A DNA stretch of 64,000 nt from Sulfurimonas hydrogeniphila (GTDB lineage Bacteria; Campylobacterota; Campylobacteria; Campylobacterales; Sulfurimonadaceae): positions 1,612,001 to 1,676,000 of the forward strand of contig NZ_CP035534.1 of the NCBI RefSeq assembly GCF_009068765.1. The letters run 5' to 3'. Below the pieces are notes generated by a model. The model saw only the letters and a program-made list of their open reading frames with translations, was not told the DNA's origin and ran no database searches. Positions 1 to 64,000 of this stretch are shown here, in pieces. Both the position numbers and the translations under genes were made by a program. Each line of letters opens with the position of its first letter. Within the stretch, counting starts at the first letter, position 1.

Positions 1-1031
<1,031 letters not shown>

Positions 1032-1371
1032 TGTTATTACAGAAAGATAAGTAAACTTATTACTGATCTTTTGCCCAAGATTATTAAATCATTGGCTTTG
1101 TTATTTTAAGTCTTAATAAAACTGCTTAAGGTTCTATTACTAGACTGTATAGTTATCTATTACTATTAAGGGAACCATACAGGCAAGCCTGTATGGATTT
1201 CAAAATAGAATAGACGGTTGTTGTTTATTAGTTATTTCTAAGTAATTTATCTCTTTAACTCTAAAGTTAAAAAGTCTCTTACTTGCTTAGTTTTCAATGA
1301 TCTCAAACATTTTTAAAAGCTTCTACTTGAAGTCTCTCTAGGCCTTTTAAATCAGGTCTCTCTGTTTGTGG
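1032..1371 (-). other. rRNA operon leader with inverted repeats, no gene
   Basis: This AT-rich stretch lies between the proposed rRNA promoter and the 16S 5' end and holds no credible reading frame. It contains a perfect palindrome at 1175-1196 (CCATACAGGC, AA, GCCTGTATGG) and a perfect 7-bp stem at 1254-1271 (TTTAACT, CTAA, AGTTAAA). Leader hairpins of rRNA operons commonly take part in RNase processing and antitermination; that role is inferred here, not shown. Confidence 0.6.
1175..1196. repeat. Perfect 22-nt palindrome in the rRNA leader
   Basis: CCATACAGGC and GCCTGTATGG are exact reverse complements separated by AA. As RNA this would be a 9-bp stem with a 4-nt loop, about 145 nt upstream of the 16S 5' end. 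Possible roles are an RNase III or processing stem or a protein site; nothing in the sequence decides. Confidence 0.8.
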
Positions 1372-1377
1372 ATGGGA

Positions 1378-1383
1378 ATTATA
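1378..1383 (-). promoter_or_regulatory. Probable rRNA operon promoter (-10 TATAAT)
   Basis: The minus strand reads TATAAT at 1383-1378, followed by CCCATCC, giving a start near 1371 and a leader of about 340 nt. No good -35 is seen, which is normal for Campylobacterota. A run of A and T tracts at about 1419-1456 lies where an UP element would act. It is the best -10 between mnmA and the 16S gene. Confidence 0.55.
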
Positions 1384-1479
1384 GGGGAGTATTGCTTAGA
1401 GACTGCTTAATGTTTGGTGGGTTTTTTAAAAAGTTTTTGAAGTTTTTATTTGTTACTTTTTATAGAAGTTTGTTGGCAG

Positions 1480-2505
1480 CTAAGACTCTATAATCCAGCC
1501 GCCGCCTATAAGTTTATAATCATCATAAAATACCGCGGCCTGTCCGACTGCAACACCGAATACACTCTCTTCGAGTTTCAGATAGGCTACATCTGCTTCT
1601 ATTTTTACATGGCACTTGACTGCTTTAGTTCTGTAACGCAGTTTCACTGTTGTGTCAAACTCTTTTCTGTCATCAAACATATTGAGATTATTGAGTTTTA
1701 CATCATAACATGCCAGATCTTCTTTTTTCCCGACAACTATTTGATTTTTTTTCGGATTAATACTCAGTACAAAATGAGGATCATGGGCACCATGTACTGT
1801 AAAGCCTTTACGCTTTCCAATCGTATAGTGCATATATCCCTTATGTTCACCTATAACATTGCCATTTTGATCAAGAACTTCTCCCGGCTGATCAACCTGA
1901 ACATAGTCTTTTAAAAGGTCCGTATATGTTGTTTCCACAAAACAGATTTCACTTGATTCTGCCTGAGATGAAAATGATTCCAATCCTTTTATGGATGCAG
2001 CCAACGCTTTTATATCTTTTTTATGTCTTTCACCTAATGGAAATTTTAATCTTGGTAGAATTTCTCTGTTAATATAAAAAAGAAAATAACTTTGATCTTT
2101 TGTATCATCATCTGCAGAGTAAAGATACTTTCCATCTGTTTTAATGTAATGTCCGGTTGCCAAATACTCTGCACCGATTTCATCAGCGAATTTTATCATT
2201 TCACCAAACTTAAGATTTCTGTTGCACAGGGCACACGGATTTGGAGTTTTTCCTTCAGCGTATGTATCAATAAACGGTTGAAATACTTTTTCATTAAATG
2301 TTTTTTGTAAATCCAGTACATGCAATTTAATACCGACAAAGTCAGCAGCTTTTTGTGCACGTGCCTGGTGAATTTCATGATATCCGGGTTTTGAATGAAG
2401 TTTCATATATAATCCTTCAACTTCATACCCTTGCTCTTTTAACAATAAAGAAGTAATTGTTGAATCAACCCCTCCACTCATTCCTACTAAAACTTTTTCT
2501 TTCAT
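1480..2505 (-). CDS. mnmA: tRNA-specific 2-thiouridylase MnmA
   Basis: MnmA puts sulfur at C2 of the wobble uridine (U34) of Lys, Glu and Gln tRNAs in the cytoplasm, using ATP and a sulfur relay. At 341 residues it has near-family length. The PP-loop motif SGGVDS is at residues 10-15, the catalytic cysteines are C91 (in NPCALCNRN) and C188 (in SSEICFVE), and TGHY follows near 117. The start ATG at 2503-2505 is preceded by GAGGA about 7 nt upstream. It is the last gene of the flagellar operon, 20 nt after fliY; a similar position is known in Campylobacter. Its substrates tRNA-Lys(UUU) and tRNA-Glu(UUC) are also encoded in this window. Confidence 0.97.
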   Translation of the reverse strand: MKEKVLVGMSGGVDSTITSLLLKEQGYEVEGLYMKLHSKPGYHEIHQARAQKAADFVGIKLHVLDLQKTFNEKVFQPFIDTYAEGKTPNPCALCNRNLKFGEMIKFADEIGAEYLATGHYIKTDGKYLYSADDDTKDQSYFLFYINREILPRLKFPLGERHKKDIKALAASIKGLESFSSQAESSEICFVETTYTDLLKDYVQVDQPGEVLDQNGNVIGEHKGYMHYTIGKRKGFTVHGAHDPHFVLSINPKKNQIVVGKKEDLACYDVKLNNLNMFDDRKEFDTTVKLRYRTKAVKCHVKIEADVAYLKLEESVFGVAVGQAAVFYDDYKLIGGGWIIES

Positions 2506-2525
2506 TATGTCCTCAAACTTTCTTA

Positions 2526-3410
2526 TTAACCTTTAAGCTGTGTTAATCTTTCTTTTTTCGTGCCTATCGTTGTTACTTGTATTCCAAAGTTGCCATCTAC
2601 AATAACTACTTCACCCTGTGCTATCACATGATTATCTACCAAAATATCCAACGGATCATTTGCCAATTGGTTTAATTCAATAACCGAGCCGATATCCATA
2701 TTCAGTACATCTTTTAGCAACATTCTTTTTTTCCCGATTCTTACCTTTACAGGAAGTTTTACATCCATAATAAGAGCAATGTTTTTCATCTCTTCACTGC
2801 TCAAGGTAATATCTTCTTCACAATTTGATATTACATGTTCCGAAGTATCGGCACTGCTCGCATGGTCATGTGCATTTACTGTTTCTTTTGAAGATTCTGC
2901 TGGAAACAGGACATTTTTTAATTTTTCATCTATAATAAACATCAGTAATGAATGCACGGATTCCAGGTTAAACTTATATACATACATTCTGCTGAAAGCT
3001 TCGAGACTTACTTCATCATTATCGCCGACCAATTCTATATTTTCAATACTGAAAGACAAAACAGGCAACTCTTTTTGAGCAGAAAGCGTATTTGCAATAG
3101 CACCAAAAATATTTGATACTATCTCTTTTGTAGCATCCATATCGTCTTCGCTTACATCTTCTCTCTCACTGGCTTCTTCACCCATCATCATATCTGAAAG
3201 TGATGCTGCCAGATTTGGTGGTAACGCTACCATTGCCTCTGCATCCACATCTCCGCTTACCTTGATTTTTACCAAAACAATTGGCGGAACAATGTTTGAA
3301 ATGATGCTTAATTCCTGTTCTTCTTTTAACTCTAAAGTTGGAGCAGTTCCAATAAGTGCTTCAATAGTACCAACTGTTTCATCTTCAAATAGTTTTATAA
3401 AGTCACTCAT
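2526..3410 (-). CDS. fliY: Flagellar motor switch protein FliY
   Basis: FliY is a switch-complex (C-ring) protein carrying a CheC-like middle region and a FliN/SpoA C-terminal domain. The SpoA domain is clear at about residues 210-294 (MDVKLPVKVRIGKKR through VIVDGNFGIQV). In the CheC-like part, around DATKEIVSNIFGAIAN, the phosphatase signature D/S-x3-E-x2-N is not intact: the residue three after the Glu is Ser. CheY-phosphate hydrolysis may therefore be weak or absent, which is an inference. The gene starts 3 nt after fliM ends and both act in one motor structure. Length 294 is usual for Campylobacterota FliY. Confidence 0.93.
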   Translation of the reverse strand: MSDFIKLFEDETVGTIEALIGTAPTLELKEEQELSIISNIVPPIVLVKIKVSGDVDAEAMVALPPNLAASLSDMMMGEEASEREDVSEDDMDATKEIVSNIFGAIANTLSAQKELPVLSFSIENIELVGDNDEVSLEAFSRMYVYKFNLESVHSLLMFIIDEKLKNVLFPAESSKETVNAHDHASSADTSEHVISNCEEDITLSSEEMKNIALIMDVKLPVKVRIGKKRMLLKDVLNMDIGSVIELNQLANDPLDILVDNHVIAQGEVVIVDGNFGIQVTTIGTKKERLTQLKG

Positions 3411-3413
3411 TTT

Positions 3414-4514
3414 TTACTCCTCATATTTGTTTTCAAATTCCGTTTCACCTTCATGAATTATATCTTTAACCCCGGAAATTTTTTCGTGTCTTTGTTTTTC
3501 TAAATTCTCAAGTGCACGCTTGACGGTATCTTTTTCTGTTTCAATAATCTCTGTAATACTAATTGATTTTCTGAACCTCCGCAGTCCTATTTCACCACGA
3601 AATCTCTCTTTTCCATCTACTGCAACAGTCACAATGTCATCTGCAGCACTTGAGAGCCTGATTACATCACCGATTTTCAATTCAAGTATATCATGCATAG
3701 TTAAATCTGCATCACCCAAATTTGCTTCTACATTTACTTTTGCCCCACCGAGAAGAACCTTCAGCTCCATATTTCTGCTTTTTTTAGAACTTGTTTCGTT
3801 TAACATTAAATCACGGCTTGCAAGTTTTGGCAAAACAGGTTCCAATGAGATAACAGGATAGCATATATTCATCATACCGGAACTGTGCCCTATGATGATT
3901 TCCATTACCACCATAACAACAATTTCGTTTTGTGCAACAATTTGAACGACATTCGGAGAAGATTCTTTGGATTCTATTGCCGGATAAATTTCCATAACAG
4001 GAGCCCATGCCTCTTTTAGCGTGCTCATCATAACACGAAGTATTGTTTCAAACAGGCTGAGTTCTATATCTGAAAATTCCCGACTTGCATCGAAAGGTTC
4101 TCCTTTTCCTCCAAGCAATCTGTCAAGCATAGGAAAAGCAATGGAAGGATTGATTTCTATAATGCCGCTTCCCTCAAGAGGCTTCACCGAAAATACATTA
4201 AAACTTGTAGGGTTTGGCAAACTCATCAAAAATTCACCATAGGTCATCTGATCAACAGAGTGAAGCTGTATTTCAACAATAGAACGCATAATTGAAGATA
4301 TCTGAGAAGCCAGACTTCTGGCCATTTTGTCATGAACACCGCGAAATGCACGAAGCTGCTCTTTTGAAACCCTGTTTGGACGTTTAAAATCATAGAGAGT
4401 TACCTGCCGTTGAGGCAAAAGAGCATCTTCATCACTCTCTAAGACATTTTCACCTTCATCTTCAACAACATCCAAAAGCGCATCGATTTCTTCCTGTGAT
4501 AGTATATCTGCCAT
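3414..4514 (-). CDS. fliM: Flagellar motor switch protein FliM
   Basis: FliM forms the C-ring at the cytoplasmic face of the motor and binds phosphorylated CheY. The N-terminal CheY-binding motif EEIDALL is at residues 8-14. The middle domain follows (about 45-230, with NPTSFNVFSVKPLEG), and the C-terminal SpoA domain lies at about 250-325 (LGGAKVNVEANLGDADLTM). At 366 residues it is near normal length, with an acidic, charged tail ENKYEE. The start ATG is 1 nt past the fliA stop, and its AGGAG ribosome binding site overlaps the fliA 3' end, so translation is probably coupled. Confidence 0.96.
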   Translation of the reverse strand: MADILSQEEIDALLDVVEDEGENVLESDEDALLPQRQVTLYDFKRPNRVSKEQLRAFRGVHDKMARSLASQISSIMRSIVEIQLHSVDQMTYGEFLMSLPNPTSFNVFSVKPLEGSGIIEINPSIAFPMLDRLLGGKGEPFDASREFSDIELSLFETILRVMMSTLKEAWAPVMEIYPAIESKESSPNVVQIVAQNEIVVMVVMEIIIGHSSGMMNICYPVISLEPVLPKLASRDLMLNETSSKKSRNMELKVLLGGAKVNVEANLGDADLTMHDILELKIGDVIRLSSAADDIVTVAVDGKERFRGEIGLRRFRKSISITEIIETEKDTVKRALENLEKQRHEKISGVKDIIHEGETEFENKYEE

Positions 4515-4515
4515 G

Positions 4516-5202
4516 TTATGCTCCTATACTCTCTTTAATTTTTTGGATTACAGACTTGTGAATTTGTGAGATACGGGACTCAGTTATATCTAAAATATCA
4601 CTAATTTCTTTTAAAGTCAACTCTTCAAAGTAGTATAGCTGAATTATCATCTGTTCTCTCTCTTTATAAGAGGAAAGAACTTTTTTTATTACGCCAATCA
4701 ACTCTTCTTTTTCAATTTGAACAAGCGCTGCACCCTCATCACCAATTTGCAACTGATCATGCAGAGGCATGACTGTATAAATATTTGAAGCGATGCGTGC
4801 TTCATGAACTTTTTCAATACTTTCGCCCAGTATATCTGCCAGTTCTTCATCACTCGGTTCTTCGTCATGTGTCAGCATATATTCCTGAACTGCATAATCT
4901 ATAGCTTTTACAAGTTTACGGCTGGCACGGCTTAAAATATCCAGACTTCTCAAATAGTCAAGCATTGCACCATAAACTCTTTTTTTTGCATAGCCCCAAA
5001 AAGAGTCATTGAGCTTTTCATCATATCGCCTTGCCAGTTTTATAAGTTCTTCTGTCCCGATTGCTGAAAGATCACTAAAATCCACCGAACTTGGAAGCCG
5101 CTCTTTGAGCCGAAAAGCCATTGCTTTTACGGCAGGAAGATATTGCAGTGCCAGTTCATCTTCTTTGTGTTTGAGATCTTGAAGGTAGGCATTTTTTGTC
5201 AT
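4516..5202 (-). CDS. fliA: RNA polymerase sigma-28 factor FliA
   Basis: FliA directs RNA polymerase to late flagellar promoters. Region 2 is visible at about residues 25-95 (DFSDLSAIGTEELIKLARRYD, KRVYGAMLDYLRSLD), region 3 at about 100-150, and region 4 with its helix-turn-helix at about 175-225 (YYFEELTLKEISDILD, ESRISQIHKS). Length 228 fits the family. The start overlaps the upstream membrane-protein gene by 4 nt (ATGA). In Campylobacterota FliA activity is held in check by FlgM, which is not in this window. Confidence 0.96.
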   Translation of the reverse strand: MTKNAYLQDLKHKEDELALQYLPAVKAMAFRLKERLPSSVDFSDLSAIGTEELIKLARRYDEKLNDSFWGYAKKRVYGAMLDYLRSLDILSRASRKLVKAIDYAVQEYMLTHDEEPSDEELADILGESIEKVHEARIASNIYTVMPLHDQLQIGDEGAALVQIEKEELIGVIKKVLSSYKEREQMIIQLYYFEELTLKEISDILDITESRISQIHKSVIQKIKESIGA

Positions 5203-5534
5203 AATTTTTGTCCGGCTACATCTTCAGAGTTCATTTTGACAGCAATATCTGTAATTTTACACGCTGAGTCTATCAGTTTTTCTCTTTTGTTTATCTCTTT
5301 TACAAAAACATCTAGTTCTGTTTCATGGGTTTCTTTTGGAAAATTATAGGCTTTAACCGTTATCGTTCTGTAATAAAGTGCAACAATTACATGTGAAAAA
5401 AGATAAAAAAAGATGGTAATAAAAAATGTATAAAGTAATAACCCTTCAGCATCAAAAGATTTTAACAACCCAAAGATTATTCCTACAAAAAACCCTTGAA
5501 CAGTAAAAAAATAAACAAAGTTTTCACCAAACAT
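5199..5534 (-). CDS. Small membrane protein between flhG and fliA
   Basis: This 111-residue protein has two probable membrane helices (about residues 4-24 and 31-54) and a charged C-terminal half with cytoplasmic character. A short membrane protein sits at the same place in Campylobacter (the Cj0062c position) and in Helicobacter, always between flhG and fliA. That constant context suggests a link to flagellar biogenesis or regulation, but no domain or function can be named. It overlaps fliA by 4 nt and starts 18 nt after flhG, so it is almost certainly co-expressed. Confidence 0.85.
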   Translation of the reverse strand: MFGENFVYFFTVQGFFVGIIFGLLKSFDAEGLLLYTFFITIFFYLFSHVIVALYYRTITVKAYNFPKETHETELDVFVKEINKREKLIDSACKITDIAVKMNSEDVAGQKL

Positions 5535-5552
5535 AACTACCCCAAATAAGAC

Positions 5553-6431
5553 TTAAAAATGATCCATTAATCTTTTAAACAGACCTGACAATCCACTTTC
5601 ATTGGATGTAACCAGCACATTTCGTTCCAGCTTTTGTGTAATTTTACGCACAATTGCATCTATGTCTTTGCTCGGCTGTGATGCAGGATAAAGCATTCTA
5701 AAAAGTGCACGCTGCTTTACCGATGTTGAAACTTTTGCATCAGCATTCATTTTCCCAATCAACTGCAAATCCAGTTTTTCACCTATATTTGCCTTGGCAA
5801 CTTTTTTAATTTTTTCAAAAACACCAAAAGCCTCTTTTTCATTTTTCACCTGATTCATTATCATAAATACATCATTTCTGAGTGTCGCAATTGTTTTAAT
5901 CGTTGCATATGCATCGGTAATTGCTGCAGGATCGGGAACGGTTACAACAATTACATCATCTGCCGCATTTAAAAACATTTGAATATGCTCTCCAATCCCG
6001 GCTCCCGTATCTATAATCATTACATCAAGTTTGTTCAAGACCTGTGCTTCTTGCATAAATCTGTCAAACAGTGCCATATCGGAATATTTTAATATTTCAT
6101 CACCACTCTCACCAGGAATCAGAATAAGATTACGGGTAATAGGAATTAAAATATCGCTAACCGTCGCTTCACCTTTGAGTACATGTAAAATGTTTTTTTT
6201 GATTTTTACATTAAACATAACATCCAGATTGGCCAGTCCTATATCTGCATCAAATATTCCCACATTCAAACCCTGCTGAGACAACGCGTAGGCAAGGTTT
6301 GAACTTATAGTACTTTTGCCTACCCCGCCTTTACCGCTTGTAATTGCGATAAAACGTGTTTTTTTTGATTTTTTCTTTTGGGAATTTGAAGCAACCAGTT
6401 CTTCAAGCTTTTGCGCCTGATTCCCAATCAT
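5553..6431 (-). CDS. flhG: Flagellum number regulator, MinD-like ATPase FlhG
   Basis: FlhG is a MinD/ParA-type ATPase that limits flagellar number and, in Campylobacter, also affects cell division. The deviant Walker A motif GKGGVGKS is at residues 33-40, followed by FDADIGLANLDV (switch I region) and VMIIDTGAGIG (Walker B/switch II). Length 292 matches the family. The C-terminal segment LSGLFKRLMDHF looks amphipathic, as in MinD-like membrane targeting. The gene overlaps flhF by 4 nt (ATGA). FlhF and FlhG act as a GTPase/ATPase pair at the cell pole. Confidence 0.95.
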   Translation of the reverse strand: MIGNQAQKLEELVASNSQKKKSKKTRFIAITSGKGGVGKSTISSNLAYALSQQGLNVGIFDADIGLANLDVMFNVKIKKNILHVLKGEATVSDILIPITRNLILIPGESGDEILKYSDMALFDRFMQEAQVLNKLDVMIIDTGAGIGEHIQMFLNAADDVIVVTVPDPAAITDAYATIKTIATLRNDVFMIMNQVKNEKEAFGVFEKIKKVAKANIGEKLDLQLIGKMNADAKVSTSVKQRALFRMLYPASQPSKDIDAIVRKITQKLERNVLVTSNESGLSGLFKRLMDHF

Positions 6432-7708
6432 ACCTTACTCCTGTTAAATCCGTTCAAAAGACACTCAATTAAAAAATCACTGCTCGCACATACTAAATCT
6501 TCCGGTACTTCCTGACCTACAGAAAAATAACTTATCGGTTTTTTTGTTTCATAAGCCAGCGAAAAAATATTTCCAAAACCCATTGTCTCATCCAGCTTTG
6601 TAAACATCAGTGTATCTACACCCAGTGTTGAAAAACTGTCATAGGTCACTTTTAAGTCTTCATATTTAATTGAACTTGGCATTACCAGTACTACATCCAC
6701 ATTGTATTGCGTGTTGTTTGCATTCAGACACTCATATATTTTTTCAATTTTCACTCTGTCATAAGGACTCGATCCCATTGTATCAATCAATATATAGTCA
6801 CAATATTTGAGAGATTCCAGAGCGCTTGAAAACTCCGGAGGGTCAACAACTGTTTCAATTCCAAGTTTCATCATTCGTGCATACTGCATCAACTGCTCGA
6901 CTGCCCCTATACGATAGGTGTCAAGCACAACCAGTCCGACTTTGTACTTTTTTTCCATTAAAAAAGAGTATCTGGCAGCAAGTTTGGCAATAGAAGTTGT
7001 CTTTCCCACACCTGTTGGTCCGACAAGCATAATAACTTTTTTCGCACCTATATTAGGCAGTGTTTCTCTTCGGATAGGAACCATTTTTCGAAGTATTGTT
7101 TGAAAATACCTTTTTACGGTGGAAGAGTTTTCTCGCATTTTCAACGGCATATGTTCCAAAGTAACCTGCATAAGAGTATCCAGATGTTCCCTGTTCATTC
7201 CGCTTTGTGAGGCAAGACGATAAATTTCAGAAAATTCCGACGGAATTTGACTTGAAAGATTTGGTGACTTTTCATCCCAAAACATATTTTGAATAATTTT
7301 TACCTTATCTGTCAGTTTATTGATTTCAGATTTTATCTCTTTTAGCTCTTTGGGTTCAACAGAAGCAGCTGTTTGTTGCAACGGTGAAGGCTGATATAGG
7401 TTCTCCAAAGGATCGGTCACATTTGAAATTTTAGAAATTTGTTGTGCCGCATTGGAAATATCAAAAAGTATTTCCCGACTCTCTTCTTTGAGCGGTTGCT
7501 GTTTAGAAAGCGGTTTTTTTGTTTTTTTATAGGTAGCCGGAATCATTTCTTCATCTATACCGATTACTATCTCATAGAGGGCTTCTCTGCCTAAAGCTTT
7601 TTTTTGAATCTCTTTGGTTTCAATGAGCATCCCCTCATCCCCAATTTCCATTTTTGCTTTTTTGAGTGCCTCTGACGGACTGCGCCCGGTAAATGTCAAT
7701 ATTTTCAT
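6428..7708 (-). CDS. flhF: Flagellar biosynthesis SRP-type GTPase FlhF
   Basis: FlhF is the third SRP-family GTPase, setting flagellar position and, in Campylobacterota, needed for sigma-54 dependent flagellar gene expression. The basic, variable B region covers about residues 1-150 and the N domain about 155-215. The G domain follows with the P-loop GPTGVGKTT at 230-238, DTYRIGAVEQL, DTMGSSPYD and TKLDETMGFG. The length of 426 is normal. It overlaps folK by 4 nt upstream and flhG by 4 nt downstream. Confidence 0.96.
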   Translation of the reverse strand: MKILTFTGRSPSEALKKAKMEIGDEGMLIETKEIQKKALGREALYEIVIGIDEEMIPATYKKTKKPLSKQQPLKEESREILFDISNAAQQISKISNVTDPLENLYQPSPLQQTAASVEPKELKEIKSEINKLTDKVKIIQNMFWDEKSPNLSSQIPSEFSEIYRLASQSGMNREHLDTLMQVTLEHMPLKMRENSSTVKRYFQTILRKMVPIRRETLPNIGAKKVIMLVGPTGVGKTTSIAKLAARYSFLMEKKYKVGLVVLDTYRIGAVEQLMQYARMMKLGIETVVDPPEFSSALESLKYCDYILIDTMGSSPYDRVKIEKIYECLNANNTQYNVDVVLVMPSSIKYEDLKVTYDSFSTLGVDTLMFTKLDETMGFGNIFSLAYETKKPISYFSVGQEVPEDLVCASSDFLIECLLNGFNRSKV

Positions 7709-8193
7709 CTACCAACACCTGACAAAGGTATCATTACACTTTCTCTTTGCGCATAAAAAGGATGTGGCACAATTAAATCTTGTGTATGTATTGTACGGTT
7801 ATCAAAAAATATAATATCCAAATCTAGCGTCCTTGGTGCATTTTCAAAAGTTCTTTTTCTGCCAAATTTTTTTTCCAATCTCAGTAAATAGCGCAAAAAA
7901 ACTCTTGGCTGCATTGAAGTTTTTAAAACAAGTATTGAGTTGAAAAAATCATCCTGGTCTGTATAGCCAAAAGGAGGATTTTTTAAAATCAATGATGTTT
8001 TTACTACTGATACTCTTTTGTCTTTTTGCAACACCACAAGAAGATGTTCAAATCTTCGACGCACATCTCCGACATTTCCACCAATACCTACAACAGTTTC
8101 ATATCTATGCCGACTTTTGCCACGGGCAGTATAAGGGAAATGCAAGTTGTAAAAAGAGGTTAATCTTTTGTTTATCTTGCATTTTCTGTACAT
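7705..8193 (-). CDS. folK: HPPK, folate biosynthesis pyrophosphokinase
   Basis: FolK (2-amino-4-hydroxy-6-hydroxymethyldihydropteridine diphosphokinase) transfers pyrophosphate from ATP to the pterin in folate synthesis. Family signatures are VVGIGGNVGD at about residues 34-43, KNPPFGYTDQDDFFN, and the signature APRTLDLDIIFFD near 119-131 with the two metal-binding Asp residues. About 30 basic residues precede the usual start of the fold, so the ATG chosen (8191-8193) may be early; only a weak ribosome binding site is seen. It lies 8 nt after aroQ and overlaps flhF by 4 nt. The folate gene folB is near 27057. Confidence 0.92.
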   Translation of the reverse strand: MYRKCKINKRLTSFYNLHFPYTARGKSRHRYETVVGIGGNVGDVRRRFEHLLVVLQKDKRVSVVKTSLILKNPPFGYTDQDDFFNSILVLKTSMQPRVFLRYLLRLEKKFGRKRTFENAPRTLDLDIIFFDNRTIHTQDLIVPHPFYAQRESVMIPLSGVGR

Positions 8194-8201
8194 GTAAAGA
8201 C

Positions 8202-8681
8202 TTAGGCCTGTTTCTGTGCTTGCGCCTGCGCTTCTTGGGCCGCTTTGATTTCGTTCATAATCTGAAGCATACCCATCATAGCCAAATGGTAGCCAAAAGG
8301 TCCGAAACCGACAACAGATGATGTGCAGACAGGTGCAATCATATTTTTTTGTCTAAATTCTTCACGTCGGTGAATATTGCTGATATGTACTTCTATGGTA
8401 GGCAGGCTTACGGCAGAAATCGCATCACGAATTGCAATAGAAGTATGCGTATAGGCAGCAGCATTGATAATCAATCCCTGTGCTTCACCGTAGCACTCCT
8501 GAATTTTATCTACAATTTCACCTTCGAGGTTGCTTTGAAAAAATTCTATTTCCACACCGTTTTGGGTTGCTACATCTTTCATCTGTGCATGAATCTGCTC
8601 TAACTTCATCGGACCGTAAATATTTTGTTCACGGATTCCGAGCATGTTTAAATTTGGACCTTGAATAACTACTATTTTCAT
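8202..8681 (-). CDS. aroQ: Type II 3-dehydroquinate dehydratase
   Basis: AroQ catalyses the third step of the shikimate pathway as a dodecameric cytosolic enzyme. The family start is clear: GPNLNMLG at residues 8-15, IYGPM with the catalytic Tyr22, [15 protein letters not shown], and [14 protein letters not shown] with the catalytic His. The C-terminus carries a short extra tail rich in Ala and Gln ([13 protein letters not shown]), not expected to be catalytic. Its AAGGG ribosome binding site sits about 5 nt before the ATG. It is the first gene of the flagellar operon. Confidence 0.97.
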
Positions 8682-8749
8682 TTTTACCCTTATTATGATG
8701 ATTTATCTTCTGAAGGACTATTTTATCCAAACTAATATTAAAAAAAGTG

Positions 8750-8755
8750 TATAAT
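8750..8755 (+). promoter_or_regulatory. Probable -10 for the 8775 operon
   Basis: TATAAT at 8750-8755, preceded by an A-rich run, would start transcription near 8762, leaving a short leader of about 13 nt before the ATG at 8775. It lies in the 93-nt gap between the divergent aroQ and amidohydrolase genes. No -35 is recognisable. Confidence 0.5.
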
Positions 8756-8774
8756 TTGGAAAAAAGAAAAAAAG

Positions 8775-9998
8775 ATGACAATACTCGTTCCCAATTATAT
8801 TTTAACACCAGATATACTCCTTGCAGACAAGGCAATTGCATTTGACAAAACCATCCGCTGCATAGGTGTTTTAGAAGAACTGGAGCAGAAATTTCCAGAA
8901 GCAGAAATCATACAGTTGCAAAAAAATTCTCTGCTTATGCCCGGCCTTATCAATGCTCATGTACATGTAGAGTTCTCTGCCAATAAAAACCAGCTCAGTT
9001 ACGGTGATTTCTTAAACTGGCTCTACAGTGTTATAGAAAATCGTGAAGACCTTATCGCAGGCTGTGACCTTACATGTATGGACAAAGCAATAGATGCCAT
9101 GCTTACAAGCGGTATCACAACCTTTGGTGCCATAAGTTCTCATGCCATGGATCTTGAAGCATGTATAAACGCTCAACAGAATGTTGTATTTTTCAATGAA
9201 CTTATCGGTTCACAGGCAGGGATGGCGGATGCTCTTTTTAGTGATTTTCTTGCGCGGCTAGATGCCTCAAAAGCTGTTCAAAGGGAAGGATTTTATCCTG
9301 CAGTTGCCATTCATTCCCCCTACTCTGTTCACCCGATTCTTATACAAAAAGCTCTCGAGATTGTTAAAAATGAAAATCTAAAACTTACGGCACATTTTAT
9401 GGAAAGTGAAGCCGAACGCAACTGGCTTGATTCAAGCAGCGGTGATTTTAAGGAATTTTTTAAAACACTGCTCAAACAGGACAAAAGCATCAGTGATGCC
9501 AAAGAGTTTTTGAACTATTTTGATGGTTTTGAAGCACTGCTCACACATGCGGTCAAAACAAACGAAGAAGAGTTAGAAAAGATTGCCGAGCAGAATCACA
9601 CTATCATTCACTGCCCTATATCCAACAGACTCCTTGGCAATCCTACACTCAATATCAAAAAACTAGATGAAAAAAAGATTCGCTGGATTGTTGCGACTGA
9701 CGGTTTAAGCTCAAACTATCAGCTTGATCTGTTTGAAGAGATGAAAATTTCTCTTTTTATGCACAGTGATGCGCCTCTCTTGAAATTCGCAAAACAACTT
9801 ATAAAAGGAGTCACCGTCCATGCCGCCCAGGCACTGGGACTCAATACGGGAGAAATTTTAGAAGGCAAAAATGCAGATATGCTTGTTCTTGACCTGGATG
9901 CCGAACCAAATGAAGAGTTAGCCATTCATTTAATACTGCATCGCTATAATATCTCAAAAGTTTTCATTAACGGAAAACTTGCAAAAGGAAATGAATAA
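8775..9998 (+). CDS. Amidohydrolase, probable aminodeoxyfutalosine deaminase
   Basis: This is a metal-dependent deaminase of the MtaD/TrzA amidohydrolase family, 407 residues. Metal ligands are visible: HVHVEFS after LINA (about residues 62-68), H in TAHFMESE, H in LTHAVKTNEEE and IIHCPISNR, and D in ATDGLSSNY. In Campylobacterota a gene of this family at this locus is assigned to the modified futalosine route to menaquinone, where it would deaminate 6-amino-6-deoxyfutalosine; specificity here is inferred from family and context. ubiE for the last menaquinone methylation is also in the window. The gene is directly followed by sppA with no gap. Confidence 0.8.
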   Translation: MTILVPNYILTPDILLADKAIAFDKTIRCIGVLEELEQKFPEAEIIQLQKNSLLMPGLINAHVHVEFSANKNQLSYGDFLNWLYSVIENREDLIAGCDLTCMDKAIDAMLTSGITTFGAISSHAMDLEACINAQQNVVFFNELIGSQAGMADALFSDFLARLDASKAVQREGFYPAVAIHSPYSVHPILIQKALEIVKNENLKLTAHFMESEAERNWLDSSSGDFKEFFKTLLKQDKSISDAKEFLNYFDGFEALLTHAVKTNEEELEKIAEQNHTIIHCPISNRLLGNPTLNIKKLDEKKIRWIVATDGLSSNYQLDLFEEMKISLFMHSDAPLLKFAKQLIKGVTVHAAQALGLNTGEILEGKNADMLVLDLDAEPNEELAIHLILHRYNISKVFINGKLAKGNE

Positions 9999-10868
9999 AT
10001 GGAATTACTGAAAAAGATATTTTCTCCCATCGCAGCAATTATGAACTATATCCAAAATCATTTCAAAGCCATGCTCTTTGTGCTGATTTTGATTTTACTT
10101 TTTGCTCCGGCAAGTGAAAAAGAGTTCACAAACTATAATTTGGAAAAAATCAATCTCAGCGGTCCGATTATGGATGCCGGAGAAGTTGTACAAAAAATAA
10201 ATAAAGCCGCAAACAACAGTGCTGTAAAAGGTGTCTTGTTCATTGTCGATTCTCCCGGTGGTGCCGTTTCACCTTCTGTCGAAATCGCGTATGCCATCAA
10301 AAGACTAAAAGAGCAAAAGCCTGTCATAGCCTATGCCAAAAGCACCATGGCAAGCGGAAGCTATTATGCAAGTATATGGGCTGATAAAATCATAGCAAAC
10401 CCAGGCAGTATGATAGGCAGCATCGGTGTGATTATGCAGGGTGCCGATTTAAGCGGCATCATGCAAAAACTCGGTATCAAAACACAGGTAGTAAAAGCCG
10501 GACGCTACAAACAGATAGGCACACCTGACCGGCCATGGAAAAAGTATGAAATCGCTGAGTTAAACAAGGTCATTCAAGGAACATATGATATGTTTACGAA
10601 AGATGTTGCCGATGCAAGACATTTGGATTTTAACAAAAGAGACACCTATGCAAATGCCCATATATTTACGGCAGCACAGGCAAAAAAAGTCGGTCTCATT
10701 GACAATATCGGGGTCGAATTTGATGCAAAAAACGCCTTGGCAAAGCTAAGCGGTGTTTTGCATCCTGTATGGAACAAAGAAGACAAGTTTGACAAACTTC
10801 TCAAAAAACTCTCCGCCTCAACGGCTGTAATATTAAATACCTACTTCCCTGATCTGATTTTAAAATAA
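9999..10868 (+). CDS. sppA: Signal peptide peptidase SppA (36K type)
   Basis: SppA is a membrane-anchored serine protease that degrades leftover signal peptides. A single membrane segment is at about residues 24-37 (AMLFVLILILLFAP). The S49 fold follows with FIVDSPGGAVSPS, a probable nucleophile Ser119 in MASGSYY, and a probable general-base Lys172 in AGRYKQIG, by comparison with Bacillus SppA. TAAQAKKVGLIDNIG near 225-240 is typical. At 289 residues it is the short, single-domain form. Its ATG directly follows the stop of the amidohydrolase gene, so both are probably one transcript. Confidence 0.94.
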   Translation: MELLKKIFSPIAAIMNYIQNHFKAMLFVLILILLFAPASEKEFTNYNLEKINLSGPIMDAGEVVQKINKAANNSAVKGVLFIVDSPGGAVSPSVEIAYAIKRLKEQKPVIAYAKSTMASGSYYASIWADKIIANPGSMIGSIGVIMQGADLSGIMQKLGIKTQVVKAGRYKQIGTPDRPWKKYEIAELNKVIQGTYDMFTKDVADARHLDFNKRDTYANAHIFTAAQAKKVGLIDNIGVEFDAKNALAKLSGVLHPVWNKEDKFDKLLKKLSASTAVILNTYFPDLILK

Positions 10869-10895
10869 GTTACAGAGTTTACAACTCCGTAACTT
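10867..10895 (-). terminator. Hairpin between convergent genes, probable terminator
   Basis: AAGTTAC-A-GAGTT and AACTC-C-GTAACTT form 12 pairs with one mismatch and a TAC loop. On the minus strand the stem is followed by ATTTTATTTT-like sequence, so it could end the xseA group transcript. It overlaps the sppA stop codon and the last codons of the minus gene. Confidence 0.5.
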
Positions 10896-11478
10896 CGACG
10901 ACTTCTTCTAAGTTTTCAAAAATTCTTTTTACTCTCTCTTGCCATAATTCACCAAAATGTTTGATTTCTTCAGAACTGGCTGCTCCGCTTGTCAATTTTT
11001 GCATTAACGGCATCATATTCGGTGAAGCCGGTACCGTCGAAGGATTATAATTTACATCTACACTTTTTCCCGTATCTGCTCTTGTAAATCTTGCAGATGC
11101 GTCTATATTTGCATTGAAAAACATCAAAGAATGGCGGGCAAACTGTCCGTTTAATCCTTTAAATCCGCTTTTTTCCGTTGCACCTGTAATATGCGAAACA
11201 ACATTGCCTATCACTCCGGCAACGCCCTCTTCTACAGACTCTTTAAACTCTACTTTTATAGTACCGCGCACGGCTCGCTGATTTGGATATAAAGCTTTTA
11301 AAGCCTCGCTTGCCATAATGTAAGCACCGGCAACTGTCGGACAGGAGTGTCCTGCTGCTTTGACAACTTCTAAGTATGTTATTTCATATTCTCCGTTTTC
11401 AAAAGCGCCTAAAACCTGCGCCAAAGGGTCTTTGAGTGGTATACTTTGTACGGCATCAAAAAATTGTGGATAATTCAT
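10879..11478 (-). CDS. FmdE-like conserved protein, function unknown
   Basis: The 199-residue product has no signal peptide or membrane helix. The motif AAGHSCPTVAGAYIMA near residues 41-56 resembles the GHxCPG metal-binding start of FmdE-type domains, although the residue after the Pro is Thr rather than Gly. The later part, with HITGATEKSG and GLNGQFARHSL, fits the same fold loosely. FmdE-like proteins often bind metal and occur near molybdenum or redox enzymes; nothing near here shows that. It overlaps xseA by 4 nt and is co-expressed with it. Assignment is tentative. Confidence 0.6.
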   Translation of the reverse strand: MNYPQFFDAVQSIPLKDPLAQVLGAFENGEYEITYLEVVKAAGHSCPTVAGAYIMASEALKALYPNQRAVRGTIKVEFKESVEEGVAGVIGNVVSHITGATEKSGFKGLNGQFARHSLMFFNANIDASARFTRADTGKSVDVNYNPSTVPASPNMMPLMQKLTSGAASSEEIKHFGELWQERVKRIFENLEEVVEVTEL

Positions 11479-12728
11479 CTGATTTTTTCCTTTTTTAAGA
11501 CTTTTGCACTGACTATGTATGTGTCACTCTGAGCTTCAAATACATCATCTACATTGAGTGAAGACAAATCCACTACCTGTGAATCCTTTACAATCTGTGC
11601 AAAGCCTTTTTTGTTTTTGTATTTTGGATTATTGGATTCTAGCATTTTTTGCAGGTTTAAAAGTTGATTTTGCGCAATATTTAACACGCTCTGAATTGTT
11701 TGCGGAAATCGTTGCTGTAATGAATCCACTTCTTTTTTATAATTTTGCAGACGAAAGGTAATTGCCTGCGCAAAATCTTTTTGCAGTTTTTTAATCTCAT
11801 CAACGCGATATTGTAATTTTTTTTCCACTGAATGTTGGAGATAAGAGTTCTTTACATGTAACAGTTCTTGCTGTAGATTATATACTTTATGGGTTATTTT
11901 TTGGGTTAACTGTGTTGATAAAGAGTCTAAATACTGATAGAGTTCATTGGTGTCAGGCAGTATCATCTCCATAGCAGCACTGGGTGTAGGCGCACGCAGG
12001 TCTGCCACAAAATCACTGATTACCCAGTCAATTTCATGCCCGACAGCCGAGACTACCGGTGTTTTTGCATGAAAAAGAGCATCAGCAACACTTTCTTCAT
12101 TAAATGCCCACAAATCTTCAATACTTCCGCCGCCGCGACCTATGACTATAATATCATACCCTTTTGTATCGGCGATTTTGAGAGCATTTACTATAGAAAA
12201 TGCAGCACCTTCGCCTTGAACAAGCACATCATAGACATCAATTTCCAAAAGTCTGTATCGTGAATTTGCTACGCGCAGCATATCTTGCAGTGCTGCACCG
12301 GTCCCTGAAGTAATCAGAGCAATGCGAGATGGAAATTTCGGAAGTTCTTTTTTTCTCTCTGGAGCGAAATAGCCTTGCGCAGAGAGCTTTTGTTTGAGCT
12401 GTTCATATGCCAATGCCAAAGCCCCTTGTCCGGCAGGTTCAATGGAAAAACAGTTAATTTGGTAACTTCCGCGCGGTTTATAGAGTGTCACAGCTCCATC
12501 TATGATAACCTTCATCCCCTCTTCAAGACGAAATCTCAGCTTTGAAGCATTTCCCCGAAACATCACACAGCTTACAGCCGAGTCTTTGTCTTTGAGTGTA
12601 AAATAGATATGTCCTGAGTTGTGAAAAGTAATGCGAGAGAGTTCACCCTCGACAAAAACACGTTCAAAGGTGCTTTCAAGAACAGTTTTTATCTGTTCGT
12701 TGAGTGATGAAACGCTGAGTGTATGCAT
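11475..12728 (-). CDS. xseA: Exodeoxyribonuclease VII large subunit
   Basis: XseA is the catalytic subunit of the single-strand DNA exonuclease ExoVII. The N-terminal OB-fold is at about residues 18-100 (GHIYFTLKDKDSAVSCVMFRG). The catalytic domain follows with SGTGAALQDML, VIGRGGGSIEDLWAFNEE, AVGHEIDWVISDFVADLRAP and TPSAAMEM, and then a long coiled-coil region. I place the start at ATG 12726-12728 because HTLSVSSLNEQIK aligns with the usual family start; the frame is open upstream to a TTG at 12746 inside the toxin stop. The gene follows the toxin without a gap and may share its promoter. The small subunit xseB is not seen. Confidence 0.94.
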   Translation of the reverse strand: MHTLSVSSLNEQIKTVLESTFERVFVEGELSRITFHNSGHIYFTLKDKDSAVSCVMFRGNASKLRFRLEEGMKVIIDGAVTLYKPRGSYQINCFSIEPAGQGALALAYEQLKQKLSAQGYFAPERKKELPKFPSRIALITSGTGAALQDMLRVANSRYRLLEIDVYDVLVQGEGAAFSIVNALKIADTKGYDIIVIGRGGGSIEDLWAFNEESVADALFHAKTPVVSAVGHEIDWVISDFVADLRAPTPSAAMEMILPDTNELYQYLDSLSTQLTQKITHKVYNLQQELLHVKNSYLQHSVEKKLQYRVDEIKKLQKDFAQAITFRLQNYKKEVDSLQQRFPQTIQSVLNIAQNQLLNLQKMLESNNPKYKNKKGFAQIVKDSQVVDLSSLNVDDVFEAQSDTYIVSAKVLKKEKIR

Positions 12729-12742
12729 ATTATATTCCATTT

Positions 12743-13036
12743 TCAAGGTAAGTTTTCTCTGTAAAGTGTCAATATATAAACAATATGATCTTCTTCATCA
12801 TCATAACTATATATGATTGAATAACTTTGATAAACTAATTTTCTCGTATTTTTATAGATTTCATCAGCAGGGCGTCCTGCTTTTGGAAAATTTTGTAATG
12901 TAGAAGCAAGAAATTCACGTAATTTTTTTAAATAATTCCGTGTTAATTTCTTTGATTGGGTTTTTTCATAAATATAATCTGCAATCTTATCAAGCTTATG
13001 TACTGCATTTGAAGTAAATAAAACTTTAATCTTCAT
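12743..13036 (-). CDS. RelE/ParE-family toxin
   Basis: This basic 97-residue protein has the RelE/ParE plasmid-stabilisation pattern: an N-terminal FTSNAVHKLDKIADYI helix, NFPKAGRPADEI in the middle, RKLVYQSYSIIYSY, and a C-terminal VYILTLYREN strand. The FP-xxGRP pattern and YRE ending favour the ParE branch (gyrase poison) over ribosome-dependent RelE, but this is not decisive. It overlaps the antitoxin gene by 11 nt and has no clear ribosome binding site, so it is probably translated by coupling. Confidence 0.88.
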   Translation of the reverse strand: MKIKVLFTSNAVHKLDKIADYIYEKTQSKKLTRNYLKKLREFLASTLQNFPKAGRPADEIYKNTRKLVYQSYSIIYSYDDEEDHIVYILTLYRENLP

Positions 13037-13268
13037 ATTTTACAAAAACTTTTTCAAATGCCTCATCTACACTAAATAAATCACCATCTTTTATATTTTG
13101 AAGTGATTTTTTAATCTCTTCTTTTATTTGATTATAATGATTAAGAGGTATCAATACCACATTTTGATTATTTTTACTTGTGATGAGACATTCTTCATCT
13201 TTTTGGCATACCTCAGAAATAATAGATTTTAAATTATTCCTTGCATAAGAGTAATTTACAGCTTGCAT
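13026..13268 (-). CDS. Phd/YefM-family antitoxin
   Basis: This acidic 80-residue protein has the Phd/YefM N-terminal DNA-binding pattern (VNYSYARNNLKSIISEVC, then ITSKNNQNVVLIPLNHYNQI) and a charged C-terminal tail that would wrap the toxin. The start is set at ATG 13266-13268, which has AGGA 6 nt upstream; the frame is open to a TTG six bases earlier. It lies upstream of the toxin, the usual order, and downstream of a palindrome that may be its operator. Confidence 0.88.
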   Translation of the reverse strand: MQAVNYSYARNNLKSIISEVCQKDEECLITSKNNQNVVLIPLNHYNQIKEEIKKSLQNIKDGDLFSVDEAFEKVFVKYED

Positions 13269-13286
13269 AATCAATCCTTTATAAAA

Positions 13287-13314
13287 TTGTACAATATTTT
13301 GTTATATTTTACAA
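13287..13314. promoter_or_regulatory. Palindrome upstream of antitoxin, candidate operator
   Basis: TTGTACAATAT (13287-13297) and ATATTTTACAA (13304-13314) are inverted with 10 of 11 matches and a 6-nt spacer. The minus strand in the same place reads TACAAT, a possible -10, about 20-25 nt before the antitoxin ATG. Phd/YefM antitoxins repress their own promoters through such palindromes, so this is a natural candidate site. Confidence 0.6.
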
Positions 13315-13437
13315 CTCTATAAAATGACTGTATATACGATCCAGACAAAAGTTTCACTACCATTAATGTAAGAAAAAACTTAATATTTCCTTGGAATTTA
13401 GGTTTTAAACGTTAAAGTGTAACTTAGAAATACAAAG

Positions 13438-13460
13438 CCCGCACTGAAGTACGGGTTCCA
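13438..13460. repeat. REP-like hairpin downstream of ubiE
   Basis: CCCGCACT-GA-AGTACGGG forms 8-bp arms with one mismatch, followed by TTCC. The core ACTGAAGTAC and the trailing GGTTCC recur at 47707-47725. It sits downstream of ubiE; on the minus strand the stem is followed by CTTTGTATTT and could also act as a terminator. The rest of 13315-13514 shows nothing else. Confidence 0.55.
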
Positions 13461-13514
13461 AAAAATTTGCATAACTTCAGGGCATTAAAACAAAAGTTTA
13501 GATTTTAATAGTAA

Positions 13515-14249
13515 CTACTTTTTACGAGCAATGAGCAGTGTTGAGATATCCATGGAAAAACTTTGGGTGTGGAGCATTTCAAAACCTGCATTCTCCAGTT
13601 CTTTTTGCATGCCCTGTATGGTTACAAAATTCTCAATAGAGTCCGGTAAGTAGGTGTAAGCTTCCAAATTTTTGGAAATTGCACCGCCCACATAGGGAAG
13701 AATTTTGTGCATGTAAATATCGCGGATTTTTTTAAGAATGTTTTTGTTCTCATCTTTCATAAATTCCAAAATGACAACAAGTCCCTCTTTTTTAAGGACA
13801 CGATTAAATTCATCAAATGCTTCTTGACGCTCAACAACATTGCGAATACCGTAGGTGATACTTAAAAAATCTGCACTTGCATCTTCAAGAGGAATTTGGG
13901 TTGCTTTTGCAATATGATAGGAAAAATCAGGAAATTTTTTACGGGCAACATCGACCATACCGTTGGATGGATCAACACCTACAAATTCACTGATATTGAC
14001 ACCAGATTTTTGCGACTGTTTCTTCCAGTAACCCATCATATCGCCCGTTCCGCAGGCAACATCAACAACCCTGTCAATACTTTTTTTGCCGTAATACTCA
14101 AAAGCCAGATCACATGCTTTTTTACGCCATGAAATGTCAACACCCATGCTCATCACGCGGTTTGCTGTATCATACGTTGCTGCGATGTCATCAAACATAG
14201 AGACGATTTTTTCTTGTTTTGCGTCACCTTTTTGGTCTAAAATGCTCAT
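13515..14249 (-). CDS. ubiE: Demethylmenaquinone methyltransferase UbiE/MenG
   Basis: A SAM-dependent methyltransferase completing menaquinone synthesis. UbiE signatures are visible: SMGVDISWRKKACD near residues 34-47, the SAM-binding VVDVACGTGDMMGYW, GVDPSNGMVDVARKK, ITYGIRNVVERQEA, and the C-terminal family pattern near PDSIENFVTIQGMQ. Length 244 is usual. It is the last gene of the long nadA-to-ubiE run, 4 nt after ribD. Together with the futalosine-type deaminase at 8775 it suggests menaquinone as the respiratory quinone. Confidence 0.95.
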   Translation of the reverse strand: MSILDQKGDAKQEKIVSMFDDIAATYDTANRVMSMGVDISWRKKACDLAFEYYGKKSIDRVVDVACGTGDMMGYWKKQSQKSGVNISEFVGVDPSNGMVDVARKKFPDFSYHIAKATQIPLEDASADFLSITYGIRNVVERQEAFDEFNRVLKKEGLVVILEFMKDENKNILKKIRDIYMHKILPYVGGAISKNLEAYTYLPDSIENFVTIQGMQKELENAGFEMLHTQSFSMDISTLLIARKK

Positions 14250-14253
14250 AAAC

Positions 14254-15264
14254 TTATATCCTTCTTTTCATCCACAGTATTATATCTTCTGCTTCTTTGC
14301 CTGCATTTAAAATGTCGAATTTATCTTCAATATTTCCAAAGCCTTCTTTTCCGCCAAAACCAGGAGCAAGATAGCATAAATAATAATCAGTAATATCACG
14401 GCTGAGTCCGTACATTTTTTCACTTCCCTCTATCATAATATTTTTATAGTTTTTGAGCACTGAAAAATCACTTGCTATAGTTACTTTTCGATTTGGCACA
14501 CTAAAAAGAGGAATGGTTCTGTCAAAATCTTTTTCACGTGAAAGGATTAAAATATCAGGTGCTTTTCCATTCACAAGTCTCGCATCAAGTGTCGGTCTGT
14601 CACTGCGGACCGTATTGCCGCCGATGACGAGCAGATCACATACATTACGCATAGCATGGACATTTTTTCTTGATGCCTCAGAACTTACAATTCCCCCATC
14701 TGTTGTGCCGTTAAGCCTTTGTGCCCATTTAAAAAAAACAAATCGCTCATTTATAAATTGTAAAAATGGGAAAAGTAAATCTTCACATCTTTTTTTTTCT
14801 ACATGTAAGCTTACATGTAAACCGCTGTTTACCAAAAGTTCATTGCCTTTGGCTGCAACGGCATTTATGTCTTCTGTCCCGATATAAATATTTTGGATAC
14901 CGAGCTGTGCTATTAAATTTGCACATGAGGGTGTTTTTCCTACATGAGAACAAGGCTCTAAGGTAGAGTAAAGAGAGCAGTTTTTAAAAATATTTTTATG
15001 GTTTTTGAGTAAAAAGCTATGAATTTTTTCAGAGTCGTGAAGTTTGAGTATTGCTTTGTTTTGAGTAAGTTTATAATATGCAGATTTAAGAGCGTTTACT
15101 TCAGCATGAGGCTCACCCGCTTTATGATGTGATTCAACCGCTAAAATTTCACCGTGTTCGCCTCTTACAGTGCAACCGACTGCAGGGTTGGGATAGGTTA
15201 ATCCTTGGTATTTCCAAGCCTCGTTTATTGCGAGGCTCATATAAAAATTATGATCTATTTCCAT
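14254..15264 (-). CDS. ribD: Riboflavin deaminase/reductase RibD
   Basis: RibD is a two-domain enzyme catalysing deamination and then side-chain reduction in riboflavin synthesis. The deaminase half has the zinc site H53 and E55 (HAEV), C105 in TLEPCSHVGKTPSC, and C114. The reductase half starts near residue 178 with FFKWAQRLNG and includes VIGGNTVRSDRPTLDARL. At 336 residues it is slightly short, with a compact reductase C-terminus, as seen in related bacteria. It overlaps rimP by 10 nt and precedes ubiE by 4 nt. Confidence 0.94.
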   Translation of the reverse strand: MEIDHNFYMSLAINEAWKYQGLTYPNPAVGCTVRGEHGEILAVESHHKAGEPHAEVNALKSAYYKLTQNKAILKLHDSEKIHSFLLKNHKNIFKNCSLYSTLEPCSHVGKTPSCANLIAQLGIQNIYIGTEDINAVAAKGNELLVNSGLHVSLHVEKKRCEDLLFPFLQFINERFVFFKWAQRLNGTTDGGIVSSEASRKNVHAMRNVCDLLVIGGNTVRSDRPTLDARLVNGKAPDILILSREKDFDRTIPLFSVPNRKVTIASDFSVLKNYKNIMIEGSEKMYGLSRDITDYYLCYLAPGFGGKEGFGNIEDKFDILNAGKEAEDIILWMKRRI

Positions 15265-15707
15265 TCAAAATAAGTTTTTGCTTTTTTTATGGCATTAAAA
15301 TCAACTTCGTGCATTTCTCCATCTTTTTCAATAAAGATTTTACTTCCCTCAACCTTGACAAGTTTCCCTTTGAGTTTTTCTTTTTCATCTAAAAGTAATG
15401 AAACATTTTCACCAAGAGATTTTTTAAAATGCTCAAGCGTCGTCAGTTTTCGCTCAATTCCCGGACTGCCCACTTCTAATCTGTATTCACCGGAAACAGG
15501 AGGAGTGACATCAAGCAACGGTGAAATTAAATGTGTTAACTCTACGCAGACATCAAGACTGACCCCTTTGCGTTTGCCGTTTTCTATTTCGGAAGAAATG
15601 ACGCTTACCCTGAAAATTGTTTCATCATTTTCATTCACAACAACCGTGTCATAAAGTTCCAAATCTACTGATTTGACTACGGATTCTATATCACCTTGCA
15701 AACTCAT
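15255..15707 (-). CDS. rimP: Ribosome maturation factor RimP
   Basis: RimP helps assemble the 30S subunit. The 150-residue sequence shows the N-terminal domain with SSEIENGKRKGVSLDVC and the conserved EYRLEVGSPGIERKL motif near residues 74-88, then an SH3-like C-terminal domain ending KKAKTYFEW. It overlaps rbfA by 4 nt and follows infB, the usual translation-factor cluster. Confidence 0.94.
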   Translation of the reverse strand: MSLQGDIESVVKSVDLELYDTVVVNENDETIFRVSVISSEIENGKRKGVSLDVCVELTHLISPLLDVTPPVSGEYRLEVGSPGIERKLTTLEHFKKSLGENVSLLLDEKEKLKGKLVKVEGSKIFIEKDGEMHEVDFNAIKKAKTYFEWK

Positions 15708-16072
15708 GATGCTTCTCCTTTATGCTCTTTGGCTATTTTTTTAAACAAATCTTCAATATTTTGAGATTTTTTCAACTGTTCGTCAAATTCAAATGCCAGT
15801 TTTGGGCATCTGTACCACCCCTGGTCTTTCAAACAAAAATCTTCTACCAAAGGGCGGGCTTTTCTTAACTGCTTCAGGTAGGCTTTCTTTTCTTCTTCGC
15901 TGAAATTACTCGGGTCAATATAAACTTTTGCGTCGCTTCTTCCTCGGGAACATTTCACTTCAATGACACTGAGTTCATGTAAACGGTTGTCATTGAGCTG
16001 GCTGAGTGCTTCGGGGATAAGTTCGGCTAAAAGAGCTTCCGTTCTTTTCAGCTTTATCTGTGCTTCATTCAT
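15704..16072 (-). CDS. rbfA: Ribosome-binding factor A
   Basis: RbfA binds immature 30S subunits and supports 16S 5'-end maturation. The 122-residue sequence shows the KH-type fold pattern: KRTEALLAELIPEALSQL at the start, SVIEVKCSRGRSDAKVYID in the core, and CPKLAFEFDEQLKKSQNIE toward the end. It lies 9 nt after infB and overlaps rimP by 4 nt. Confidence 0.93.
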   Translation of the reverse strand: MNEAQIKLKRTEALLAELIPEALSQLNDNRLHELSVIEVKCSRGRSDAKVYIDPSNFSEEEKKAYLKQLRKARPLVEDFCLKDQGWYRCPKLAFEFDEQLKKSQNIEDLFKKIAKEHKGEAS

Positions 16073-16081
16073 TTGTCTTCT

Positions 16082-18742
16082 TTACAGGGATACTTTTTGT
16101 TCGACTTTTTTGAATGTTTCAATCACATCACCGACTTTTACATCATCATAGTTAGAGATAATCACACCACATTCATAACCGTTTCCGATTTCTTCAACAT
16201 CATCTTTAAAGCGTTTGAGTGATACAAGCTCACCCTCGTATGCAACAACACCTTCACGAATAACACGCACAAGTCCGCCGCGAATCAGTTTGCCGTCCAC
16301 AACAAGACATCCTGCAACCATCCCTTTTGGTGATTTAAAGACATCTTTTACTTCTGCCTGACCTGTATTTTCTTCTGTAAATTTCGGTGCCATCATACCT
16401 GTAAGCATTCCAGTCATATCATCAAGAAGCTGATAAATAATAGAGTATGTTCTGATATCTACATTTCTCTGTTTTGCAAGTGCTTTTACCGAACCTGTCG
16501 GACGGACATTAAAACCTAACAACACACAGTTCTCAGAGTTGCTTACCAGTTCGACATCACTCTCTGTAATACCGCCGACACCGCTTGAAATAACATCAAT
16601 TTTCACTTCGTCATTTCTGAGTTCTGTCAATGAACTTCTAATCGCTTCAAGTGAACCGTGAACATCCGTTTTAAGAACGACTTTAAGAGATTTGAGTTTG
16701 CCTTCTGCAATCATAGAAGTCATATCTTCCAATGTAGATTTCGTTGATTTCGAAAGCTCTTTGTTTCTCTCATATTCATAACGTTTCTGTGCATACTCTT
16801 TGGCTTCTTTATCGCTGTTCATTGCCATCATAATTTCACCGGCTGAAGGAACTTCATTCAGACCCACAACGACTGCTGTATGTGATGGTCCGACCTCTTT
16901 AATCTGTTTGCCGTTCTCATTGATAAGAGCTTTTACACGACCGTACGAACTGCCACAGACTACATTGTTACCGACTTTTAAAGTTCCGTTTTGCACAATT
17001 ACAGTTGCAACAGGACCGCGTCCTTTTTCCAGAGATGATTCAACAACTGCTGCTTTTGCCGGTGCTTCAGGGTTGGCTTTGAGTTCTAAGACCTCTGCAG
17101 TCAGAAGAATGTTTTCAAGTAAATCATCAATGCCCATACCTGTTTTTGCAGATACAGGAACAAATTCTACGTCCCCGCCCCAGTCAACAGGAGAAATTCC
17201 GTGTTCAGCCATTTGACCTTTTACCAGATCAGGGTTTGCCGTCTCTTTATCCATTTTATTGAGAGCCACAATAATCGGTACACCTGAATCTTTGGCAATT
17301 TTTATGACTTCAAGTGTTTGCGGTTTCACACCGTCATCAGCAGCAACAACAATAATAACAATATCTGTAATATCCGTACCGCGTTGACGCATAGAACTAA
17401 AAGCAGCGTGTCCCGGTGTATCTATGAATGTAATTGCTTTGCCTTTTTGTTCAATCGTATAGGCGCCTATATGCTGTGTAATTCCACCGGCTTCACCTTG
17501 CGTTACTTTTGCTTTTCGTATAGAGTCAAGCAATGAAGTCTTACCATGATCAACATGTCCCATAATTGTTATAATAGGCGGTCTTTCAACAGCGTTAGGA
17601 TCCTCTTCATCAGTTTCCTGAACATAATTAAATTCATCTTTAGGATCAATGACAGTCACTTCAACGCCAAACTCTTCAGAAAGTATTTCAATTTCATCTG
17701 CGCCCAAAAAGTCGTTTTTCGTCATCATCATACCCAGATCAAAAAGGACTTTTATAATGTCTGACATCGGACGTTTTAGTTTTTCGGCAAACTCATAGAC
17801 GCGAATATCTTCAGGAATTTCCACATGTGTGACAATTTCCTCTTCATGAGATGCTTTTGCATATTTTTTTCTTTTGTCACGAGAAACTTTTCTTCCACGC
17901 GGTGCCTGTTTTTTGTTTGCATTTCTACCGGCCGGTTTCGGCGCTCTTGGTTTTCTAGGTTCTTCCGGAGCTATTGGAGCGCGTTCTGTTGCATTTAAAT
18001 CCAACAATGTTACCTGATCATCCATATCCATGGATACTTCAGCCAATGAACCGCCAAAAATATCAAGTTTTTTTCCTTGGTCTTTTTTTGATGTCGGTGC
18101 CTGTTTTGTAGTAGATTTCTTTTTACGAGCCAGTTCTTCAAGTGCTTCTGCGCTCATTTTTCCATAAGAAGATACTGATGCCTGTTTTTGAGGCATACTG
18201 TATGTTTCTTCAACTTTCGGTTTTTTCTTTTTAACAATCTTTAAACCTGATTTTTTAATAGCAGGTCTGAGTGATGGCGACACAACCTTTAATGTCGTTT
18301 TTTTCACCTCTTTTTTCGGTGCTTCTTCTTTTTTGAGTGTTTTCTCTTCAACACTTTTCTCTTTTTCTTCTGCACTTTCAGCTTTTGTCTCTTTTTCAAC
18401 TTCAGCTTCTTTTTGGACTTCGGTCTGGGTTTTGGCTGTACTTTGTTGTTCGGTTGCAGCTTCTTCTTGTGCTACAGGTCTCTCTTGTTCATCTTTTTTT
18501 GTTTCTTCAGGAGTATCATCATTAACTTTTTTAGATGTCTTTTTTACAACTTTTGGTTTTTGCGCTTCAGCAGTATCATCACCATTCATTATGTAATTTG
18601 CTAAACTTTCTGCTTGTTCCATTGTTACTACACTCTGTGCAGATTTCACTTCAAGACCCATTTTTTTTGCTTTTTCTAAAACATCTTTAGAAGCTATTCC
18701 CAGCTCTTTTGCAATTTCGTGTACTCTAACTTTTTCTATCAT
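16082..18742 (-). CDS. infB: Translation initiation factor IF-2
   Basis: IF-2 is the GTPase that delivers initiator tRNA and joins ribosomal subunits. Of 886 residues, 1-52 form the first IF2_N domain, about 55-300 a Lys/Glu/Pro-rich linker with low complexity, and about 312-365 a second IF2_N domain. The G domain follows with [31 protein letters not shown] and NKMD, then the C-terminal beta-barrel and C1/C2 domains. The start overlaps ylxR by 17 nt; AGGAG lies about 10 nt upstream of the ATG. A perfect palindrome covers the start codon (18738-18752). Confidence 0.97.
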
Positions 18743-18989
18743 CAGTGATGATCTCCTTTAATTTATTCATAAGTTTATCTTTATCTGGGCTTTTGCATTG
18801 ACGCATTAAAGCTCGAAGAAGTTTTTTCTCTTCTTTTAGACAACTTTGACATAAATAAAAACTTCTTTTCGTCCCGTCAAATGCTGTCAATTCACCATTA
18901 AAACATTGCAGTCTCAATAGATTACATTGCGGTTCTCTTATTCTGCAAGAAACGCACATTCTCGTTGGTTGATGAAATTTTTTTGCCAT
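18726..18989 (-). CDS. YlxR/RnpM-family protein
   Basis: An 87-residue YlxR-type RNA-binding protein; members have been described as RNase P modulators (RnpM). The family start TRMCVSCR is at residues 9-16, followed by LLRLQCF and [12 protein letters not shown]. Four cysteines occur as two CxxC pairs (C12, C15; C47, C50), a possible metal site, although many relatives keep only part of it. Position directly upstream of infB, overlapping by 17 nt, is the usual context. Confidence 0.9.
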
Positions 18990-19019
18990 TATATCTAAAT
19001 CTTACTTTATTTAATAGAG

Positions 19020-19901
19020 TTATCGCTCTATTATAAGCCCATCATTATCAAAATTCAAAACTTTTACATTAAAGTCAGGAAATTTCTGCTTCATTCTGTT
19101 GGCAATCATCGCAGAATCTTCATCATAAACAAGTGAAAAAAATGTAGAACCGCTCCCTGAAAGTGTACTCATCAATGCTCCGCTTTCATAGGCTACCTTT
19201 TGTACAGAAAAAAGTTCCGGCAGTGTTTTCATTCTTGCTTTTTGATGAAATCTGTCCTGTGCTGCAAGTTTCAGCATTTCCCAGTCTTCATTAAAAAATG
19301 CAGCTACAGTCAAGGCTGCATGAGAAAGGTTGTAAACCGCATTCTCTTTCGAATAGGATTTAGGAAGCACGGTCCTTGATTTTGAGGTATTCATCTGCTT
19401 GTTCGGAATGACAACTACAGCTTTGAGATAATCCGGCAGATGTTTTTTTTGAGAAAACACTTTGTTTTTTTCAACTGTTGCAACATTAAATCCACCCATC
19501 ACAGCAGGTGTTATATTGTCAGGGTGCGACTCATACACAAGTGCATGATTTAATATACGGCGTTTTGAAACCCTTATACCTGCCGCTTCATGCGCAGAAG
19601 CAATCGCTGACACTATGACAGCAGAAGAACTTCCAAGTCCACGGGACATTGGAATTTGATTGTAAAATGTAAATTTGAAATTTTGTTTGTTTTTTGTCAA
19701 TCTTGAATAATGATCATTAAAAATACTGATAAAAAGATTGTTTCCTTTGAGTCTCGGGTTGTTTTCACCCTCACCTTTTATACTCACACTGAAAAATTTT
19801 GAGAGATGAAACTCAACTCTGTTTCTCAAATCTACTGCCAAACCCAGAGTATCAAAACCTGGTCCGAGGTTTGCAGATGTTGCCGGTACACTTATTGTCA
19901 C
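19020..19901 (-). CDS. thrB: Homoserine kinase
   Basis: ThrB phosphorylates homoserine in threonine synthesis. It is a GHMP kinase: [19 protein letters not shown] near residues 6-24, the phosphate-binding [17 protein letters not shown] near 89-105, and [15 protein letters not shown] at the C-terminal motif 3. Length 293 fits. The start is GTG at 19899-19901, with AGGA 7 nt upstream. The gene is between tsaB and ylxR, an order also found in Campylobacter. Confidence 0.95.
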
Positions 19902-19909
19902 TGATTATC

Positions 19910-20368
19910 CTATCCAACTGCACCTATCATATAAAGGGGCGCTGTATTTGTGCTAAACTCTTTATAATCCAACACATCCGGCAATATAAAATCTGCCTGC
20001 GGTGCTGTTTCTATTTTTTGAGTTTTTATCTCTTGGTTAATTTTAACAAAATATAGCTTTCCAATCGCTTTGATAGGCTGATTTTTATTAAAATAAAAAG
20101 CATCTGTTGCAAAAAGCGGTATTTTTTTTAATATACTCAGTGATTTTAGAAATATATAGGCTACTTTGATGGACATAAAACTTCCCGGTCCATTGGCATA
20201 CAAAAGTTTTTTCACACTATATTTGTCAAATATCTCTTTATAGATTAAAGGCAGGGCATCCGAACTTTTTTCATGGCTCTGTATCGTTTCTATAAGTCTA
20301 TTCTCTGCATATATACCAATAAGAATCGGTGAACCCAATGCTATACATAAAATATCAACCTTAGGCAT
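19910..20368 (-). CDS. TsaB-like protein (t6A tRNA modification), short form
   Basis: A 152-residue protein resembling TsaB, the non-catalytic partner of TsaD in N6-threonylcarbamoyladenosine synthesis. The key match is [20 protein letters not shown] near residues 58-77, equivalent to the TsaB GxGPGSFTGLRIG segment. It lacks most of the second actin-like lobe, typical TsaB proteins exceeding 200 residues; short forms are characteristic of Campylobacterota. It overlaps lpxC by 8 nt and lies 8 nt before thrB. The homology call rests on one motif and the locus. Confidence 0.7.
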
Positions 20369-21245
20369 AGGCTTTTTCTAACTCTCTGGTTTTTTCACCG
20401 ACAAGTTCTACCACTTCATAATTGTCGGCATCTTTAAGCAGAGCCAGTGTCAATTTATGATTGAGATCATGACTTCCTGCCAATGCTTCGTAATTTCCTA
20501 TGAAATTCATTCCAATCAGACTCATATCTCCAATTGCATCTAAAATTTTATGCCGTACAAACTCATCACTAAATCGTAAACCTTCAGGGTTAAGTATCTT
20601 TTTATCATCCAAAACCACTGCATTTTCCAGTGAGCCTCCCAAAGCAAGTCCTTTTGAACGCAAGTACTGTACTTCATGTAAAAATCCGAATGTTCTTGCA
20701 CGGGCAATCTCATTTTTATAGCTTTCTTTGGTAAATTTCAATACATATGCCTGTGTCTGAATAACAGGATGAGGAAATTTAATGGTAAAGTCATAGTTCA
20801 AATCAGGAGAAGGAGAAAGTTTTACATATTTTTCCCCTTCTTTTATCTCTACTTCTTTTTTAATCATCATTACTTTTTTTGGAATATCGAGTTCCTGTAT
20901 ACCCGCTTCATCCAAAAGCATACAAAAACTTGCACTGCTCCCGTCCATCACGGGTACTTCATCCGCATCAACAACAACACGAAGATTGTCAATGCCATAT
21001 GCATATACCGCGGACAAAAGATGTTCTATTGTAGAAATAACATAATTGTCTTTGCCTATAACTGTCGCCATTTTCGTATCAACAACATTCGCAGGAACCA
21101 AGGGAATAGAAACATCCACATCACTTCTATAGAACACAATACCGCTGTTTGACTCCAAAGGTTCTAATCGTAAGCGCACAGGAGAACCTTTATGCAAGCC
21201 TATCCCGACAAGCTCCACACTTTTTTTGATTGTTGTTTGATACAT
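20361..21245 (-). CDS. lpxC: UDP-3-O-acyl-N-acetylglucosamine deacetylase
   Basis: LpxC commits the cell to lipid A synthesis; it is a zinc deacetylase. Metal ligands are apparent: H75 in [11 protein letters not shown] in [12 protein letters not shown], and the nearby Asp of that motif; the catalytic His is in [19 protein letters not shown] at 99-108 and the start [17 protein letters not shown] are typical. Length 294 is normal. AGGA lies 7 nt before the ATG. It follows the M23 peptidase gene by 10 nt, so two envelope functions are co-expressed. Confidence 0.96.
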
Positions 21246-21255
21246 CTGTTATCCT

Positions 21256-22623
21256 TTATTTGCCGTCAATGATTTTTTTAGCACTCTTAATAATATCATT
21301 AATATTAAGTTTTATCCACTTTTTGTCCATCCACTCTTGAGGACGGACTTCTATACCTTGCACCAATACACCAAAATGTAAATGATCTCCCATCGCATAA
21401 CCGGTTTTTCCTGTTTTTGCAATAACACTGTTTGGTGCTACCTCATCACCCGCGGAGACCTCCAGACTTGAGCAGTGTCCGTAGAGAGTATAAAGCCCCA
21501 ATCCGTGTGCAATAACAGGTGAATTCCCATACAGTCCGTTATAATCTGCAAATACTACATTCCCGCCGTTTTGAGTACGTACAGGAGCCATTGCATGACT
21601 GGCCATATCTAAACCCAAATGGTAGGCTTCGCTGATAAACCGACCTTTATAGTAGTATTTTCTATGATCTCCAAAGTATGCCACAACCTTTCCGTTTTTC
21701 AAAGGATACATTTTTTTAATTTTAAAATCACTGATCATTTCCTGTGGAACATCTGACGTGAGTTTATGTATCAACGCCTCATTTTTTTCTCGTATATTTT
21801 CATTAATAATTTTAAATCTTTCCAGAGGATCCTCTACTCCCTGAGTCTCATCAAATTCTTCAGCCAGTTCGGCAATTTTTCCGTTTAAAAACTTATCGGA
21901 AATTGTAATTTTTGAAAGCCTGTATGTTTTGTTTTTCAAATAAAGCGGAACATAGGTTTTTCTTACATTTCCCGCAGAATCTTTTGCTACAACTGTTGCT
22001 TTGAAACCTTCATCCTGCACAGGCCAGGCAAGCAAAGCTATATAATATCCCTCTTTATAAAAAGGTTCTACCTTAAAATGTTTATTGTGATTTGATTTTA
22101 TGTACAACTCTTTTAAGTTTTCATCTTCCGCTTTAAAAATCACAAGGGCCGCACCTCCCCGGGATATTTTATACGAATTGTTCACAATGTTTACCTGCGG
22201 TCTTTTTTTGTCAATTCTCAGTTTAAAAGATTTTACCGCCGTATTGCCATTTAAAAAATTCCATTTACTCGCATCCTGTGCCTGTACAATAATTTCAATA
22301 TTTTTGTCTTTGATTGCTGAAGCACCTCTTGGCGGTTCCAATTTCAAACTAACTGCTTTTTCGGGATACAGCAGTTGATTGTATAACAACTCACTCTCAC
22401 CATTTTTGGTTCGTAAAATAACTTTATATGATTTAATACCGCTCTCATCTTCTATCTGTAACGGCAATGGCTTCTTGAGATTCCAGTAACCATTTGTCTG
22501 CAGTGTAATTACAGGGGCATTTCTTTCAAACATTGCAGAAAAATAGACATATGCTCCTGCGCCTATAAGAAGGGCCGTTATAAAAAATCCGCCAACCGAA
22601 GATCTGTTTTTTTTGTTTCTCAA
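21256..22623 (-). CDS. M23-family (LytM) murein peptidase, membrane-anchored
   Basis: A 455-residue cell-wall metallopeptidase. One N-terminal membrane segment (about residues 10-30) anchors it. A long periplasmic region follows, and the LytM domain occupies about 325-440: HLGLDMASH supplies the first zinc ligands, GHCSSLEVSAGDEV follows, and GDHLHFG supplies the HxH. All expected zinc residues are present, so it should be active. Such enzymes trim peptidoglycan crosslinks and shape cells in Campylobacterota; the exact orthologue is not assigned. The start is TTG with AGGAA 7 nt upstream, 1 nt after the preceding gene. Confidence 0.9.
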   Translation of the reverse strand: MRNKKNRSSVGGFFITALLIGAGAYVYFSAMFERNAPVITLQTNGYWNLKKPLPLQIEDESGIKSYKVILRTKNGESELLYNQLLYPEKAVSLKLEPPRGASAIKDKNIEIIVQAQDASKWNFLNGNTAVKSFKLRIDKKRPQVNIVNNSYKISRGGAALVIFKAEDENLKELYIKSNHNKHFKVEPFYKEGYYIALLAWPVQDEGFKATVVAKDSAGNVRKTYVPLYLKNKTYRLSKITISDKFLNGKIAELAEEFDETQGVEDPLERFKIINENIREKNEALIHKLTSDVPQEMISDFKIKKMYPLKNGKVVAYFGDHRKYYYKGRFISEAYHLGLDMASHAMAPVRTQNGGNVVFADYNGLYGNSPVIAHGLGLYTLYGHCSSLEVSAGDEVAPNSVIAKTGKTGYAMGDHLHFGVLVQGIEVRPQEWMDKKWIKLNINDIIKSAKKIIDGK

Positions 22624-22624
22624 A

Positions 22625-23293
22625 TTATATTTCCTTAATTGATTTTAATATTTTGTTATTTTCGTCACTTTTATAAAGCCTGACTTCTTTTACATGTACT
22701 GTTTTCAATACTTCTTTCATTATTTCTTCTGCATCTTTCAACCTTGCACCGCTTGATTTTAAATCTTCATCTGAGACATACATATTCATAACCTGCGCAT
22801 TATCACTCTGCAGCATCTTTTTATACAGTATAGATTTCAAACGAAACAATGACAAGGGTTCTCTTCTTTGTAAAAACTCTTTACATGTAAACTGATCAGC
22901 TTTCAGTTCTATAAGCTCAGCAGCCACAGCAAAAGCTGTACCCGTGCATTTTGCATTTGAAAATCCCTGTGTAAATTCCAAAAGAGCCCCAAACAGTGCT
23001 GTTGCCATTTTTGGATTGATAGAAACACCTTCTTGTTTTAATGCAAAATAGAGTTCTGTTGCATCAGGTTTTGCTTCTATTATGCAGTCTGCCTGCTTTG
23101 GTACAGTTTCACGTACGCGGGTAAACCACGGTAAAAAAGAAAACTTCTCATCAATTTGTTCGATAGCAACCAGGGAGACTTTTTTATGCAGAGTCAATAC
23201 ATAAGAATACAGAGCATTTGCATTTGCAAATGAAAGGTTGTCTGTTTGAATTACTATATGTTTTGCATTTTTTATATCATCAAAAGCTCTCAA
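22625..23293 (-). CDS. Degenerate DHH-phosphoesterase-like protein
   Basis: A 222-residue soluble protein whose middle part (TALFGALLEFTQGF near residues 102-115, followed by an Ala-rich helix, then FLQRREPLSLFRLKSILYKK) resembles the region between the DHH and DHHA1 domains of NrnA-type nanoRNases. The metal-binding motifs DHD and DHH are not seen, so it is unlikely to hydrolyse phosphodiesters in the usual way. The start codon appears to be TTG without a clear ribosome binding site. It sits between flhB and the M23 gene, with gaps of 29 and 1 nt. Function unknown. Confidence 0.75.
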   Translation of the reverse strand: MRAFDDIKNAKHIVIQTDNLSFANANALYSYVLTLHKKVSLVAIEQIDEKFSFLPWFTRVRETVPKQADCIIEAKPDATELYFALKQEGVSINPKMATALFGALLEFTQGFSNAKCTGTAFAVAAELIELKADQFTCKEFLQRREPLSLFRLKSILYKKMLQSDNAQVMNMYVSDEDLKSSGARLKDAEEIMKEVLKTVHVKEVRLYKSDENNKILKSIKEI

Positions 23294-23322
23294 ATGTCTA
23301 CTTTTTTAAATATAATTATATA

Positions 23323-24375
23323 CTATTTTTTATTCATCTTGTAAACATAGGCTAAAACTTCGGCTACAGCATGAAACAATGCTTCGGGAATAGGCTTGTC
23401 GACATCAACTTCTTTGTAAAGACTTCTGGCCAAAGAGGGGTTTTGTACAATATGAACATGATTCTCTCTGGCTATTTTTTTGATTTGCTGTGCTATATGA
23501 TCCATTCCTTTTGCAATGACAATCGGAGCCCGTGCCTTTGCCTCGTCATATTTTATGGCAACAGCGTAATGTGTAGGATTCGTTATCACCACATCGGCAT
23601 TTGGAACTTCTGCCATCATCCTTTTTCGAGAAGCTTCCATTTGAATCTGTCGGATTTTTGATTTTATGAGTGGATCACCCTCCATATTTTTCATTTCATC
23701 CTTAATCTCCTGTTTTGACATTTTCAACCCGTCAAAATACTGTTTTCTTACGATAATTATATCTATTATTGCAAAGATAAAGATAATAAAGAGCATCACA
23801 AAAGCAATAATTATCATTTTATCTTTGAGCCAGACAAGCTGATCATGCAGTCCGAAGAGTGCAACTGTGGGCAACTCTTCAATAAAATAGAAGAAAAACA
23901 GAAATCCGACACCCAGGGTTGTAAAAGATTTCAGTGTTACTTTCACACCTTCAATAAGCTTTTTTAAAGAAAAAAGATTCTTTGTTCCTTTGATGGGATC
24001 AATCTTTTTAAAATCCGGCATAATAGCCTTTGTAGTAAATAGAAACCCAAACTGCGCAAGTGCAGCCACTACACCGGCAATCGCCACAGCAGCAGCCAGA
24101 GGAATGACCATAAGCAAAAACTCCCTTATAGTAACAATGGCAATATCTATTGCAAATAATTTGTCTACAGACATGCCTATGAGGGAAAAATAGTATTGAA
24201 AAAGACGGATCATATGTGTTGCCATATAAGGAAAAAGCATTAAAATACCAAGTATGGCAACAAAAAGTGTTATCACTCCCGAAGTGTCCTGGGACTTTGG
24301 AACATTTCCCTCTTTTCGGGCATCTTCTATTTTCTTGGGGGTGGGTTCTTCTGTTTTTTCAGCATCATCAGCCAT
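23323..24375 (-). CDS. flhB: Flagellar export switch protein FlhB
   Basis: FlhB is a type III export gate protein whose cytoplasmic domain self-cleaves to switch substrate class. Four membrane helices lie at about residues 30-50, 85-108, 145-165 and 188-210. The cleavage motif NPTH is present in VVITNPTHYAVA. Length 350 is normal. The ATG has a strong AGGAG 6 nt upstream. The first ten codons are duplicated exactly 138 nt upstream (24485-24514), where they begin a decoy frame. Confidence 0.97.
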   Translation of the reverse strand: MADDAEKTEEPTPKKIEDARKEGNVPKSQDTSGVITLFVAILGILMLFPYMATHMIRLFQYYFSLIGMSVDKLFAIDIAIVTIREFLLMVIPLAAAVAIAGVVAALAQFGFLFTTKAIMPDFKKIDPIKGTKNLFSLKKLIEGVKVTLKSFTTLGVGFLFFFYFIEELPTVALFGLHDQLVWLKDKMIIIAFVMLFIIFIFAIIDIIIVRKQYFDGLKMSKQEIKDEMKNMEGDPLIKSKIRQIQMEASRKRMMAEVPNADVVITNPTHYAVAIKYDEAKARAPIVIAKGMDHIAQQIKKIARENHVHIVQNPSLARSLYKEVDVDKPIPEALFHAVAEVLAYVYKMNKK

Positions 24376-24376
24376 A
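24347..24376. repeat. 30-nt direct repeat, copy A (flhB start)
   Basis: This 30-nt stretch covers the flhB start and next nine codons and is identical to 24485-24514. The copies start 138 nt apart. The flanks differ immediately on both sides, so the repeat has sharp edges. Confidence 0.95.
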
Positions 24377-24384
24377 CATATCTC

Positions 24385-24513
24385 CTAGAAGAACTCATAA
24401 AAATCTAAAATAGATTTTTCTTTAGTGCCGCAGTGGCTAACGCAGAAAAAGAAATGTATTCCTTTTTTGTTGGGAATAATGATCTCTTCTGTTTTTTCAG
24501 CATCATCAGCCAT
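24385..24513 (-). pseudogene. 42-codon decoy ORF starting with duplicated FlhB N-terminus
   Basis: An ATG at 24511-24513, 12 nt after the nadC stop, begins MADDAEKTEE, identical to FlhB residues 1-10, then continues with an unrelated 32-residue tail (IIIPNKKGIHFFF...YEFF) to a TAG at 24385-24387. An AGAGG overlapping the nadC stop sits 9 nt upstream, a possible but long-spaced ribosome binding site. The arrangement suggests that flhB once began here and that 138 nt were gained, the gene restarting from the second copy. A functional micropeptide is not excluded. Confidence 0.6.
24399..24419. repeat. AT-rich perfect hairpin in the nadC-flhB gap
   Basis: AAAAATCTA and TAGATTTTT are exact inverted repeats around AAA. 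The hairpin lies in the 108-nt segment between the two flhB repeat copies. On the minus strand it ends in a T run and could weakly terminate or pause transcription upstream of flhB. Confidence 0.6.
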
Positions 24514-24514
24514 A
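24485..24514. repeat. 30-nt direct repeat, copy B
   Basis: Identical to 24347-24376. The 108 nt between the copies (24377-24484) have no similarity to flhB and carry a 22-nt motif (24424-24445) related to 47592-47613. Confidence 0.95.
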
Positions 24515-24525
24515 GATTATGACCT

Positions 24526-25341
24526 CTAATCCATTTTCATTGACAAATCAATCCAGTTGGCCTGATGCACCAATGAACCTGAACTGATGGCATCTACTCC
24601 TGTTTTTGCATAAGACTCAATGGTCTCCAAAGAGATGTTTCCACTCGCTTCTAAAAGGATATGCGGATAGTTTTCGTTTCTAAAAGCCACAACCTCTTCA
24701 ACCTGAGCCGGTGTCATATTGTCACACATAACGATATCTGCCTGCGCCTGCATAGCCTCCTGTGCTATAAAAAGAGTATCGGCCTCTACTTCAATTTTTG
24801 CAGTAAAGGGAATAACCTTTCTTGCATTTTCTATATAGCTTTGCAGATTTTGAATTGTTTTGAGATGGGTGTCTTTTATCATCAGAGAGTCATCAAGTCC
24901 CATTCTGTGATTTACAGCACCGCCACAGCGTGTTGCATACTTTTCAAATATTCGCAATAATGGTCTTGTTTTTCTTGTGTCCAAAAGTTTTACCTTATAC
25001 GGCTCTGTTATTGCAACATATCTTCTTGTCAGTGTAGCAATAGAACTTGCGTGTAAAAGCATATCCAAAACTGTTCTTTCACAGCGAAGCAGTGTATGCG
25101 AATCTGCTTCCAAGACCGCAATCGTTTCTCCACTGTGAAATGACTGCCTGTCAGATTTTAACCATTGAATAGAAAAGTTTTCAAGCTTTGCCAAAACGTC
25201 TATATACTTTTGTCCCGCGACAACTCCATCACTTTTTGCTATGATTTTAGCACTTGCGGGTACCGCAGGCTCTACGAGTGCATATAAATCACCACGTCCC
25301 ACATCTTCAGCCAAGGCTTCTTTTACAAACTCTTCTATCAT
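24526..25341 (-). CDS. nadC: Nicotinate-nucleotide pyrophosphorylase NadC
   Basis: NadC converts quinolinate and PRPP to nicotinate mononucleotide in de novo NAD synthesis. With the start at ATG 25339-25341 it has 271 residues and begins IEEFVKEALAEDVGRGDL, the normal family start. This ATG overlaps the nadA stop by 4 nt (ATGA); the frame stays open a further 12 codons into nadA but those do not match the family. Substrate-binding residues lie in RKTRPLLR, GGAVNHRMGLDD, KIEVEADT and EASGNIS. Confidence 0.96.
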   Translation of the reverse strand: MIEEFVKEALAEDVGRGDLYALVEPAVPASAKIIAKSDGVVAGQKYIDVLAKLENFSIQWLKSDRQSFHSGETIAVLEADSHTLLRCERTVLDMLLHASSIATLTRRYVAITEPYKVKLLDTRKTRPLLRIFEKYATRCGGAVNHRMGLDDSLMIKDTHLKTIQNLQSYIENARKVIPFTAKIEVEADTLFIAQEAMQAQADIVMCDNMTPAQVEEVVAFRNENYPHILLEASGNISLETIESYAKTGVDAISSGSLVHQANWIDLSMKMD

Positions 25342-26336
25342 AATGCCAACATTCGCTCTAATGCGATTTTTGCCCATTTTTGCGTTTTTGGATCAACTTC
25401 TATCTCGTTTATCGGCGCACCCTCATCTATTGCTTTGAGTGTCAGGTAAACATCTTCAAGCGTTGTTTCATTCATTGTCGGACATTCCGGTTTTGTAGAG
25501 CTTAACACATAGGTATTTTTTGGTCGCAGTCGGTTTACCATATTAAACTCTGTACCGACTGCCACTTTTTGATCTTCGGGCAACTCTGTAATATATTTGA
25601 TAAGCTGTGAGGTTGAACCTACAAAATCACTGGCATCACAAACAGCAGGATCACATTCAGGATGTGTTGCAATTTTTATACCCGGAAACTTTTTACGGTA
25701 AAAAGCTATATCATCCAGTGTAAAAAGCTGATGCACCGAGCAAAAACCGTCATAGCAGATAATGTCTGCCTCTTTGGGATCACCAGCTTGTCCAATCACC
25801 ATAGATTTAAGTCCCATCTGGTTGGCAATATTTTGTCCAAGACATCGATCAGGAACAAAAAGAATTTTTTTCCCCTCCGCCAATGCTGTTGTAATGATTT
25901 TTTTGGCATTTGAACTTGTACAAACCATTCCGCCCATCTCTCCTACTTTTGCTTTTACCTCAGCATTGGAGTTTATGTAGGTGATTGGCAATATGTTTTC
26001 TCTGGCAATGCCGTTATCTTCTAAAAATTTCACAGAATCATCATAATAAAGCGAGTCAATCATACGGGCCATTGCACAACAGGCAATTTTTGGCATAACA
26101 ACACGCTTGTCCGGTGAAAGAACTTTCACACTCTGTCCCATAAATCCGACACCGCAAAAGAGTACAAATTCTGCATCATCTGCCATTGTTCTCATAGCCA
26201 ATTCCAATGAATCGCCTGTAATATCAGCAAGTTCAAACACTTCATCACGCTGATAAAAGTGTGCAACAACTGTGACACTCAGTTTTTCTTTGAGCTCGGA
26301 AATTCGTTTTTTTAATTCATCATTTGTTAACTGCAA
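25338..26336 (-). CDS. nadA: Quinolinate synthase NadA
   Basis: NadA condenses iminoaspartate with dihydroxyacetone phosphate to quinolinate using an oxygen-sensitive [4Fe-4S] cluster. Candidate cluster cysteines lie in FCGVGFMGQS, GMVCTSSNAK and TKPECPTMN. HFYQRDEV near the start and THPECDPAVCD in the middle are substrate-site motifs. Length 332 fits the long form. The start is TTG with AGGA 7 nt upstream. nadA and nadC overlap and form the head of a long operon, with a TATAAT-type -10 upstream. Confidence 0.96.
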   Translation of the reverse strand: MQLTNDELKKRISELKEKLSVTVVAHFYQRDEVFELADITGDSLELAMRTMADDAEFVLFCGVGFMGQSVKVLSPDKRVVMPKIACCAMARMIDSLYYDDSVKFLEDNGIARENILPITYINSNAEVKAKVGEMGGMVCTSSNAKKIITTALAEGKKILFVPDRCLGQNIANQMGLKSMVIGQAGDPKEADIICYDGFCSVHQLFTLDDIAFYRKKFPGIKIATHPECDPAVCDASDFVGSTSQLIKYITELPEDQKVAVGTEFNMVNRLRPKNTYVLSSTKPECPTMNETTLEDVYLTLKAIDEGAPINEIEVDPKTQKWAKIALERMLAL

Positions 26337-26373
26337 AAAATCATCCTGTATTTCATAATTTTATTATTATGCA

Positions 26374-26379
26374 ATTATA
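26374..26379 (-). promoter_or_regulatory. Probable -10 for the nadA operon
   Basis: The minus strand reads TATAAT here, about 38 nt upstream of the nadA TTG start, giving a start near 26367. It may serve the whole 13-kb nadA-to-ubiE run, since few later gaps could hold another promoter. Confidence 0.5.
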
Positions 26380-26405
26380 TCAAAATATATTTAGCATAAA
26401 AACTG

Positions 26406-26411
26406 TAGAAT
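26406..26411 (+). promoter_or_regulatory. Probable -10 for plsY
   Basis: TAGAAT lies 30 nt upstream of the plsY ATG at 26441, in the 104-nt gap divergent from nadA. AAGG 6 nt before the ATG is the ribosome binding site. Confidence 0.4.
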
Positions 26412-26440
26412 GCTGTCACTCAAATATTTTAAGGTAATTT

Positions 26441-27055
26441 ATGGATTTTTTATTTAATATCAATGTACAGTTTTATATTGCTGCATATCTCATTGGAGGT
26501 ATTCCCTTTGGTCTTTTGCTTGCAAAGAAATTTGCAGGTGTTGATGTCAAGTCGGCAGGAAGCGGCAGTATTGGTGCTACAAATGTTTTACGCGTTGTCA
26601 AGGAAAAAAATCCGGACCTGGCAAAAAAACTCGGTATTGCAACCCTTGCATTGGATGCACTCAAAGGTGTCAGCGTTTTAGCTGTTGCTTACTTTATGGG
26701 GCTTGACGAATCCGTTTTATGGGCTATTGCTGTTTTGGCAGTTCTTGGTCATTGTTTTTCCCCCTATCTTGGATTTGAAGGAGGCAAAGGTATCGCAACA
26801 GGAATGGGCGTTATGATGTTTCTTTTGCCTCTGGAGACAACAATTGCTCTTGTTGTGTGGCTTGTTATGGCTAAAACAGTCCGTATCTCATCCGTCTCTT
26901 CCCTCACGGGTGTTTTATCTTTGCTTGTTACAAGTTTTGTTCTTCATCCGAATATGCCGCATGCACCGGTTGTATTTATTGTATTTATTCTGTTTTATAA
27001 ACATATCCCCAATATCATTCGTGTCATCAAGGGTGAAGAAAAAAGAGTCATATAA
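26441..27055 (+). CDS. plsY: Glycerol-3-phosphate acyltransferase PlsY
   Basis: PlsY transfers acyl groups from acyl-phosphate to glycerol-3-phosphate at the inner membrane, the first step of phospholipid synthesis. The three family motifs are visible: GSGSIGATNVLRV near residues 40-52, LGHCFSPYLGFEGGKGIATG near 105-124, and HIPNIIRVIKGEEKR at the end. Several hydrophobic helices separate them. Length 204 is normal. It is followed by folB with 1 nt between stop and start. Confidence 0.96.
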   Translation: MDFLFNINVQFYIAAYLIGGIPFGLLLAKKFAGVDVKSAGSGSIGATNVLRVVKEKNPDLAKKLGIATLALDALKGVSVLAVAYFMGLDESVLWAIAVLAVLGHCFSPYLGFEGGKGIATGMGVMMFLLPLETTIALVVWLVMAKTVRISSVSSLTGVLSLLVTSFVLHPNMPHAPVVFIVFILFYKHIPNIIRVIKGEEKRVI

Positions 27056-27056
27056 C

Positions 27057-27389
27057 TTGAAAATTCATATAGAAGAGTTACGCTTTACATGTATCATCGG
27101 TATTTTGGAACATGAGAGACAAAATGAGCAGGAAGTCATTATTGATGTTGCAATAGAATATGATTTTGAGGACAATGTTTTTATAAACTATGCGGAGGTG
27201 GCAGAATTTATAAAAACAGATATGCAAAACAAAAAATTTTTACTTATTGAAGATGCACTTCATGATTTGAGCAGAGAGCTTAAAAATAAGTTTTCAAAAA
27301 TAAATACTCTATATCTAAAAATAACAAAACCCTCCATTTTACCCGACTGCAAGGTCAGTGTAAGCAATATTACAAACTTCCAATCTTAA
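27057..27389 (+). CDS. folB: Dihydroneopterin aldolase FolB
   Basis: FolB cleaves dihydroneopterin in folate synthesis. The 110 residues match the family: IHIEELRFTCIIGILEHERQ at the start, NYAEVAEFI in the middle, FLLIEDALHDLSREL near the catalytic helix, and YLKITKPSILPDC at the end. The start is inferred as TTG 27057-27059, just after the plsY stop, because upstream codons in this frame lie within plsY and do not match. No strong ribosome binding site is seen, so translational coupling is likely. Confidence 0.9.
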   Translation: MKIHIEELRFTCIIGILEHERQNEQEVIIDVAIEYDFEDNVFINYAEVAEFIKTDMQNKKFLLIEDALHDLSRELKNKFSKINTLYLKITKPSILPDCKVSVSNITNFQS

Positions 27390-27452
27390 TCCTAACTTCA
27401 TTTTTTTTTAAAAAAAATTGAAAAAAACTTTAAAGTAACCTAAATTTATGCT

Positions 27453-27458
27453 ATTATT
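27453..27458 (+). promoter_or_regulatory. Probable -10 for the cosR-type regulator
   Basis: TATTAT, preceded by AT-rich sequence, lies 32 nt upstream of the regulator ATG. The 100-nt gap (27390-27489) holds long A and T tracts that may bend DNA or form an UP-like element. Confidence 0.4.
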
Positions 27459-27489
27459 CCACCAAATATTTAAGCACAGGAAAGAATTA

Positions 27490-28161
27490 ATGCGTATATT
27501 AATTATAGAAGATGAAGTAACATTAAACAAAATGTTAGCAGAAGGACTCAAAGAATTTGGTTACCAAAGTGATGTAGTAGAGACATTAAAAGACGGTGAA
27601 TACTATCTAGACATCCGTAACTATGATTTGGTTCTGATGGACTGGATGCTTCCAGACGGAAATTCAGTGGATATCATAGGTGATATCAAAACAAAAACTC
27701 CTAAGACAGTTGTTGTTGTTATTTCAGCCAGAGATGACAATGAAAGTGAGATCGAGGCACTGCGCGCCGGTGCTGATGACTACATCAGAAAACCTTTTGA
27801 TTTTGACGTATTAATCGCTCGTATTGAAGCGCGTTTGCGTTTTGGCGGAAGCAATATCATAGAGATTGAAGACTTGACAATTAATCCTGAAGAAGAAAAA
27901 ATTACCTATAAAGAGACTGAAATAGAGCTCAAAGGAAAACCTTTTGAAGTACTGACTCACCTTGCACGTCATCGTGATCAGATTGTTTCCAAAGAACAGC
28001 TTCTTGACGCTATCTGGGAAGAGCCTGAACTTGTTACGCCAAATGTCATTGAAGTAGCAATCAATCAGATTCGACAAAAAATGGACAAACCATTATCAAT
28101 CACTACTATAGAAACTGTACGTCGTCGAGGCTACCGCTTCTGCTTTCCAAAAGAAATCTAA
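27490..28161 (+). CDS. cosR: CosR/HsrA-type OmpR-family response regulator
   Basis: A 223-residue DNA-binding response regulator. The receiver domain is at 1-120 and the winged helix at about 130-220, with the C-terminal part (FEVLTHLARH, VIEVAINQIRQKM, VRRRGYRFCFPK) nearly the same as the Campylobacter CosR and Helicobacter HsrA orphan regulators as I recall them. Those control oxidative stress and essential genes and lack normal phosphorylation. Here the phosphoacceptor D51 is present (VLMDWMLPDG), with acidic residues E7, D8 and E9. The ATG at 27490 has AGGAAAG 6 nt upstream. A broken histidine kinase gene follows. Confidence 0.9.
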   Translation: MRILIIEDEVTLNKMLAEGLKEFGYQSDVVETLKDGEYYLDIRNYDLVLMDWMLPDGNSVDIIGDIKTKTPKTVVVVISARDDNESEIEALRAGADDYIRKPFDFDVLIARIEARLRFGGSNIIEIEDLTINPEEEKITYKETEIELKGKPFEVLTHLARHRDQIVSKEQLLDAIWEEPELVTPNVIEVAINQIRQKMDKPLSITTIETVRRRGYRFCFPKEI

Positions 28162-28213
28162 TAAAATTTTAAATAATGATATAATTTCATAAAAATATTT
28201 ATGGGGTTATATC

Positions 28214-29514
28214 ATGTTCTCTTCACGAAGTATTCGGACAAACTTTTTAATCAAACTGATATTCTCATCACTGACACTCATTATCATCTTTTCATCTCTC
28301 TTGTATTTTTATATAGAAAAATCAATATATGATGAAAAAAAGAGGAATTGGTACAATATGCCAAAAATATTTCTGCATACAAATCAGTTTTTCAGACAGA
28401 TGAATCAATGGGAGAAAACTTTTTCTCTTTAAATGTCGGCATCATTAATTTGAAAAATTCTCATACCGGTATGGATATTTATGAAACTTCTCAGAATAAT
28501 CATACTTTTTTAACGCTCATCTATCCCTTTAACCTTGATGATAAAAGCTATCTGAAAATTACAAAAGATATTACACAGACAAAGCATCTTCTGAAAAAGA
28601 TTCAAAGATATATCTTTGTTATCAATATAGCAAGTATCCTGCTTGTTATTATCTATGCTATTGCCTTGTCCAAAATGCTTATTGCTCCTATTCAGACATT
28701 TTCAAACAAACTGGCAAATATGAATGAGCACCTCATCACAGAGATAGATATGAAAAAACTTCCTAAAGAGTTTGAACCTTTGGGGGCAACGCTCAACCAT
28801 CTGATTTTAAGAATTGAAAATTTTGTCAAATATCAAAAAGAGCTTTTTATAGGGACCGCACATGAATTAAAAACTCCCTTGGCGGTTATAAAATTAAAAA
28901 ACCAGGTAACTCTCATAAAAAAACGCTCACCCGAAGAGTATATAGAAGCTATCAAAACAACCAACAAAACTGTCGATGAAATGAATATAATTATAACAAA
29001 CATACTCAACATAGGCCGTCAGGAAGGAGCGCAGCTTGACAGACCTGTAGAGGTGGATGTCATAGCCTTTTTAAAACAAAAAGCAAATGACTTCAAACTG
29101 CTTGCCGAAAACGAAGGCAAACAGCTGCATATGGATTTTAAACCCGACGGATTTATGGCAACACTGCAGATAAGTCTTTTAAACCAGATTCTGCAAAACT
29201 TTTTGCAAAATGCCATTAAATTTACGCCCAAGGACAAATCTATCATACTCAGAAGTTCACAGGATGATGTCGGATTACTGATAGAGGTTGTAGATGAGGG
29301 ATGTGGAATTGATGACAGTATAGATTTATTTGCACCATTTAAGCGTCAAGGAAACAAATCCGGCGTCGGTCTTGGTCTTTTCCTGGCAAAAAGCGCCGCA
29401 GATGCCTTAGGTGCGAAAATAAGCATAAGAAACAGAAAAGACGGAATTGACGGAACAGTAGCATCTTTGCAGCTTAATTCTAAATTATCCTGTATAATTC
29501 CAAAGAAGAGGTAA
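28214..29514 (+). pseudogene. Sensor histidine kinase interrupted by a frameshift
   Basis: The first frame (28214-28432) encodes an N-terminal membrane helix (about residues 12-33) and IEKSIYDEKK. The second frame runs from about 28336 to 29514 and encodes a short sensor region, a second membrane helix (FVINIASILLVIIYAIAL), a HAMP-like linker, the HisKA motif FIGTAHELKTPLA, the N box NFLQNAIKFTP, and the G boxes DEGCGI and GVGLGLFLAK. One extra A in the A7 tract at 28335-28341 would join them into one kinase of about 433 residues. So this is a sequencing error, a recent pseudogene, a phase-variable gene or a slippage site. It lies 52 nt after the regulator and is its likely partner. Confidence 0.85.
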
Positions 29515-29593
29515 TCTTTCAAAAATAATAAAGCTTTAATTTGCTATAAATCGTCAGATTAAAAAATAAATATAAAATATAAGGTTTTTGAAT

Positions 29594-29845
29594 ATGGCTT
29601 TAATAATAAATGATGAATGTATAGCATGTGATGCATGTAGAGAAGAATGTCCTACACTGGCAATAGAAGAAGGTGATCCGATTTATTATATTGATCCCGA
29701 CAGATGTACTGAGTGCGTCGGCATATATGATGAACCTGCCTGTATATCTGTTTGTCCTGTTGACTGCATAGTGCCGGATAAAGATAATGTTGAAACTGTG
29801 GCAGAACTGCAGTTTAAATATAAAAATTTAGAAATAGAAGAGTAG
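29594..29845 (+). CDS. fdxB: 2[4Fe-4S] ferredoxin
   Basis: An 83-residue Alvin-type ferredoxin for low-potential electron transfer. The first cluster motif is CIACDACREECP; the second is CTECVGIYDEPACISVCP, with the extended spacing between its second and third Cys that is typical of this type, and it is followed by VDCIVPD. The start is set at ATG 29594; a TTG two codons upstream is also open and has AAGG close by. It sits between the kinase and ppx, a position that fdxB also takes in Campylobacter. Confidence 0.93.
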   Translation: MALIINDECIACDACREECPTLAIEEGDPIYYIDPDRCTECVGIYDEPACISVCPVDCIVPDKDNVETVAELQFKYKNLEIEE

Positions 29846-29849
29846 TTCT

Positions 29850-31316
29850 TTGGCAAAGCGTGTTGCAATCATAGACATAGGCTCCAATTCAGTGAGAATG
29901 GTGATATATGAGAAAGTGTCACGTTTTGCTTTTCATTTGCTTCATGAAGAGAAGTCAAAGGTCAGAATTTCTGAAGATGCCTACAAACACGAAGGAGCTC
30001 TGCAAGAGGTTCCTATGCAAAGAGCTTTTGATGCACTGAGTGACTTTATACAGATCAGCAACTCTTTTAAGACAAACAAACTCTTTTGTGTTGCAACTTC
30101 GGCACTCAGAGATGCCCCCAATAAAAAAGATTTTTTACAAAAAGTAAAAAAAGAACTCAAACTCAATATAAAAATTATCAGTGGCGAAAAAGAAGCGTAC
30201 TTCGGAGGCATTGCCTGTGCCAATCTTTTGCCAATGCAGGAAAATGCACTCAGCATAGATATAGGAGGCGGTTCTACTGAGCTTGCCTATATAGACAAAA
30301 ACAATGTCTCCCATCCTCTATCTCTCAAACTTGGAACAGTACGTCTTAAAGAGCTTTATTTTGATGCTGATGACATAGAAGGTGCCATCAGGTATATTGA
30401 CGAACAACTCCAAATGCTTCCTGCTATGAAAGTTGAAACACTCATCGGAATCGGCGGAACATTTCGGGCAATATCCAGTTCTATCATGAAGAGAGAAACA
30501 TATCCGCTGAATAAACTTCACGCTTATGAATTTAAGGTCACTCTCTTGCAGGAGTTTATAGAAGAACTGCTCAATGCAAAAAGCAACAAAGAACTCAAAA
30601 GCCTTTTTATCAACAGTAACAGATTTGATGTCATTAAACCCGGTACGCTTATTTTACAAAGACTTATCAAAAAGATAAATATCTCAAAAGTGATTACAAG
30701 CGGTGTAGGTGTACGAGAGGGTGTATATCTGAGTGATTTGCTAAGGAACTCCAAACATAAATTTCCGCACAATTACAATACCTCCGTGCGCTATATTATA
30801 GACTCGCACATAAAAGACAGACAGTTTTCAAATAATTTAAGCTTATTGGCTAAAAAACTCTTTGATTTAACCCATGAATATTTTGGTATAGATTACAAAT
30901 ACAGATACAATCTTGCCTTAGCCGCAAAACTATATCCCGCAGGAAGCAGTGTCCATTTTTATTCCCAAAACAAGCATACCTATTATTTGATAAAAAGTGC
31001 CCTGGAGTTTGGTTTCAGACATCACGACATCATGCTCATTGCCACATTGACAAAGTACGCTAAAAACAAACTGCCATCGAGTACCCATTTGCAACTCTAC
31101 AAAAAACTTCTTCCCAAAGAACAGATTACGAAAACACTCAGTTTTCTGCTCTCTTTAAGTATAGCACTCTTAAGCCACAGGCCAAGAAACCTGGATTTTG
31201 AGTTAGTGTTTGAAAAAAACACATTACATGTAAACTCTTCAAAAAAACTTTATCTCGCCAAAGAAGCCGTACTGAAACTAGAATGTGAACATAACAGTTT
31301 TAGCGTAAAATTCTAA
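29850..31316 (+). CDS. ppx: Ppx/GppA phosphatase
   Basis: A 488-residue member of the exopolyphosphatase / guanosine pentaphosphate phosphatase family, an ASKHA-fold enzyme. Motifs are IDIGSNSVRMVIYE at residues 8-21, VATSALRDAPNK, ISGEKEAYFGG, and the phosphate loop SIDIGGGSTELAYI near 138-151. The C-terminal helical region from about 310 resembles an HD-like helical domain. It may degrade polyphosphate or pppGpp; sequence alone does not decide. The start is TTG, 4 nt after the ferredoxin stop, and the end overlaps the convergent bamA by 4 nt. Confidence 0.92.
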   Translation: MAKRVAIIDIGSNSVRMVIYEKVSRFAFHLLHEEKSKVRISEDAYKHEGALQEVPMQRAFDALSDFIQISNSFKTNKLFCVATSALRDAPNKKDFLQKVKKELKLNIKIISGEKEAYFGGIACANLLPMQENALSIDIGGGSTELAYIDKNNVSHPLSLKLGTVRLKELYFDADDIEGAIRYIDEQLQMLPAMKVETLIGIGGTFRAISSSIMKRETYPLNKLHAYEFKVTLLQEFIEELLNAKSNKELKSLFINSNRFDVIKPGTLILQRLIKKINISKVITSGVGVREGVYLSDLLRNSKHKFPHNYNTSVRYIIDSHIKDRQFSNNLSLLAKKLFDLTHEYFGIDYKYRYNLALAAKLYPAGSSVHFYSQNKHTYYLIKSALEFGFRHHDIMLIATLTKYAKNKLPSSTHLQLYKKLLPKEQITKTLSFLLSLSIALLSHRPRNLDFELVFEKNTLHVNSSKKLYLAKEAVLKLECEHNSFSVKF

Positions 31317-33574
31317 AATCTCTGTCCCATTGTAAATTCAAAGTTTGCAGTCTGGTCGCCATCCTGAGGGTTTATCGGACGGGCAAACATTAGCTGAATC
31401 GGGCCGACAGGTGAGAACCACTCCAGTCCAAGCCCGTATCCGGCTCTTGAAATATTGTTGGTTAGTAAATTATCTGTTACATTATCCGAAATCATTCCCC
31501 AGTCTGCAAAAGCCACTATACGCATTTTTGCTTTTGGTATCAAAGGCATACTCAATTCTATATTATTTGAAAAAGTTTGTGTTCCGCCCACTCTTCTTAT
31601 TCCATCCACTGCAGTAGCATCCGCTACAGTCGGAGAAAGTGTATATGCCTGGTACCCTCGCACACTTCCAATCCCGCCCATATAAAATTTTTCGGCAAGC
31701 GGAATGTATCCGTTGTCTATAATTGCATAATATCTGGCTTTGTATCTAAAAATAGCATCAAATCCAAGCAGATCCTGAAGTCCATAGTATTTGGCAAAAT
31801 TTGTTCTTGCCTTTATAAAGTCAGCCGTACCGCCAAGCCCTGATTTTTCAAGACTCTGGGACAATTCAAATCCTTTACGAGGAAGATAATAATCATCAGT
31901 ATTATCCCATTTTATACTCACAGAAACACTGCTTTTTGTAAAAGCTTCAAACGGATTGATCCCGCCATATACAGAAGCATTGAAGTCATCTCCAAAAGTA
32001 TAACTGTTACTTGAATAAGCATATCCCAGATAACCACTGATATAGCGTGTAAACCTGTGTCCTATTCCCATACTCAGACCATTGCTTACAACAGAATAGT
32101 CAATATAATCAAAAGCTGACTGATAAATAGAAAAGTTTCCACTGAAATCACTGTCATTGAGACGAGGATTCGAAATATTAAAAGAGTAGTTTTGTGTTGT
32201 CTGGGATTTTTCAGCCTTAATGCCGACATTAATACCCGACCCCCATATATTTCTATCATTTACCCCGATACTCAGCAACAGTCCTCCATAACTTCCGTAT
32301 CCGCCTCCCAACTGAATATTACCGGTTGGTGCTTCTTTGACTTTTACAATCAAATCCATAGTCTTGTTGTCAATTCTTTTTTCCTCAATTGTATTGCTGT
32401 CAAAAAAACCAAGCCTTCCAAGTGCTGCACGGGAATCTGTCAAATCCGTTAATGAGTATATATCATTCGGTCCCAAATACAACTCTCGACGTATTACCCT
32501 GTCAAGTGTTCTGTTATTACCTGAAATCAATACATTTCTGATTCTTACTTTCTCTCCGGGTATAACTTTGAACACTACTTCAACTGTATGGTTTTCTTTG
32601 TCTTTTTTCAAGTCAGGCACTACCTGAACAAAAGCATAACCAAGGTCTGCAACAAGTGTTTTAATCTTTTTTGAGTCCTCTCTAAAAGTTTTGATATTGA
32701 AAGTTTCATCTTTTTTCAGCGAGATGGCATCTCGTAATTTTGCATCATCTGCAACATGGACAAGTTGATTGACGGAAATTTTGCTTATTTTATATGGTTT
32801 GCCTTCTGAAATCAGATAACTCATATCAGCACTGTAGTTGTCAAAATCAACCCGCACAAAAGGTTCATCTACTTTCGCATCCAGATACCCGTACTGCATA
32901 TAATAGTCACGTATTCTCAGGTTATCGTATTCCAAATCTCTCAGACTCATTTTACCGTCATTCTGTCCCCAGAACCAGCCCATGAATTCTTGCTCTTTAT
33001 TGGCTATAACATCATCAAAATCATCCGGATCCAAGCCGTATACACCACTGTATTGTAATTTTTTGATAATAATTTCTTCGCCTTCGTTCACAACAAAAGT
33101 AACTTTTACACTTCCGTTTTCCAAATATGTCGTTTCAACTTCTACGACACTGTCAATTTTACCTTCTTGTGAAATTGCGTCAATGATTCTTTTTTTGGCA
33201 GCTTCAATTTTCTTTTCATCATATAACGACCCTTTTTTGATTTGAATGACAGACTCTTTGACTTCATCATCATCTTCTTTCCAGCCCTTGAGTTCCACCT
33301 TGGAGATAATTGCTTTTTCTTTAAAATAAAAAGTCAGTTTTCCCTTTTCATCAAATTCTGTCCAGATATCATTAAAATAGCCTTGATCAAAATATTTTTT
33401 AATCGCTTTGTCAACCATCTCTTTGTCTATGTCATCACCTTCGCCAAATCCTAAAATTCTCAAGGCAACCGGCTTGGAAAGGTGGATTAATCCATTATAA
33501 TCAATAGTTTTCACTACACGCGCATATATATTAGTTGTCAATACAACCAGCAAAAAAGACAAAAGTATTTTCAT
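31313..33574 (-). CDS. bamA: Outer membrane protein assembly factor BamA
   Basis: BamA inserts beta-barrel proteins into the outer membrane. A signal peptide covers about residues 1-18 (MKILLSFLLVVLTTNIYA). POTRA domains occupy about 19-410 (for example VRIRNVLISGNNRTLDRVIR), and the 16-strand barrel follows with GGIGSVRGYQAYTLSP (the conserved VRGF-type loop, here VRGY) and a terminal Phe in GQRF. Length 753 is normal. The ribosome binding site is a GGAA about 8 nt upstream. It diverges from tyrA. Confidence 0.96.
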   Translation of the reverse strand: MKILLSFLLVVLTTNIYARVVKTIDYNGLIHLSKPVALRILGFGEGDDIDKEMVDKAIKKYFDQGYFNDIWTEFDEKGKLTFYFKEKAIISKVELKGWKEDDDEVKESVIQIKKGSLYDEKKIEAAKKRIIDAISQEGKIDSVVEVETTYLENGSVKVTFVVNEGEEIIIKKLQYSGVYGLDPDDFDDVIANKEQEFMGWFWGQNDGKMSLRDLEYDNLRIRDYYMQYGYLDAKVDEPFVRVDFDNYSADMSYLISEGKPYKISKISVNQLVHVADDAKLRDAISLKKDETFNIKTFREDSKKIKTLVADLGYAFVQVVPDLKKDKENHTVEVVFKVIPGEKVRIRNVLISGNNRTLDRVIRRELYLGPNDIYSLTDLTDSRAALGRLGFFDSNTIEEKRIDNKTMDLIVKVKEAPTGNIQLGGGYGSYGGLLLSIGVNDRNIWGSGINVGIKAEKSQTTQNYSFNISNPRLNDSDFSGNFSIYQSAFDYIDYSVVSNGLSMGIGHRFTRYISGYLGYAYSSNSYTFGDDFNASVYGGINPFEAFTKSSVSVSIKWDNTDDYYLPRKGFELSQSLEKSGLGGTADFIKARTNFAKYYGLQDLLGFDAIFRYKARYYAIIDNGYIPLAEKFYMGGIGSVRGYQAYTLSPTVADATAVDGIRRVGGTQTFSNNIELSMPLIPKAKMRIVAFADWGMISDNVTDNLLTNNISRAGYGLGLEWFSPVGPIQLMFARPINPQDGDQTANFEFTMGQRF

Positions 33575-33641
33575 TCATATTCCATTTAAAAAATTAGTAA
33601 AGATTTTACCCATTATGTGGTTAATATTAAGTAAATTCAGT

Positions 33642-33647
33642 ATAATT
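33642..33647 (+). promoter_or_regulatory. Probable -10 for tyrA
   Basis: TATAAT is 25 nt upstream of the tyrA ATG at 33673, in the 98-nt gap divergent from bamA. The expected start is near 33654, leaving a leader of about 19 nt. Confidence 0.5.
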
Positions 33648-33672
33648 TTACAAATTAACACAAAGAATAAAC

Positions 33673-34503
33673 ATGAATATAGCAATTATTGGATTAGGTT
33701 TGATGGGAGGTTCCCTTGCCCTTTCATTAAAAAAACAAAATTATGTTGACTCTATTGTAGGTTATGATCATAATCAAAAGCATACACAGGATGCCCTTTG
33801 CCTTGGACTGGTAGACAAAATAGTCTCTTTTGAAGAGGTGAAGAAGTGTGATGTTATTTTTCTTGCCATTCCTGTCAACGGTGTAATTAAAATATTAAAA
33901 GAACTGACGGATGTCGGGCCAGATACCACCATTATCGACCTGGGAAGCACAAAAGAAAAAATTGTAGCCTCTGTCCCGCCGCAGATACGCAAAAACTTTG
34001 TAGCCGCACACCCTATGACCGGAACAGAAAACTTTGGTCCGCATGCCGCGGTTGAAAATCTTTACTACGACAAGGTTGTTGTATTGTGCGATCTTGAAGA
34101 GAGTGGAGAACTGCAGACAAAGGTTGCCAAAAAAATATTTAAATCGCTGCATATGAAAAAACATTTTATGAAGTCTCAGGAGCATGACCGTCATGCCGCT
34201 TTTATTTCACATATGCCCCATGCCATCTCTTATTCTATTGCCAACACTGTGTTAAAGCAGGAAAATAAGCACACAATTTTAGCCTTGGCTGCAGGTGGGT
34301 TTCGTTCCATGAGTCGTCTGGCAAAGAGTTCTCCCTATATGTGGGAAGATATTTTCAGACAGAACAAAGAGAATCTGCTTGAAGCTATAGAACTTTTTGA
34401 AACAGAGCTTACAAATCTCAAACAAAACATTCAAAACGAAGAGTGGGACAAAGTCCATCAAGAGATGGCCAATGCCAACAAACTGCATGATATCCTGGAT
34501 TAG
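33673..34503 (+). CDS. tyrA: Prephenate dehydrogenase
   Basis: TyrA oxidatively decarboxylates prephenate to 4-hydroxyphenylpyruvate in tyrosine synthesis. The NAD-binding motif IGLGLMGGSLA is at residues 6-16; AAHPMTGTE near 109-117 and HAAFISHMPHAISY near 173-186 carry the substrate-binding His and Ser residues. Length 276 fits the monofunctional form. The stop overlaps the convergent batD gene by 3-4 nt. Confidence 0.95.
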   Translation: MNIAIIGLGLMGGSLALSLKKQNYVDSIVGYDHNQKHTQDALCLGLVDKIVSFEEVKKCDVIFLAIPVNGVIKILKELTDVGPDTTIIDLGSTKEKIVASVPPQIRKNFVAAHPMTGTENFGPHAAVENLYYDKVVVLCDLEESGELQTKVAKKIFKSLHMKKHFMKSQEHDRHAAFISHMPHAISYSIANTVLKQENKHTILALAAGGFRSMSRLAKSSPYMWEDIFRQNKENLLEAIELFETELTNLKQNIQNEEWDKVHQEMANANKLHDILD

Positions 34504-35936
34504 GATATATCATATTTTTTCAGCAGTTCTTTTACAAGCTTTTTATCTATCTTTTCTTTTTTTGAAGAGTAAAGATTAGCTTCCAAAATATCTACAACTT
34601 TTTTCACTTCCTTATCTTTGTCTTTATACGGCAACAGTTTTATAAGCAACAGTTTTTCATCATTGAGATTCAATACTCTTTCTTTTTTCAAAAATTTCAC
34701 CGGTTTTGCAAATATCATAATCAATATTCCAATGATAACTCCTGCAACAAAAGCTATACCTATAGAAAGTTTGTCATAGACTTTTGCTCTGTCCTTTACA
34801 TGTAAAGGCTGTTCAGGAGTTTGAACAGACTCTTCTCTTTGTATTTTCAATGCTGTTTTTTTCACCGCACCGTTTACTTTGATATGAATGGGCTGTGTAG
34901 AGATTTTTTCTACCCGTTTTGTTTTAAGATTGTAAAATGCCAGTGAAAAAGGCGGAATTGTGAAATCTTTATCTGAAACAAAGGCTAACTTTTGTGTCAG
35001 AGTATTGCCTTTGATATTTATTTTTTCATCAAAAACATTTACACCCGGTATATAGGGTTTAAAACTCTTAATATCTTCCAAATTACCTTCACCTGTCACT
35101 TTGACGGTAACATTCACTGCTTCATTAGGATTAATCTCCAATTTGTCGGCAGTCGCTTCAATTGTAAAGTTACCGACTATTTTTGCATTATTAGGCAAAG
35201 GCTTTACATGTAACTCCACCGGATTTGAAAAATAGCTCTTCCATTTTATCTGAGGCATAAAACCTCCCCAGACATCCCTTGAAGAAATTCTTGTCGCAAT
35301 TTTAAGCTGTGCCGGTTTAATTGTAAGATTTCCTTCTCTTTGCGGAGCCAGTCTGTAGCTTGCTTTTGTGATGACATACCCGTCTTTTTGAGTTCTTGTT
35401 GCCTGTGATTCGCCTTTGATCCAGAAGCCTTTAAAATCCGGCGCTATAAATTTACTGTCAACGGCTTCGGCATCTTCTTTTTGTTTCAGCACCAGATTGA
35501 GCGTAAACGGTTCCCCCACAAACAACTCTGTTTTTGAGGGAATCAAATTCAGTACAAAATCGGCATTTTTATCCTGTACTGCCGGTTTTACCGTTACTTT
35601 TACACTGTTGGATTGCTCTGTTTTTCCATCTACTTCAACACTCACCGGTGAAATCACACAGCTTTTTTGCGGCATAAACTGATAACTCAGTACATAGCTT
35701 TTTTTATAATCATTGTTTATCATCTCAATACTTGTCTGAGAACTTGTCCCCAATACATTGCTGCCGCATATTGTACTGATAAGCGGTTTATTGACTTCAC
35801 CGCCTGTAATTGTCAGGGTATAGGTTGCGACTTCTCCGCTGACAACGCTTTTAGGATATACCTTTGCCACAACCTTTGCATATCCTGCCGTTGCAAGCAG
35901 GCTAAAAATTATTATTATTTTACCAAGGTTTTTCAT
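34500..35936 (-). CDS. batD: BatD-family protein (aerotolerance operon)
   Basis: A 478-residue BatD/oxygen-tolerance protein. A signal peptide covers about residues 1-20 (IIIIFSLLATAGYA). Then come repeated Ig-like beta domains (for example PSKTELFVGEPFTLNLVL and NPNEAVNVTVKVTGEGN-like stretches), one membrane helix at about 398-418, and a charged cytoplasmic tail. BatD is thought to work with the von Willebrand proteins BatA/BatB at the inner membrane; the molecular job is unsettled. It overlaps batB by 17 nt, so the genes are tightly coupled. Confidence 0.9.
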   Translation of the reverse strand: MKNLGKIIIIFSLLATAGYAKVVAKVYPKSVVSGEVATYTLTITGGEVNKPLISTICGSNVLGTSSQTSIEMINNDYKKSYVLSYQFMPQKSCVISPVSVEVDGKTEQSNSVKVTVKPAVQDKNADFVLNLIPSKTELFVGEPFTLNLVLKQKEDAEAVDSKFIAPDFKGFWIKGESQATRTQKDGYVITKASYRLAPQREGNLTIKPAQLKIATRISSRDVWGGFMPQIKWKSYFSNPVELHVKPLPNNAKIVGNFTIEATADKLEINPNEAVNVTVKVTGEGNLEDIKSFKPYIPGVNVFDEKINIKGNTLTQKLAFVSDKDFTIPPFSLAFYNLKTKRVEKISTQPIHIKVNGAVKKTALKIQREESVQTPEQPLHVKDRAKVYDKLSIGIAFVAGVIIGILIMIFAKPVKFLKKERVLNLNDEKLLLIKLLPYKDKDKEVKKVVDILEANLYSSKKEKIDKKLVKELLKKYDIS

Positions 35937-37860
35937 TACTGTTTTCCTTCTTCTTGTTACTTTGGTTTAATCTGTATAAATACGTACTTTGTTCATTATT
36001 AAGGCTTTTGAGCCATTTTGCCTCTTCTGCATCACTCATCCTGTTTTTCATTTTTTCTGCCTGTGCAGCTGATGCGGAAGCAGACTTCTTTTTGTCTTTT
36101 TTCTGTTTTTTCTCCGCACTCTTTTGCTGAGATTTTTGCTGCTGTTCTTTTTTCTTTTGCTCTTTTTGTTTCTGATTTTTTTGTTGTTCGCCATTCTTTT
36201 CTTGCTGCTTTTTCTCTTCTTCGCTCGGCTTTTGAGATTTTCTCTGCTCACTCTTTTTGTCTTTTTTGCCTTTGGAGTTTTTGGAATCTTGCTTATTGTT
36301 TTGCTGCTGGTTGTTCTTTTGGTTGTTCTTATCCTGCTTTTTTCCGTTCTTTTTGTTATCTTTATTCTGCTGGTTCTGCTGTTTTTTCTGATTCTTCTGC
36401 TGCTGTTTTTTCTGATTTTTGTTCTTCTGATTTTTGTTTTTCTGCTGTTGTTTCTTCTGCTCTTTGTTCTTTAAGGCTTTTTTTACGGCTTCAAGGTTTT
36501 CTCTTGTATCTTTGTCTTCATGAAGTTTTAAAGATTTTTCATAAGATTCTATCGCCTTTTTCAAATTTGCTTCATCACCCATTTTTGCATAGGCATTACC
36601 CATATTTGAAAAATTTTTCGCACGTGCAGCTTTGTCATCAAAAGTTGCTTTTTCATAATTTCGAACCGCTTCTTTGTACTTTCCGGCCTTGTACAGGGCA
36701 TTGGCTGCATTATAGTAACTTTCACTGTGGTTGCTCTTTTTTGCATAACTGTCATATATTTTTGCCGATTTTTCATACTCCTTGTGTTTGTAGGCATTTT
36801 TTGCCTCATCCAGATGCATAAAGTCCAGCAATCCCGCATATGACGGAGCAGGATTTCCGAGCAAAATGGCTAAAACAAACAATCCCGGCACCTCGACTTT
36901 TACCCGTTTACTCATAGAAGATGTCGCTATAAGCAGTAGCAGAAGTGCCAGTCCCAAAGGATAATAAAACAATGGTATATATTTTTCAATCTGCTCTGAT
37001 TTGAGCTCTTTTTTCTTACTGTGACGCTCAATCTCTTTAAGCATTGCTTTGACATCGGCATCAGAATTGACACTTTCAATATAAACACCACCTGTTTTTG
37101 TTGCCAAGTCTGCAATTTTATCATTGAGTTTTGAAACAATGATTTTTCCGTTTTGTTTGATAAATTCTCCATTTTCAAGCTTTATCGGTGCTCCCTGCGG
37201 TGTGCCTACACCAAGCACAAATACCGCTATGTCATGCTTCTTTGCAAAAGCAGTCTCTTGAGAAAAATCTTTTTTGTCTCCGCCGTCACTCAATATCAGC
37301 AAATATTTTTTTGCATCTTTTTTTATACTTTTATCGACAACCTGCAGCATCGACATAAAGTCTGTGCCCTGTTCTGTTATAGAATTCGTGTTAAGTTTTT
37401 TCAGTAAAAAAGCAACAGCTTCATGATCAAAACTCAAGGGCGATACCAGATAGGAATTTTTTGCAAATGCAATCACACCGATGCGCTCATTTGGTGCCAG
37501 ACGCAAGAGTTCAAGAGCCTTTTGTTTTGCCAGTTTTAATCTGTTTGGATAAACATCTTCTGCCAACATAGAATCTGATATATCCAAAGCTATCATAATA
37601 TCAGCACTCTTAGCCGTCACTTCAATCTTTCCGTCTTTGATAACAGGACCTGCCAAAGCAAGTGTCATCAATACAGCAATCAGAAAAAAGAGTGCATTTC
37701 TTGCTTTGAGTGTCAAAGTGTTTGAAGAGACTCTGAGTCTTTGCATCACCTCGCTTGAAAAAAATGTTGCATGCGATTCTTTTTGTGTGAGCAACAATCC
37801 AAAGAGTATAACAATTAACGGTAACATATAGTAAAGAAATTCCGGATGTAAAAAACTCAT
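35920..37860 (-). CDS. BatB/BatC fusion: VWA domain plus TPR and KQN-rich tail
   Basis: A 646-residue protein joining what are often two genes. Membrane helices near residues 9-24 and 55-75 flank a VWA domain (about 85-270) with the MIDAS motif DISDS (D93, S95, S97) for metal-dependent binding. A third helix is at about 288-330. Then come three TPR repeats at about 350-460, and a Lys/Gln/Asn-rich low-complexity stretch at about 470-605, probably disordered. VWA and TPR parts match BatB and BatC. It overlaps batA by 4 nt. Confidence 0.9.
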   Translation of the reverse strand: MSFLHPEFLYYMLPLIVILFGLLLTQKESHATFFSSEVMQRLRVSSNTLTLKARNALFFLIAVLMTLALAGPVIKDGKIEVTAKSADIMIALDISDSMLAEDVYPNRLKLAKQKALELLRLAPNERIGVIAFAKNSYLVSPLSFDHEAVAFLLKKLNTNSITEQGTDFMSMLQVVDKSIKKDAKKYLLILSDGGDKKDFSQETAFAKKHDIAVFVLGVGTPQGAPIKLENGEFIKQNGKIIVSKLNDKIADLATKTGGVYIESVNSDADVKAMLKEIERHSKKKELKSEQIEKYIPLFYYPLGLALLLLLIATSSMSKRVKVEVPGLFVLAILLGNPAPSYAGLLDFMHLDEAKNAYKHKEYEKSAKIYDSYAKKSNHSESYYNAANALYKAGKYKEAVRNYEKATFDDKAARAKNFSNMGNAYAKMGDEANLKKAIESYEKSLKLHEDKDTRENLEAVKKALKNKEQKKQQQKNKNQKNKNQKKQQQKNQKKQQNQQNKDNKKNGKKQDKNNQKNNQQQNNKQDSKNSKGKKDKKSEQRKSQKPSEEEKKQQEKNGEQQKNQKQKEQKKKEQQQKSQQKSAEKKQKKDKKKSASASAAQAEKMKNRMSDAEEAKWLKSLNNEQSTYLYRLNQSNKKKENSNEKPW

Positions 37861-38789
37861 ATTACACTCCCTCTTTTATTTCGTAAATAGACATAAAGCA
37901 GCAGAGACAACAATGCTATAAACAGCGGATAAAAATAGTAATAGTTTTTATAGGAAAATGTTTCATTTTTTATCTCTGATTTTTCCAGTGCATCAATTTT
38001 TTCATAGACCTCTTTAAGCTGTGAGGCATTTGCAGCACCAAAGGCAACACCGCCTGTCTCTTTTGCAATTTTCATAAGCACGGCTCTGTTGTACTCATCA
38101 GGAGCGCCTATCCCTATCGGATAAACTTTTACCCCCTCTTTTTTGGCAATATCCAGTGCCACATCCAAAGGAATTTTATCCACTCCGGCTGTGGAGTAGC
38201 CGTCTGTAAGCAAAATAGCAACTTTTGATTTTGCTTTGCTCATTTTTAACAGGTTCACTCCCTGTGCCAATGCTTCATACAGGGCTGTATATTTTCCCGC
38301 CATTCCTACTTCAAGCTGAGCAACAATGCGGGACAGTATATGCTTGTCATATGTCAACGGTGAAGCGATAAAAGAGTAGGAACCAAAAACGACAAGTCCC
38401 ATATTGTCATTTTCTCTTTTGTTTATAAAATCCCGTACAATTGATTTCACAACATCAAAGCGTGATGCAGCGGGGTTGAGCGGGTCAAATCCACGCTCTT
38501 TCATAGAACCCGAAGCATCCAGAATAAGGGCTATCTCATGCCCGTGTTTTGGCTTCAACTCATACGGTTCGTCTTTTACCGGCGACATAAGTGCCAAAAT
38601 CATCATAACAATTGTGAGCCATTTTAAAAAGAAAAGCAGTTTTGATGCAGAAACATTGCTCTTCATAAACTGTGAAGCATGCGGAAAGTAAATTGAAGGC
38701 AGCTTCATTTTGCAAAGTGTTTCACATGCTATAAAAAAGAATATAACAAACAGTAATTTTGGAAATTCGAAATATATGCCGTCAAACAT
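37857..38789 (-). CDS. batA: BatA-type VWA membrane protein
   Basis: A 310-residue inner-membrane protein with helices near residues 10-24 and 52-70 and close to the C-terminus (YYFYPLFIALLSLLLYVYL). The VWA domain has an intact MIDAS motif DASGS (D91, S93, S95). It is the usual neighbour of MoxR ATPases and DUF58 proteins, as here. It overlaps the 135-residue gene upstream by 8 nt and batB downstream by 4 nt. Confidence 0.92.
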   Translation of the reverse strand: MFDGIYFEFPKLLFVIFFFIACETLCKMKLPSIYFPHASQFMKSNVSASKLLFFLKWLTIVMMILALMSPVKDEPYELKPKHGHEIALILDASGSMKERGFDPLNPAASRFDVVKSIVRDFINKRENDNMGLVVFGSYSFIASPLTYDKHILSRIVAQLEVGMAGKYTALYEALAQGVNLLKMSKAKSKVAILLTDGYSTAGVDKIPLDVALDIAKKEGVKVYPIGIGAPDEYNRAVLMKIAKETGGVAFGAANASQLKEVYEKIDALEKSEIKNETFSYKNYYYFYPLFIALLSLLLYVYLRNKRGSVI

Positions 38790-39189
38790 CTATCATTCCC
38801 TTATATAACTCTATTACATGTAAAGTATCTGTATCAAAATTTTCTACATTTTTTTTATATTTATATTTTTGGAGTATTTGCAACATATTTTCATAGGCTT
38901 TTAAATGACGTTCACTGTCATCTTTAAAAGTTGCTCCGTAAAATGTCAAATCATATGCCGCTTTTTTCGGATTTGAATAGTCTACCGAAAATAGCCTCTT
39001 GTAATGCTCTGCTCTTTTGTTGTATTTTTTTCTGTTTTGCATCCATTTGTATGCCAAATATATAAAACCCAAAAGTATCAGAACAACTAAAAGGCTTACT
39101 CCGATAAGATAATATAAAGAGTACTCATGTATCTCTATAAGCGGCTTAATATCATGCAAAGGAATTTCATTTTGTTGTAGGTTTTGCAT
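38782..39189 (-). CDS. Small membrane protein of the MoxR/Bat operon
   Basis: A 135-residue protein with one strong membrane helix at about residues 27-50 (LYYLIGVSLLVVLILLGF) and a basic cytoplasmic part. Its place, between a DUF58 protein and BatA, is that of DUF4381-like proteins in Bat operons, and its layout agrees; no motif proves the assignment. Its ATG directly follows the DUF58 stop (TAGATG), with GAGG 8 nt upstream. Confidence 0.82.
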   Translation of the reverse strand: MQNLQQNEIPLHDIKPLIEIHEYSLYYLIGVSLLVVLILLGFIYLAYKWMQNRKKYNKRAEHYKRLFSVDYSNPKKAAYDLTFYGATFKDDSERHLKAYENMLQILQKYKYKKNVENFDTDTLHVIELYKGMIDV

Positions 39190-40020
39190 CTATCTGCCCT
39201 CAAATAATCGTCGTAAGGAAACACCGATTTTTCCGTCTGTATAAACTTTTGTAAATCGAATCTGGTGTTTTCTGAATGTTGCATAGAGTTTTCTGTCATG
39301 CACCAAAACTTTTTTTGCATACTCTTTGACTGTCTGGGCATTGAAATCACCCTCCAACACAGCACCGCTTTCAGGATCAACCAAAGAAGTAAACCCCATT
39401 TCAGGCGGTTTTTCTTCCAGCCTGTCCCGTACTATAACCGCAACGACTTCATGTTTTTTTGCCAATACTTTAAAATCTGGAATTTCAAAAAAATCACCGA
39501 CAATGACAATCAAAGATTTTCTTTTGAGCCTTTTAAACAGAGTATCTGCCAAAACTTTATAGTCTGCTTTTTTGTTCAAAGGATCAAAATCCAAAATTTC
39601 ATTCGTACTTTTATGGACCTGAAAAAGCTTTTTACTCGGTTTTAAAAAAGATTCCAGCTTATCACTGAAGATGTAGGAACTCAGCAAATCACCGTTTTTT
39701 ATCGTCGAAAAGCTCAGCATGGCTGTAATTTCTGCAATAACATCCTGTTTAAACCGTTTGGAGCCAAAATAGACACTGCCGTTGAGCATTGATGCCACGA
39801 CTACATTCAACTCTCTTTCTTCACGAAATATTTTAATATAAGGCTTTTGCAGTTTTGCCGTGATATTCCAGTCAATATGTCGAATGTCGTCACCGGGCAT
39901 ATATTCACGCAATTCTATAAAGTCATAGCCCTCGCCTTGAAAAATAGACGGATTGTTTCCAACCATCTCACTAAAAACCTGACGGCGGGCCCGTACAAGT
40001 ATTTTTTGTAGTTTGCTCAT
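39190..40020 (-). CDS. DUF58-family protein
   Basis: A 276-residue soluble protein with the DUF58 signature GEGYDFIELREYMPGDDIRH followed by IDWNITAK (about residues 29-56). The later half has a VWA-like fold (LIVIVGDFFEIPD). DUF58 proteins are encoded next to MoxR ATPases almost everywhere; they are taken to be part of the same chaperone-like system, but the role is unknown. The gap to moxR is 10 nt; AAGG is 8 nt before the ATG. Confidence 0.92.
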   Translation of the reverse strand: MSKLQKILVRARRQVFSEMVGNNPSIFQGEGYDFIELREYMPGDDIRHIDWNITAKLQKPYIKIFREERELNVVVASMLNGSVYFGSKRFKQDVIAEITAMLSFSTIKNGDLLSSYIFSDKLESFLKPSKKLFQVHKSTNEILDFDPLNKKADYKVLADTLFKRLKRKSLIVIVGDFFEIPDFKVLAKKHEVVAVIVRDRLEEKPPEMGFTSLVDPESGAVLEGDFNAQTVKEYAKKVLVHDRKLYATFRKHQIRFTKVYTDGKIGVSLRRLFEGR

Positions 40021-40030
40021 TATGGCGACC

Positions 40031-40978
40031 TTATGGTATCGCTACAGTTTCAAGCACTTTTTGAATGATTTCATCTGTCGTGATACCTTCAGCCTCAGCC
40101 TCGTATGTAAGCACAATACGGTGACGCATCAACTCTTTTACGATATAAGCAACATCAACAGGAGTAACAAAGTCTTTGCCGCGCATAAATGCCATCGCCT
40201 TCACGGCTTTGAACATGTCTATACTCACACGGGGAGAAGCTCCAAACTGAATGTACTCTTTGACCTCTTCGAGTCCATACTCTTCAGGATGTCTTGTTGC
40301 ATTGACGAGTTCTATCATGTACTCTTCCACTTCTTCGTCTACATGTATATCGCGTACAACTTTTTTCAGCTCTTCAAGTTCGCTTTTATTCAAAACCGGA
40401 TTGATTGTCTCAAAATTTCCGCTTGAAATTCTTCTTGCGATTTCAAGCTCTTCTTTTTTTGTGTTGTATCCGACGACAAGTTTAAGCATAAATCTGTCAA
40501 GCTGCGCTTCAGGGAGCTGATAGACGCCCTCTTGTTCTACCGGGTTTTGTGTTGCCATGACAAAAAACGGCAGATCAAGTTTAAATGTCGTATCACCGAT
40601 TGTCACCTGCTTTTCCTGCATCACTTCAAGCAAAGCAGACTGCACTTTTGCCGGAGCACGGTTAATTTCGTCCGCAAGCAAAAGATTCGTAAAAATCGGA
40701 CCTTTTTTGATTTTAAACTGATTGTTCTGCGGGTCGTATATTTCAGCCCCCAAAATATCCGAAGGGAGTAAATCCGGTGTGAACTGTGCCCGCTTAAAGT
40801 CAAGCCCCAGAGCTTTTGAAAGTGCATTGACCGTTGTTGTTTTTGCCAGTCCAGGAACACCTTCTATAAGGATATGCCCTTCACACAACAGTGCAATCAG
40901 CAGAGAATCTATCATCTTTTCCTGCCCGACAACTACTTTTGCAACTTCTTTTTTTACCTCTTGTATTTTATTAATCAT
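40031..40978 (-). CDS. MoxR-family AAA+ ATPase
   Basis: A 315-residue MoxR ATPase, thought to help fold or insert cofactors into target complexes together with VWA proteins. Walker A is GVPGLAKTTT (about residues 40-49); Walker B is LLLADEINRAPAKVQSALLE; sensor 1 is FFVMATQNPVEQEG; sensor 2 lies in GASPRVSIDM. It is the first gene of the run moxR-DUF58-small membrane protein-batA-batBC-batD. GAGG about 8 nt upstream supports the ATG. The 70-nt gap upstream may hold the promoter. Confidence 0.95.
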   Translation of the reverse strand: MINKIQEVKKEVAKVVVGQEKMIDSLLIALLCEGHILIEGVPGLAKTTTVNALSKALGLDFKRAQFTPDLLPSDILGAEIYDPQNNQFKIKKGPIFTNLLLADEINRAPAKVQSALLEVMQEKQVTIGDTTFKLDLPFFVMATQNPVEQEGVYQLPEAQLDRFMLKLVVGYNTKKEELEIARRISSGNFETINPVLNKSELEELKKVVRDIHVDEEVEEYMIELVNATRHPEEYGLEEVKEYIQFGASPRVSIDMFKAVKAMAFMRGKDFVTPVDVAYIVKELMRHRIVLTYEAEAEGITTDEIIQKVLETVAIP

Positions 40979-41048
40979 TTTTATACCTCAGTTATTACTA
41001 TTTCTTTTTATTATTATTGCAAGTATATTCCCAAGAAGTAAACGGTTA

Positions 41049-42041
41049 CTAAATACCAATATTTAACACTTTTGAAATGCCCTCTTTTTGTATGAGCGAA
41101 TGAAGCTTTTTGACAAGATTCTGCCTGGCTATTTCATAACCCTGGGAAGACTGTCCGGTTACATGTATGACATTTTCTCCTAACACTTCCCCTTTATAGT
41201 TTTTCGTTACAAAAGATATTTCACTGCGGGCAAGCGTAAAACCGTACGCGCTTGCCTTTTTGATTTTTGCATGAATAAAAACAGTATAGTGCATGTTTGA
41301 TTTCACATTTTTTATGATAAATTTTTGTTTGGTCAGGGCACTTCTGAGTGGTTCAGCCAGACTTTTCACATTGGAATTTACCCAAAAGCTGATATGTTTC
41401 AGAAGATAATCATACTCTTCATTTACTTTACTCATCCATGCTATGTATTTTGTGTCGTCAAAGCCTTTATACAGCACTTTCATCACTATCAGAGCATTCT
41501 GTATATATGTAAATGATTTTTTCATCTTTTTATAATATGCCAAGCGTTTGAGGGCATCACATTTTTGTAAATTTTCGACTTTGCTCCTGTATATTTTCAG
41601 TTTTTGGTCCAGTTCATTTTTTAAGCCTTGAAACAACTTTTGTTTAGTGACCTTTATAAGCACCGCATATCTTTTAAAGCCGAGTTTTTTTGTATGGAGT
41701 ATTTCATATTCGCTGATTTTTATTTTTTCAACACTGCTTTGTGTTTCATTGATGTATGTTGCCTCGGAGCTGTTGACACTTCCCTCTTTTACAACTGTTT
41801 TTGCACGAAAATTTGATGAAACCGCTACATGTAATGTCGAGGCTAAAAGACTCAAGGCATTCGTAATGGCATCTTGCTGGTTTTCACCTTCCCCCAGTGC
41901 ATAAAGCGTAGAACTGTCAGACTGTGGAGGTTGCATATACCATGACGGAAGCTCTTTTTTTGCAACAACAACTCTTTGCTTTGCAGCACAACCGCCTAAA
42001 AGCAGCCCTGTAATAAGAAAGAGTAGGCTTAATTTGTTCAT
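41049..42041 (-). CDS. LPP20-type lipoprotein
   Basis: A 330-residue lipoprotein with lipobox LLGGC (Cys18) and hence probably an outer-membrane anchor. The region PSWYMQPPQ...YALGEGENQQDAITNALSLLA fits the LPP20/SlyX-adjacent lipoprotein domain, which shares an Ala-rich helix with the short protein at 52196. The later half is unassigned. It overlaps the CsgG-like lipoprotein gene by 4 nt, so the two are made together, perhaps as an envelope complex. Confidence 0.8.
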   Translation of the reverse strand: MNKLSLLFLITGLLLGGCAAKQRVVVAKKELPSWYMQPPQSDSSTLYALGEGENQQDAITNALSLLASTLHVAVSSNFRAKTVVKEGSVNSSEATYINETQSSVEKIKISEYEILHTKKLGFKRYAVLIKVTKQKLFQGLKNELDQKLKIYRSKVENLQKCDALKRLAYYKKMKKSFTYIQNALIVMKVLYKGFDDTKYIAWMSKVNEEYDYLLKHISFWVNSNVKSLAEPLRSALTKQKFIIKNVKSNMHYTVFIHAKIKKASAYGFTLARSEISFVTKNYKGEVLGENVIHVTGQSSQGYEIARQNLVKKLHSLIQKEGISKVLNIGI

Positions 42042-43039
42042 CTGTTTAACTGCTCAAGTGTTTTTTTTCTTTTGGAGATAAGAGAGTTGATACGGACAAC
42101 AGCCTCATTAATCTCCTCAACCGGCTCTATCATCAAATTGTCCGCATATTCATAGTACTCTTTCGCCTCTTCATATTTCCCCTGTGCCTCTTTTATCACA
42201 CCCAAATCATAAAATGCCACATAACTTTTCATATTTGTCGCATCAATCAACTCTTTCAAAAATTTTTCTGCTTTGTCATAACGCCTCTGCTCAATATATT
42301 TTAAAGAGATTTTCAAAAGTTTCTCTTGTTCATCTGTATAATCCAAATCAGGATCCTCAAGTAATTTTACATGAAATTTTCTGTAATGCGGAGTCAGCTT
42401 ATAAATAAATGTATCTGCTATATCATCGGCAAGCTTTTGCGCCACCATCATTTTTGACGGGATCGCCCGCGAATCATCAGCACAGTGCTTAAATGAACTT
42501 GTTCTGCCTAAAGTATCAGCATAAATGATATCGCCTTTGGCAACATCCACTATTCTTACTTCTGCAGAAAGTCCTATAAGCCGTTTCATACAGCGCACAC
42601 GGTATGTTTCGAGTTCTGTACATTTTCTATTTGCACAACGGACACGAGGCTCATAAAAATAACTGTCTTCTTTGGTAACAGGGCTTACATTTCCGGAAAT
42701 AATAGCCTGCGCGCCTATCAGTTCTCCAACCTGGACAATCTTTTCATCATTGACAAGACCACTGTTTTGCAGTTTTTGCTCTGCTATAACTTTATTTATA
42801 TCGTTTCTGCTGACAACAGTAAAATATTTTTTATTGTTTATCTCAAAATTAGAAAGCTTTGCCTCTATTTTTCTCGAAAGTCCTACTCTGTCATGTGTGA
42901 AATCTGTCACTGCTATTACTTTTGTTTGCGATATTCTGTCAATTTGTGCAGGCTCAAGTGCCTGTACAGTCACTTTCTGAGAACATCCGCTCATAAAAAC
43001 AATAAAAAAAGCCATTAGTATATTTGTAATATTTTTCAT
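42038..43039 (-). CDS. CsgG-like lipoprotein with TPR-like C-terminus
   Basis: A 333-residue lipoprotein with lipobox FMSGC at about residues 15-19. Residues about 38-220 resemble the CsgG/LpoB-type fold (VIAVTDFTHDRVGLSRKIEA, TVVSRNDINKVIAEQ, GELIGAQAIISGNVSPV). A helical TPR-like part follows (YIEQRRYDKAEKFLKELID, YDLGVIKEAQGKYEEAKEYY). The start at ATG 43037-43039 has GAGGAG 4-5 nt upstream; codons further up are not supported. True curli export would need CsgA/B/E/F, none of which are here; an LpoB-like peptidoglycan role is also possible. Confidence 0.8.
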   Translation of the reverse strand: MKNITNILMAFFIVFMSGCSQKVTVQALEPAQIDRISQTKVIAVTDFTHDRVGLSRKIEAKLSNFEINNKKYFTVVSRNDINKVIAEQKLQNSGLVNDEKIVQVGELIGAQAIISGNVSPVTKEDSYFYEPRVRCANRKCTELETYRVRCMKRLIGLSAEVRIVDVAKGDIIYADTLGRTSSFKHCADDSRAIPSKMMVAQKLADDIADTFIYKLTPHYRKFHVKLLEDPDLDYTDEQEKLLKISLKYIEQRRYDKAEKFLKELIDATNMKSYVAFYDLGVIKEAQGKYEEAKEYYEYADNLMIEPVEEINEAVVRINSLISKRKKTLEQLNR

Positions 43040-43136
43040 AAAACTCCTCTTCGTGAAACGATTGTAGTTAAAAAGCATTTAATTGTAAATAAATCTATGC
43101 TTTCTTATAAAATTTATAAATTTTCACTCTTTTTTC

Positions 43137-43165
43137 TTGACATATCAATTGTATTTGTCTATAAT
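43137..43165 (+). promoter_or_regulatory. Consensus sigma-70 promoter for tRNA-Lys/tRNA-Glu
   Basis: TTGACA at 43137-43142 and TATAAT at 43160-43165 are separated by exactly 17 nt. The start would be near 43172, about 22 nt before tRNA-Lys. A full -35 is rare in Campylobacterota, which fits a strong stable-RNA promoter. Confidence 0.85.
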
Positions 43166-43193
43166 TTCGACCTCTTAACAATAAGAGGCAAGA

Positions 43194-43269
43194 GTCCTGT
43201 TAGCTCAGCTGGTAGAGCACGTCACTTTTAATGATGTGGCCGATGGTTCGAATCCATCACAGGACACCA
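43194..43269 (+). tRNA. tRNA-Lys (UUU)
   Basis: A full cloverleaf: acceptor GTCCTGT with ACAGGAC, D arm GCTC...GAGC, anticodon loop CTTTTAA (anticodon TTT), T arm GATGG-TTCGAAT-CCATC, and encoded CCA. Expected substrate of MnmA encoded at 1480-2505. Confidence 0.97.
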
Positions 43270-43293
43270 TTTTTTTGTTATTTGCACCTCAGA

Positions 43294-43329
43294 TTAAAGT
43301 TCACGTACCTTATGTACGATTCACTTTAA
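43294..43329. repeat. Hairpin between the two tRNA genes
   Basis: TTAAAGT pairs with ACTTTAA and, inside, CGTAC pairs with GTACG around CTTAT, with a small internal loop. As RNA it would give 12 pairs in the tRNA-Lys to tRNA-Glu spacer and may guide processing of the joint transcript. The rest of the 98-nt spacer shows nothing else. Confidence 0.5.
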
Positions 43330-43367
43330 ACTTCGGCACAACTAATCAAAAAACAACTACAAAAAGT

Positions 43368-43442
43368 GGCCCCGTCGTCTAGCGGTTAGGATCCATGGTT
43401 TTCATCCATGTTACAGGAGTTCGATTCTCCTCGGGGTCACCA
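43368..43442 (+). tRNA. tRNA-Glu (UUC)
   Basis: Acceptor GGCCCCG with CGGGGTC, anticodon TTC in the loop TTTTCAT, T arm AGGAG-TTCGATT-CTCCT, and encoded CCA. Shares the promoter of the tRNA-Lys gene. Confidence 0.96.
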
Positions 43443-43519
43443 ACTTTACTCACTTTCAAACAATCATTAGAAATTTATGTCATAATAACATTATCCTATA
43501 AAGAGGGAACAACATAGTT

Positions 43520-45115
43520 ATGCATTCATGGACTACACTTTCCCAGGCATTTGGGGGCATCGGTATTTTTATACTTGGTATGATTATCATGACCCAGGGT
43601 TTACATGCTCTTGCCGGAGATACTATCAGAAATGCTTTAATTCGTTTTACAAAAACACCCACTACCGGAGTTATAACAGGAGCTGTCAGTACCGCTGTTT
43701 TACAGTCATCAAGTGCTACAACAGTTGCTGCTGTAGGGTTTGTATCTGCAGGATTATTAACATTTCCCCAAGCACTCGGTATTATCTTTGGCGCAAATAT
43801 CGGTACCACTATTACAGGATGGATGGTAGCACTTCTCGGATTTAAACTCAAACTGGGCACTCTGGTTTTGCCTTTTATACTTGTAGGGTCAAGTTTAAAA
43901 CTTTTTTCAAAAGGAAAAGCAGCGGATATCGGTTTTGCCATTGCCGGATTTGGTCTGATTTTTGTCGGTATCAGCTTTATGCAAGAGGGCATGTCTGTCT
44001 ATAAAGACATCATTTCACCTGAATACTTTCCGGGAGATTCTTTTTTTGGCCGATTTGAGCTCTTCTTACTTGGGATTCTTGTCACAATTATCACACAGTC
44101 ATCAAGCGCAGGTGTTGCCGCGACACTCACAATGATTTACGGAGGTGCCATCAGTTTTGAGCAGGGAGCAGCCTTGGTAGTCGGCATGGATGTAGGTACA
44201 ACAGTTACAGCGGCTTTAGCAACCATAGGTGGCTCTACAGAAGTAAAAAGAACCGGCTTTTCACATGTTGTATACAATATATTTACCGGTATTGCCGCGC
44301 TTTTTTTAATAGCACCCTACACTCTGTTCTTTGAATCTTTCGCGCCCGGTTTTTTCATGCAACAGGCTGAAATTGTCTTAGTACTGTTTCATACTTTTTT
44401 CAACTTTTTAGGTGTCATTGCAATTATACCTTTTACAATACCTTTTGCGCATCTTATGGAAAAAATCATACCCGAACCAAAACAAAAGTATATACAGGAT
44501 TTTGATCCTGCATTACTTGAAAATATCCCTTTGGCTTTGAGTGTTGTGCAAAAATCTCTTGAAAATGAATTCAAAACATTATTGCGGTATATGCTCTATT
44601 TACTTGGAGCGAAAAAAAATGCACACAAAATCAATCTGCATACTTTTGACAAGCTTTTAGATGAAACACAGAATTTCTTAGACAAAATTAATTTAAAAAA
44701 TACACAGGATGCAAACTGGCAACGGCTTATCAGTCTCATTCATGTTATTGACCATCTGCAACGGCTTTTTGACCGATGCCGTGAAGATGAGCACAAAGCA
44801 CTGTTTCTTCAATCATCACCCTTGTTGGTATTAGAAAAAAATCAATTTATTGGGCTTATTCAAACAAGTCTGCAACTCCTTGAAAAAACATCCTTGCAGG
44901 AACTGGCCAATTATACACAGCAGAGCAACTATGACATTGACAGGAAAACAGAACAAAAGAGAGAAGAAATAACACTGTTAATGGCCGACGGGACCGTTAG
45001 CATAGATGAGGGCACCTACCACTTAGAAGCAATTCGGTGGCTGCAACGTTCATCGGTACACATTACACGTATTGCATATCATCTGCAACAGGCACTGCTC
45101 AATGCAGGAAAATAA
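43520..45115 (+). CDS. Na/Pi-cotransporter family protein with PhoU-like tail
   Basis: A 531-residue inner-membrane transporter of the NptA/YjbB type. Two inverted repeats are marked by QSSSATTVAAVGFVSAG (about residues 62-78) and QSSSAGVAATLTMIYGG (about 193-209), the family's QSSS motifs, each followed by a glycine-rich GANIGTT or GMDVGTT motif. About eight hydrophobic helices extend to residue 310; the cytoplasmic C-terminal part (about 335-531) is helical and PhoU-like. Expected role is sodium-driven phosphate uptake or efflux. A GAGGG lies 13 nt before the ATG, which is long. A paralogue is at 57843. Confidence 0.9.
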   Translation: MHSWTTLSQAFGGIGIFILGMIIMTQGLHALAGDTIRNALIRFTKTPTTGVITGAVSTAVLQSSSATTVAAVGFVSAGLLTFPQALGIIFGANIGTTITGWMVALLGFKLKLGTLVLPFILVGSSLKLFSKGKAADIGFAIAGFGLIFVGISFMQEGMSVYKDIISPEYFPGDSFFGRFELFLLGILVTIITQSSSAGVAATLTMIYGGAISFEQGAALVVGMDVGTTVTAALATIGGSTEVKRTGFSHVVYNIFTGIAALFLIAPYTLFFESFAPGFFMQQAEIVLVLFHTFFNFLGVIAIIPFTIPFAHLMEKIIPEPKQKYIQDFDPALLENIPLALSVVQKSLENEFKTLLRYMLYLLGAKKNAHKINLHTFDKLLDETQNFLDKINLKNTQDANWQRLISLIHVIDHLQRLFDRCREDEHKALFLQSSPLLVLEKNQFIGLIQTSLQLLEKTSLQELANYTQQSNYDIDRKTEQKREEITLLMADGTVSIDEGTYHLEAIRWLQRSSVHITRIAYHLQQALLNAGK

Positions 45116-45141
45116 GATATAATAAGTAACAGGAGCCAGTT

Positions 45142-45312
45142 ATGGATAAATTGCAAAAATATAAATGTGTGTTTTGCGGTCATATTTATGACCCGAAAAT
45201 CGGTGATGAAAAAAGTGGCATTCCTCCCGGAACAGCTTTTGAGGATCTTCCTGAGAACTGGAAATGTCCGGGTTGCGGTGCCCAAAAAGAGTATTTCAAG
45301 CCTGTTGAGTAA
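45142..45312 (+). CDS. Rubredoxin
   Basis: A 56-residue rubredoxin with a single Fe(Cys)4 site: C9 and C12 in [11 protein letters not shown]42 and C45 in KCPGCGAQK. The aromatic and glycine pattern [16 protein letters not shown] is typical. AGGAG lies 6 nt before the ATG. In anaerobes and microaerophiles rubredoxins pass electrons to oxygen- or superoxide-reducing enzymes; its partner is not next door. It is convergent with tonB, with 5 nt between the stops. Confidence 0.95.
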
Positions 45313-45317
45313 AACTG

Positions 45318-46109
45318 TTATTGTAAAGAGTATCGAATCGGTACACTCAACATTATATCTGTTTTCGGCTTTGGAAATTTTCCTGAAAGCTCAGCGATTG
45401 TTTTAATCGCCGCACGCGTCAAGATACCACTGCTTGAAGATATTGTTGTAATTTGTATAACAGTAGCATCTTTCAACAGCATAAAGCGAACAGTAACAGA
45501 ACCCTGTATGCCTCGCTTACGTGCCATTCTCGGATAGTAGAGGTTTTCTTTTATCAATTGGGCAATCTGTGCCAGATTTTCCTGCAAATACGCTTCTTTC
45601 TCACTCACCTTTTTTTCAACAGTTTTTTTTGTCCTCTTTTCCCTGCGAAGATTTTCTTCTGCAACAGGCATGTTTTTCACGACTTCTTCTACTTTTTTTT
45701 CCGGTTTTTCTGCTGCTGTTTGTTCTATTCTTTTTTCCGGTTTTGTCTTTTCTTCAATCTTCGCCTCTTTTATCGTTTCTTCTTTCTTTTTAATCTGTTT
45801 TTTTAAAGGAATTTTTTTCTTAATTTTCTTGGGTTTTTGTTGGGTTTTTTGTTTTTTGGGAGGAATCACTTTTTTATGTTGCGGGACTTTTTTCACTTTT
45901 TTTTCAGAGATAACTTTTTTTCTCTCTTTTTTCTTCTTATGTATTTCTTCAGCCTGTTGTTTGATACATCTCAAATTTACACACACTCTTTTTTCTTCTT
46001 CAACAAATGCGGCAGATGAGACCACATACTTATAAACACCAAACAGGCTCAGCAGAATAAGCGCATGAACGAGCAAAGAAAGAAAAAGAGACTTTGAGTG
46101 ATTAAGCAT
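45318..46109 (-). CDS. tonB: TonB-type energy transducer
   Basis: A 263-residue TonB protein that carries proton-motive force to outer-membrane receptors. One N-terminal membrane helix (about residues 9-30, with the conserved SLLVHALIL start) leads into a long Lys/Glu/Pro-rich periplasmic linker (about 45-165). The C-terminal TonB domain follows (about 180-263) with YYPRMARKRGIQGSVTVRF, the family signature. exbB and exbD are not adjacent. It starts 8 nt downstream of the amtB at 46118 on the same strand. Confidence 0.92.
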   Translation of the reverse strand: MLNHSKSLFLSLLVHALILLSLFGVYKYVVSSAAFVEEEKRVCVNLRCIKQQAEEIHKKKKERKKVISEKKVKKVPQHKKVIPPKKQKTQQKPKKIKKKIPLKKQIKKKEETIKEAKIEEKTKPEKRIEQTAAEKPEKKVEEVVKNMPVAEENLRREKRTKKTVEKKVSEKEAYLQENLAQIAQLIKENLYYPRMARKRGIQGSVTVRFMLLKDATVIQITTISSSSGILTRAAIKTIAELSGKFPKPKTDIMLSVPIRYSLQ

Positions 46110-46117
46110 ACATTATT

Positions 46118-47293
46118 TTAAATGGCGCGTTTAAATTCAGGATAGGCTTCAACGCCAACCTCATTGACATCAAGCCCCTCTACCTGAATATCATCCTCTG
46201 CTCTGAATGCAACAATCTTGTTGATAATGTAAATAACAATATAGGAACTCACAAATGCAAAAACTCCGATGACTACAATCCCTTTGAGTTGTGAAATCAG
46301 TGACACTTTATCAACAAAAATACCAACAGCGAGTGTACCCCAAATTCCGTTGACAAGGTGAACAGAAAGTGCACCTACAGGATCATCAAGTTTTAATTTG
46401 TCAAACATTGGTACAGCAAAAACAACAAGTGCACCGCCAATGGCACCAATCAGGATTGGTGTGTACATGTCATACAAATCAGGTCCTGCAGTAATTGCAA
46501 CAAGCCCTCCAAGCGCACCGTTTAATATCATTGTGATATCTAAAAGCTTATAGCGTGCATACATGATAACAGCTGCAATGATTGCACCCGCCAAACCTGC
46601 CGTATTTGTATTCATAATCGTTTTTGCAACCGTATCGGCATTTTCGATACTTGAAATAGAACCGACACTGCCACCGTTAAATCCGAACCATCCTATCCAT
46701 AAAAGAAGTGCTCCAAGAACCACAAGCGGTACATTTGATGCAGGTATCACTTTTATTTTCCCGTCTTTGTATCTGTCTTTTCTTGGTCCCATAATCAAAA
46801 TCGCAGCCAGCAATGCCCAGCCTCCGGTGGAGTGAATAACAGTTGAACCTGCCAAATCATACATGTCAATATCCAACACTGTTCCCGCAAGAAGATCAGC
46901 GCCCCAGCTTACATTAACAATCAAAGGATAAATAACAGCACCCATAACAACCGTAAATATCATCAGTGGTATAATTTTTACACGCTCACTCACTCCACCA
47001 CTCATAATATTTATAGTTTTACCGACAAATGCCATCTGAAACAAAAATGCCGCCCATATACTCATAGAAGAGTTTTCCCAGGAACCAAACGCAAGAGAGT
47101 AGCCGACAAGTAAAAATGCCATAGATGCTACCGCATAAATCATGGTATTTACCGTCAAAACAGAAGAGACATTTTTTGTTCTTACCAGTCCGGCTTCAAG
47201 CATGGCAAAACCCGGAACCATTAAAATAATCAAAACCATAGAAAAAAGTGTAAAGAAAGTATCCAGTATGTATTTGAAATCAGCTTCAGACAT
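46118..47293 (-). CDS. Ammonium transporter (second copy, short)
   Basis: A 391-residue Amt family channel with about 11 membrane helices. FAMLEAGLVRTKN near residues 29-41 is the Amt start region; DLAGSTVIHSTGGWALLAAI carries the first conserved pore His, and VGALSVHLVNGIWGTLAVG the second. It lacks the N-terminal signal peptide of the other copy. The ribosome binding site AAAGG sits between a long hairpin (47302-47474) and the ATG. Together with glnK and the other amt it forms a nitrogen cluster; tonB follows by 8 nt. Confidence 0.94.
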   Translation of the reverse strand: MSEADFKYILDTFFTLFSMVLIILMVPGFAMLEAGLVRTKNVSSVLTVNTMIYAVASMAFLLVGYSLAFGSWENSSMSIWAAFLFQMAFVGKTINIMSGGVSERVKIIPLMIFTVVMGAVIYPLIVNVSWGADLLAGTVLDIDMYDLAGSTVIHSTGGWALLAAILIMGPRKDRYKDGKIKVIPASNVPLVVLGALLLWIGWFGFNGGSVGSISSIENADTVAKTIMNTNTAGLAGAIIAAVIMYARYKLLDITMILNGALGGLVAITAGPDLYDMYTPILIGAIGGALVVFAVPMFDKLKLDDPVGALSVHLVNGIWGTLAVGIFVDKVSLISQLKGIVVIGVFAFVSSYIVIYIINKIVAFRAEDDIQVEGLDVNEVGVEAYPEFKRAI

Positions 47294-47301
47294 TATAAAC
47301 C

Positions 47302-47474
47302 TTTAACCCGGATTATGCAACAGAAAACTCAAGAAAGTCTCTATCATTGTACCCAAGGCACATTCATAAAATTATTGACCAACCAAAAAGGTTGGCACAA
47401 CAATTTTCTAAACATCCCTTGGACACAAGCATAGAACCTACTTATTATTTTCTATTGCATAATTCGGGTTTAAA
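47302..47474. repeat. Long imperfect palindrome upstream of amtB
   Basis: Left arm 47302-47384 and right arm 47390-47474 are inverted repeats of about 83 nt with roughly 75% match by eye and few gaps, around a 5-nt AAAAA loop. The best stretches are the outer ends (ATTATGCAAnAGAAAA in both) and the inner CCAACC/GGTTGG. It ends 9 nt before the amtB ATG, next to its AAAGG ribosome binding site. No reading frame is seen. It could be a degenerate MITE or a structured 5' leader between glnK and amtB. Confidence 0.85.
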
Positions 47475-47560
47475 TTGAACTTAAAAGCTGAGTGTAGCAA
47501 AATCTTTATATTTTAAAAATTAAATCATTATTTTTAAATGCTAAAGAAGTCAATATGTGG

Positions 47561-47725
47561 ATTTTCTACTCCTTGTAAAGGAGTCGGCTTGAGTGCCATA
47601 GCGGCCAGCGAAGCCAAAGGGGGTGGGATACCGCCATTAAGTTAAGCATTTTTTTGCAACGCGGACTTCAGTCCTGGCTGAAAGTGGCAAGACATTGCAA
47701 CAGCCGGTACTGAAGTACCGGTTCC
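47561..47725. repeat. REP/BIME-like intergenic element between glnK and amtB
   Basis: The region holds an exact hairpin at 47568-47584 (ACTCCTT, GTA, AAGGAGT), a 22-nt motif at 47592-47613 related to one at 24424-24445, an imperfect hairpin GCGGACT-TC-AGTCC at 47661-47674, and a perfect hairpin CCGGTACT-GA-AGTACCGG at 47704-47721. The last two face opposite ways, as REP units paired in a BIME do. The perfect one resembles 13438-13460. GC content is higher than its surroundings. No RAYT transposase is in the window. Confidence 0.6.
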
Positions 47726-47741
47726 GAGAAAGCATTATTGT

Positions 47742-48098
<357 letters not shown>

Positions 48099-48161
48099 TT
48101 ATTATTTATCAATTGTAACCATTTTTGATTACAAAATCAATACACTAATCCCAAAAAGAGA

Positions 48162-49472
48162 TTAGTTATTCATGTATCTTTCACCTTGAACAGATTCATC
48201 CAGACCCATTGTTTCTTCATCTTCACTTACACGTGAACCACCAGTCAATGCAGTAGCAACATAGTAAACAACAACAGTACCGATAAGAGTGAACAGTCCA
48301 ACAATAACAACAGACTCAACCTGAACAATAAACTGTCCTATTCTGTCACCTGATTCTTTCAGCGGTCCGTCCCATAACAGGTCATTGTCTTTTAAAGCCA
48401 AAAGACCGGTTGCAAGTGCACCAAACAAACCAGCTAAAAAGTGAACACCGAATGCATCCAAAGAGTCATCATAACCAAGTTTCTTTTTAAGCACAGTCAC
48501 ACCCCAAAAAGCGAAGAGCGTTCCAACGATACCAACGATAAAAGCACCACCCACACCAACAAATCCGGCAGCAGGCGTAATAGCGACAAGTCCAGAAACA
48601 GCACCTGTAGCAAGTCCCAGCAATGTAGGCTTTTTATAAATAACCCACTCAGCAAGCATCCATGTAATAGCAGCTGCGGCAGTTGCTATCGTTGTAGTCA
48701 GGAGTGCTACACCGGCAATGGCATTCGCTCCAAATGCAGACCCTGCATTGAATCCGTACCAGCCAAACCATAAAAGAGCTGCACCAAGCGCAGTCAAAAG
48801 CACTGTAGCAGGTTTCATTGCAGACTTAGGATATCCGACACGTTTGCCAACAAGAACAGCAAGAACCAAACCGGCCAGACCACCATTCATATGGACAACT
48901 GTACCACCGGCAAAGTCTAAAGCACCTAAATCAAAGAGATAAGCACCGTCTCCACCCCAAACCATATGAGCAACAGGAGCATACACGACAAGTCCCCAAA
49001 GAGCCACAAATACCAGCCATGTAGAGAATTTAATACGTTCTATAACCGAACCTGCAGCAATAGCTACCGTAATAGCTGCAAATGTACCCTGAAATGCCAC
49101 AAATACATAGGTAGGATATGTTCCGCTTAAATCATGCCAGCTGATTCCGTTTAAGAAGACATTACCGAATCCACCCATTACATTCTGAACAGCGGCAGAC
49201 TCTGCTGTACCAAATGCTATAGAATAACCGGCAGCAATCCAAACGACAAATGCAACTACAAACGCTCCAAAAACCATAGCGTATGTATTGAGTACATTTT
49301 TACTTCTTGTCATACCTGCATAAAACAGTGCAAGACCTGCAGGTGTCATCAATAATACTAATGCAGTTGACATCATCATCCATGCTGTATCACCTGTATC
49401 AAGTGTTGCTGTATCCTCCGCAAATACGAATGTTGGTAAAGCAAATAAAAATGCTAATAACCATTTCTTCAT
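48162..49472 (-). CDS. amtB: Ammonium transporter AmtB (first copy)
   Basis: A 436-residue ammonium channel with a signal peptide at residues 1-18 (KKWLLAFLFALPTFVFA), like E. coli AmtB. FYAGMTRSKNVLNTYAM is the Amt start region; the two pore His are in GGTVVHMNGGLAGLVLA and DAFGVHFLAGLFGALATG. The cytoplasmic tail contacts GlnK. The ATG at 49470-49472 has AGGA 7 nt upstream; nine earlier open codons are not supported. It lies about 80 nt upstream of glnK. No -24/-12 sigma-54 site was found before it. Confidence 0.95.
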   Translation of the reverse strand: MKKWLLAFLFALPTFVFAEDTATLDTGDTAWMMMSTALVLLMTPAGLALFYAGMTRSKNVLNTYAMVFGAFVVAFVVWIAAGYSIAFGTAESAAVQNVMGGFGNVFLNGISWHDLSGTYPTYVFVAFQGTFAAITVAIAAGSVIERIKFSTWLVFVALWGLVVYAPVAHMVWGGDGAYLFDLGALDFAGGTVVHMNGGLAGLVLAVLVGKRVGYPKSAMKPATVLLTALGAALLWFGWYGFNAGSAFGANAIAGVALLTTTIATAAAAITWMLAEWVIYKKPTLLGLATGAVSGLVAITPAAGFVGVGGAFIVGIVGTLFAFWGVTVLKKKLGYDDSLDAFGVHFLAGLFGALATGLLALKDNDLLWDGPLKESGDRIGQFIVQVESVVIVGLFTLIGTVVVYYVATALTGGSRVSEDEETMGLDESVQGERYMNN

Positions 49473-49670
49473 GTGAATCCTTTTGTTGAATATTTTCAAA
49501 ACAAAGTATAGAATAATTACATCTTTTTTTTCAGCTTAAACTGATTAATTTTTAAGCAGCTTTTACGATTCCTCTATTATTTATTCAATTACACAAAAAT
49601 TCATCAGTTTTAAACATTTTATTAAGCGACAATAAGATAATATATATAAATTTAAATTTTAGGTGTTTCA

Positions 49671-52151
49671 ATGAGCAACTTGTTAAACAATGGTGATATA
49701 CAAAGTATAAATATAGAAGAAACTCTTCAAAACAGCTATCTTGATTACTCTATGAGTGTTATTGTCGGTCGTGCCCTGCCTGATGTAAGAGACGGGCTCA
49801 AACCTGTTCATAGAAGAATTCTTTATGCAATGGACAAACTCAATCTCTCATTTGGTGCAAAGTATAAAAAATCAGCACGTATCGTCGGTGATGTTATCGG
49901 TCAGTACCACCCTCACGGAGATACAGCTGTTTATGATGCACTCGTGCGAATGGCGCAGGATTTTTCCATGCGGATGGAACTTGTAGACGGACAGGGAAAC
50001 TTCGGTTCGGTTGACGGTGACTCAGCTGCTGCAATGCGTTATACGGAAGCCCGTATGACAAAATATGCAGGTGAACTTTTAAAAGATTTGGAAAAGAACA
50101 CTGTCAATATGATAGACAACTATGACGGTACAACAAAAGAGCCGGATGTAATGCCGACACGTGTGCCGAACCTTTTAATAAACGGTTCTTCAGGGATTGC
50201 GGTCGGTATGGCAACAAACATTCCTCCCCACAACCCTACTGAAATTATGAACGGACTCAAAGCACTCCTGGAAAATCCCAATATTACACTTCCTGAAATC
50301 ATGGAACATATCAAAGCGCCTGATTTTCCGACAGGCGGCATTATATTTGGGAAAAAAGGGATTATGGATGCCTATGAAACAGGGCGTGGCCGTATAAAAG
50401 TACGTGCAAAAACACATATTGAGAAAAAAGGAAACAAAGACGTCATTGTCATTGATGAACTTCCTTATCAGGTAAACAAAGCCCGTCTTATTGAAAACGT
50501 TGCCAATTTGGTTAAAGACAAGATGATAGACGGGGTAAGCGAAATCAGAGATGAGTCCGACCGGGACGGTATGCGCGTTGTCATTGAGCTCAAACGTGAC
50601 ACAATCAGTGAAATTGTTTTAAATAATTTATTTAAACAAACTGCAATGCAGACAACCTTCGGTATCATAATGCTCTCCATTTTAAATCAGGAACCAAGAA
50701 TTTTTGGTCTTATTGACATACTCAAGCATTTTATCAACCACCGAAAAACTATTATTATCCGTCGTACAATTTTTGATTTGGAAAAAGCAAAAGCGCGTGC
50801 ACATATTTTGGAAGGTTTGAAAAAAGCAATAGATATTATTGATAAAGTCATTCGCACTATCCGTGCTTCCACAAATGAAGAAGAAGCAAAAGAAAACCTG
50901 GTAACAGAGTTCGATTTTTCAGAAATCCAGGCTGCAAGCATTGTTGCAATGCGTCTTGGTCGTCTTACAGGACTTGAAATTGAAAAAATAGAAAATGAAT
51001 TGGCAGAACTTATGAAACAAATTGAGTTTCTTGAGTCAATTCTACAAAGTGAAAAAGTGCTGCACGGTATAATAGGTGATGAATTTGATGAAATTTTACA
51101 AACATATACCACAAAACGAAGAACTGACATCGAAGATGACTATGATGATATAGACATAGAAGACCTGATTCCCAATGAACCGATGGTTGTTACAATTACA
51201 CACAGAGGATACATCAAGCGTGTACCGCTTGCAAGCTATGAAAAGCAAAAACGCGGAGGCAAAGGAAAAACTGCTGTCACAACCTATGAAGATGACTTTA
51301 TAGAAAACTTCTTTACATGTAATACGCACGATACGCTCCTTTTTGTGACAGACAGAGGACAACTCCACTGGCTGAAAGTCTATCGTATACCTGAAGGAAG
51401 TCGTACAGCCAAAGGAAAAGCTGTTGTCAATTTACTTAATTTAATGGCGGATGAGCAAATTCAGTCTATTATTCCGACAACTGATTTCAGCGAAGAGAAA
51501 TCTTTGGTCTTCTTTACAAAAAACGGAATTGTCAAACGAACAAATTTAAGCGAATTCAGCAATATCAGAAGCAACGGTGTCAGAGCAATTGTTCTTGATG
51601 ATGATGATGCGCTCATTACAGCAAAAATTGCGGACAAAAGCATTAAATACCTCTTTATTGTGACAAAACTTGCACAGTGCATCAAATTTGAAATTGAAAA
51701 AACCCGGGAACAAGGACGAAGTACACGTGGAGTAAGAGGGATTAAGTTCAAGTACGAAGGTGATGAAGTCGTCGATGCAAACATTATAGCAAGTGATGAT
51801 CAGGAGATTTTGATTGTCGCTGAAAAAGGGATAGGAAAACGTACGGATGCAGGAGAATACAGACTGACAAACCGTGGCGGTTCCGGTGTCATTGCCATGA
51901 AAATGACTGCAAAAACAGGCAAACATATTGTCGGCTGCCTAATGGTAGATGAGGGCATGGATATGATGGCGCTCACAAAAGCCGGTAAAATGATACGTGT
52001 TGATATGCAGACGATCTCCAAATCAAGCAGAAACACTTCCGGGGTCTATATAGTAAAAGGGGATGAAGTTGTCAGTATTTCACGCTGTCCGAAAGAAGAA
52101 AAAAGCGAAGAGGATGAGGAAGACACATCCCCTTCTTTAGACTTGGAATAG
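49671..52151 (+). CDS. gyrA: DNA gyrase subunit A
   Basis: GyrA cuts and rejoins DNA in negative supercoiling. The catalytic Tyr124 lies in AMRYTEARM. The quinolone region is [10 protein letters not shown] at 80-89, with Thr85 and Asp89, the residues seen in susceptible Campylobacterota. The C-terminal domain wraps DNA with a GyrA box, QKRGGKGKT, near 525-533. Length 826 is slightly short of E. coli. It is the first gene of a plus-strand run ending at 59483. Confidence 0.98.
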
Positions 52152-52195
52152 TAATTGCTAAAAGTCAAATACTACTTAATAAAGAGGAACTTAGC

Positions 52196-52762
52196 ATGAA
52201 AAAAAATATCATTACAGGAAGTGTTATTGCTATCTTAGCATTAGGATTTTCAGCCTGTGCCTATAAACAACAGTGTGGCACTGACGAATGTGGTCATTCA
52301 TATATAGATAGAACATACAGAAGTTACAACACTACTAAACAATGTAATGCACAAAAGCCGCCGATAGTGAAACAAAAAGTAAAAACTATTCAAACAGCAA
52401 AAAAAACATTACCGACACTACCTAAGAACACACAAGTTCTGCAGTGTAACAAACCGCTCAGAATCAGCGTTGTAGGGCAAGGTGTTGCACCATGCAATGG
52501 AGCATGTTCACCAGCACAAGCCTTAGCCTTAGCAAAAAGAGCTGCCATAGCAGATGCATATCGTCTTATTGCAGAAAAAGTAAAAGGTGTGTACGTAGAG
52601 GGAAATGATTATGTGAAGAATATGATGATTAAAAAATCAACAATTCGTACACATGTGGCAGCATGTTTAAGAAATACTAATATAGTAGAGACAAGCTTTA
52701 AAGATGGTCTATGTCAAGTAGAAATGGAAATAAAGCTTAAATATGCGGATATTATTCGTTAA
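52196..52762 (+). CDS. LPP20-like lipoprotein downstream of gyrA
   Basis: A 188-residue lipoprotein: hydrophobic N-terminus, lipobox GFSAC with Cys21, then a Cys-containing linker. The C-terminal part (SPAQALALAKRAAIADAYRLIAEKVKG, then VYVEG) fits the LPP20 domain, also hinted at in the protein at 41049. Eight or more Cys after the anchor suggest disulfides. In Campylobacter a lipoprotein gene takes the same place after gyrA and before flgR. It overlaps the next gene by 20 nt. Confidence 0.85.
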   Translation: MKKNIITGSVIAILALGFSACAYKQQCGTDECGHSYIDRTYRSYNTTKQCNAQKPPIVKQKVKTIQTAKKTLPTLPKNTQVLQCNKPLRISVVGQGVAPCNGACSPAQALALAKRAAIADAYRLIAEKVKGVYVEGNDYVKNMMIKKSTIRTHVAACLRNTNIVETSFKDGLCQVEMEIKLKYADIIR

Positions 52763-53123
52763 TTTTATTCTACTTTCTACTTTAGCATACGCTGACTTTT
52801 ACTACATATCCTATAAATATGTGGTAAAAGATTTTCAACTTTATAATGAACAAATTCTTGTTTCAAAAGCAATGCAGTCCTGTTCTGGCAGCATCAGTCA
52901 ATCTGTAATCTTTCAAAAAGAAAACAATAAAACATTTGAAAAGTTCATAAAAGAAAAAAAAGAAAAAATGATTGATTTTTTCCAAAAACTCGGACTACAT
53001 GTAAAGAGTTATGACTCTTTTGATACAGTCAATTCACACACAAATACCACAATTACTTTTTTCACACAATGCTTCAAAGTCGATTTTAATGATAATTTTG
53101 TTAGAATATCAGCTTTAAAATAG
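52743..53123 (+). CDS. Secreted protein of unknown function before flgR
   Basis: A 126-residue protein with a signal peptide at residues 1-17 (MRILFVNFILLSTLAYA) and a mature part rich in aromatic and basic residues with two Cys. No known domain is recognised. It overlaps the lipoprotein gene by 20 nt and precedes flgR by 22 nt. The pair lipoprotein-secreted protein at this place is kept in Campylobacter, so an envelope or motility role is possible. Confidence 0.8.
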   Translation: MRILFVNFILLSTLAYADFYYISYKYVVKDFQLYNEQILVSKAMQSCSGSISQSVIFQKENNKTFEKFIKEKKEKMIDFFQKLGLHVKSYDSFDTVNSHTNTTITFFTQCFKVDFNDNFVRISALK

Positions 53124-53145
53124 CCGAATAAAAACAGGACTTTTT

Positions 53146-54285
53146 GTGAAAATAGCCATAGTCGAAGATGATATCAATATGCGTAAATCTCTTGAAATTG
53201 CTATGGGCGATTACAAAGAGTTTAGAGTAAAAACATTTAAAAATGCCAAAGATGCACTTAAAGTCCTTGATGACAGTTTTGATCTGGTCATTACCGATAT
53301 CAATATGCCCGGAATGGACGGCATAGAATTTGTCAAAGAACTGGGCGGCAGATACGAAGTTATTATCATGACAGGGAATGCAACACTGAGTCGGGCTATT
53401 GAATCTATCCATCTTGGTGTCAAAGATTTTTTGCTCAAACCTTTTGATGTAGACACGCTTGTCGATGCGATTAAACGCGAGGCAGTTGTCCAAAAAGTAA
53501 AAAAATCGGCGCAAAAAAGCAAAAAAACGACGAATGATTTTTTGGGCTCGTCTGAAGCACTTACAAAAGTTTTAGGCATTGCCCAAAAGGCTTCCAAAAC
53601 AGATGCAAGTATTTTGCTTTTGGGAGAAAGCGGTGTCGGCAAAGAAGTTTTTGCTTCTTATATACACAAAAACTCTCCAAGAGCAAAAAAACCCTTTATT
53701 GCTATCAATATGGCGGCAATTCCTGAGAACTTGATAGAGAGTGAGCTTTTTGGCTTTGAAAAGGGGGCATTTACCGATGCGACCGAAGCTAAAGCGGGAC
53801 AGTTTGAACTGGCAAACGGAGGAACACTCTTTTTGGATGAGATAGGGGAAATGCCCTATGGTGTTCAGGCAAAGCTGCTTCGGGCCATACAGGAAAAAGA
53901 GGTGCGCAGACTTGGCTCTGCAAAAGCCATTAAAATAGACATACGCGTCGTTTCGGCAACAAACGCAAATTTAAACGAGAAGATAAAAAAAGGAGAATTC
54001 AGAGAGGACCTGTATTACAGACTCAATACAATTCCTCTCCATATTCCACCTTTGAGAGAAAGAAAAGACGAAATATTGGAAATTGCACAAAAGATGATTG
54101 CACACAACTGTCAAAAGTATGGTTTTGATACAAAAAGGCTCTCTGCTGAGGCAGAAAGTGAGCTTTTATCATATACCTGGCCCGGAAATATTCGAGAGTT
54201 GCTTTCAGTAGTGGAGCGTTCTGTCATACTCAGTGAAACCAGTGAAATTCAAAAAGACGAACTTTTTTTAAATAACAGAAAATAG
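53146..54285 (+). CDS. flgR: Sigma-54 activator FlgR, lacking a DNA-binding domain
   Basis: A 379-residue NtrC-type regulator. The receiver domain has phosphoacceptor D51 (VITDINMPG); the AAA+ domain starts near 130 with [12 protein letters not shown], Walker A GESGVGKE, the sigma-54 contact GAFTDA, and [11 protein letters not shown]. The protein ends about 15 residues after the AAA+ domain ([15 protein letters not shown]), with no Fis-type helix-turn-helix. Helicobacter FlgR has the same layout and activates class II flagellar genes without DNA binding. The start is GTG with AGGA 8 nt upstream. The partner FlgS is not in the window. Confidence 0.92.
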
Positions 54286-54301
54286 AACAGGAGAAAATTG
54301 A

Positions 54302-55333
54302 ATGAAAAAATATAATGTAGCTGTTGTCGGTGCAAACGGTGCTGTCGGTGAAGAGATTTTAAGAGTATTGGAAGAGATTGATTTTCCTCTTAAAAAACTG
54401 GTACCGCTTGCAAGTGCAAGAAGCGTCGGCAAGCAGGTAGAGTTTAACAAGGAAAGCTTTGATATTATAGAACTGACACATGATGTCTTTGAAAAAGAAG
54501 GGGTGGATATTGCCCTCTTTAGTGCCGGAGGCAGTGTCAGCGCAGAATTTGCCCCTTCCGCAGTTGCAGCAGGTGCCGTTGTTATAGACAACACCTCTCA
54601 CTTCAGAATGGATCCTAATGTTCCTCTTGTTGTCCCTGAGGTCAATCCTCAGGATATTGCGCAATGGAAAGAAACAGGAATCATAGCCAACCCAAACTGT
54701 TCCACTATCCAAATGGTACAGGCACTCAAACCTCTTGACGAAGCATATGATTTGGTTCGTGTTGATGTTGATACATACCAGGCAACCAGCGGTGCAGGAA
54801 AATCTGCCATGGAGGAACTTGTCAGTCAAATGCAGGCATTTTTTGCTTTTCAACTCGATGAAGCAGAGCACAAGGCATTCAACCATCAGATTGCACTCAA
54901 TGTCATCCCTCAAATTGATGTATTTACAGACAACGGTTACACGAAAGAAGAGATGAAAATGGTGAACGAGACAACAAAAATCATGCACAAAGAAATTGCT
55001 CTGAGCGCTACCTGTGTTCGTGTACCTACTCTTCGCGGTCATGCAGAATCAATCACTATGACTTTTGATTCTAAAATAGATGCAAACGAAGCAAGAGAAA
55101 TACTGAAAAAAGCACCCAACATAGTGGTTTTGGACAATCCTGATGAAGCACTCTATCCTATGCCTGCTGCATGCATAGACAAAAATGAAACATTTGTCGG
55201 GCGTATCAGAAATGACCTCTTTTCAAACAATATGCTGCATATGTTTGTCGTTGCAGACAATTTAAGAGTAGGCGCTGCTACAAATGCAGTAAGAATTGCC
55301 CAAAAATGGATAGAGATGGAAGAAGGATCGTAA
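54302..55333 (+). CDS. asd: Aspartate-semialdehyde dehydrogenase
   Basis: Asd makes aspartate semialdehyde for lysine, diaminopimelate, threonine and methionine. The NADP-binding motif GANGAVGEE is at residues 10-18, the catalytic Cys133 in ANPNCSTIQMV, and a conserved His in VPTLRGHAES. Length 343 is normal. Its place right after flgR and before a YqhA-type gene is the same as in Campylobacter. Confidence 0.96.
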   Translation: MKKYNVAVVGANGAVGEEILRVLEEIDFPLKKLVPLASARSVGKQVEFNKESFDIIELTHDVFEKEGVDIALFSAGGSVSAEFAPSAVAAGAVVIDNTSHFRMDPNVPLVVPEVNPQDIAQWKETGIIANPNCSTIQMVQALKPLDEAYDLVRVDVDTYQATSGAGKSAMEELVSQMQAFFAFQLDEAEHKAFNHQIALNVIPQIDVFTDNGYTKEEMKMVNETTKIMHKEIALSATCVRVPTLRGHAESITMTFDSKIDANEAREILKKAPNIVVLDNPDEALYPMPAACIDKNETFVGRIRNDLFSNNMLHMFVVADNLRVGAATNAVRIAQKWIEMEEGS

Positions 55334-55852
55334 ATGATTGAAAAAATCTTTGAAAGCGGACTCTGGAGTTCGCGCTTTATGGTTTTAATGGCCGTAATTT
55401 TCGGTCTGATCGGAGCTGTAGCGCTTTTTATTGTTGCAAGTTTTAACATATATGATACAGCTAAACTTGTTATCAACACCTATGTCAACCATCATCACCC
55501 GGAGCACTTTCATGAACTGGTTGTCGGTGGAATTATAGGTGCCGTGGATTTATATCTTATCGGCGTTGTTATGCTGTTGTTTTCTTTCGGATTGTATGAA
55601 TTGTTTATCTCGGATATTGATGCGGCGAGAGAAGATACTACGAGAGAAAACAAAATTTTGTCTATTCACTCGCTTGATCAGCTCAAAGACAAAATATCCA
55701 AAGTAATTGTGATGGTTTTGGTTGTAGGCTTCTTTAAAAAAGTGGGACTTGCAAGCTACCAGACACCGTTAGAATTACTCTATTTGGCTTTATCTATTAC
55801 TGCCGTTGCTGTCGGTTTGTATTTTTTAAGTAAAGTCGGACACAATCACTAA
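55334..55852 (+). CDS. YqhA/UPF0114 family membrane protein
   Basis: A 172-residue protein with four probable membrane helices (about residues 15-38, 65-90, 120-140, 145-163). GVVMLLFSFGLYELFISDID near 77-96 is a UPF0114 signature. The function of the family is unknown. The gene starts directly at the asd stop (ATG at 55334) and ends 9 nt before hemE, so it is co-expressed with both. Confidence 0.88.
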   Translation: MIEKIFESGLWSSRFMVLMAVIFGLIGAVALFIVASFNIYDTAKLVINTYVNHHHPEHFHELVVGGIIGAVDLYLIGVVMLLFSFGLYELFISDIDAAREDTTRENKILSIHSLDQLKDKISKVIVMVLVVGFFKKVGLASYQTPLELLYLALSITAVAVGLYFLSKVGHNH

Positions 55853-55861
55853 GGAAAAAAA

Positions 55862-56902
55862 ATGGGAATAAAAAATAAAATATTTGTAGATGCATGTTTT
55901 GGGAAAGAGACACCATACACTCCTGTATGGATGATGAGACAGGCGGGGCGTTATCTGCCGGAGTATATGGCAGTACGTGCCAAAGCAGGAGATTTTTTAA
56001 ATCTTTGTCACAATCCGGAAATGGCCTGTGAAGTCACTCTTCAGCCTGTAGATATAGTTGGTGTTGATGCGGCTATACTCTTTAGCGATATCCTTGTAAT
56101 TCCTGATGAAATGGGTATGGATTTGTCATTTGTCAAAGGAGAAGGCCCGAAATTTTCTGACCCGATTAAAAACGAAGAAGATATAGACAGACTCACAGGC
56201 GGGGAAGAAGCTGCGAGCAAACTTACCTATGTGTATGACACCATCAAACTCATTAAAACAAAGCTTGCCCAAGACAAAGCACTTATTGGTTTTACAGGTT
56301 CACCGTGGACACTTGCAACATATATGATAGAAGGACAGGGAACAAAAACATACAATGTGTGCAAAAAAATGATGTATTCAAACCCTGAACTTCTGCACAA
56401 AATTCTTGCAAAAGTGACTGAGGTCGTAAAACTTTACATGCAAAAACAGATAGAAGCAGGCATAGATGTTGTACAGATTTTTGACTCATGGGCTGCTGCG
56501 ATTGAGCCAAACAAATATGATGAGTTTTCCTGGAAATATATGGTAGAAATTGCCGAATATCTAAAAGAAAAATATCCCCATATTCCTGTAATTATGTTTC
56601 CCAAAGGCATTCCGGCATTTTTAGATAAAATATACGGCAATTTCGATGTTTTCGGTGTTGACTGGTCCACACCTATGGAACTGGCCAAAGAAAAACTCGG
56701 TGACAAATATGTTCTTCAGGGCAATATGGAACCATGCCGTCTGTACTCAAAAGAGGCAACGACTGAGGCGGTAGAAGAGATTCAAAAAACTATGCAGGGA
56801 AAACGCCATATATTCAACCTGGGTCACGGAATCCTTCCGGATGTTCCTGTTGAAAATGCAAAGCACTTCATACAAGAGTGCCACCGTGTCAGCAAAAAAT
56901 AA
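55862..56902 (+). CDS. hemE: Uroporphyrinogen decarboxylase
   Basis: HemE decarboxylates uroporphyrinogen III to coproporphyrinogen III in heme synthesis. The family start [15 protein letters not shown] is at residues 21-35, [17 protein letters not shown] lies near 76-92, and [13 protein letters not shown] near 144-156 is the second signature. Length 346 is normal. Its end overlaps the radical SAM gene. Confidence 0.97.
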
Positions 56903-57842
56903 TATTATCTTCGGACCTGTCAACTCACGCCGTTTCGGTATGAGTTTGGGTGTGGATCTTTCACCATCAGCAAAACAGTGCAATTTTGACTGTCTTTACT
57001 GCGAACTGGCACCAAGCGCGACAGTGAAAGAACAGACACTTATCGTTTCAGTTGATGAAATTATTACTGAACTACGTAAACACCTTCATGATAAAATAGA
57101 TGTCATAACACTGACTGCCAATGGAGAACCTACACTCTACCCTCACCTTGACAGACTTATTGATGCTATAAATGAGATAAAAGAAGATACTCAAACATTG
57201 ATACTGACAAACAGTGCTACGCTTGTTAATGAAAAAGTTTTCAACTCCCTTTTAAAACTTGACCAGGTAAAACTTTCTCTTGATGCTGTAAGCCATGAAA
57301 TATTTAAAAAGATAGACAGACCCCATCCTTCTATCAAGATAGAAAATGTTGTCCAAAAAGTTATAGATTTTTCTCAAGAATATCGAGGAAAACTTTTTAT
57401 AGAGATTCTCTTTGTACATGGCTTGAATGATACAAAAGAGGAGATACAAAAACTAAATGAAGTTTTGCATAAAATAAAATGTCAGAGAGTAGATATCGGT
57501 ACGATAGACAGACCTCCGGCCTACCCTGTGACAGGAATAAGCTACAAAGAGCTGCATACCATAGCCCTTATGTTTGATGCCGATTTACCCATCCATATAG
57601 CTTCACGGCTCCATGCAGAGCCAAACAACTCCTATTATACAAAAGAAGATGTACTCAATACTTTAGACAAGCGTCCTTTGACTCCGGAGGATATTGCTCT
57701 GCTTTTTGATGAAAAAAGCAGAGAGAACCTGAACAATTTGCTTACATGTAATGCTGTCATGGTTAAAAAGGTCGGAAATTTAGAATTTTATGTTCCCGCC
57801 GACAATCTGAAAAGAAAGCGTCAACCTGGCAACGGACACTAG
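56886..57842 (+). CDS. Radical SAM protein
   Basis: A 318-residue radical SAM enzyme with the cluster motif CNFDCLYC near residues 32-39 (CX3CX2C) and a typical TIM-barrel start ([28 protein letters not shown]). The C-terminal part ([22 protein letters not shown]) is helical. Related proteins are called MoaA/NifB-like or wybutosine-synthesis-like, but the substrate is unknown. The start is placed at GTG 56886-56888, 17 nt inside hemE, because family similarity begins soon after; an ATG at 56856 is also open. Confidence 0.88.
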
Positions 57843-59483
57843 ATGGAGCATTATAAGATTTGGATTGAAGCCTTTTCCGGTTTGGGACTTTTCCTCTTCG
57901 GAATGCTTTACCTTGAAGAACAAATCAAATCTTCCGCAGGGTATGCTTTTAAGCGATTTGTCCAAAATGCAACAAAAACACATTTTAAAAGCCTGCTTAC
58001 AGGAATCTTTTCCACAGCTGTATTTCAAAGCTCTTCCGTAGTGACACTTATGGCTCTTTCTCTTGTCGGAGCCCAGCTGATGAGTTTGCAAAGCAGTATA
58101 GCCATTATACTCGGAAGCAATATAGGAACAACTGTCACCGCATGGATTGTTGCTGTTATCGGCTTTAACATGGATATAAAACTGCTCTCCTATGCTGTTA
58201 TAGGAATAGGAGGCATGGGACAGGTCTTAAGTTCTGACACATCCAAATGGAAAAACTATTTTGGTGTTTTGGTTGGTTTTGGTCTTATATTTTTAGGGCT
58301 TGAGGGGATGAAAGAGAGTTTTAGTGACAGTGCCCAAAACTTTGATATGACCGCATATCAGTTTTCGACACCCTACTGGTATGCTTTAATAGGACTCGCT
58401 TTAACCGCTGTCATACAATCAAGTTCAGCTTCCATAGCCATTGCACAAAGTGCGCTTTACACACATGTAATCGGTTTTGAAGCTGCAGCTGCTTTTGTAA
58501 TTGGAACAAATATAGGAACAACCGTAACAGCTTTACTTGGCAGTATTGGCGGTATTGCGGATAAAAAAAGAGTGGCACTGGCCCATTTGCTTTTCAATGT
58601 CTCAACCGGAGTTATCAGTTTACTCTTTTTATATCAATTGATTAGTTTGGTAAATTTTGCATTTCCGCATACAGACGGCGTTATAAAAATTGCAATTTTT
58701 CATACCTTGTTTAACATACTGGGCGTTCTTATCTGGTATCCTTTTATATCATTTTTAACGGCATTTACACAAAAATACTTTCACCAGGCACAGGACAAAG
58801 TTACAAAATTTATATGTAATGTATCTACAGAAGTTCCACAAATTGCTATAGAAGCACTCAAAAAAGAGATAGAGCATCTTTTGAAAAAAGTTCAGGAGTT
58901 TGCCCTGCTTGCCATCAATGTGCCTCCGTCAAAAGTTCTTGACGAGCATATGGCGATAGATAAAATTTTAGATAAATACACCCACAGTTTTAATGTAGAA
59001 TTTGAAAAAGTATATGAAAAAATACGTCTTTTGGAAGGTGAAATATACCGTTATGCCTCTGAACTTTCTGCTGTCAATAATGATGAAGAGTACAATGATA
59101 AGCTAAACAGACTCATAAAAGAAGTCAATTATCTTGCCACTGCCGCTAAAGTCATAAAAGATATGCTGTATGATTTGGATTATTTTTATAATGCACATAC
59201 AAAGGAAGAACAGCAGTTTTACAAAAACATACGCTATCAAATACTCAAAAATATTCAGGCTTTTAACAAAGCCATCCAGGGAGATGAAGATTCCATGAAA
59301 GAGATGGATGAAATTTACAAAAGAATTGCGGATGCTTACAGAAAAAGCACTCTCATAATAAAAGATATTGCAAGAAACCATAGTATCAAATCTGATGTGA
59401 CGACTATGGCAATCAATGACATGCACTCAGTAAAGAGTTTTTCAAAGTCTATGTACAATATACTGAAATTAAACGAATTCTAA
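57843..59483 (+). CDS. Na/Pi-cotransporter family protein (paralogue)
   Basis: A 546-residue protein with the layout of the transporter at 43520: QSSSVVTLMALSLVGAQL and QSSSASIAIAQSALYTH mark the two inverted repeats, followed by GSNIGTTVTA and GTNIGTTVTA. Membrane helices run to about residue 315. The tail from about 335 is helical and PhoU-like. The two proteins differ clearly, so duplication is old. It starts directly at the stop of the radical SAM gene. Confidence 0.9.
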   Translation: MEHYKIWIEAFSGLGLFLFGMLYLEEQIKSSAGYAFKRFVQNATKTHFKSLLTGIFSTAVFQSSSVVTLMALSLVGAQLMSLQSSIAIILGSNIGTTVTAWIVAVIGFNMDIKLLSYAVIGIGGMGQVLSSDTSKWKNYFGVLVGFGLIFLGLEGMKESFSDSAQNFDMTAYQFSTPYWYALIGLALTAVIQSSSASIAIAQSALYTHVIGFEAAAAFVIGTNIGTTVTALLGSIGGIADKKRVALAHLLFNVSTGVISLLFLYQLISLVNFAFPHTDGVIKIAIFHTLFNILGVLIWYPFISFLTAFTQKYFHQAQDKVTKFICNVSTEVPQIAIEALKKEIEHLLKKVQEFALLAINVPPSKVLDEHMAIDKILDKYTHSFNVEFEKVYEKIRLLEGEIYRYASELSAVNNDEEYNDKLNRLIKEVNYLATAAKVIKDMLYDLDYFYNAHTKEEQQFYKNIRYQILKNIQAFNKAIQGDEDSMKEMDEIYKRIADAYRKSTLIIKDIARNHSIKSDVTTMAINDMHSVKSFSKSMYNILKLNEF

Positions 59484-59815
59484 AATTTAAAAAACCAATC
59501 TAATTTTATTTCTTCAAATAAAAGCATACTTATAGATTCCTTTTTTTATATATACTGCGTGCAGGGGCATACTGACTGACTTTAGATCCTCTTTTTATAT
59601 GAATGATTATCATAATTATTTAAATTCTTATAATATAATAAAATCTGATATATAATTATTTATAATCTCCGGTTTATTTTACTGTAGTTAAATAATTAAA
59701 TATTATTTAAGAAAAGATTTTCAGTCTTATTTGATAAGATTTTATACAAGCCATTTGAATCAGAAAGAATAACTTTTTATGATTATTATGTGCTCTTGAC
59801 AATTAAGGAGAAGAG
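59484..59815. other. AT-rich gap with a Fur-box-like site, no gene
   Basis: About 330 nt with many TATAAT-like strings and no supported reading frame. GAATGATTATCATAATTATT at 59601-59620 resembles a Fur box (reverse complement includes TATGATAATCATT), and TATAAT-like sequence follows at about 59629-59640. The ribosome binding site AGGAGA of the next gene is at its right end. No terminator hairpin was seen after 59483. Confidence 0.5.
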
Positions 59816-60106
59816 ATGCCTAAATCAGCATTATCAATAGCTACAATTCAGTTGCCGAATTCAAGGTATGGAGAGATAAGTGTTGCTCATATTGAACAAC
59901 CGTATGGTGACTTCAGCAGTCCCGTCGTTAGTATAGGAATTTCACTTGAAGGGGATGACGACCATGACTGGAAAGTACATTTGCCTTATGAAAAACTCGA
60001 TGAAGTTATCAAAGCACTTGAAGAAGCCCGTGATATGAGTGATACTATGCCCCGAAATGACAAACATTATCTTGACCTGCATGCCGAAATTGGTGGTGGA
60101 GCGTAA
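59816..60106 (+). CDS. Conserved-looking small protein, unknown
   Basis: A 96-residue soluble acidic protein without signal peptide or membrane helix. It looks like a compact alpha/beta fold (SPVVSIGISLEGDDDHDWKV, LPYEKLDEVIKALEEARD) and ends in GGGA. AGGAGAAGAG directly before the ATG is a strong ribosome binding site, which supports expression. I do not recognise the family. It stands alone behind an AT-rich gap and is convergent with the pseudopilin gene. Confidence 0.8.
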   Translation: MPKSALSIATIQLPNSRYGEISVAHIEQPYGDFSSPVVSIGISLEGDDDHDWKVHLPYEKLDEVIKALEEARDMSDTMPRNDKHYLDLHAEIGGGA

Positions 60107-60113
60107 GTACGCT

Positions 60114-60659
60114 TCACGGTTCAATACTCGCATATCCTGTTTCCGGTCTGATAGTTATAGTAACATTTTCATCACTGCCGTTTGCAAGTGTAAGATTACA
60201 ATCAACGGTTAAAAGTGCACCATTATTACCCGTTGCAGTATATGCAGCCGTTGTTGCGGCAAGACTTCCGACAAGCGGTCTGCCTAAATGATCGAAACTG
60301 ATTATAGACTGATTGGCACAGCCGCCAGAAGTTGTAACTGAAGTTACCCCTTTTAAAACTACACTACTTATATCAGTGTCAGTTTGCGGATCTTTTGCAA
60401 ATCTTGTGTTATTATCACTCACTATGGAAAACCTGTTGCCATTCAAAACAATTTGCCACCGGTCTTTGTACCAAGTATTACTTTGGGTAAACTTGTCATC
60501 TATGATTGCCAAATGCTGTGTATATCTGATTTGTGAAAGTAAATGAACAGCTGCTTCGGCAACCGGGTTTGTCTTTACTCTGGGGAGAATAACAGCAGCC
60601 AATATCCCAATCACAACTATTACAAATACCAGTTCCAGTAATGTAAATGCTTTTTTCAT
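60114..60659 (-). CDS. Type IV pilin-like / pseudopilin protein
   Basis: A 181-residue protein with a class III prepilin signal: KKA then FTLLELVFVIVVIGILAAVI, cleaved after A4, with Glu at mature position 5. The mature part is a small beta-rich globular domain with two Cys (GGCANQS and DCNLTL), perhaps a disulfide. It resembles GspG/GspH-like pseudopilins or minor type IV pilins. No other pilus or type II secretion gene is nearby, so the machine it serves is unknown. Confidence 0.88.
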   Translation of the reverse strand: MKKAFTLLELVFVIVVIGILAAVILPRVKTNPVAEAAVHLLSQIRYTQHLAIIDDKFTQSNTWYKDRWQIVLNGNRFSIVSDNNTRFAKDPQTDTDISSVVLKGVTSVTTSGGCANQSIISFDHLGRPLVGSLAATTAAYTATGNNGALLTVDCNLTLANGSDENVTITIRPETGYASIEP

Positions 60660-60725
60660 TAATACTCTCTCTCTTTTAGTCTGCCTGTAGATTCTATTTT
60701 TTTTATTATATCAAAATAGTTGTGT

Positions 60726-61061
60726 TTAAGCACAACCACATCCACTGCCGCAGCTGCCGCCATTGGACTTCTGTGTTGATTCAAGAGACCAGTCATCGGT
60801 AGATTCACAGCCAACATCACAACTCACACCTGTGCTGCAACCAGAAACCGCGGTAGCATTCAAAGCCACTCTTATTACAAACATATCGCCTTCGGCCAGC
60901 TGTGCATCAAAAGTGTGTTTCCCGCAGAACTCTTCATTCATAAGTTCAGCTACTATATTTGCATACTTATATGCTTCTTGCTGTGTTTGAAATGTAACAT
61001 TGTTTTCGTATTCACTTTTTTTAAAACACTCACACTCTTCTTCCATTTGTACCGTATACAT
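60726..61061 (-). CDS. Cys-rich small protein, unknown
   Basis: A 111-residue protein: residues about 1-70 look like a small alpha/beta domain (VTFQTQQEAYKYANIVAELMNEEF, then FVIRVALN), followed by a Cys/Gly/Ser-rich tail with GCSTGVSCDVGCES and the terminal GGSCGSGCGCA. It has 11 Cys, 8 of them in the last 40 residues. The tail may bind metal or be modified, like other C-terminal CGSGC-type tails in small bacterial proteins. No family is recognised. A ribosome binding site of moderate quality precedes the ATG. Confidence 0.75.
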   Translation of the reverse strand: MYTVQMEEECECFKKSEYENNVTFQTQQEAYKYANIVAELMNEEFCGKHTFDAQLAEGDMFVIRVALNATAVSGCSTGVSCDVGCESTDDWSLESTQKSNGGSCGSGCGCA

Positions 61062-61157
61062 AAAATATTCCTTTGAACTATTAATTATCTCAGTATAGTA
61101 TTTATTAGCAAAATAAGCATACTTTATAAAAAGTAATTTTTCTTTATAAAAGTTTTT

Positions 61158-61643
61158 TTATTTTTTCGGATAATCAATAAATAGCAACTTGGCATTGTCA
61201 CTATCTATATCTTTCCATTGTTTACATGTAAAAGCAATACTGACAATGCCGCAGGTTGGCAAATTTTCTGTATAACCGGCATAATGCTCTGCTAATTCAT
61301 TCAGCCCCGGATTATGTCCTACCAAAAACACGGTATTGTATTTGTCGTCAATATCCATAAGTATATCTTCCAACGTACTCACGTCAGCTTCATAAATATT
61401 TTGGTCATAAACAATTTTCTTTTTATTATAGTGAACCTTCTTTGCAATACTCTCTGCCGTCATCTTCGCTCGTTTTGCAGGACTCGACAAAATAAGATCA
61501 GGCATACTCTTTTTTTTGCGAAGTCTTTCGCCCATCATTGGAGCATCATGCCTGCCTCTTTTGTTTAAAGGCCTGTAAAAATCATCCAAATCCATATTTT
61601 TCCAACTCGATTTAGCATGTCTTATTATATAAAGTGTTTTCAT
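61158..61643 (-). CDS. SixA-like histidine phosphatase
   Basis: A 161-residue phosphoglycerate-mutase-like phosphatase. The catalytic RHAKSSW is at residues 8-14, LSSPAKRAKMTAE supplies a conserved Arg, and VGHNPGLNELA the second catalytic His. SixA dephosphorylates His on phosphorelay or PTSNtr proteins, but related small phosphatases have other substrates. AGGA lies 8 nt before the ATG. Confidence 0.9.
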   Translation of the reverse strand: MKTLYIIRHAKSSWKNMDLDDFYRPLNKRGRHDAPMMGERLRKKKSMPDLILSSPAKRAKMTAESIAKKVHYNKKKIVYDQNIYEADVSTLEDILMDIDDKYNTVFLVGHNPGLNELAEHYAGYTENLPTCGIVSIAFTCKQWKDIDSDNAKLLFIDYPKK

Positions 61644-61777
61644 AATTATGATCCTTTGTTCTGTGTTATGCTAGCAGAAATTGATAAAAAACAGGCAAAT
61701 ACCGATGAGTCTTGAAAAAAATACTGTGAGTAAATAAATTTGTTGGAAACTTTGTATATAAGGGGTTATAATTGATG

Positions 61778-61852
61778 TGGCTCCGGATACTGGATTCGAA
61801 CCAGTGACCAAGTGATTAACAGTCACCTACTCTACCGCTGAGCTAATCCGGA
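61778..61852 (-). tRNA. tRNA-Asn (GUU)
   Basis: On the minus strand: acceptor TCCGGAT with ATCCGGA, D arm GCTC...GAGT, anticodon GTT in CTGTTAA, T arm CACTGG-TTCGAAT-CCAGT (shared pairs), and encoded CCA at 61778-61780. It follows tRNA-Met(CAU) by 22 nt. Confidence 0.96.
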
Positions 61853-61874
61853 ATGTGTAAAATTATCTTAAAAA

Positions 61875-61950
61875 TGGTGTCAGAGGGGGGACTTGAACCC
61901 CGACCCCCGGCTTATGAGACCAGTGCTCTAACCAGCTGAGCTACCCTGAC
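61875..61950 (-). tRNA. tRNA with CAU anticodon (Met elongator or Ile2)
   Basis: On the minus strand: acceptor GTCAGGG with CTCTGAC, D arm GCTC...GAGC, anticodon CAT in CTCATAA, T arm GGGGG-TTCAAGT-CCCCC, and encoded CCA. The acceptor is fully paired and there are no three GC pairs in the anticodon stem, so it is not the initiator. Met elongator is more likely than the lysidine-modified Ile2, but sequence alone leaves both open. Confidence 0.9.
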
Positions 61951-61968
61951 ATCGTTTAAGAGGGTGGA

Positions 61969-61974
61969 ATTATA
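61969..61974 (-). promoter_or_regulatory. Probable -10 for the tRNA-CAU/tRNA-Asn pair
   Basis: The minus strand reads TATAAT here, 19 nt upstream of the tRNA 5' end. No clear -35 was found. Confidence 0.5.
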
Positions 61975-62076
61975 CATATATTAAACTTTATTTTTACTAA
62001 AACAGGCTTTTAATTGAGTAATTTGGACACATACAGCAACTTTTCAAAAAACTTTATATGTAAGAATAAGATAAGC

Positions 62077-62093
62077 TTAGTCAATATGACTAA
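62077..62093. promoter_or_regulatory. Inverted repeat before groES promoter, candidate operator
   Basis: TTAGTC and GACTAA are inverted around AATAT, ending 6 nt before the -35 of groES. HrcA CIRCE (TTAGCACTC-N9-GAGTGCTAA) and HspR HAIR sites do not match fully; it may be a diverged site or another repressor's site. Confidence 0.4.
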
Positions 62094-62098
62094 AGGTA

Positions 62099-62127
62099 TT
62101 GACATTTTTACTTTTTTCTTGTAATAT
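62099..62127 (+). promoter_or_regulatory. Sigma-70 promoter of groESL
   Basis: TTGACA at 62099-62104 and TAATAT at 62122-62127 with a 17-nt spacer. The start would be near 62134, about 30 nt before groES. The good -35 fits a strongly expressed heat-shock operon. Confidence 0.8.
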
Positions 62128-62164
62128 TCTTCTCATAAATTAATCATATTTGTAAGGAGATATA

Positions 62165-62425
62165 ATGAATTTTACACCTTTAGGAAAAAGAGTATTGGTT
62201 AAACGTGTTGAAGAGGCTAATACTACGAGTTCAGGTATTATTATTCCTGATAATGCAAAAGAGAAGCCTTCTCGCGGGGAAATTGTAGCAGTAAGTTCAG
62301 AGGTGAGTGAGCTAAAAAAAGGTGATGAAGTTATTTTTGGTAAATACTCCGGAAATGAGGTTACACTTGATGGTGATTTATATATAGTAATAGATGTTGA
62401 TGATATTTTCGGAATCATTGGTTAA
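62165..62425 (+). CDS. groES: Co-chaperonin GroES
   Basis: An 86-residue GroES lid protein. The start [16 protein letters not shown], the mobile loop [18 protein letters not shown] with the hydrophobic III tripeptide, and [14 protein letters not shown] near 57-70 are clear. AAGGAG about 6 nt before the ATG is the ribosome binding site. It is the first gene of groESL. Confidence 0.98.
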
Positions 62426-62460
62426 GTAAAAAAAATTAAAAAATATAAGGAGTTTAACAA

Positions 62461-64000
62461 ATGGCAAAAGAGATAATATTTTCAGATAACGCAAGAAACA
62501 AACTGGCACGCGGAGTTGAAAAACTCACAGATGCGGTAAAAGTGACAATGGGACCTCGCGGTCGTAATGTTTTGATACAAAAAAGCTATGGTGCGCCTAG
62601 TATCACAAAAGACGGTGTATCTGTTGCCCGTGAAATTGAGCTACAGGACAACCTGGAAAACATGGGAGCACAACTTGTAAAAGAAGTTGCTTCAAACACT
62701 GCGGATGAAGCCGGAGACGGAACAACAACGGCAACAGTGCTTGCAAATGCGATTTTCAGCGAAGGGCTTAGAAACATCACTGCAGGTGCAAACCCTGTTG
62801 AAGTAAAACGCGGAATGGACAAAGCATGTGATTCAATTTTGGAGCACCTAAAAGCCGCATCGAAATCTATTAAAGACAAAAATGAAATTGCACAGGTTGC
62901 AACTATTTCTGCAAACTCCGATGCAAAAATAGGAAACATGATAGCAGAAGCTATGGAAAAAGTCGGTCAGGACGGTGTAATTACTGTTGAAGAGGCAAAA
63001 GGTATCGTAGATGAGCTTGATGTTGTTGAAGGTATGCAGTTTGACCGTGGATATTTAAGCCCGTATTTCATTACAAATACTGAAAAAATGACAGCAGAAA
63101 TCGAGAATCCTTATATCTTACTGGTTGACAGTAAAATTGCATCACTCAAAGATCTGCTGCCGGTTTTAGAACAGGTACAAAAGACAAACCGTCCTTTACT
63201 TATTATCGCTGAAGATGTAGAGGGTGAAGCACTTTCAACTCTTGTTGTGAACAAACTTCGCGGTGTACTCAACATTTCCGCTGTAAAAGCACCAGGCTTT
63301 GGAGACAGAAGAAAAGCAATGCTGCAAGATATTGCAACATTGACAGGCGGTACTGTAATTTCTGAAGAAACCGGTTATACTTTGGAGGGTGCAGAAATTT
63401 CTATGCTTGGCCAGGCATCACGTGTTGTCATAGACAAAGACAATACAGTCATCGTTGACGGTGCAGGAAGTGAAGAAGCTGTCAAAGCCCGTATATCTGA
63501 AATAAAAACACAGATTGAAGCAACTTCCAGCGAGTATGATAAAGAAAAACTGCAAGAACGTCTTGCAAAACTCAGCGGTGGTGTAGCCGTCATCAAAGTC
63601 GGTGCTGCAACTGAGACTGAAATGAAAGAGAAAAAAGACCGTGTTGATGATGCGCTTTCGGCTACAAAAGCAGCTGTTGAAGAAGGTATAGTCATCGGTG
63701 GTGGAGCGGCACTGGTTCATGCTGCTGCAAAAGTAAATATTGATAACCTTGAAGGCGATCAAAAAATCGGTGCTGAGATTATATTACGTGCCGTGAAAGC
63801 TCCTATAAAACAGATTGCACAAAATGCAGGATTTGACACAGGTGTTGTTGTCAATGCAATTCAAAATGCAGAAAATGAAAATATTGGTTTCAATGCGGCA
63901 ACAGGTGAATATGTAGATATGTTTGAAGCGGGTATTATCGATCCGTTTAAAGTTGAACGTGTTGCGCTTACAAATGCGACTTCCGTTTCAAGCCTGCTCC
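62461..64000 (+). CDS. groEL: Chaperonin GroEL (3' end outside window)
   Basis: The large chaperonin subunit, open for 513 codons up to the window edge; about 30 residues of the usual 545 are missing. [20 protein letters not shown] starts the protein, [11 protein letters not shown] near residues 86-96 binds ATP, and [14 protein letters not shown] near 400-413 is the family signature. It lies 35 nt after groES with AAGGAG upstream. Confidence 0.98.

Follow-up and report, generated by a model that had tools for sequence, protein, structure and literature searches.

What is a palindrome of some 170 nt doing directly in front of the ribosome-binding site of an ammonium transporter gene? In Sulfurimonas hydrogeniphila such a sequence lies between glnK and the second amtB gene, in the window (the whole 64,000-nt stretch of contig NZ_CP035534.1 analysed here, forward-strand positions 1,612,001 to 1,676,000). 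A preliminary description of this DNA offered two readings, a degenerate MITE or an RNA stem setting the ratio of GlnK to AmtB through RNase III cutting or start-site masking. We identify the palindrome as a non-autonomous transposable element of 162 bp: a palindromic MITE whose ends are of the IS1380 type (Table 1). Very probably, this MITE is one whose hairpin strand has been selected in the mobile lineage, its effect on the operon being incidental.

Results

A long palindrome with one strongly folding strand

The inverted repeat 47302-47377/47398-47473 has 76-nt arms that are 71% complementary without gaps and 20 nt apart. The minus-strand RNA, whose folding the preliminary description had proposed as a check, was folded over 47280-47500 and reached -94.5 kcal/mol (shuffled mean -45.2, sd 3.9, z -12.6), a value equalled by 0 of 200 shuffles. 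The long imperfect palindrome is therefore real, although its size had been overestimated: arms of about 83 nt with roughly 75% match were expected, and the stem has 70 pairs. Its outer ends had been placed correctly (they correspond to the element at 47307-47468 plus two 5-bp target duplications); the centre reads CCAACC-TTTTT-GGTTGG on the minus strand. The 162-nt core alone is strand-asymmetric, since it folds to -81.7 kcal/mol with 70 pairs as the minus strand versus -53.5 kcal/mol with 55 pairs as the plus strand; G-U pairs number 11 and 1 respectively.

At the element, nothing in Rfam scored above the gathering score; four lower-scoring matches, to miRNA, sRNA and viral families, were regarded as chance, and a known Rfam family was rejected. 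Coding was rejected as well. A short frame of 21-22 codons, opening at ATGCTTGTG, is shared by 10 of 11 Sulfurimonas-type copies (in L002 it has 11 codons), and 79 of 318 single-change codon comparisons are synonymous, near the neutral 22%, as expected of sequence without coding constraint. The REP-like block nearer glnK has 54 matches in its own genome at E ≤ 0.01, itself counted, nearly all to positions 3-112 of the 267-nt query. One glnK-amtB spacer thus seems to have taken up two different repeats.

Table 1. Features at the glnK-amtB locus (positions counted from the first letter of the window).
Feature	Position	Strand	Remarks
Second amtB, ammonium transporter	46118..47293	-	PF00909 (Ammonium_transp), 3.7e-89; start codon at 47293
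amtB Shine-Dalgarno AAAGG	47304-47300	-	overlaps amtB-side TTTAA duplication
Target-site duplication TTTAA, amtB side	47302..47306	.	identical 5-mers on both flanks; single copy in G019
Terminal inverted repeat CCCGGATTATGCAACAGA	47307..47324	+	0 mismatches to AACCCGRATTATGCAAYAGA, a pattern taken from the window copy
Non-autonomous mobile element, 162 bp, CCCGGATTATGCAA...TTGCATAATTCGGG	47307..47468	-	strand given is the strong-folding one, sense to glnK-amtB
Terminal inverted repeat CCCGAATTATGCAATAGA	47451..47468	-	0 mismatches to end pattern
Target-site duplication TTTAA, glnK side	47469..47473	.	same 5-mer on both flanks
REP-like high-copy repeat	47633..47737	-	in glnK-amtB spacer; unrelated to the 162-bp element
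glnK (P-II)	47742..48086	-	PF00543, 1.8e-32; ORF as listed begins at upstream GTG
Ammonium_transp gene	48162..49499	-	Pfam

Ends, target duplication and empty site

The limits of the element were set by comparing the palindrome with similar ones from other genomes. Its terminal inverted repeats are 18 nt each, and a model built from 11 copies (R1) scores 153.8 bits on the minus strand versus 85.3 on the plus strand (the window copy is included in the R1 alignment). Identical 5-bp flanks were seen in 50 of 88 distinct palindromes in which both ends are recognisable. TTNAA stands on both flanks in 50 of the 88, and the N agrees in 44 of these 50 (∼ 38% by chance). Matching flanks of other kinds (ATTAT, TTTAT, TAGAA, ATCTC) also occur; the pentamer is therefore a true duplication and not element sequence.

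Of 60 genomes, 56 (own counted) hold a relative of the transporter, and the best 30 matches were compared over 400 nt upstream of the amtB start (157 nt in L035, where the contig ends). Among these best 30, element ends were found at none of the 21 same-genus loci whose contig includes the amtB start, and at none of the six loci from other genera at the orthologous place. The glnK motif was recognised before amtB at 19 of the 21, with spacers of 84-421 nt versus 448 nt in the window. These counts are not those of a conserved glnK-amtB leader RNA, and they do not support a conserved function of the stem in setting the GlnK:AmtB ratio. One genome, G019 (amtB 91% identical), holds the empty site with a single TTTAA: it reads ...ATTTTAAGTTCAATTTAAAAGGTTTATA-ATG, and the window minus the element and one duplication reads ...CTTTTAAGTTCAATTTAAAGGTTTATA-ATG. 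No R1 copy is among the matches listed for G019, which elsewhere has a 23-nt match to one element end. The palindrome does reach AAAGG (47304-47300), as had been noted; it ends there because the target pentamer (47302-47306) overlaps the Shine-Dalgarno sequence, and the duplication rebuilds the amtB ribosome-binding site.

Predicted effect on the transcript

In the predicted transcript the 70-bp stem ends 13 nt before the amtB start. With the element, ensemble unpaired values along the Shine-Dalgarno sequence are 0.86, 0.65, 0.25, 0.26 and 0.33, versus 0.11-0.19 without it (350 nt upstream); those of the first two bases of the start codon are 0.21 and 0.18 versus 0.44 and 0.19. Start-site masking, one of the two mechanisms proposed earlier, is thus not predicted, because the Shine-Dalgarno bases are, on average, more often unpaired when the element is present than when it is absent. 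Passages on the Correia elements report that Neisseria transcripts carrying them are cut by RNase III (PMC10969869; PMC2649163). By analogy, cutting of the stem in the sense transcript is plausibly the likeliest consequence of the insertion; a dedicated GlnK/AmtB switch is unsupported.

Copies and spread of the family

The search for the arms that had been suggested gave a second full copy of 162 bp in the same genome (146501-146662), an end-only match (65325-65356) and dispersed copies in relatives. Copies are 68-77% alike. R1 copies were found in 24 of 135 genomes of the genus (own counted) and in at least 18 of 397 genomes of the phylum (own counted), from at least 10 of 68 sampled genera; the phylum count is a lower bound, seven candidates having been scored per genome. 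A related genome of the phylum has up to 24 places among the matches listed, and up to 201 end matches occur elsewhere. Stretches of public genomes with the end pattern number 109, many from metagenome bins; they belong mainly to Bacteroidota and Campylobacterota but also to Ignavibacteria, Calditrichota, Elusimicrobia, Omnitrophota, Arenicellales and others. One Labilibacter genome has 201 end matches and one Aquimarina genome 99, versus 0 and 1 for the reversed pattern. Labilibacter sediminis (G511, L358-L377) carries several subfamilies, whose complete members measure 166 bp; 18 of 20 Labilibacter regions fetched around ends hold one or more complete elements of exactly this length. The 201 end matches perhaps correspond to about a hundred copies, and an IS1380 transposase was looked for in this genome and not found. 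Of the non-Campylobacterota loci supplied, R1 matched 34 of 46 over its full length, partly via the shared ends, and its better strand is the strong-folding one in 33 of these 34.

Length is nearly constant, 162 bp in 43 and 160-167 bp in 116 of 136 distinct elements. Two ends stand in direct orientation at L062:4032-4183. Longer sequences with TTTAA on both sides, and without an ORF of 120 aa, were seen at L066:3219-3715 (497 bp) and L136:2461-2872 (412 bp). Assemblies stop ∼ 50-90 bp inside the element at contig ends of L061, L082, L113, L122, L158 and L164; with contigs breaking inside the element, copy numbers from drafts may be underestimates.

Covariation on one strand

Pairing was analysed in 21 Campylobacterota copies (A1), 22 Bacteroidota copies (A2) and 11 Sulfurimonas-type copies (A3); A2 was picked by hand among elements of 163-167 bp (22 of 45 listed non-Campylobacterota references, with L103 and L124 of the same length left out). 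In A3, 97.0% of 737 cells are paired (88.9% when shuffled, 41-48% when slid). Two-sided changes affect 23 of 67 pairs and 59 cells versus 11.6 and 18.6 in shuffled alignments, and 0 of 500 shuffles were as high; the covariation score is 0.322 (0.162 shuffled, 0.07-0.09 slid). Compensated pairs number 32 of 49 in A1 and 23 of 44 in A2. The compensatory changes that the preliminary description had named as a test in related species thus exist, as a trait of the mobile family and not of the glnK-amtB operon.

G-U cells exceed A-C cells by 133:20, 59:12 and 110:12 in A1, A2 and A3. By columns with any G-U versus any A-C, the counts are 29:15, 18:11 and 26:10, related copies not being independent. 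As the excess is smaller by columns than by cells, it is real but partly shared by descent. Two G-U pairs occur unchanged in all 11 copies of A3, which a DNA palindrome corrected via template switching should not keep. Over 71 elements of 145-205 bp kept for an energy comparison, the better strand has 457 G-U pairs versus 36 single A-C mismatches (choosing the strand by energy favours G-U); the strands chosen in this way agree by homology in the alignment, where GCTT and AATG are invariant in 21 of 21 copies. The strand difference has a median of 15.3 kcal/mol and exceeds 20 in 27 of the 71. The asymmetry is weaker outside Campylobacterota and nearly nil in a few copies (L097 0.8, L115 1.6 kcal/mol). 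Folding with DNA parameters favours the same strand in 136 of 136 elements. Mismatches of the A-G (169) and G-G (77) kinds outnumber those of the C-T (34) and C-C (2) kinds; selection on RNA and on single-stranded DNA are therefore not separated. On the strong strand, G+T is enriched among unpaired positions in the Campylobacterota sets (0.60 and 0.69), with a value of 0.52 in A2.

Orientation to genes and replication

The orientation set comprised 136 elements, each 148-179 bp long, whose ends could be recognised and whose folding energy was below -38 kcal/mol; 110 of these, with genes on both sides (simple ORFs of at least 90 aa, not annotation) and a strand energy difference of at least 8, were counted. 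With the strong strand as plus, the upstream and downstream genes are (-,+) in 35 cases, (+,+) in 30, (-,-) in 28 and (+,-) in 17. A sense bias toward co-directional genes was accordingly rejected, 30 versus 28 being random. Thus, the fold belongs to the element, and neighbouring transcripts do not explain it.

Among the matches listed, the strong strand is on the lagging sense in 10 of 10 cases in G324 and 12 of 14 in G364, mostly on the C-rich side (22 of 24 in the two together), and 3 of 4 in G328 are oriented likewise. Unlike these, G251 has no replichore bias (12:12 by midpoint). The opposite orientation was seen in G000 (2 of 2), G116 (3 of 3) and G241 (one), and the single match in G090 is lagging, again among the matches listed. 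The origin was placed by GC skew in G324, G364, G251 and G000 and assumed at the contig start in the rest. A general replichore rule was rejected on these counts. Random orientation to genes and a replichore direction that differs between genomes together imply that no strand-specific process of the host affects one and the same strand of the element.

Candidates for the mobilizing transposase

Some IS1380 family insertion sequences (PF13701) share end type and target with the element; they are 1.2-1.4 kb long and carry a transposase gene, whereas the window element has 162 bp and no gene. A putative derivation from IS1380 is based on ends and target, which match in L134, L204 (both ends) and L202 (one end). 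The Cyclobacteriaceae bin L134 holds a 1403-bp element with the same ends (18 of 18 and 15-16 of 18 positions, flanks TTAAA/ATAAA) and a 393-aa ORF that matches DDE_Tnp_1_4 (PF13701, 8e-46). This transposase gene is nearly complete, but the profile match runs on past one in-frame TGA, and the copy may therefore be defective; the transposase genes in L202-L206 are broken by stops. Two similar ends are present in L204 and one in L202, flanked by TTNAA. Transposases like that of L134 occur in 4 of 397 Campylobacterota genomes, all with internal stop codons. R1 copies are present in three of these four versus at least 18 of 397 overall (P = 3e-4; the two 397-genome samples are apparently the same draw).

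A transposase with element ends was not found in the own genome, where one weak match to PF13701 has 18 bits. Of the 13 genomes behind the searched loci, none of the 11 with 7-201 end matches has PF13701; it is present in the other two (G510, G522), each with one end match. In the genus it was found in 18 of 100 genomes, nine above the cut-off. These elements were rejected as mobilizer, as their visible ends appear to be of another type (CCCCAATAATTCCATA-like). PF01609 transposases, present in four of eight end-rich genomes, never have element ends on both sides and were likewise rejected. One copy of the element, in L351, appears to be interrupted from position 999 onward by an insertion sequence that carries a DDE_Tnp_1 transposase.

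Discussion

The element has what defines a MITE: 162 bp, 18-nt ends, no transposase gene, a perfect 5-bp duplication, an empty site in G019, a second copy in its genome and dispersed copies in relatives. The degenerate MITE of the preliminary description was in this respect the right choice. Its insertion into the glnK-amtB spacer took place at a TTTAA pentamer, which was duplicated, and the amtB ribosome-binding site was left intact. The element belongs to a multi-phylum family of near-constant length in which one strand keeps a long hairpin via compensatory and G-U changes. Selection on the mobile lineage itself would maintain this hairpin, one strand acting as a single-stranded nucleic acid (RNA or ssDNA), and we infer that selection on the element is the simplest reading of its upkeep. 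At the window site, the operon effect would be a side effect of insertion: the 70-bp stem, a likely RNase III substrate, could part the glnK from the amtB mRNA while the start site stays unmasked.

Palindromic MITEs are common and are usually read as passive deletion relics. An ordinary decaying MITE, with equal strands, a hairpin that is a by-product of inverted ends and neutrally drifting arms, would account for the dispersed copies, the TTNAA duplication, the 68-77% likeness of copies and the small strand difference in several non-Campylobacterota copies. Such drift is hard to reconcile with 97% pairing maintained by two-sided changes, with G-U well above A-C on one strand, with the narrow length distribution or with the two invariant G-U pairs; it is already disfavoured, and we regard it as unlikely. 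A mutational origin of the asymmetry (one-strand C-to-T and A-to-G changes without selection) agrees with the G+T-rich unpaired positions in A1 and A3, which may reflect a compositional bias tied to the element. Bias alone does not give two-sided compensations, and A2 lacks the G+T skew yet has a G-U:A-C count of 59:12. Gene orientation is random, replichore direction differs between genomes and, in G324 and G364, the strong strand is mostly on the C-rich side (the latter two among the matches listed), so that this origin seems quite improbable.

A cis-acting RNA stem, evolved or retained at this operon to set the GlnK:AmtB ratio, is suggested by a strong strand that is sense to the operon, by a stem that ends at the ribosome-binding site and by the RNase III cleavage reported in a passage on Correia elements (PMC10969869). 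We consider it very unlikely, given an element found at none of 21 same-genus loci among the best 30 matches, a family orientation that is random and a Shine-Dalgarno sequence that is not masked in the fold. REPINs are strand-specific short hairpins in extragenic DNA, as is the window element, and the orientation of the matches listed in G324 and G364 would suit a REPIN-like element mobilized as single-stranded DNA by a Y1 (RAYT) transposase. Target duplications are not expected of Y1 insertion, and REPINs are not known to leave any. The true 5-bp duplication with its matching central base argues strongly against such an element, as does the unbiased orientation of the matches listed in G251, and we give this origin hardly any credence.

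Correia elements (CREE/NEMIS) have a TA target and Neisseria-type ends; the window element, with ends CCCGRATTATGCAAYAGA and a TTNAA target, is not one of them. They too are short inverted-repeat elements beside genes, with other ends and another host group (Neisseria) than the present family, and the passages concerned state no cross-phylum family with a one-strand fold (PMC10969869; PMC2649163). Short mobile sequences of enterobacteria include RU-1 (127 bp) and RU-2 (168 bp) (passage in PMC2759123), and insertion of ERIC alters transcript level (passage in PMC10969869). ERIC, RU and YPAL have enterobacterial hosts, and TTNAA duplications with IS1380-type ends are those of the window family. 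For the stem-loop families described in part of PMC2267715, it is remarked that either strand will normally fold unless the structure depends on G-U pairs. The window family is dispersed like these and is of the G-U-dependent kind, in several phyla; that part of PMC2267715 does not name Campylobacter, Helicobacter or Bacteroides. We found no description of the family in the open-access papers searched, which does not prove its absence in print. With its multi-phylum range, TTNAA target, IS1380-type ends, near-constant length and one-strand covariation, it is apparently undescribed.

Hairpin MITEs are already known. Here, length, pairing and one-strand G-U pairs are kept whatever the neighbouring genes, and this suggests a need of the element itself for the single-strand hairpin. 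Tentatively, and with less confidence than in its alternative, these would be cross-phylum miniature elements whose spread or persistence needs a one-strand hairpin of ∼ 160 nt that has conserved internal loops and acts either as an RNA encoded by the element or, during movement, as single-stranded DNA, and which in the copy-richest genomes are served by a non-IS1380 transposase. A role of the hairpin in transposition, RNA stability or host tolerance becomes testable. For the reading of genomes, the case is a warning that a conspicuous stem next to a ribosome-binding site can stem from an insertion and need not be a regulator.
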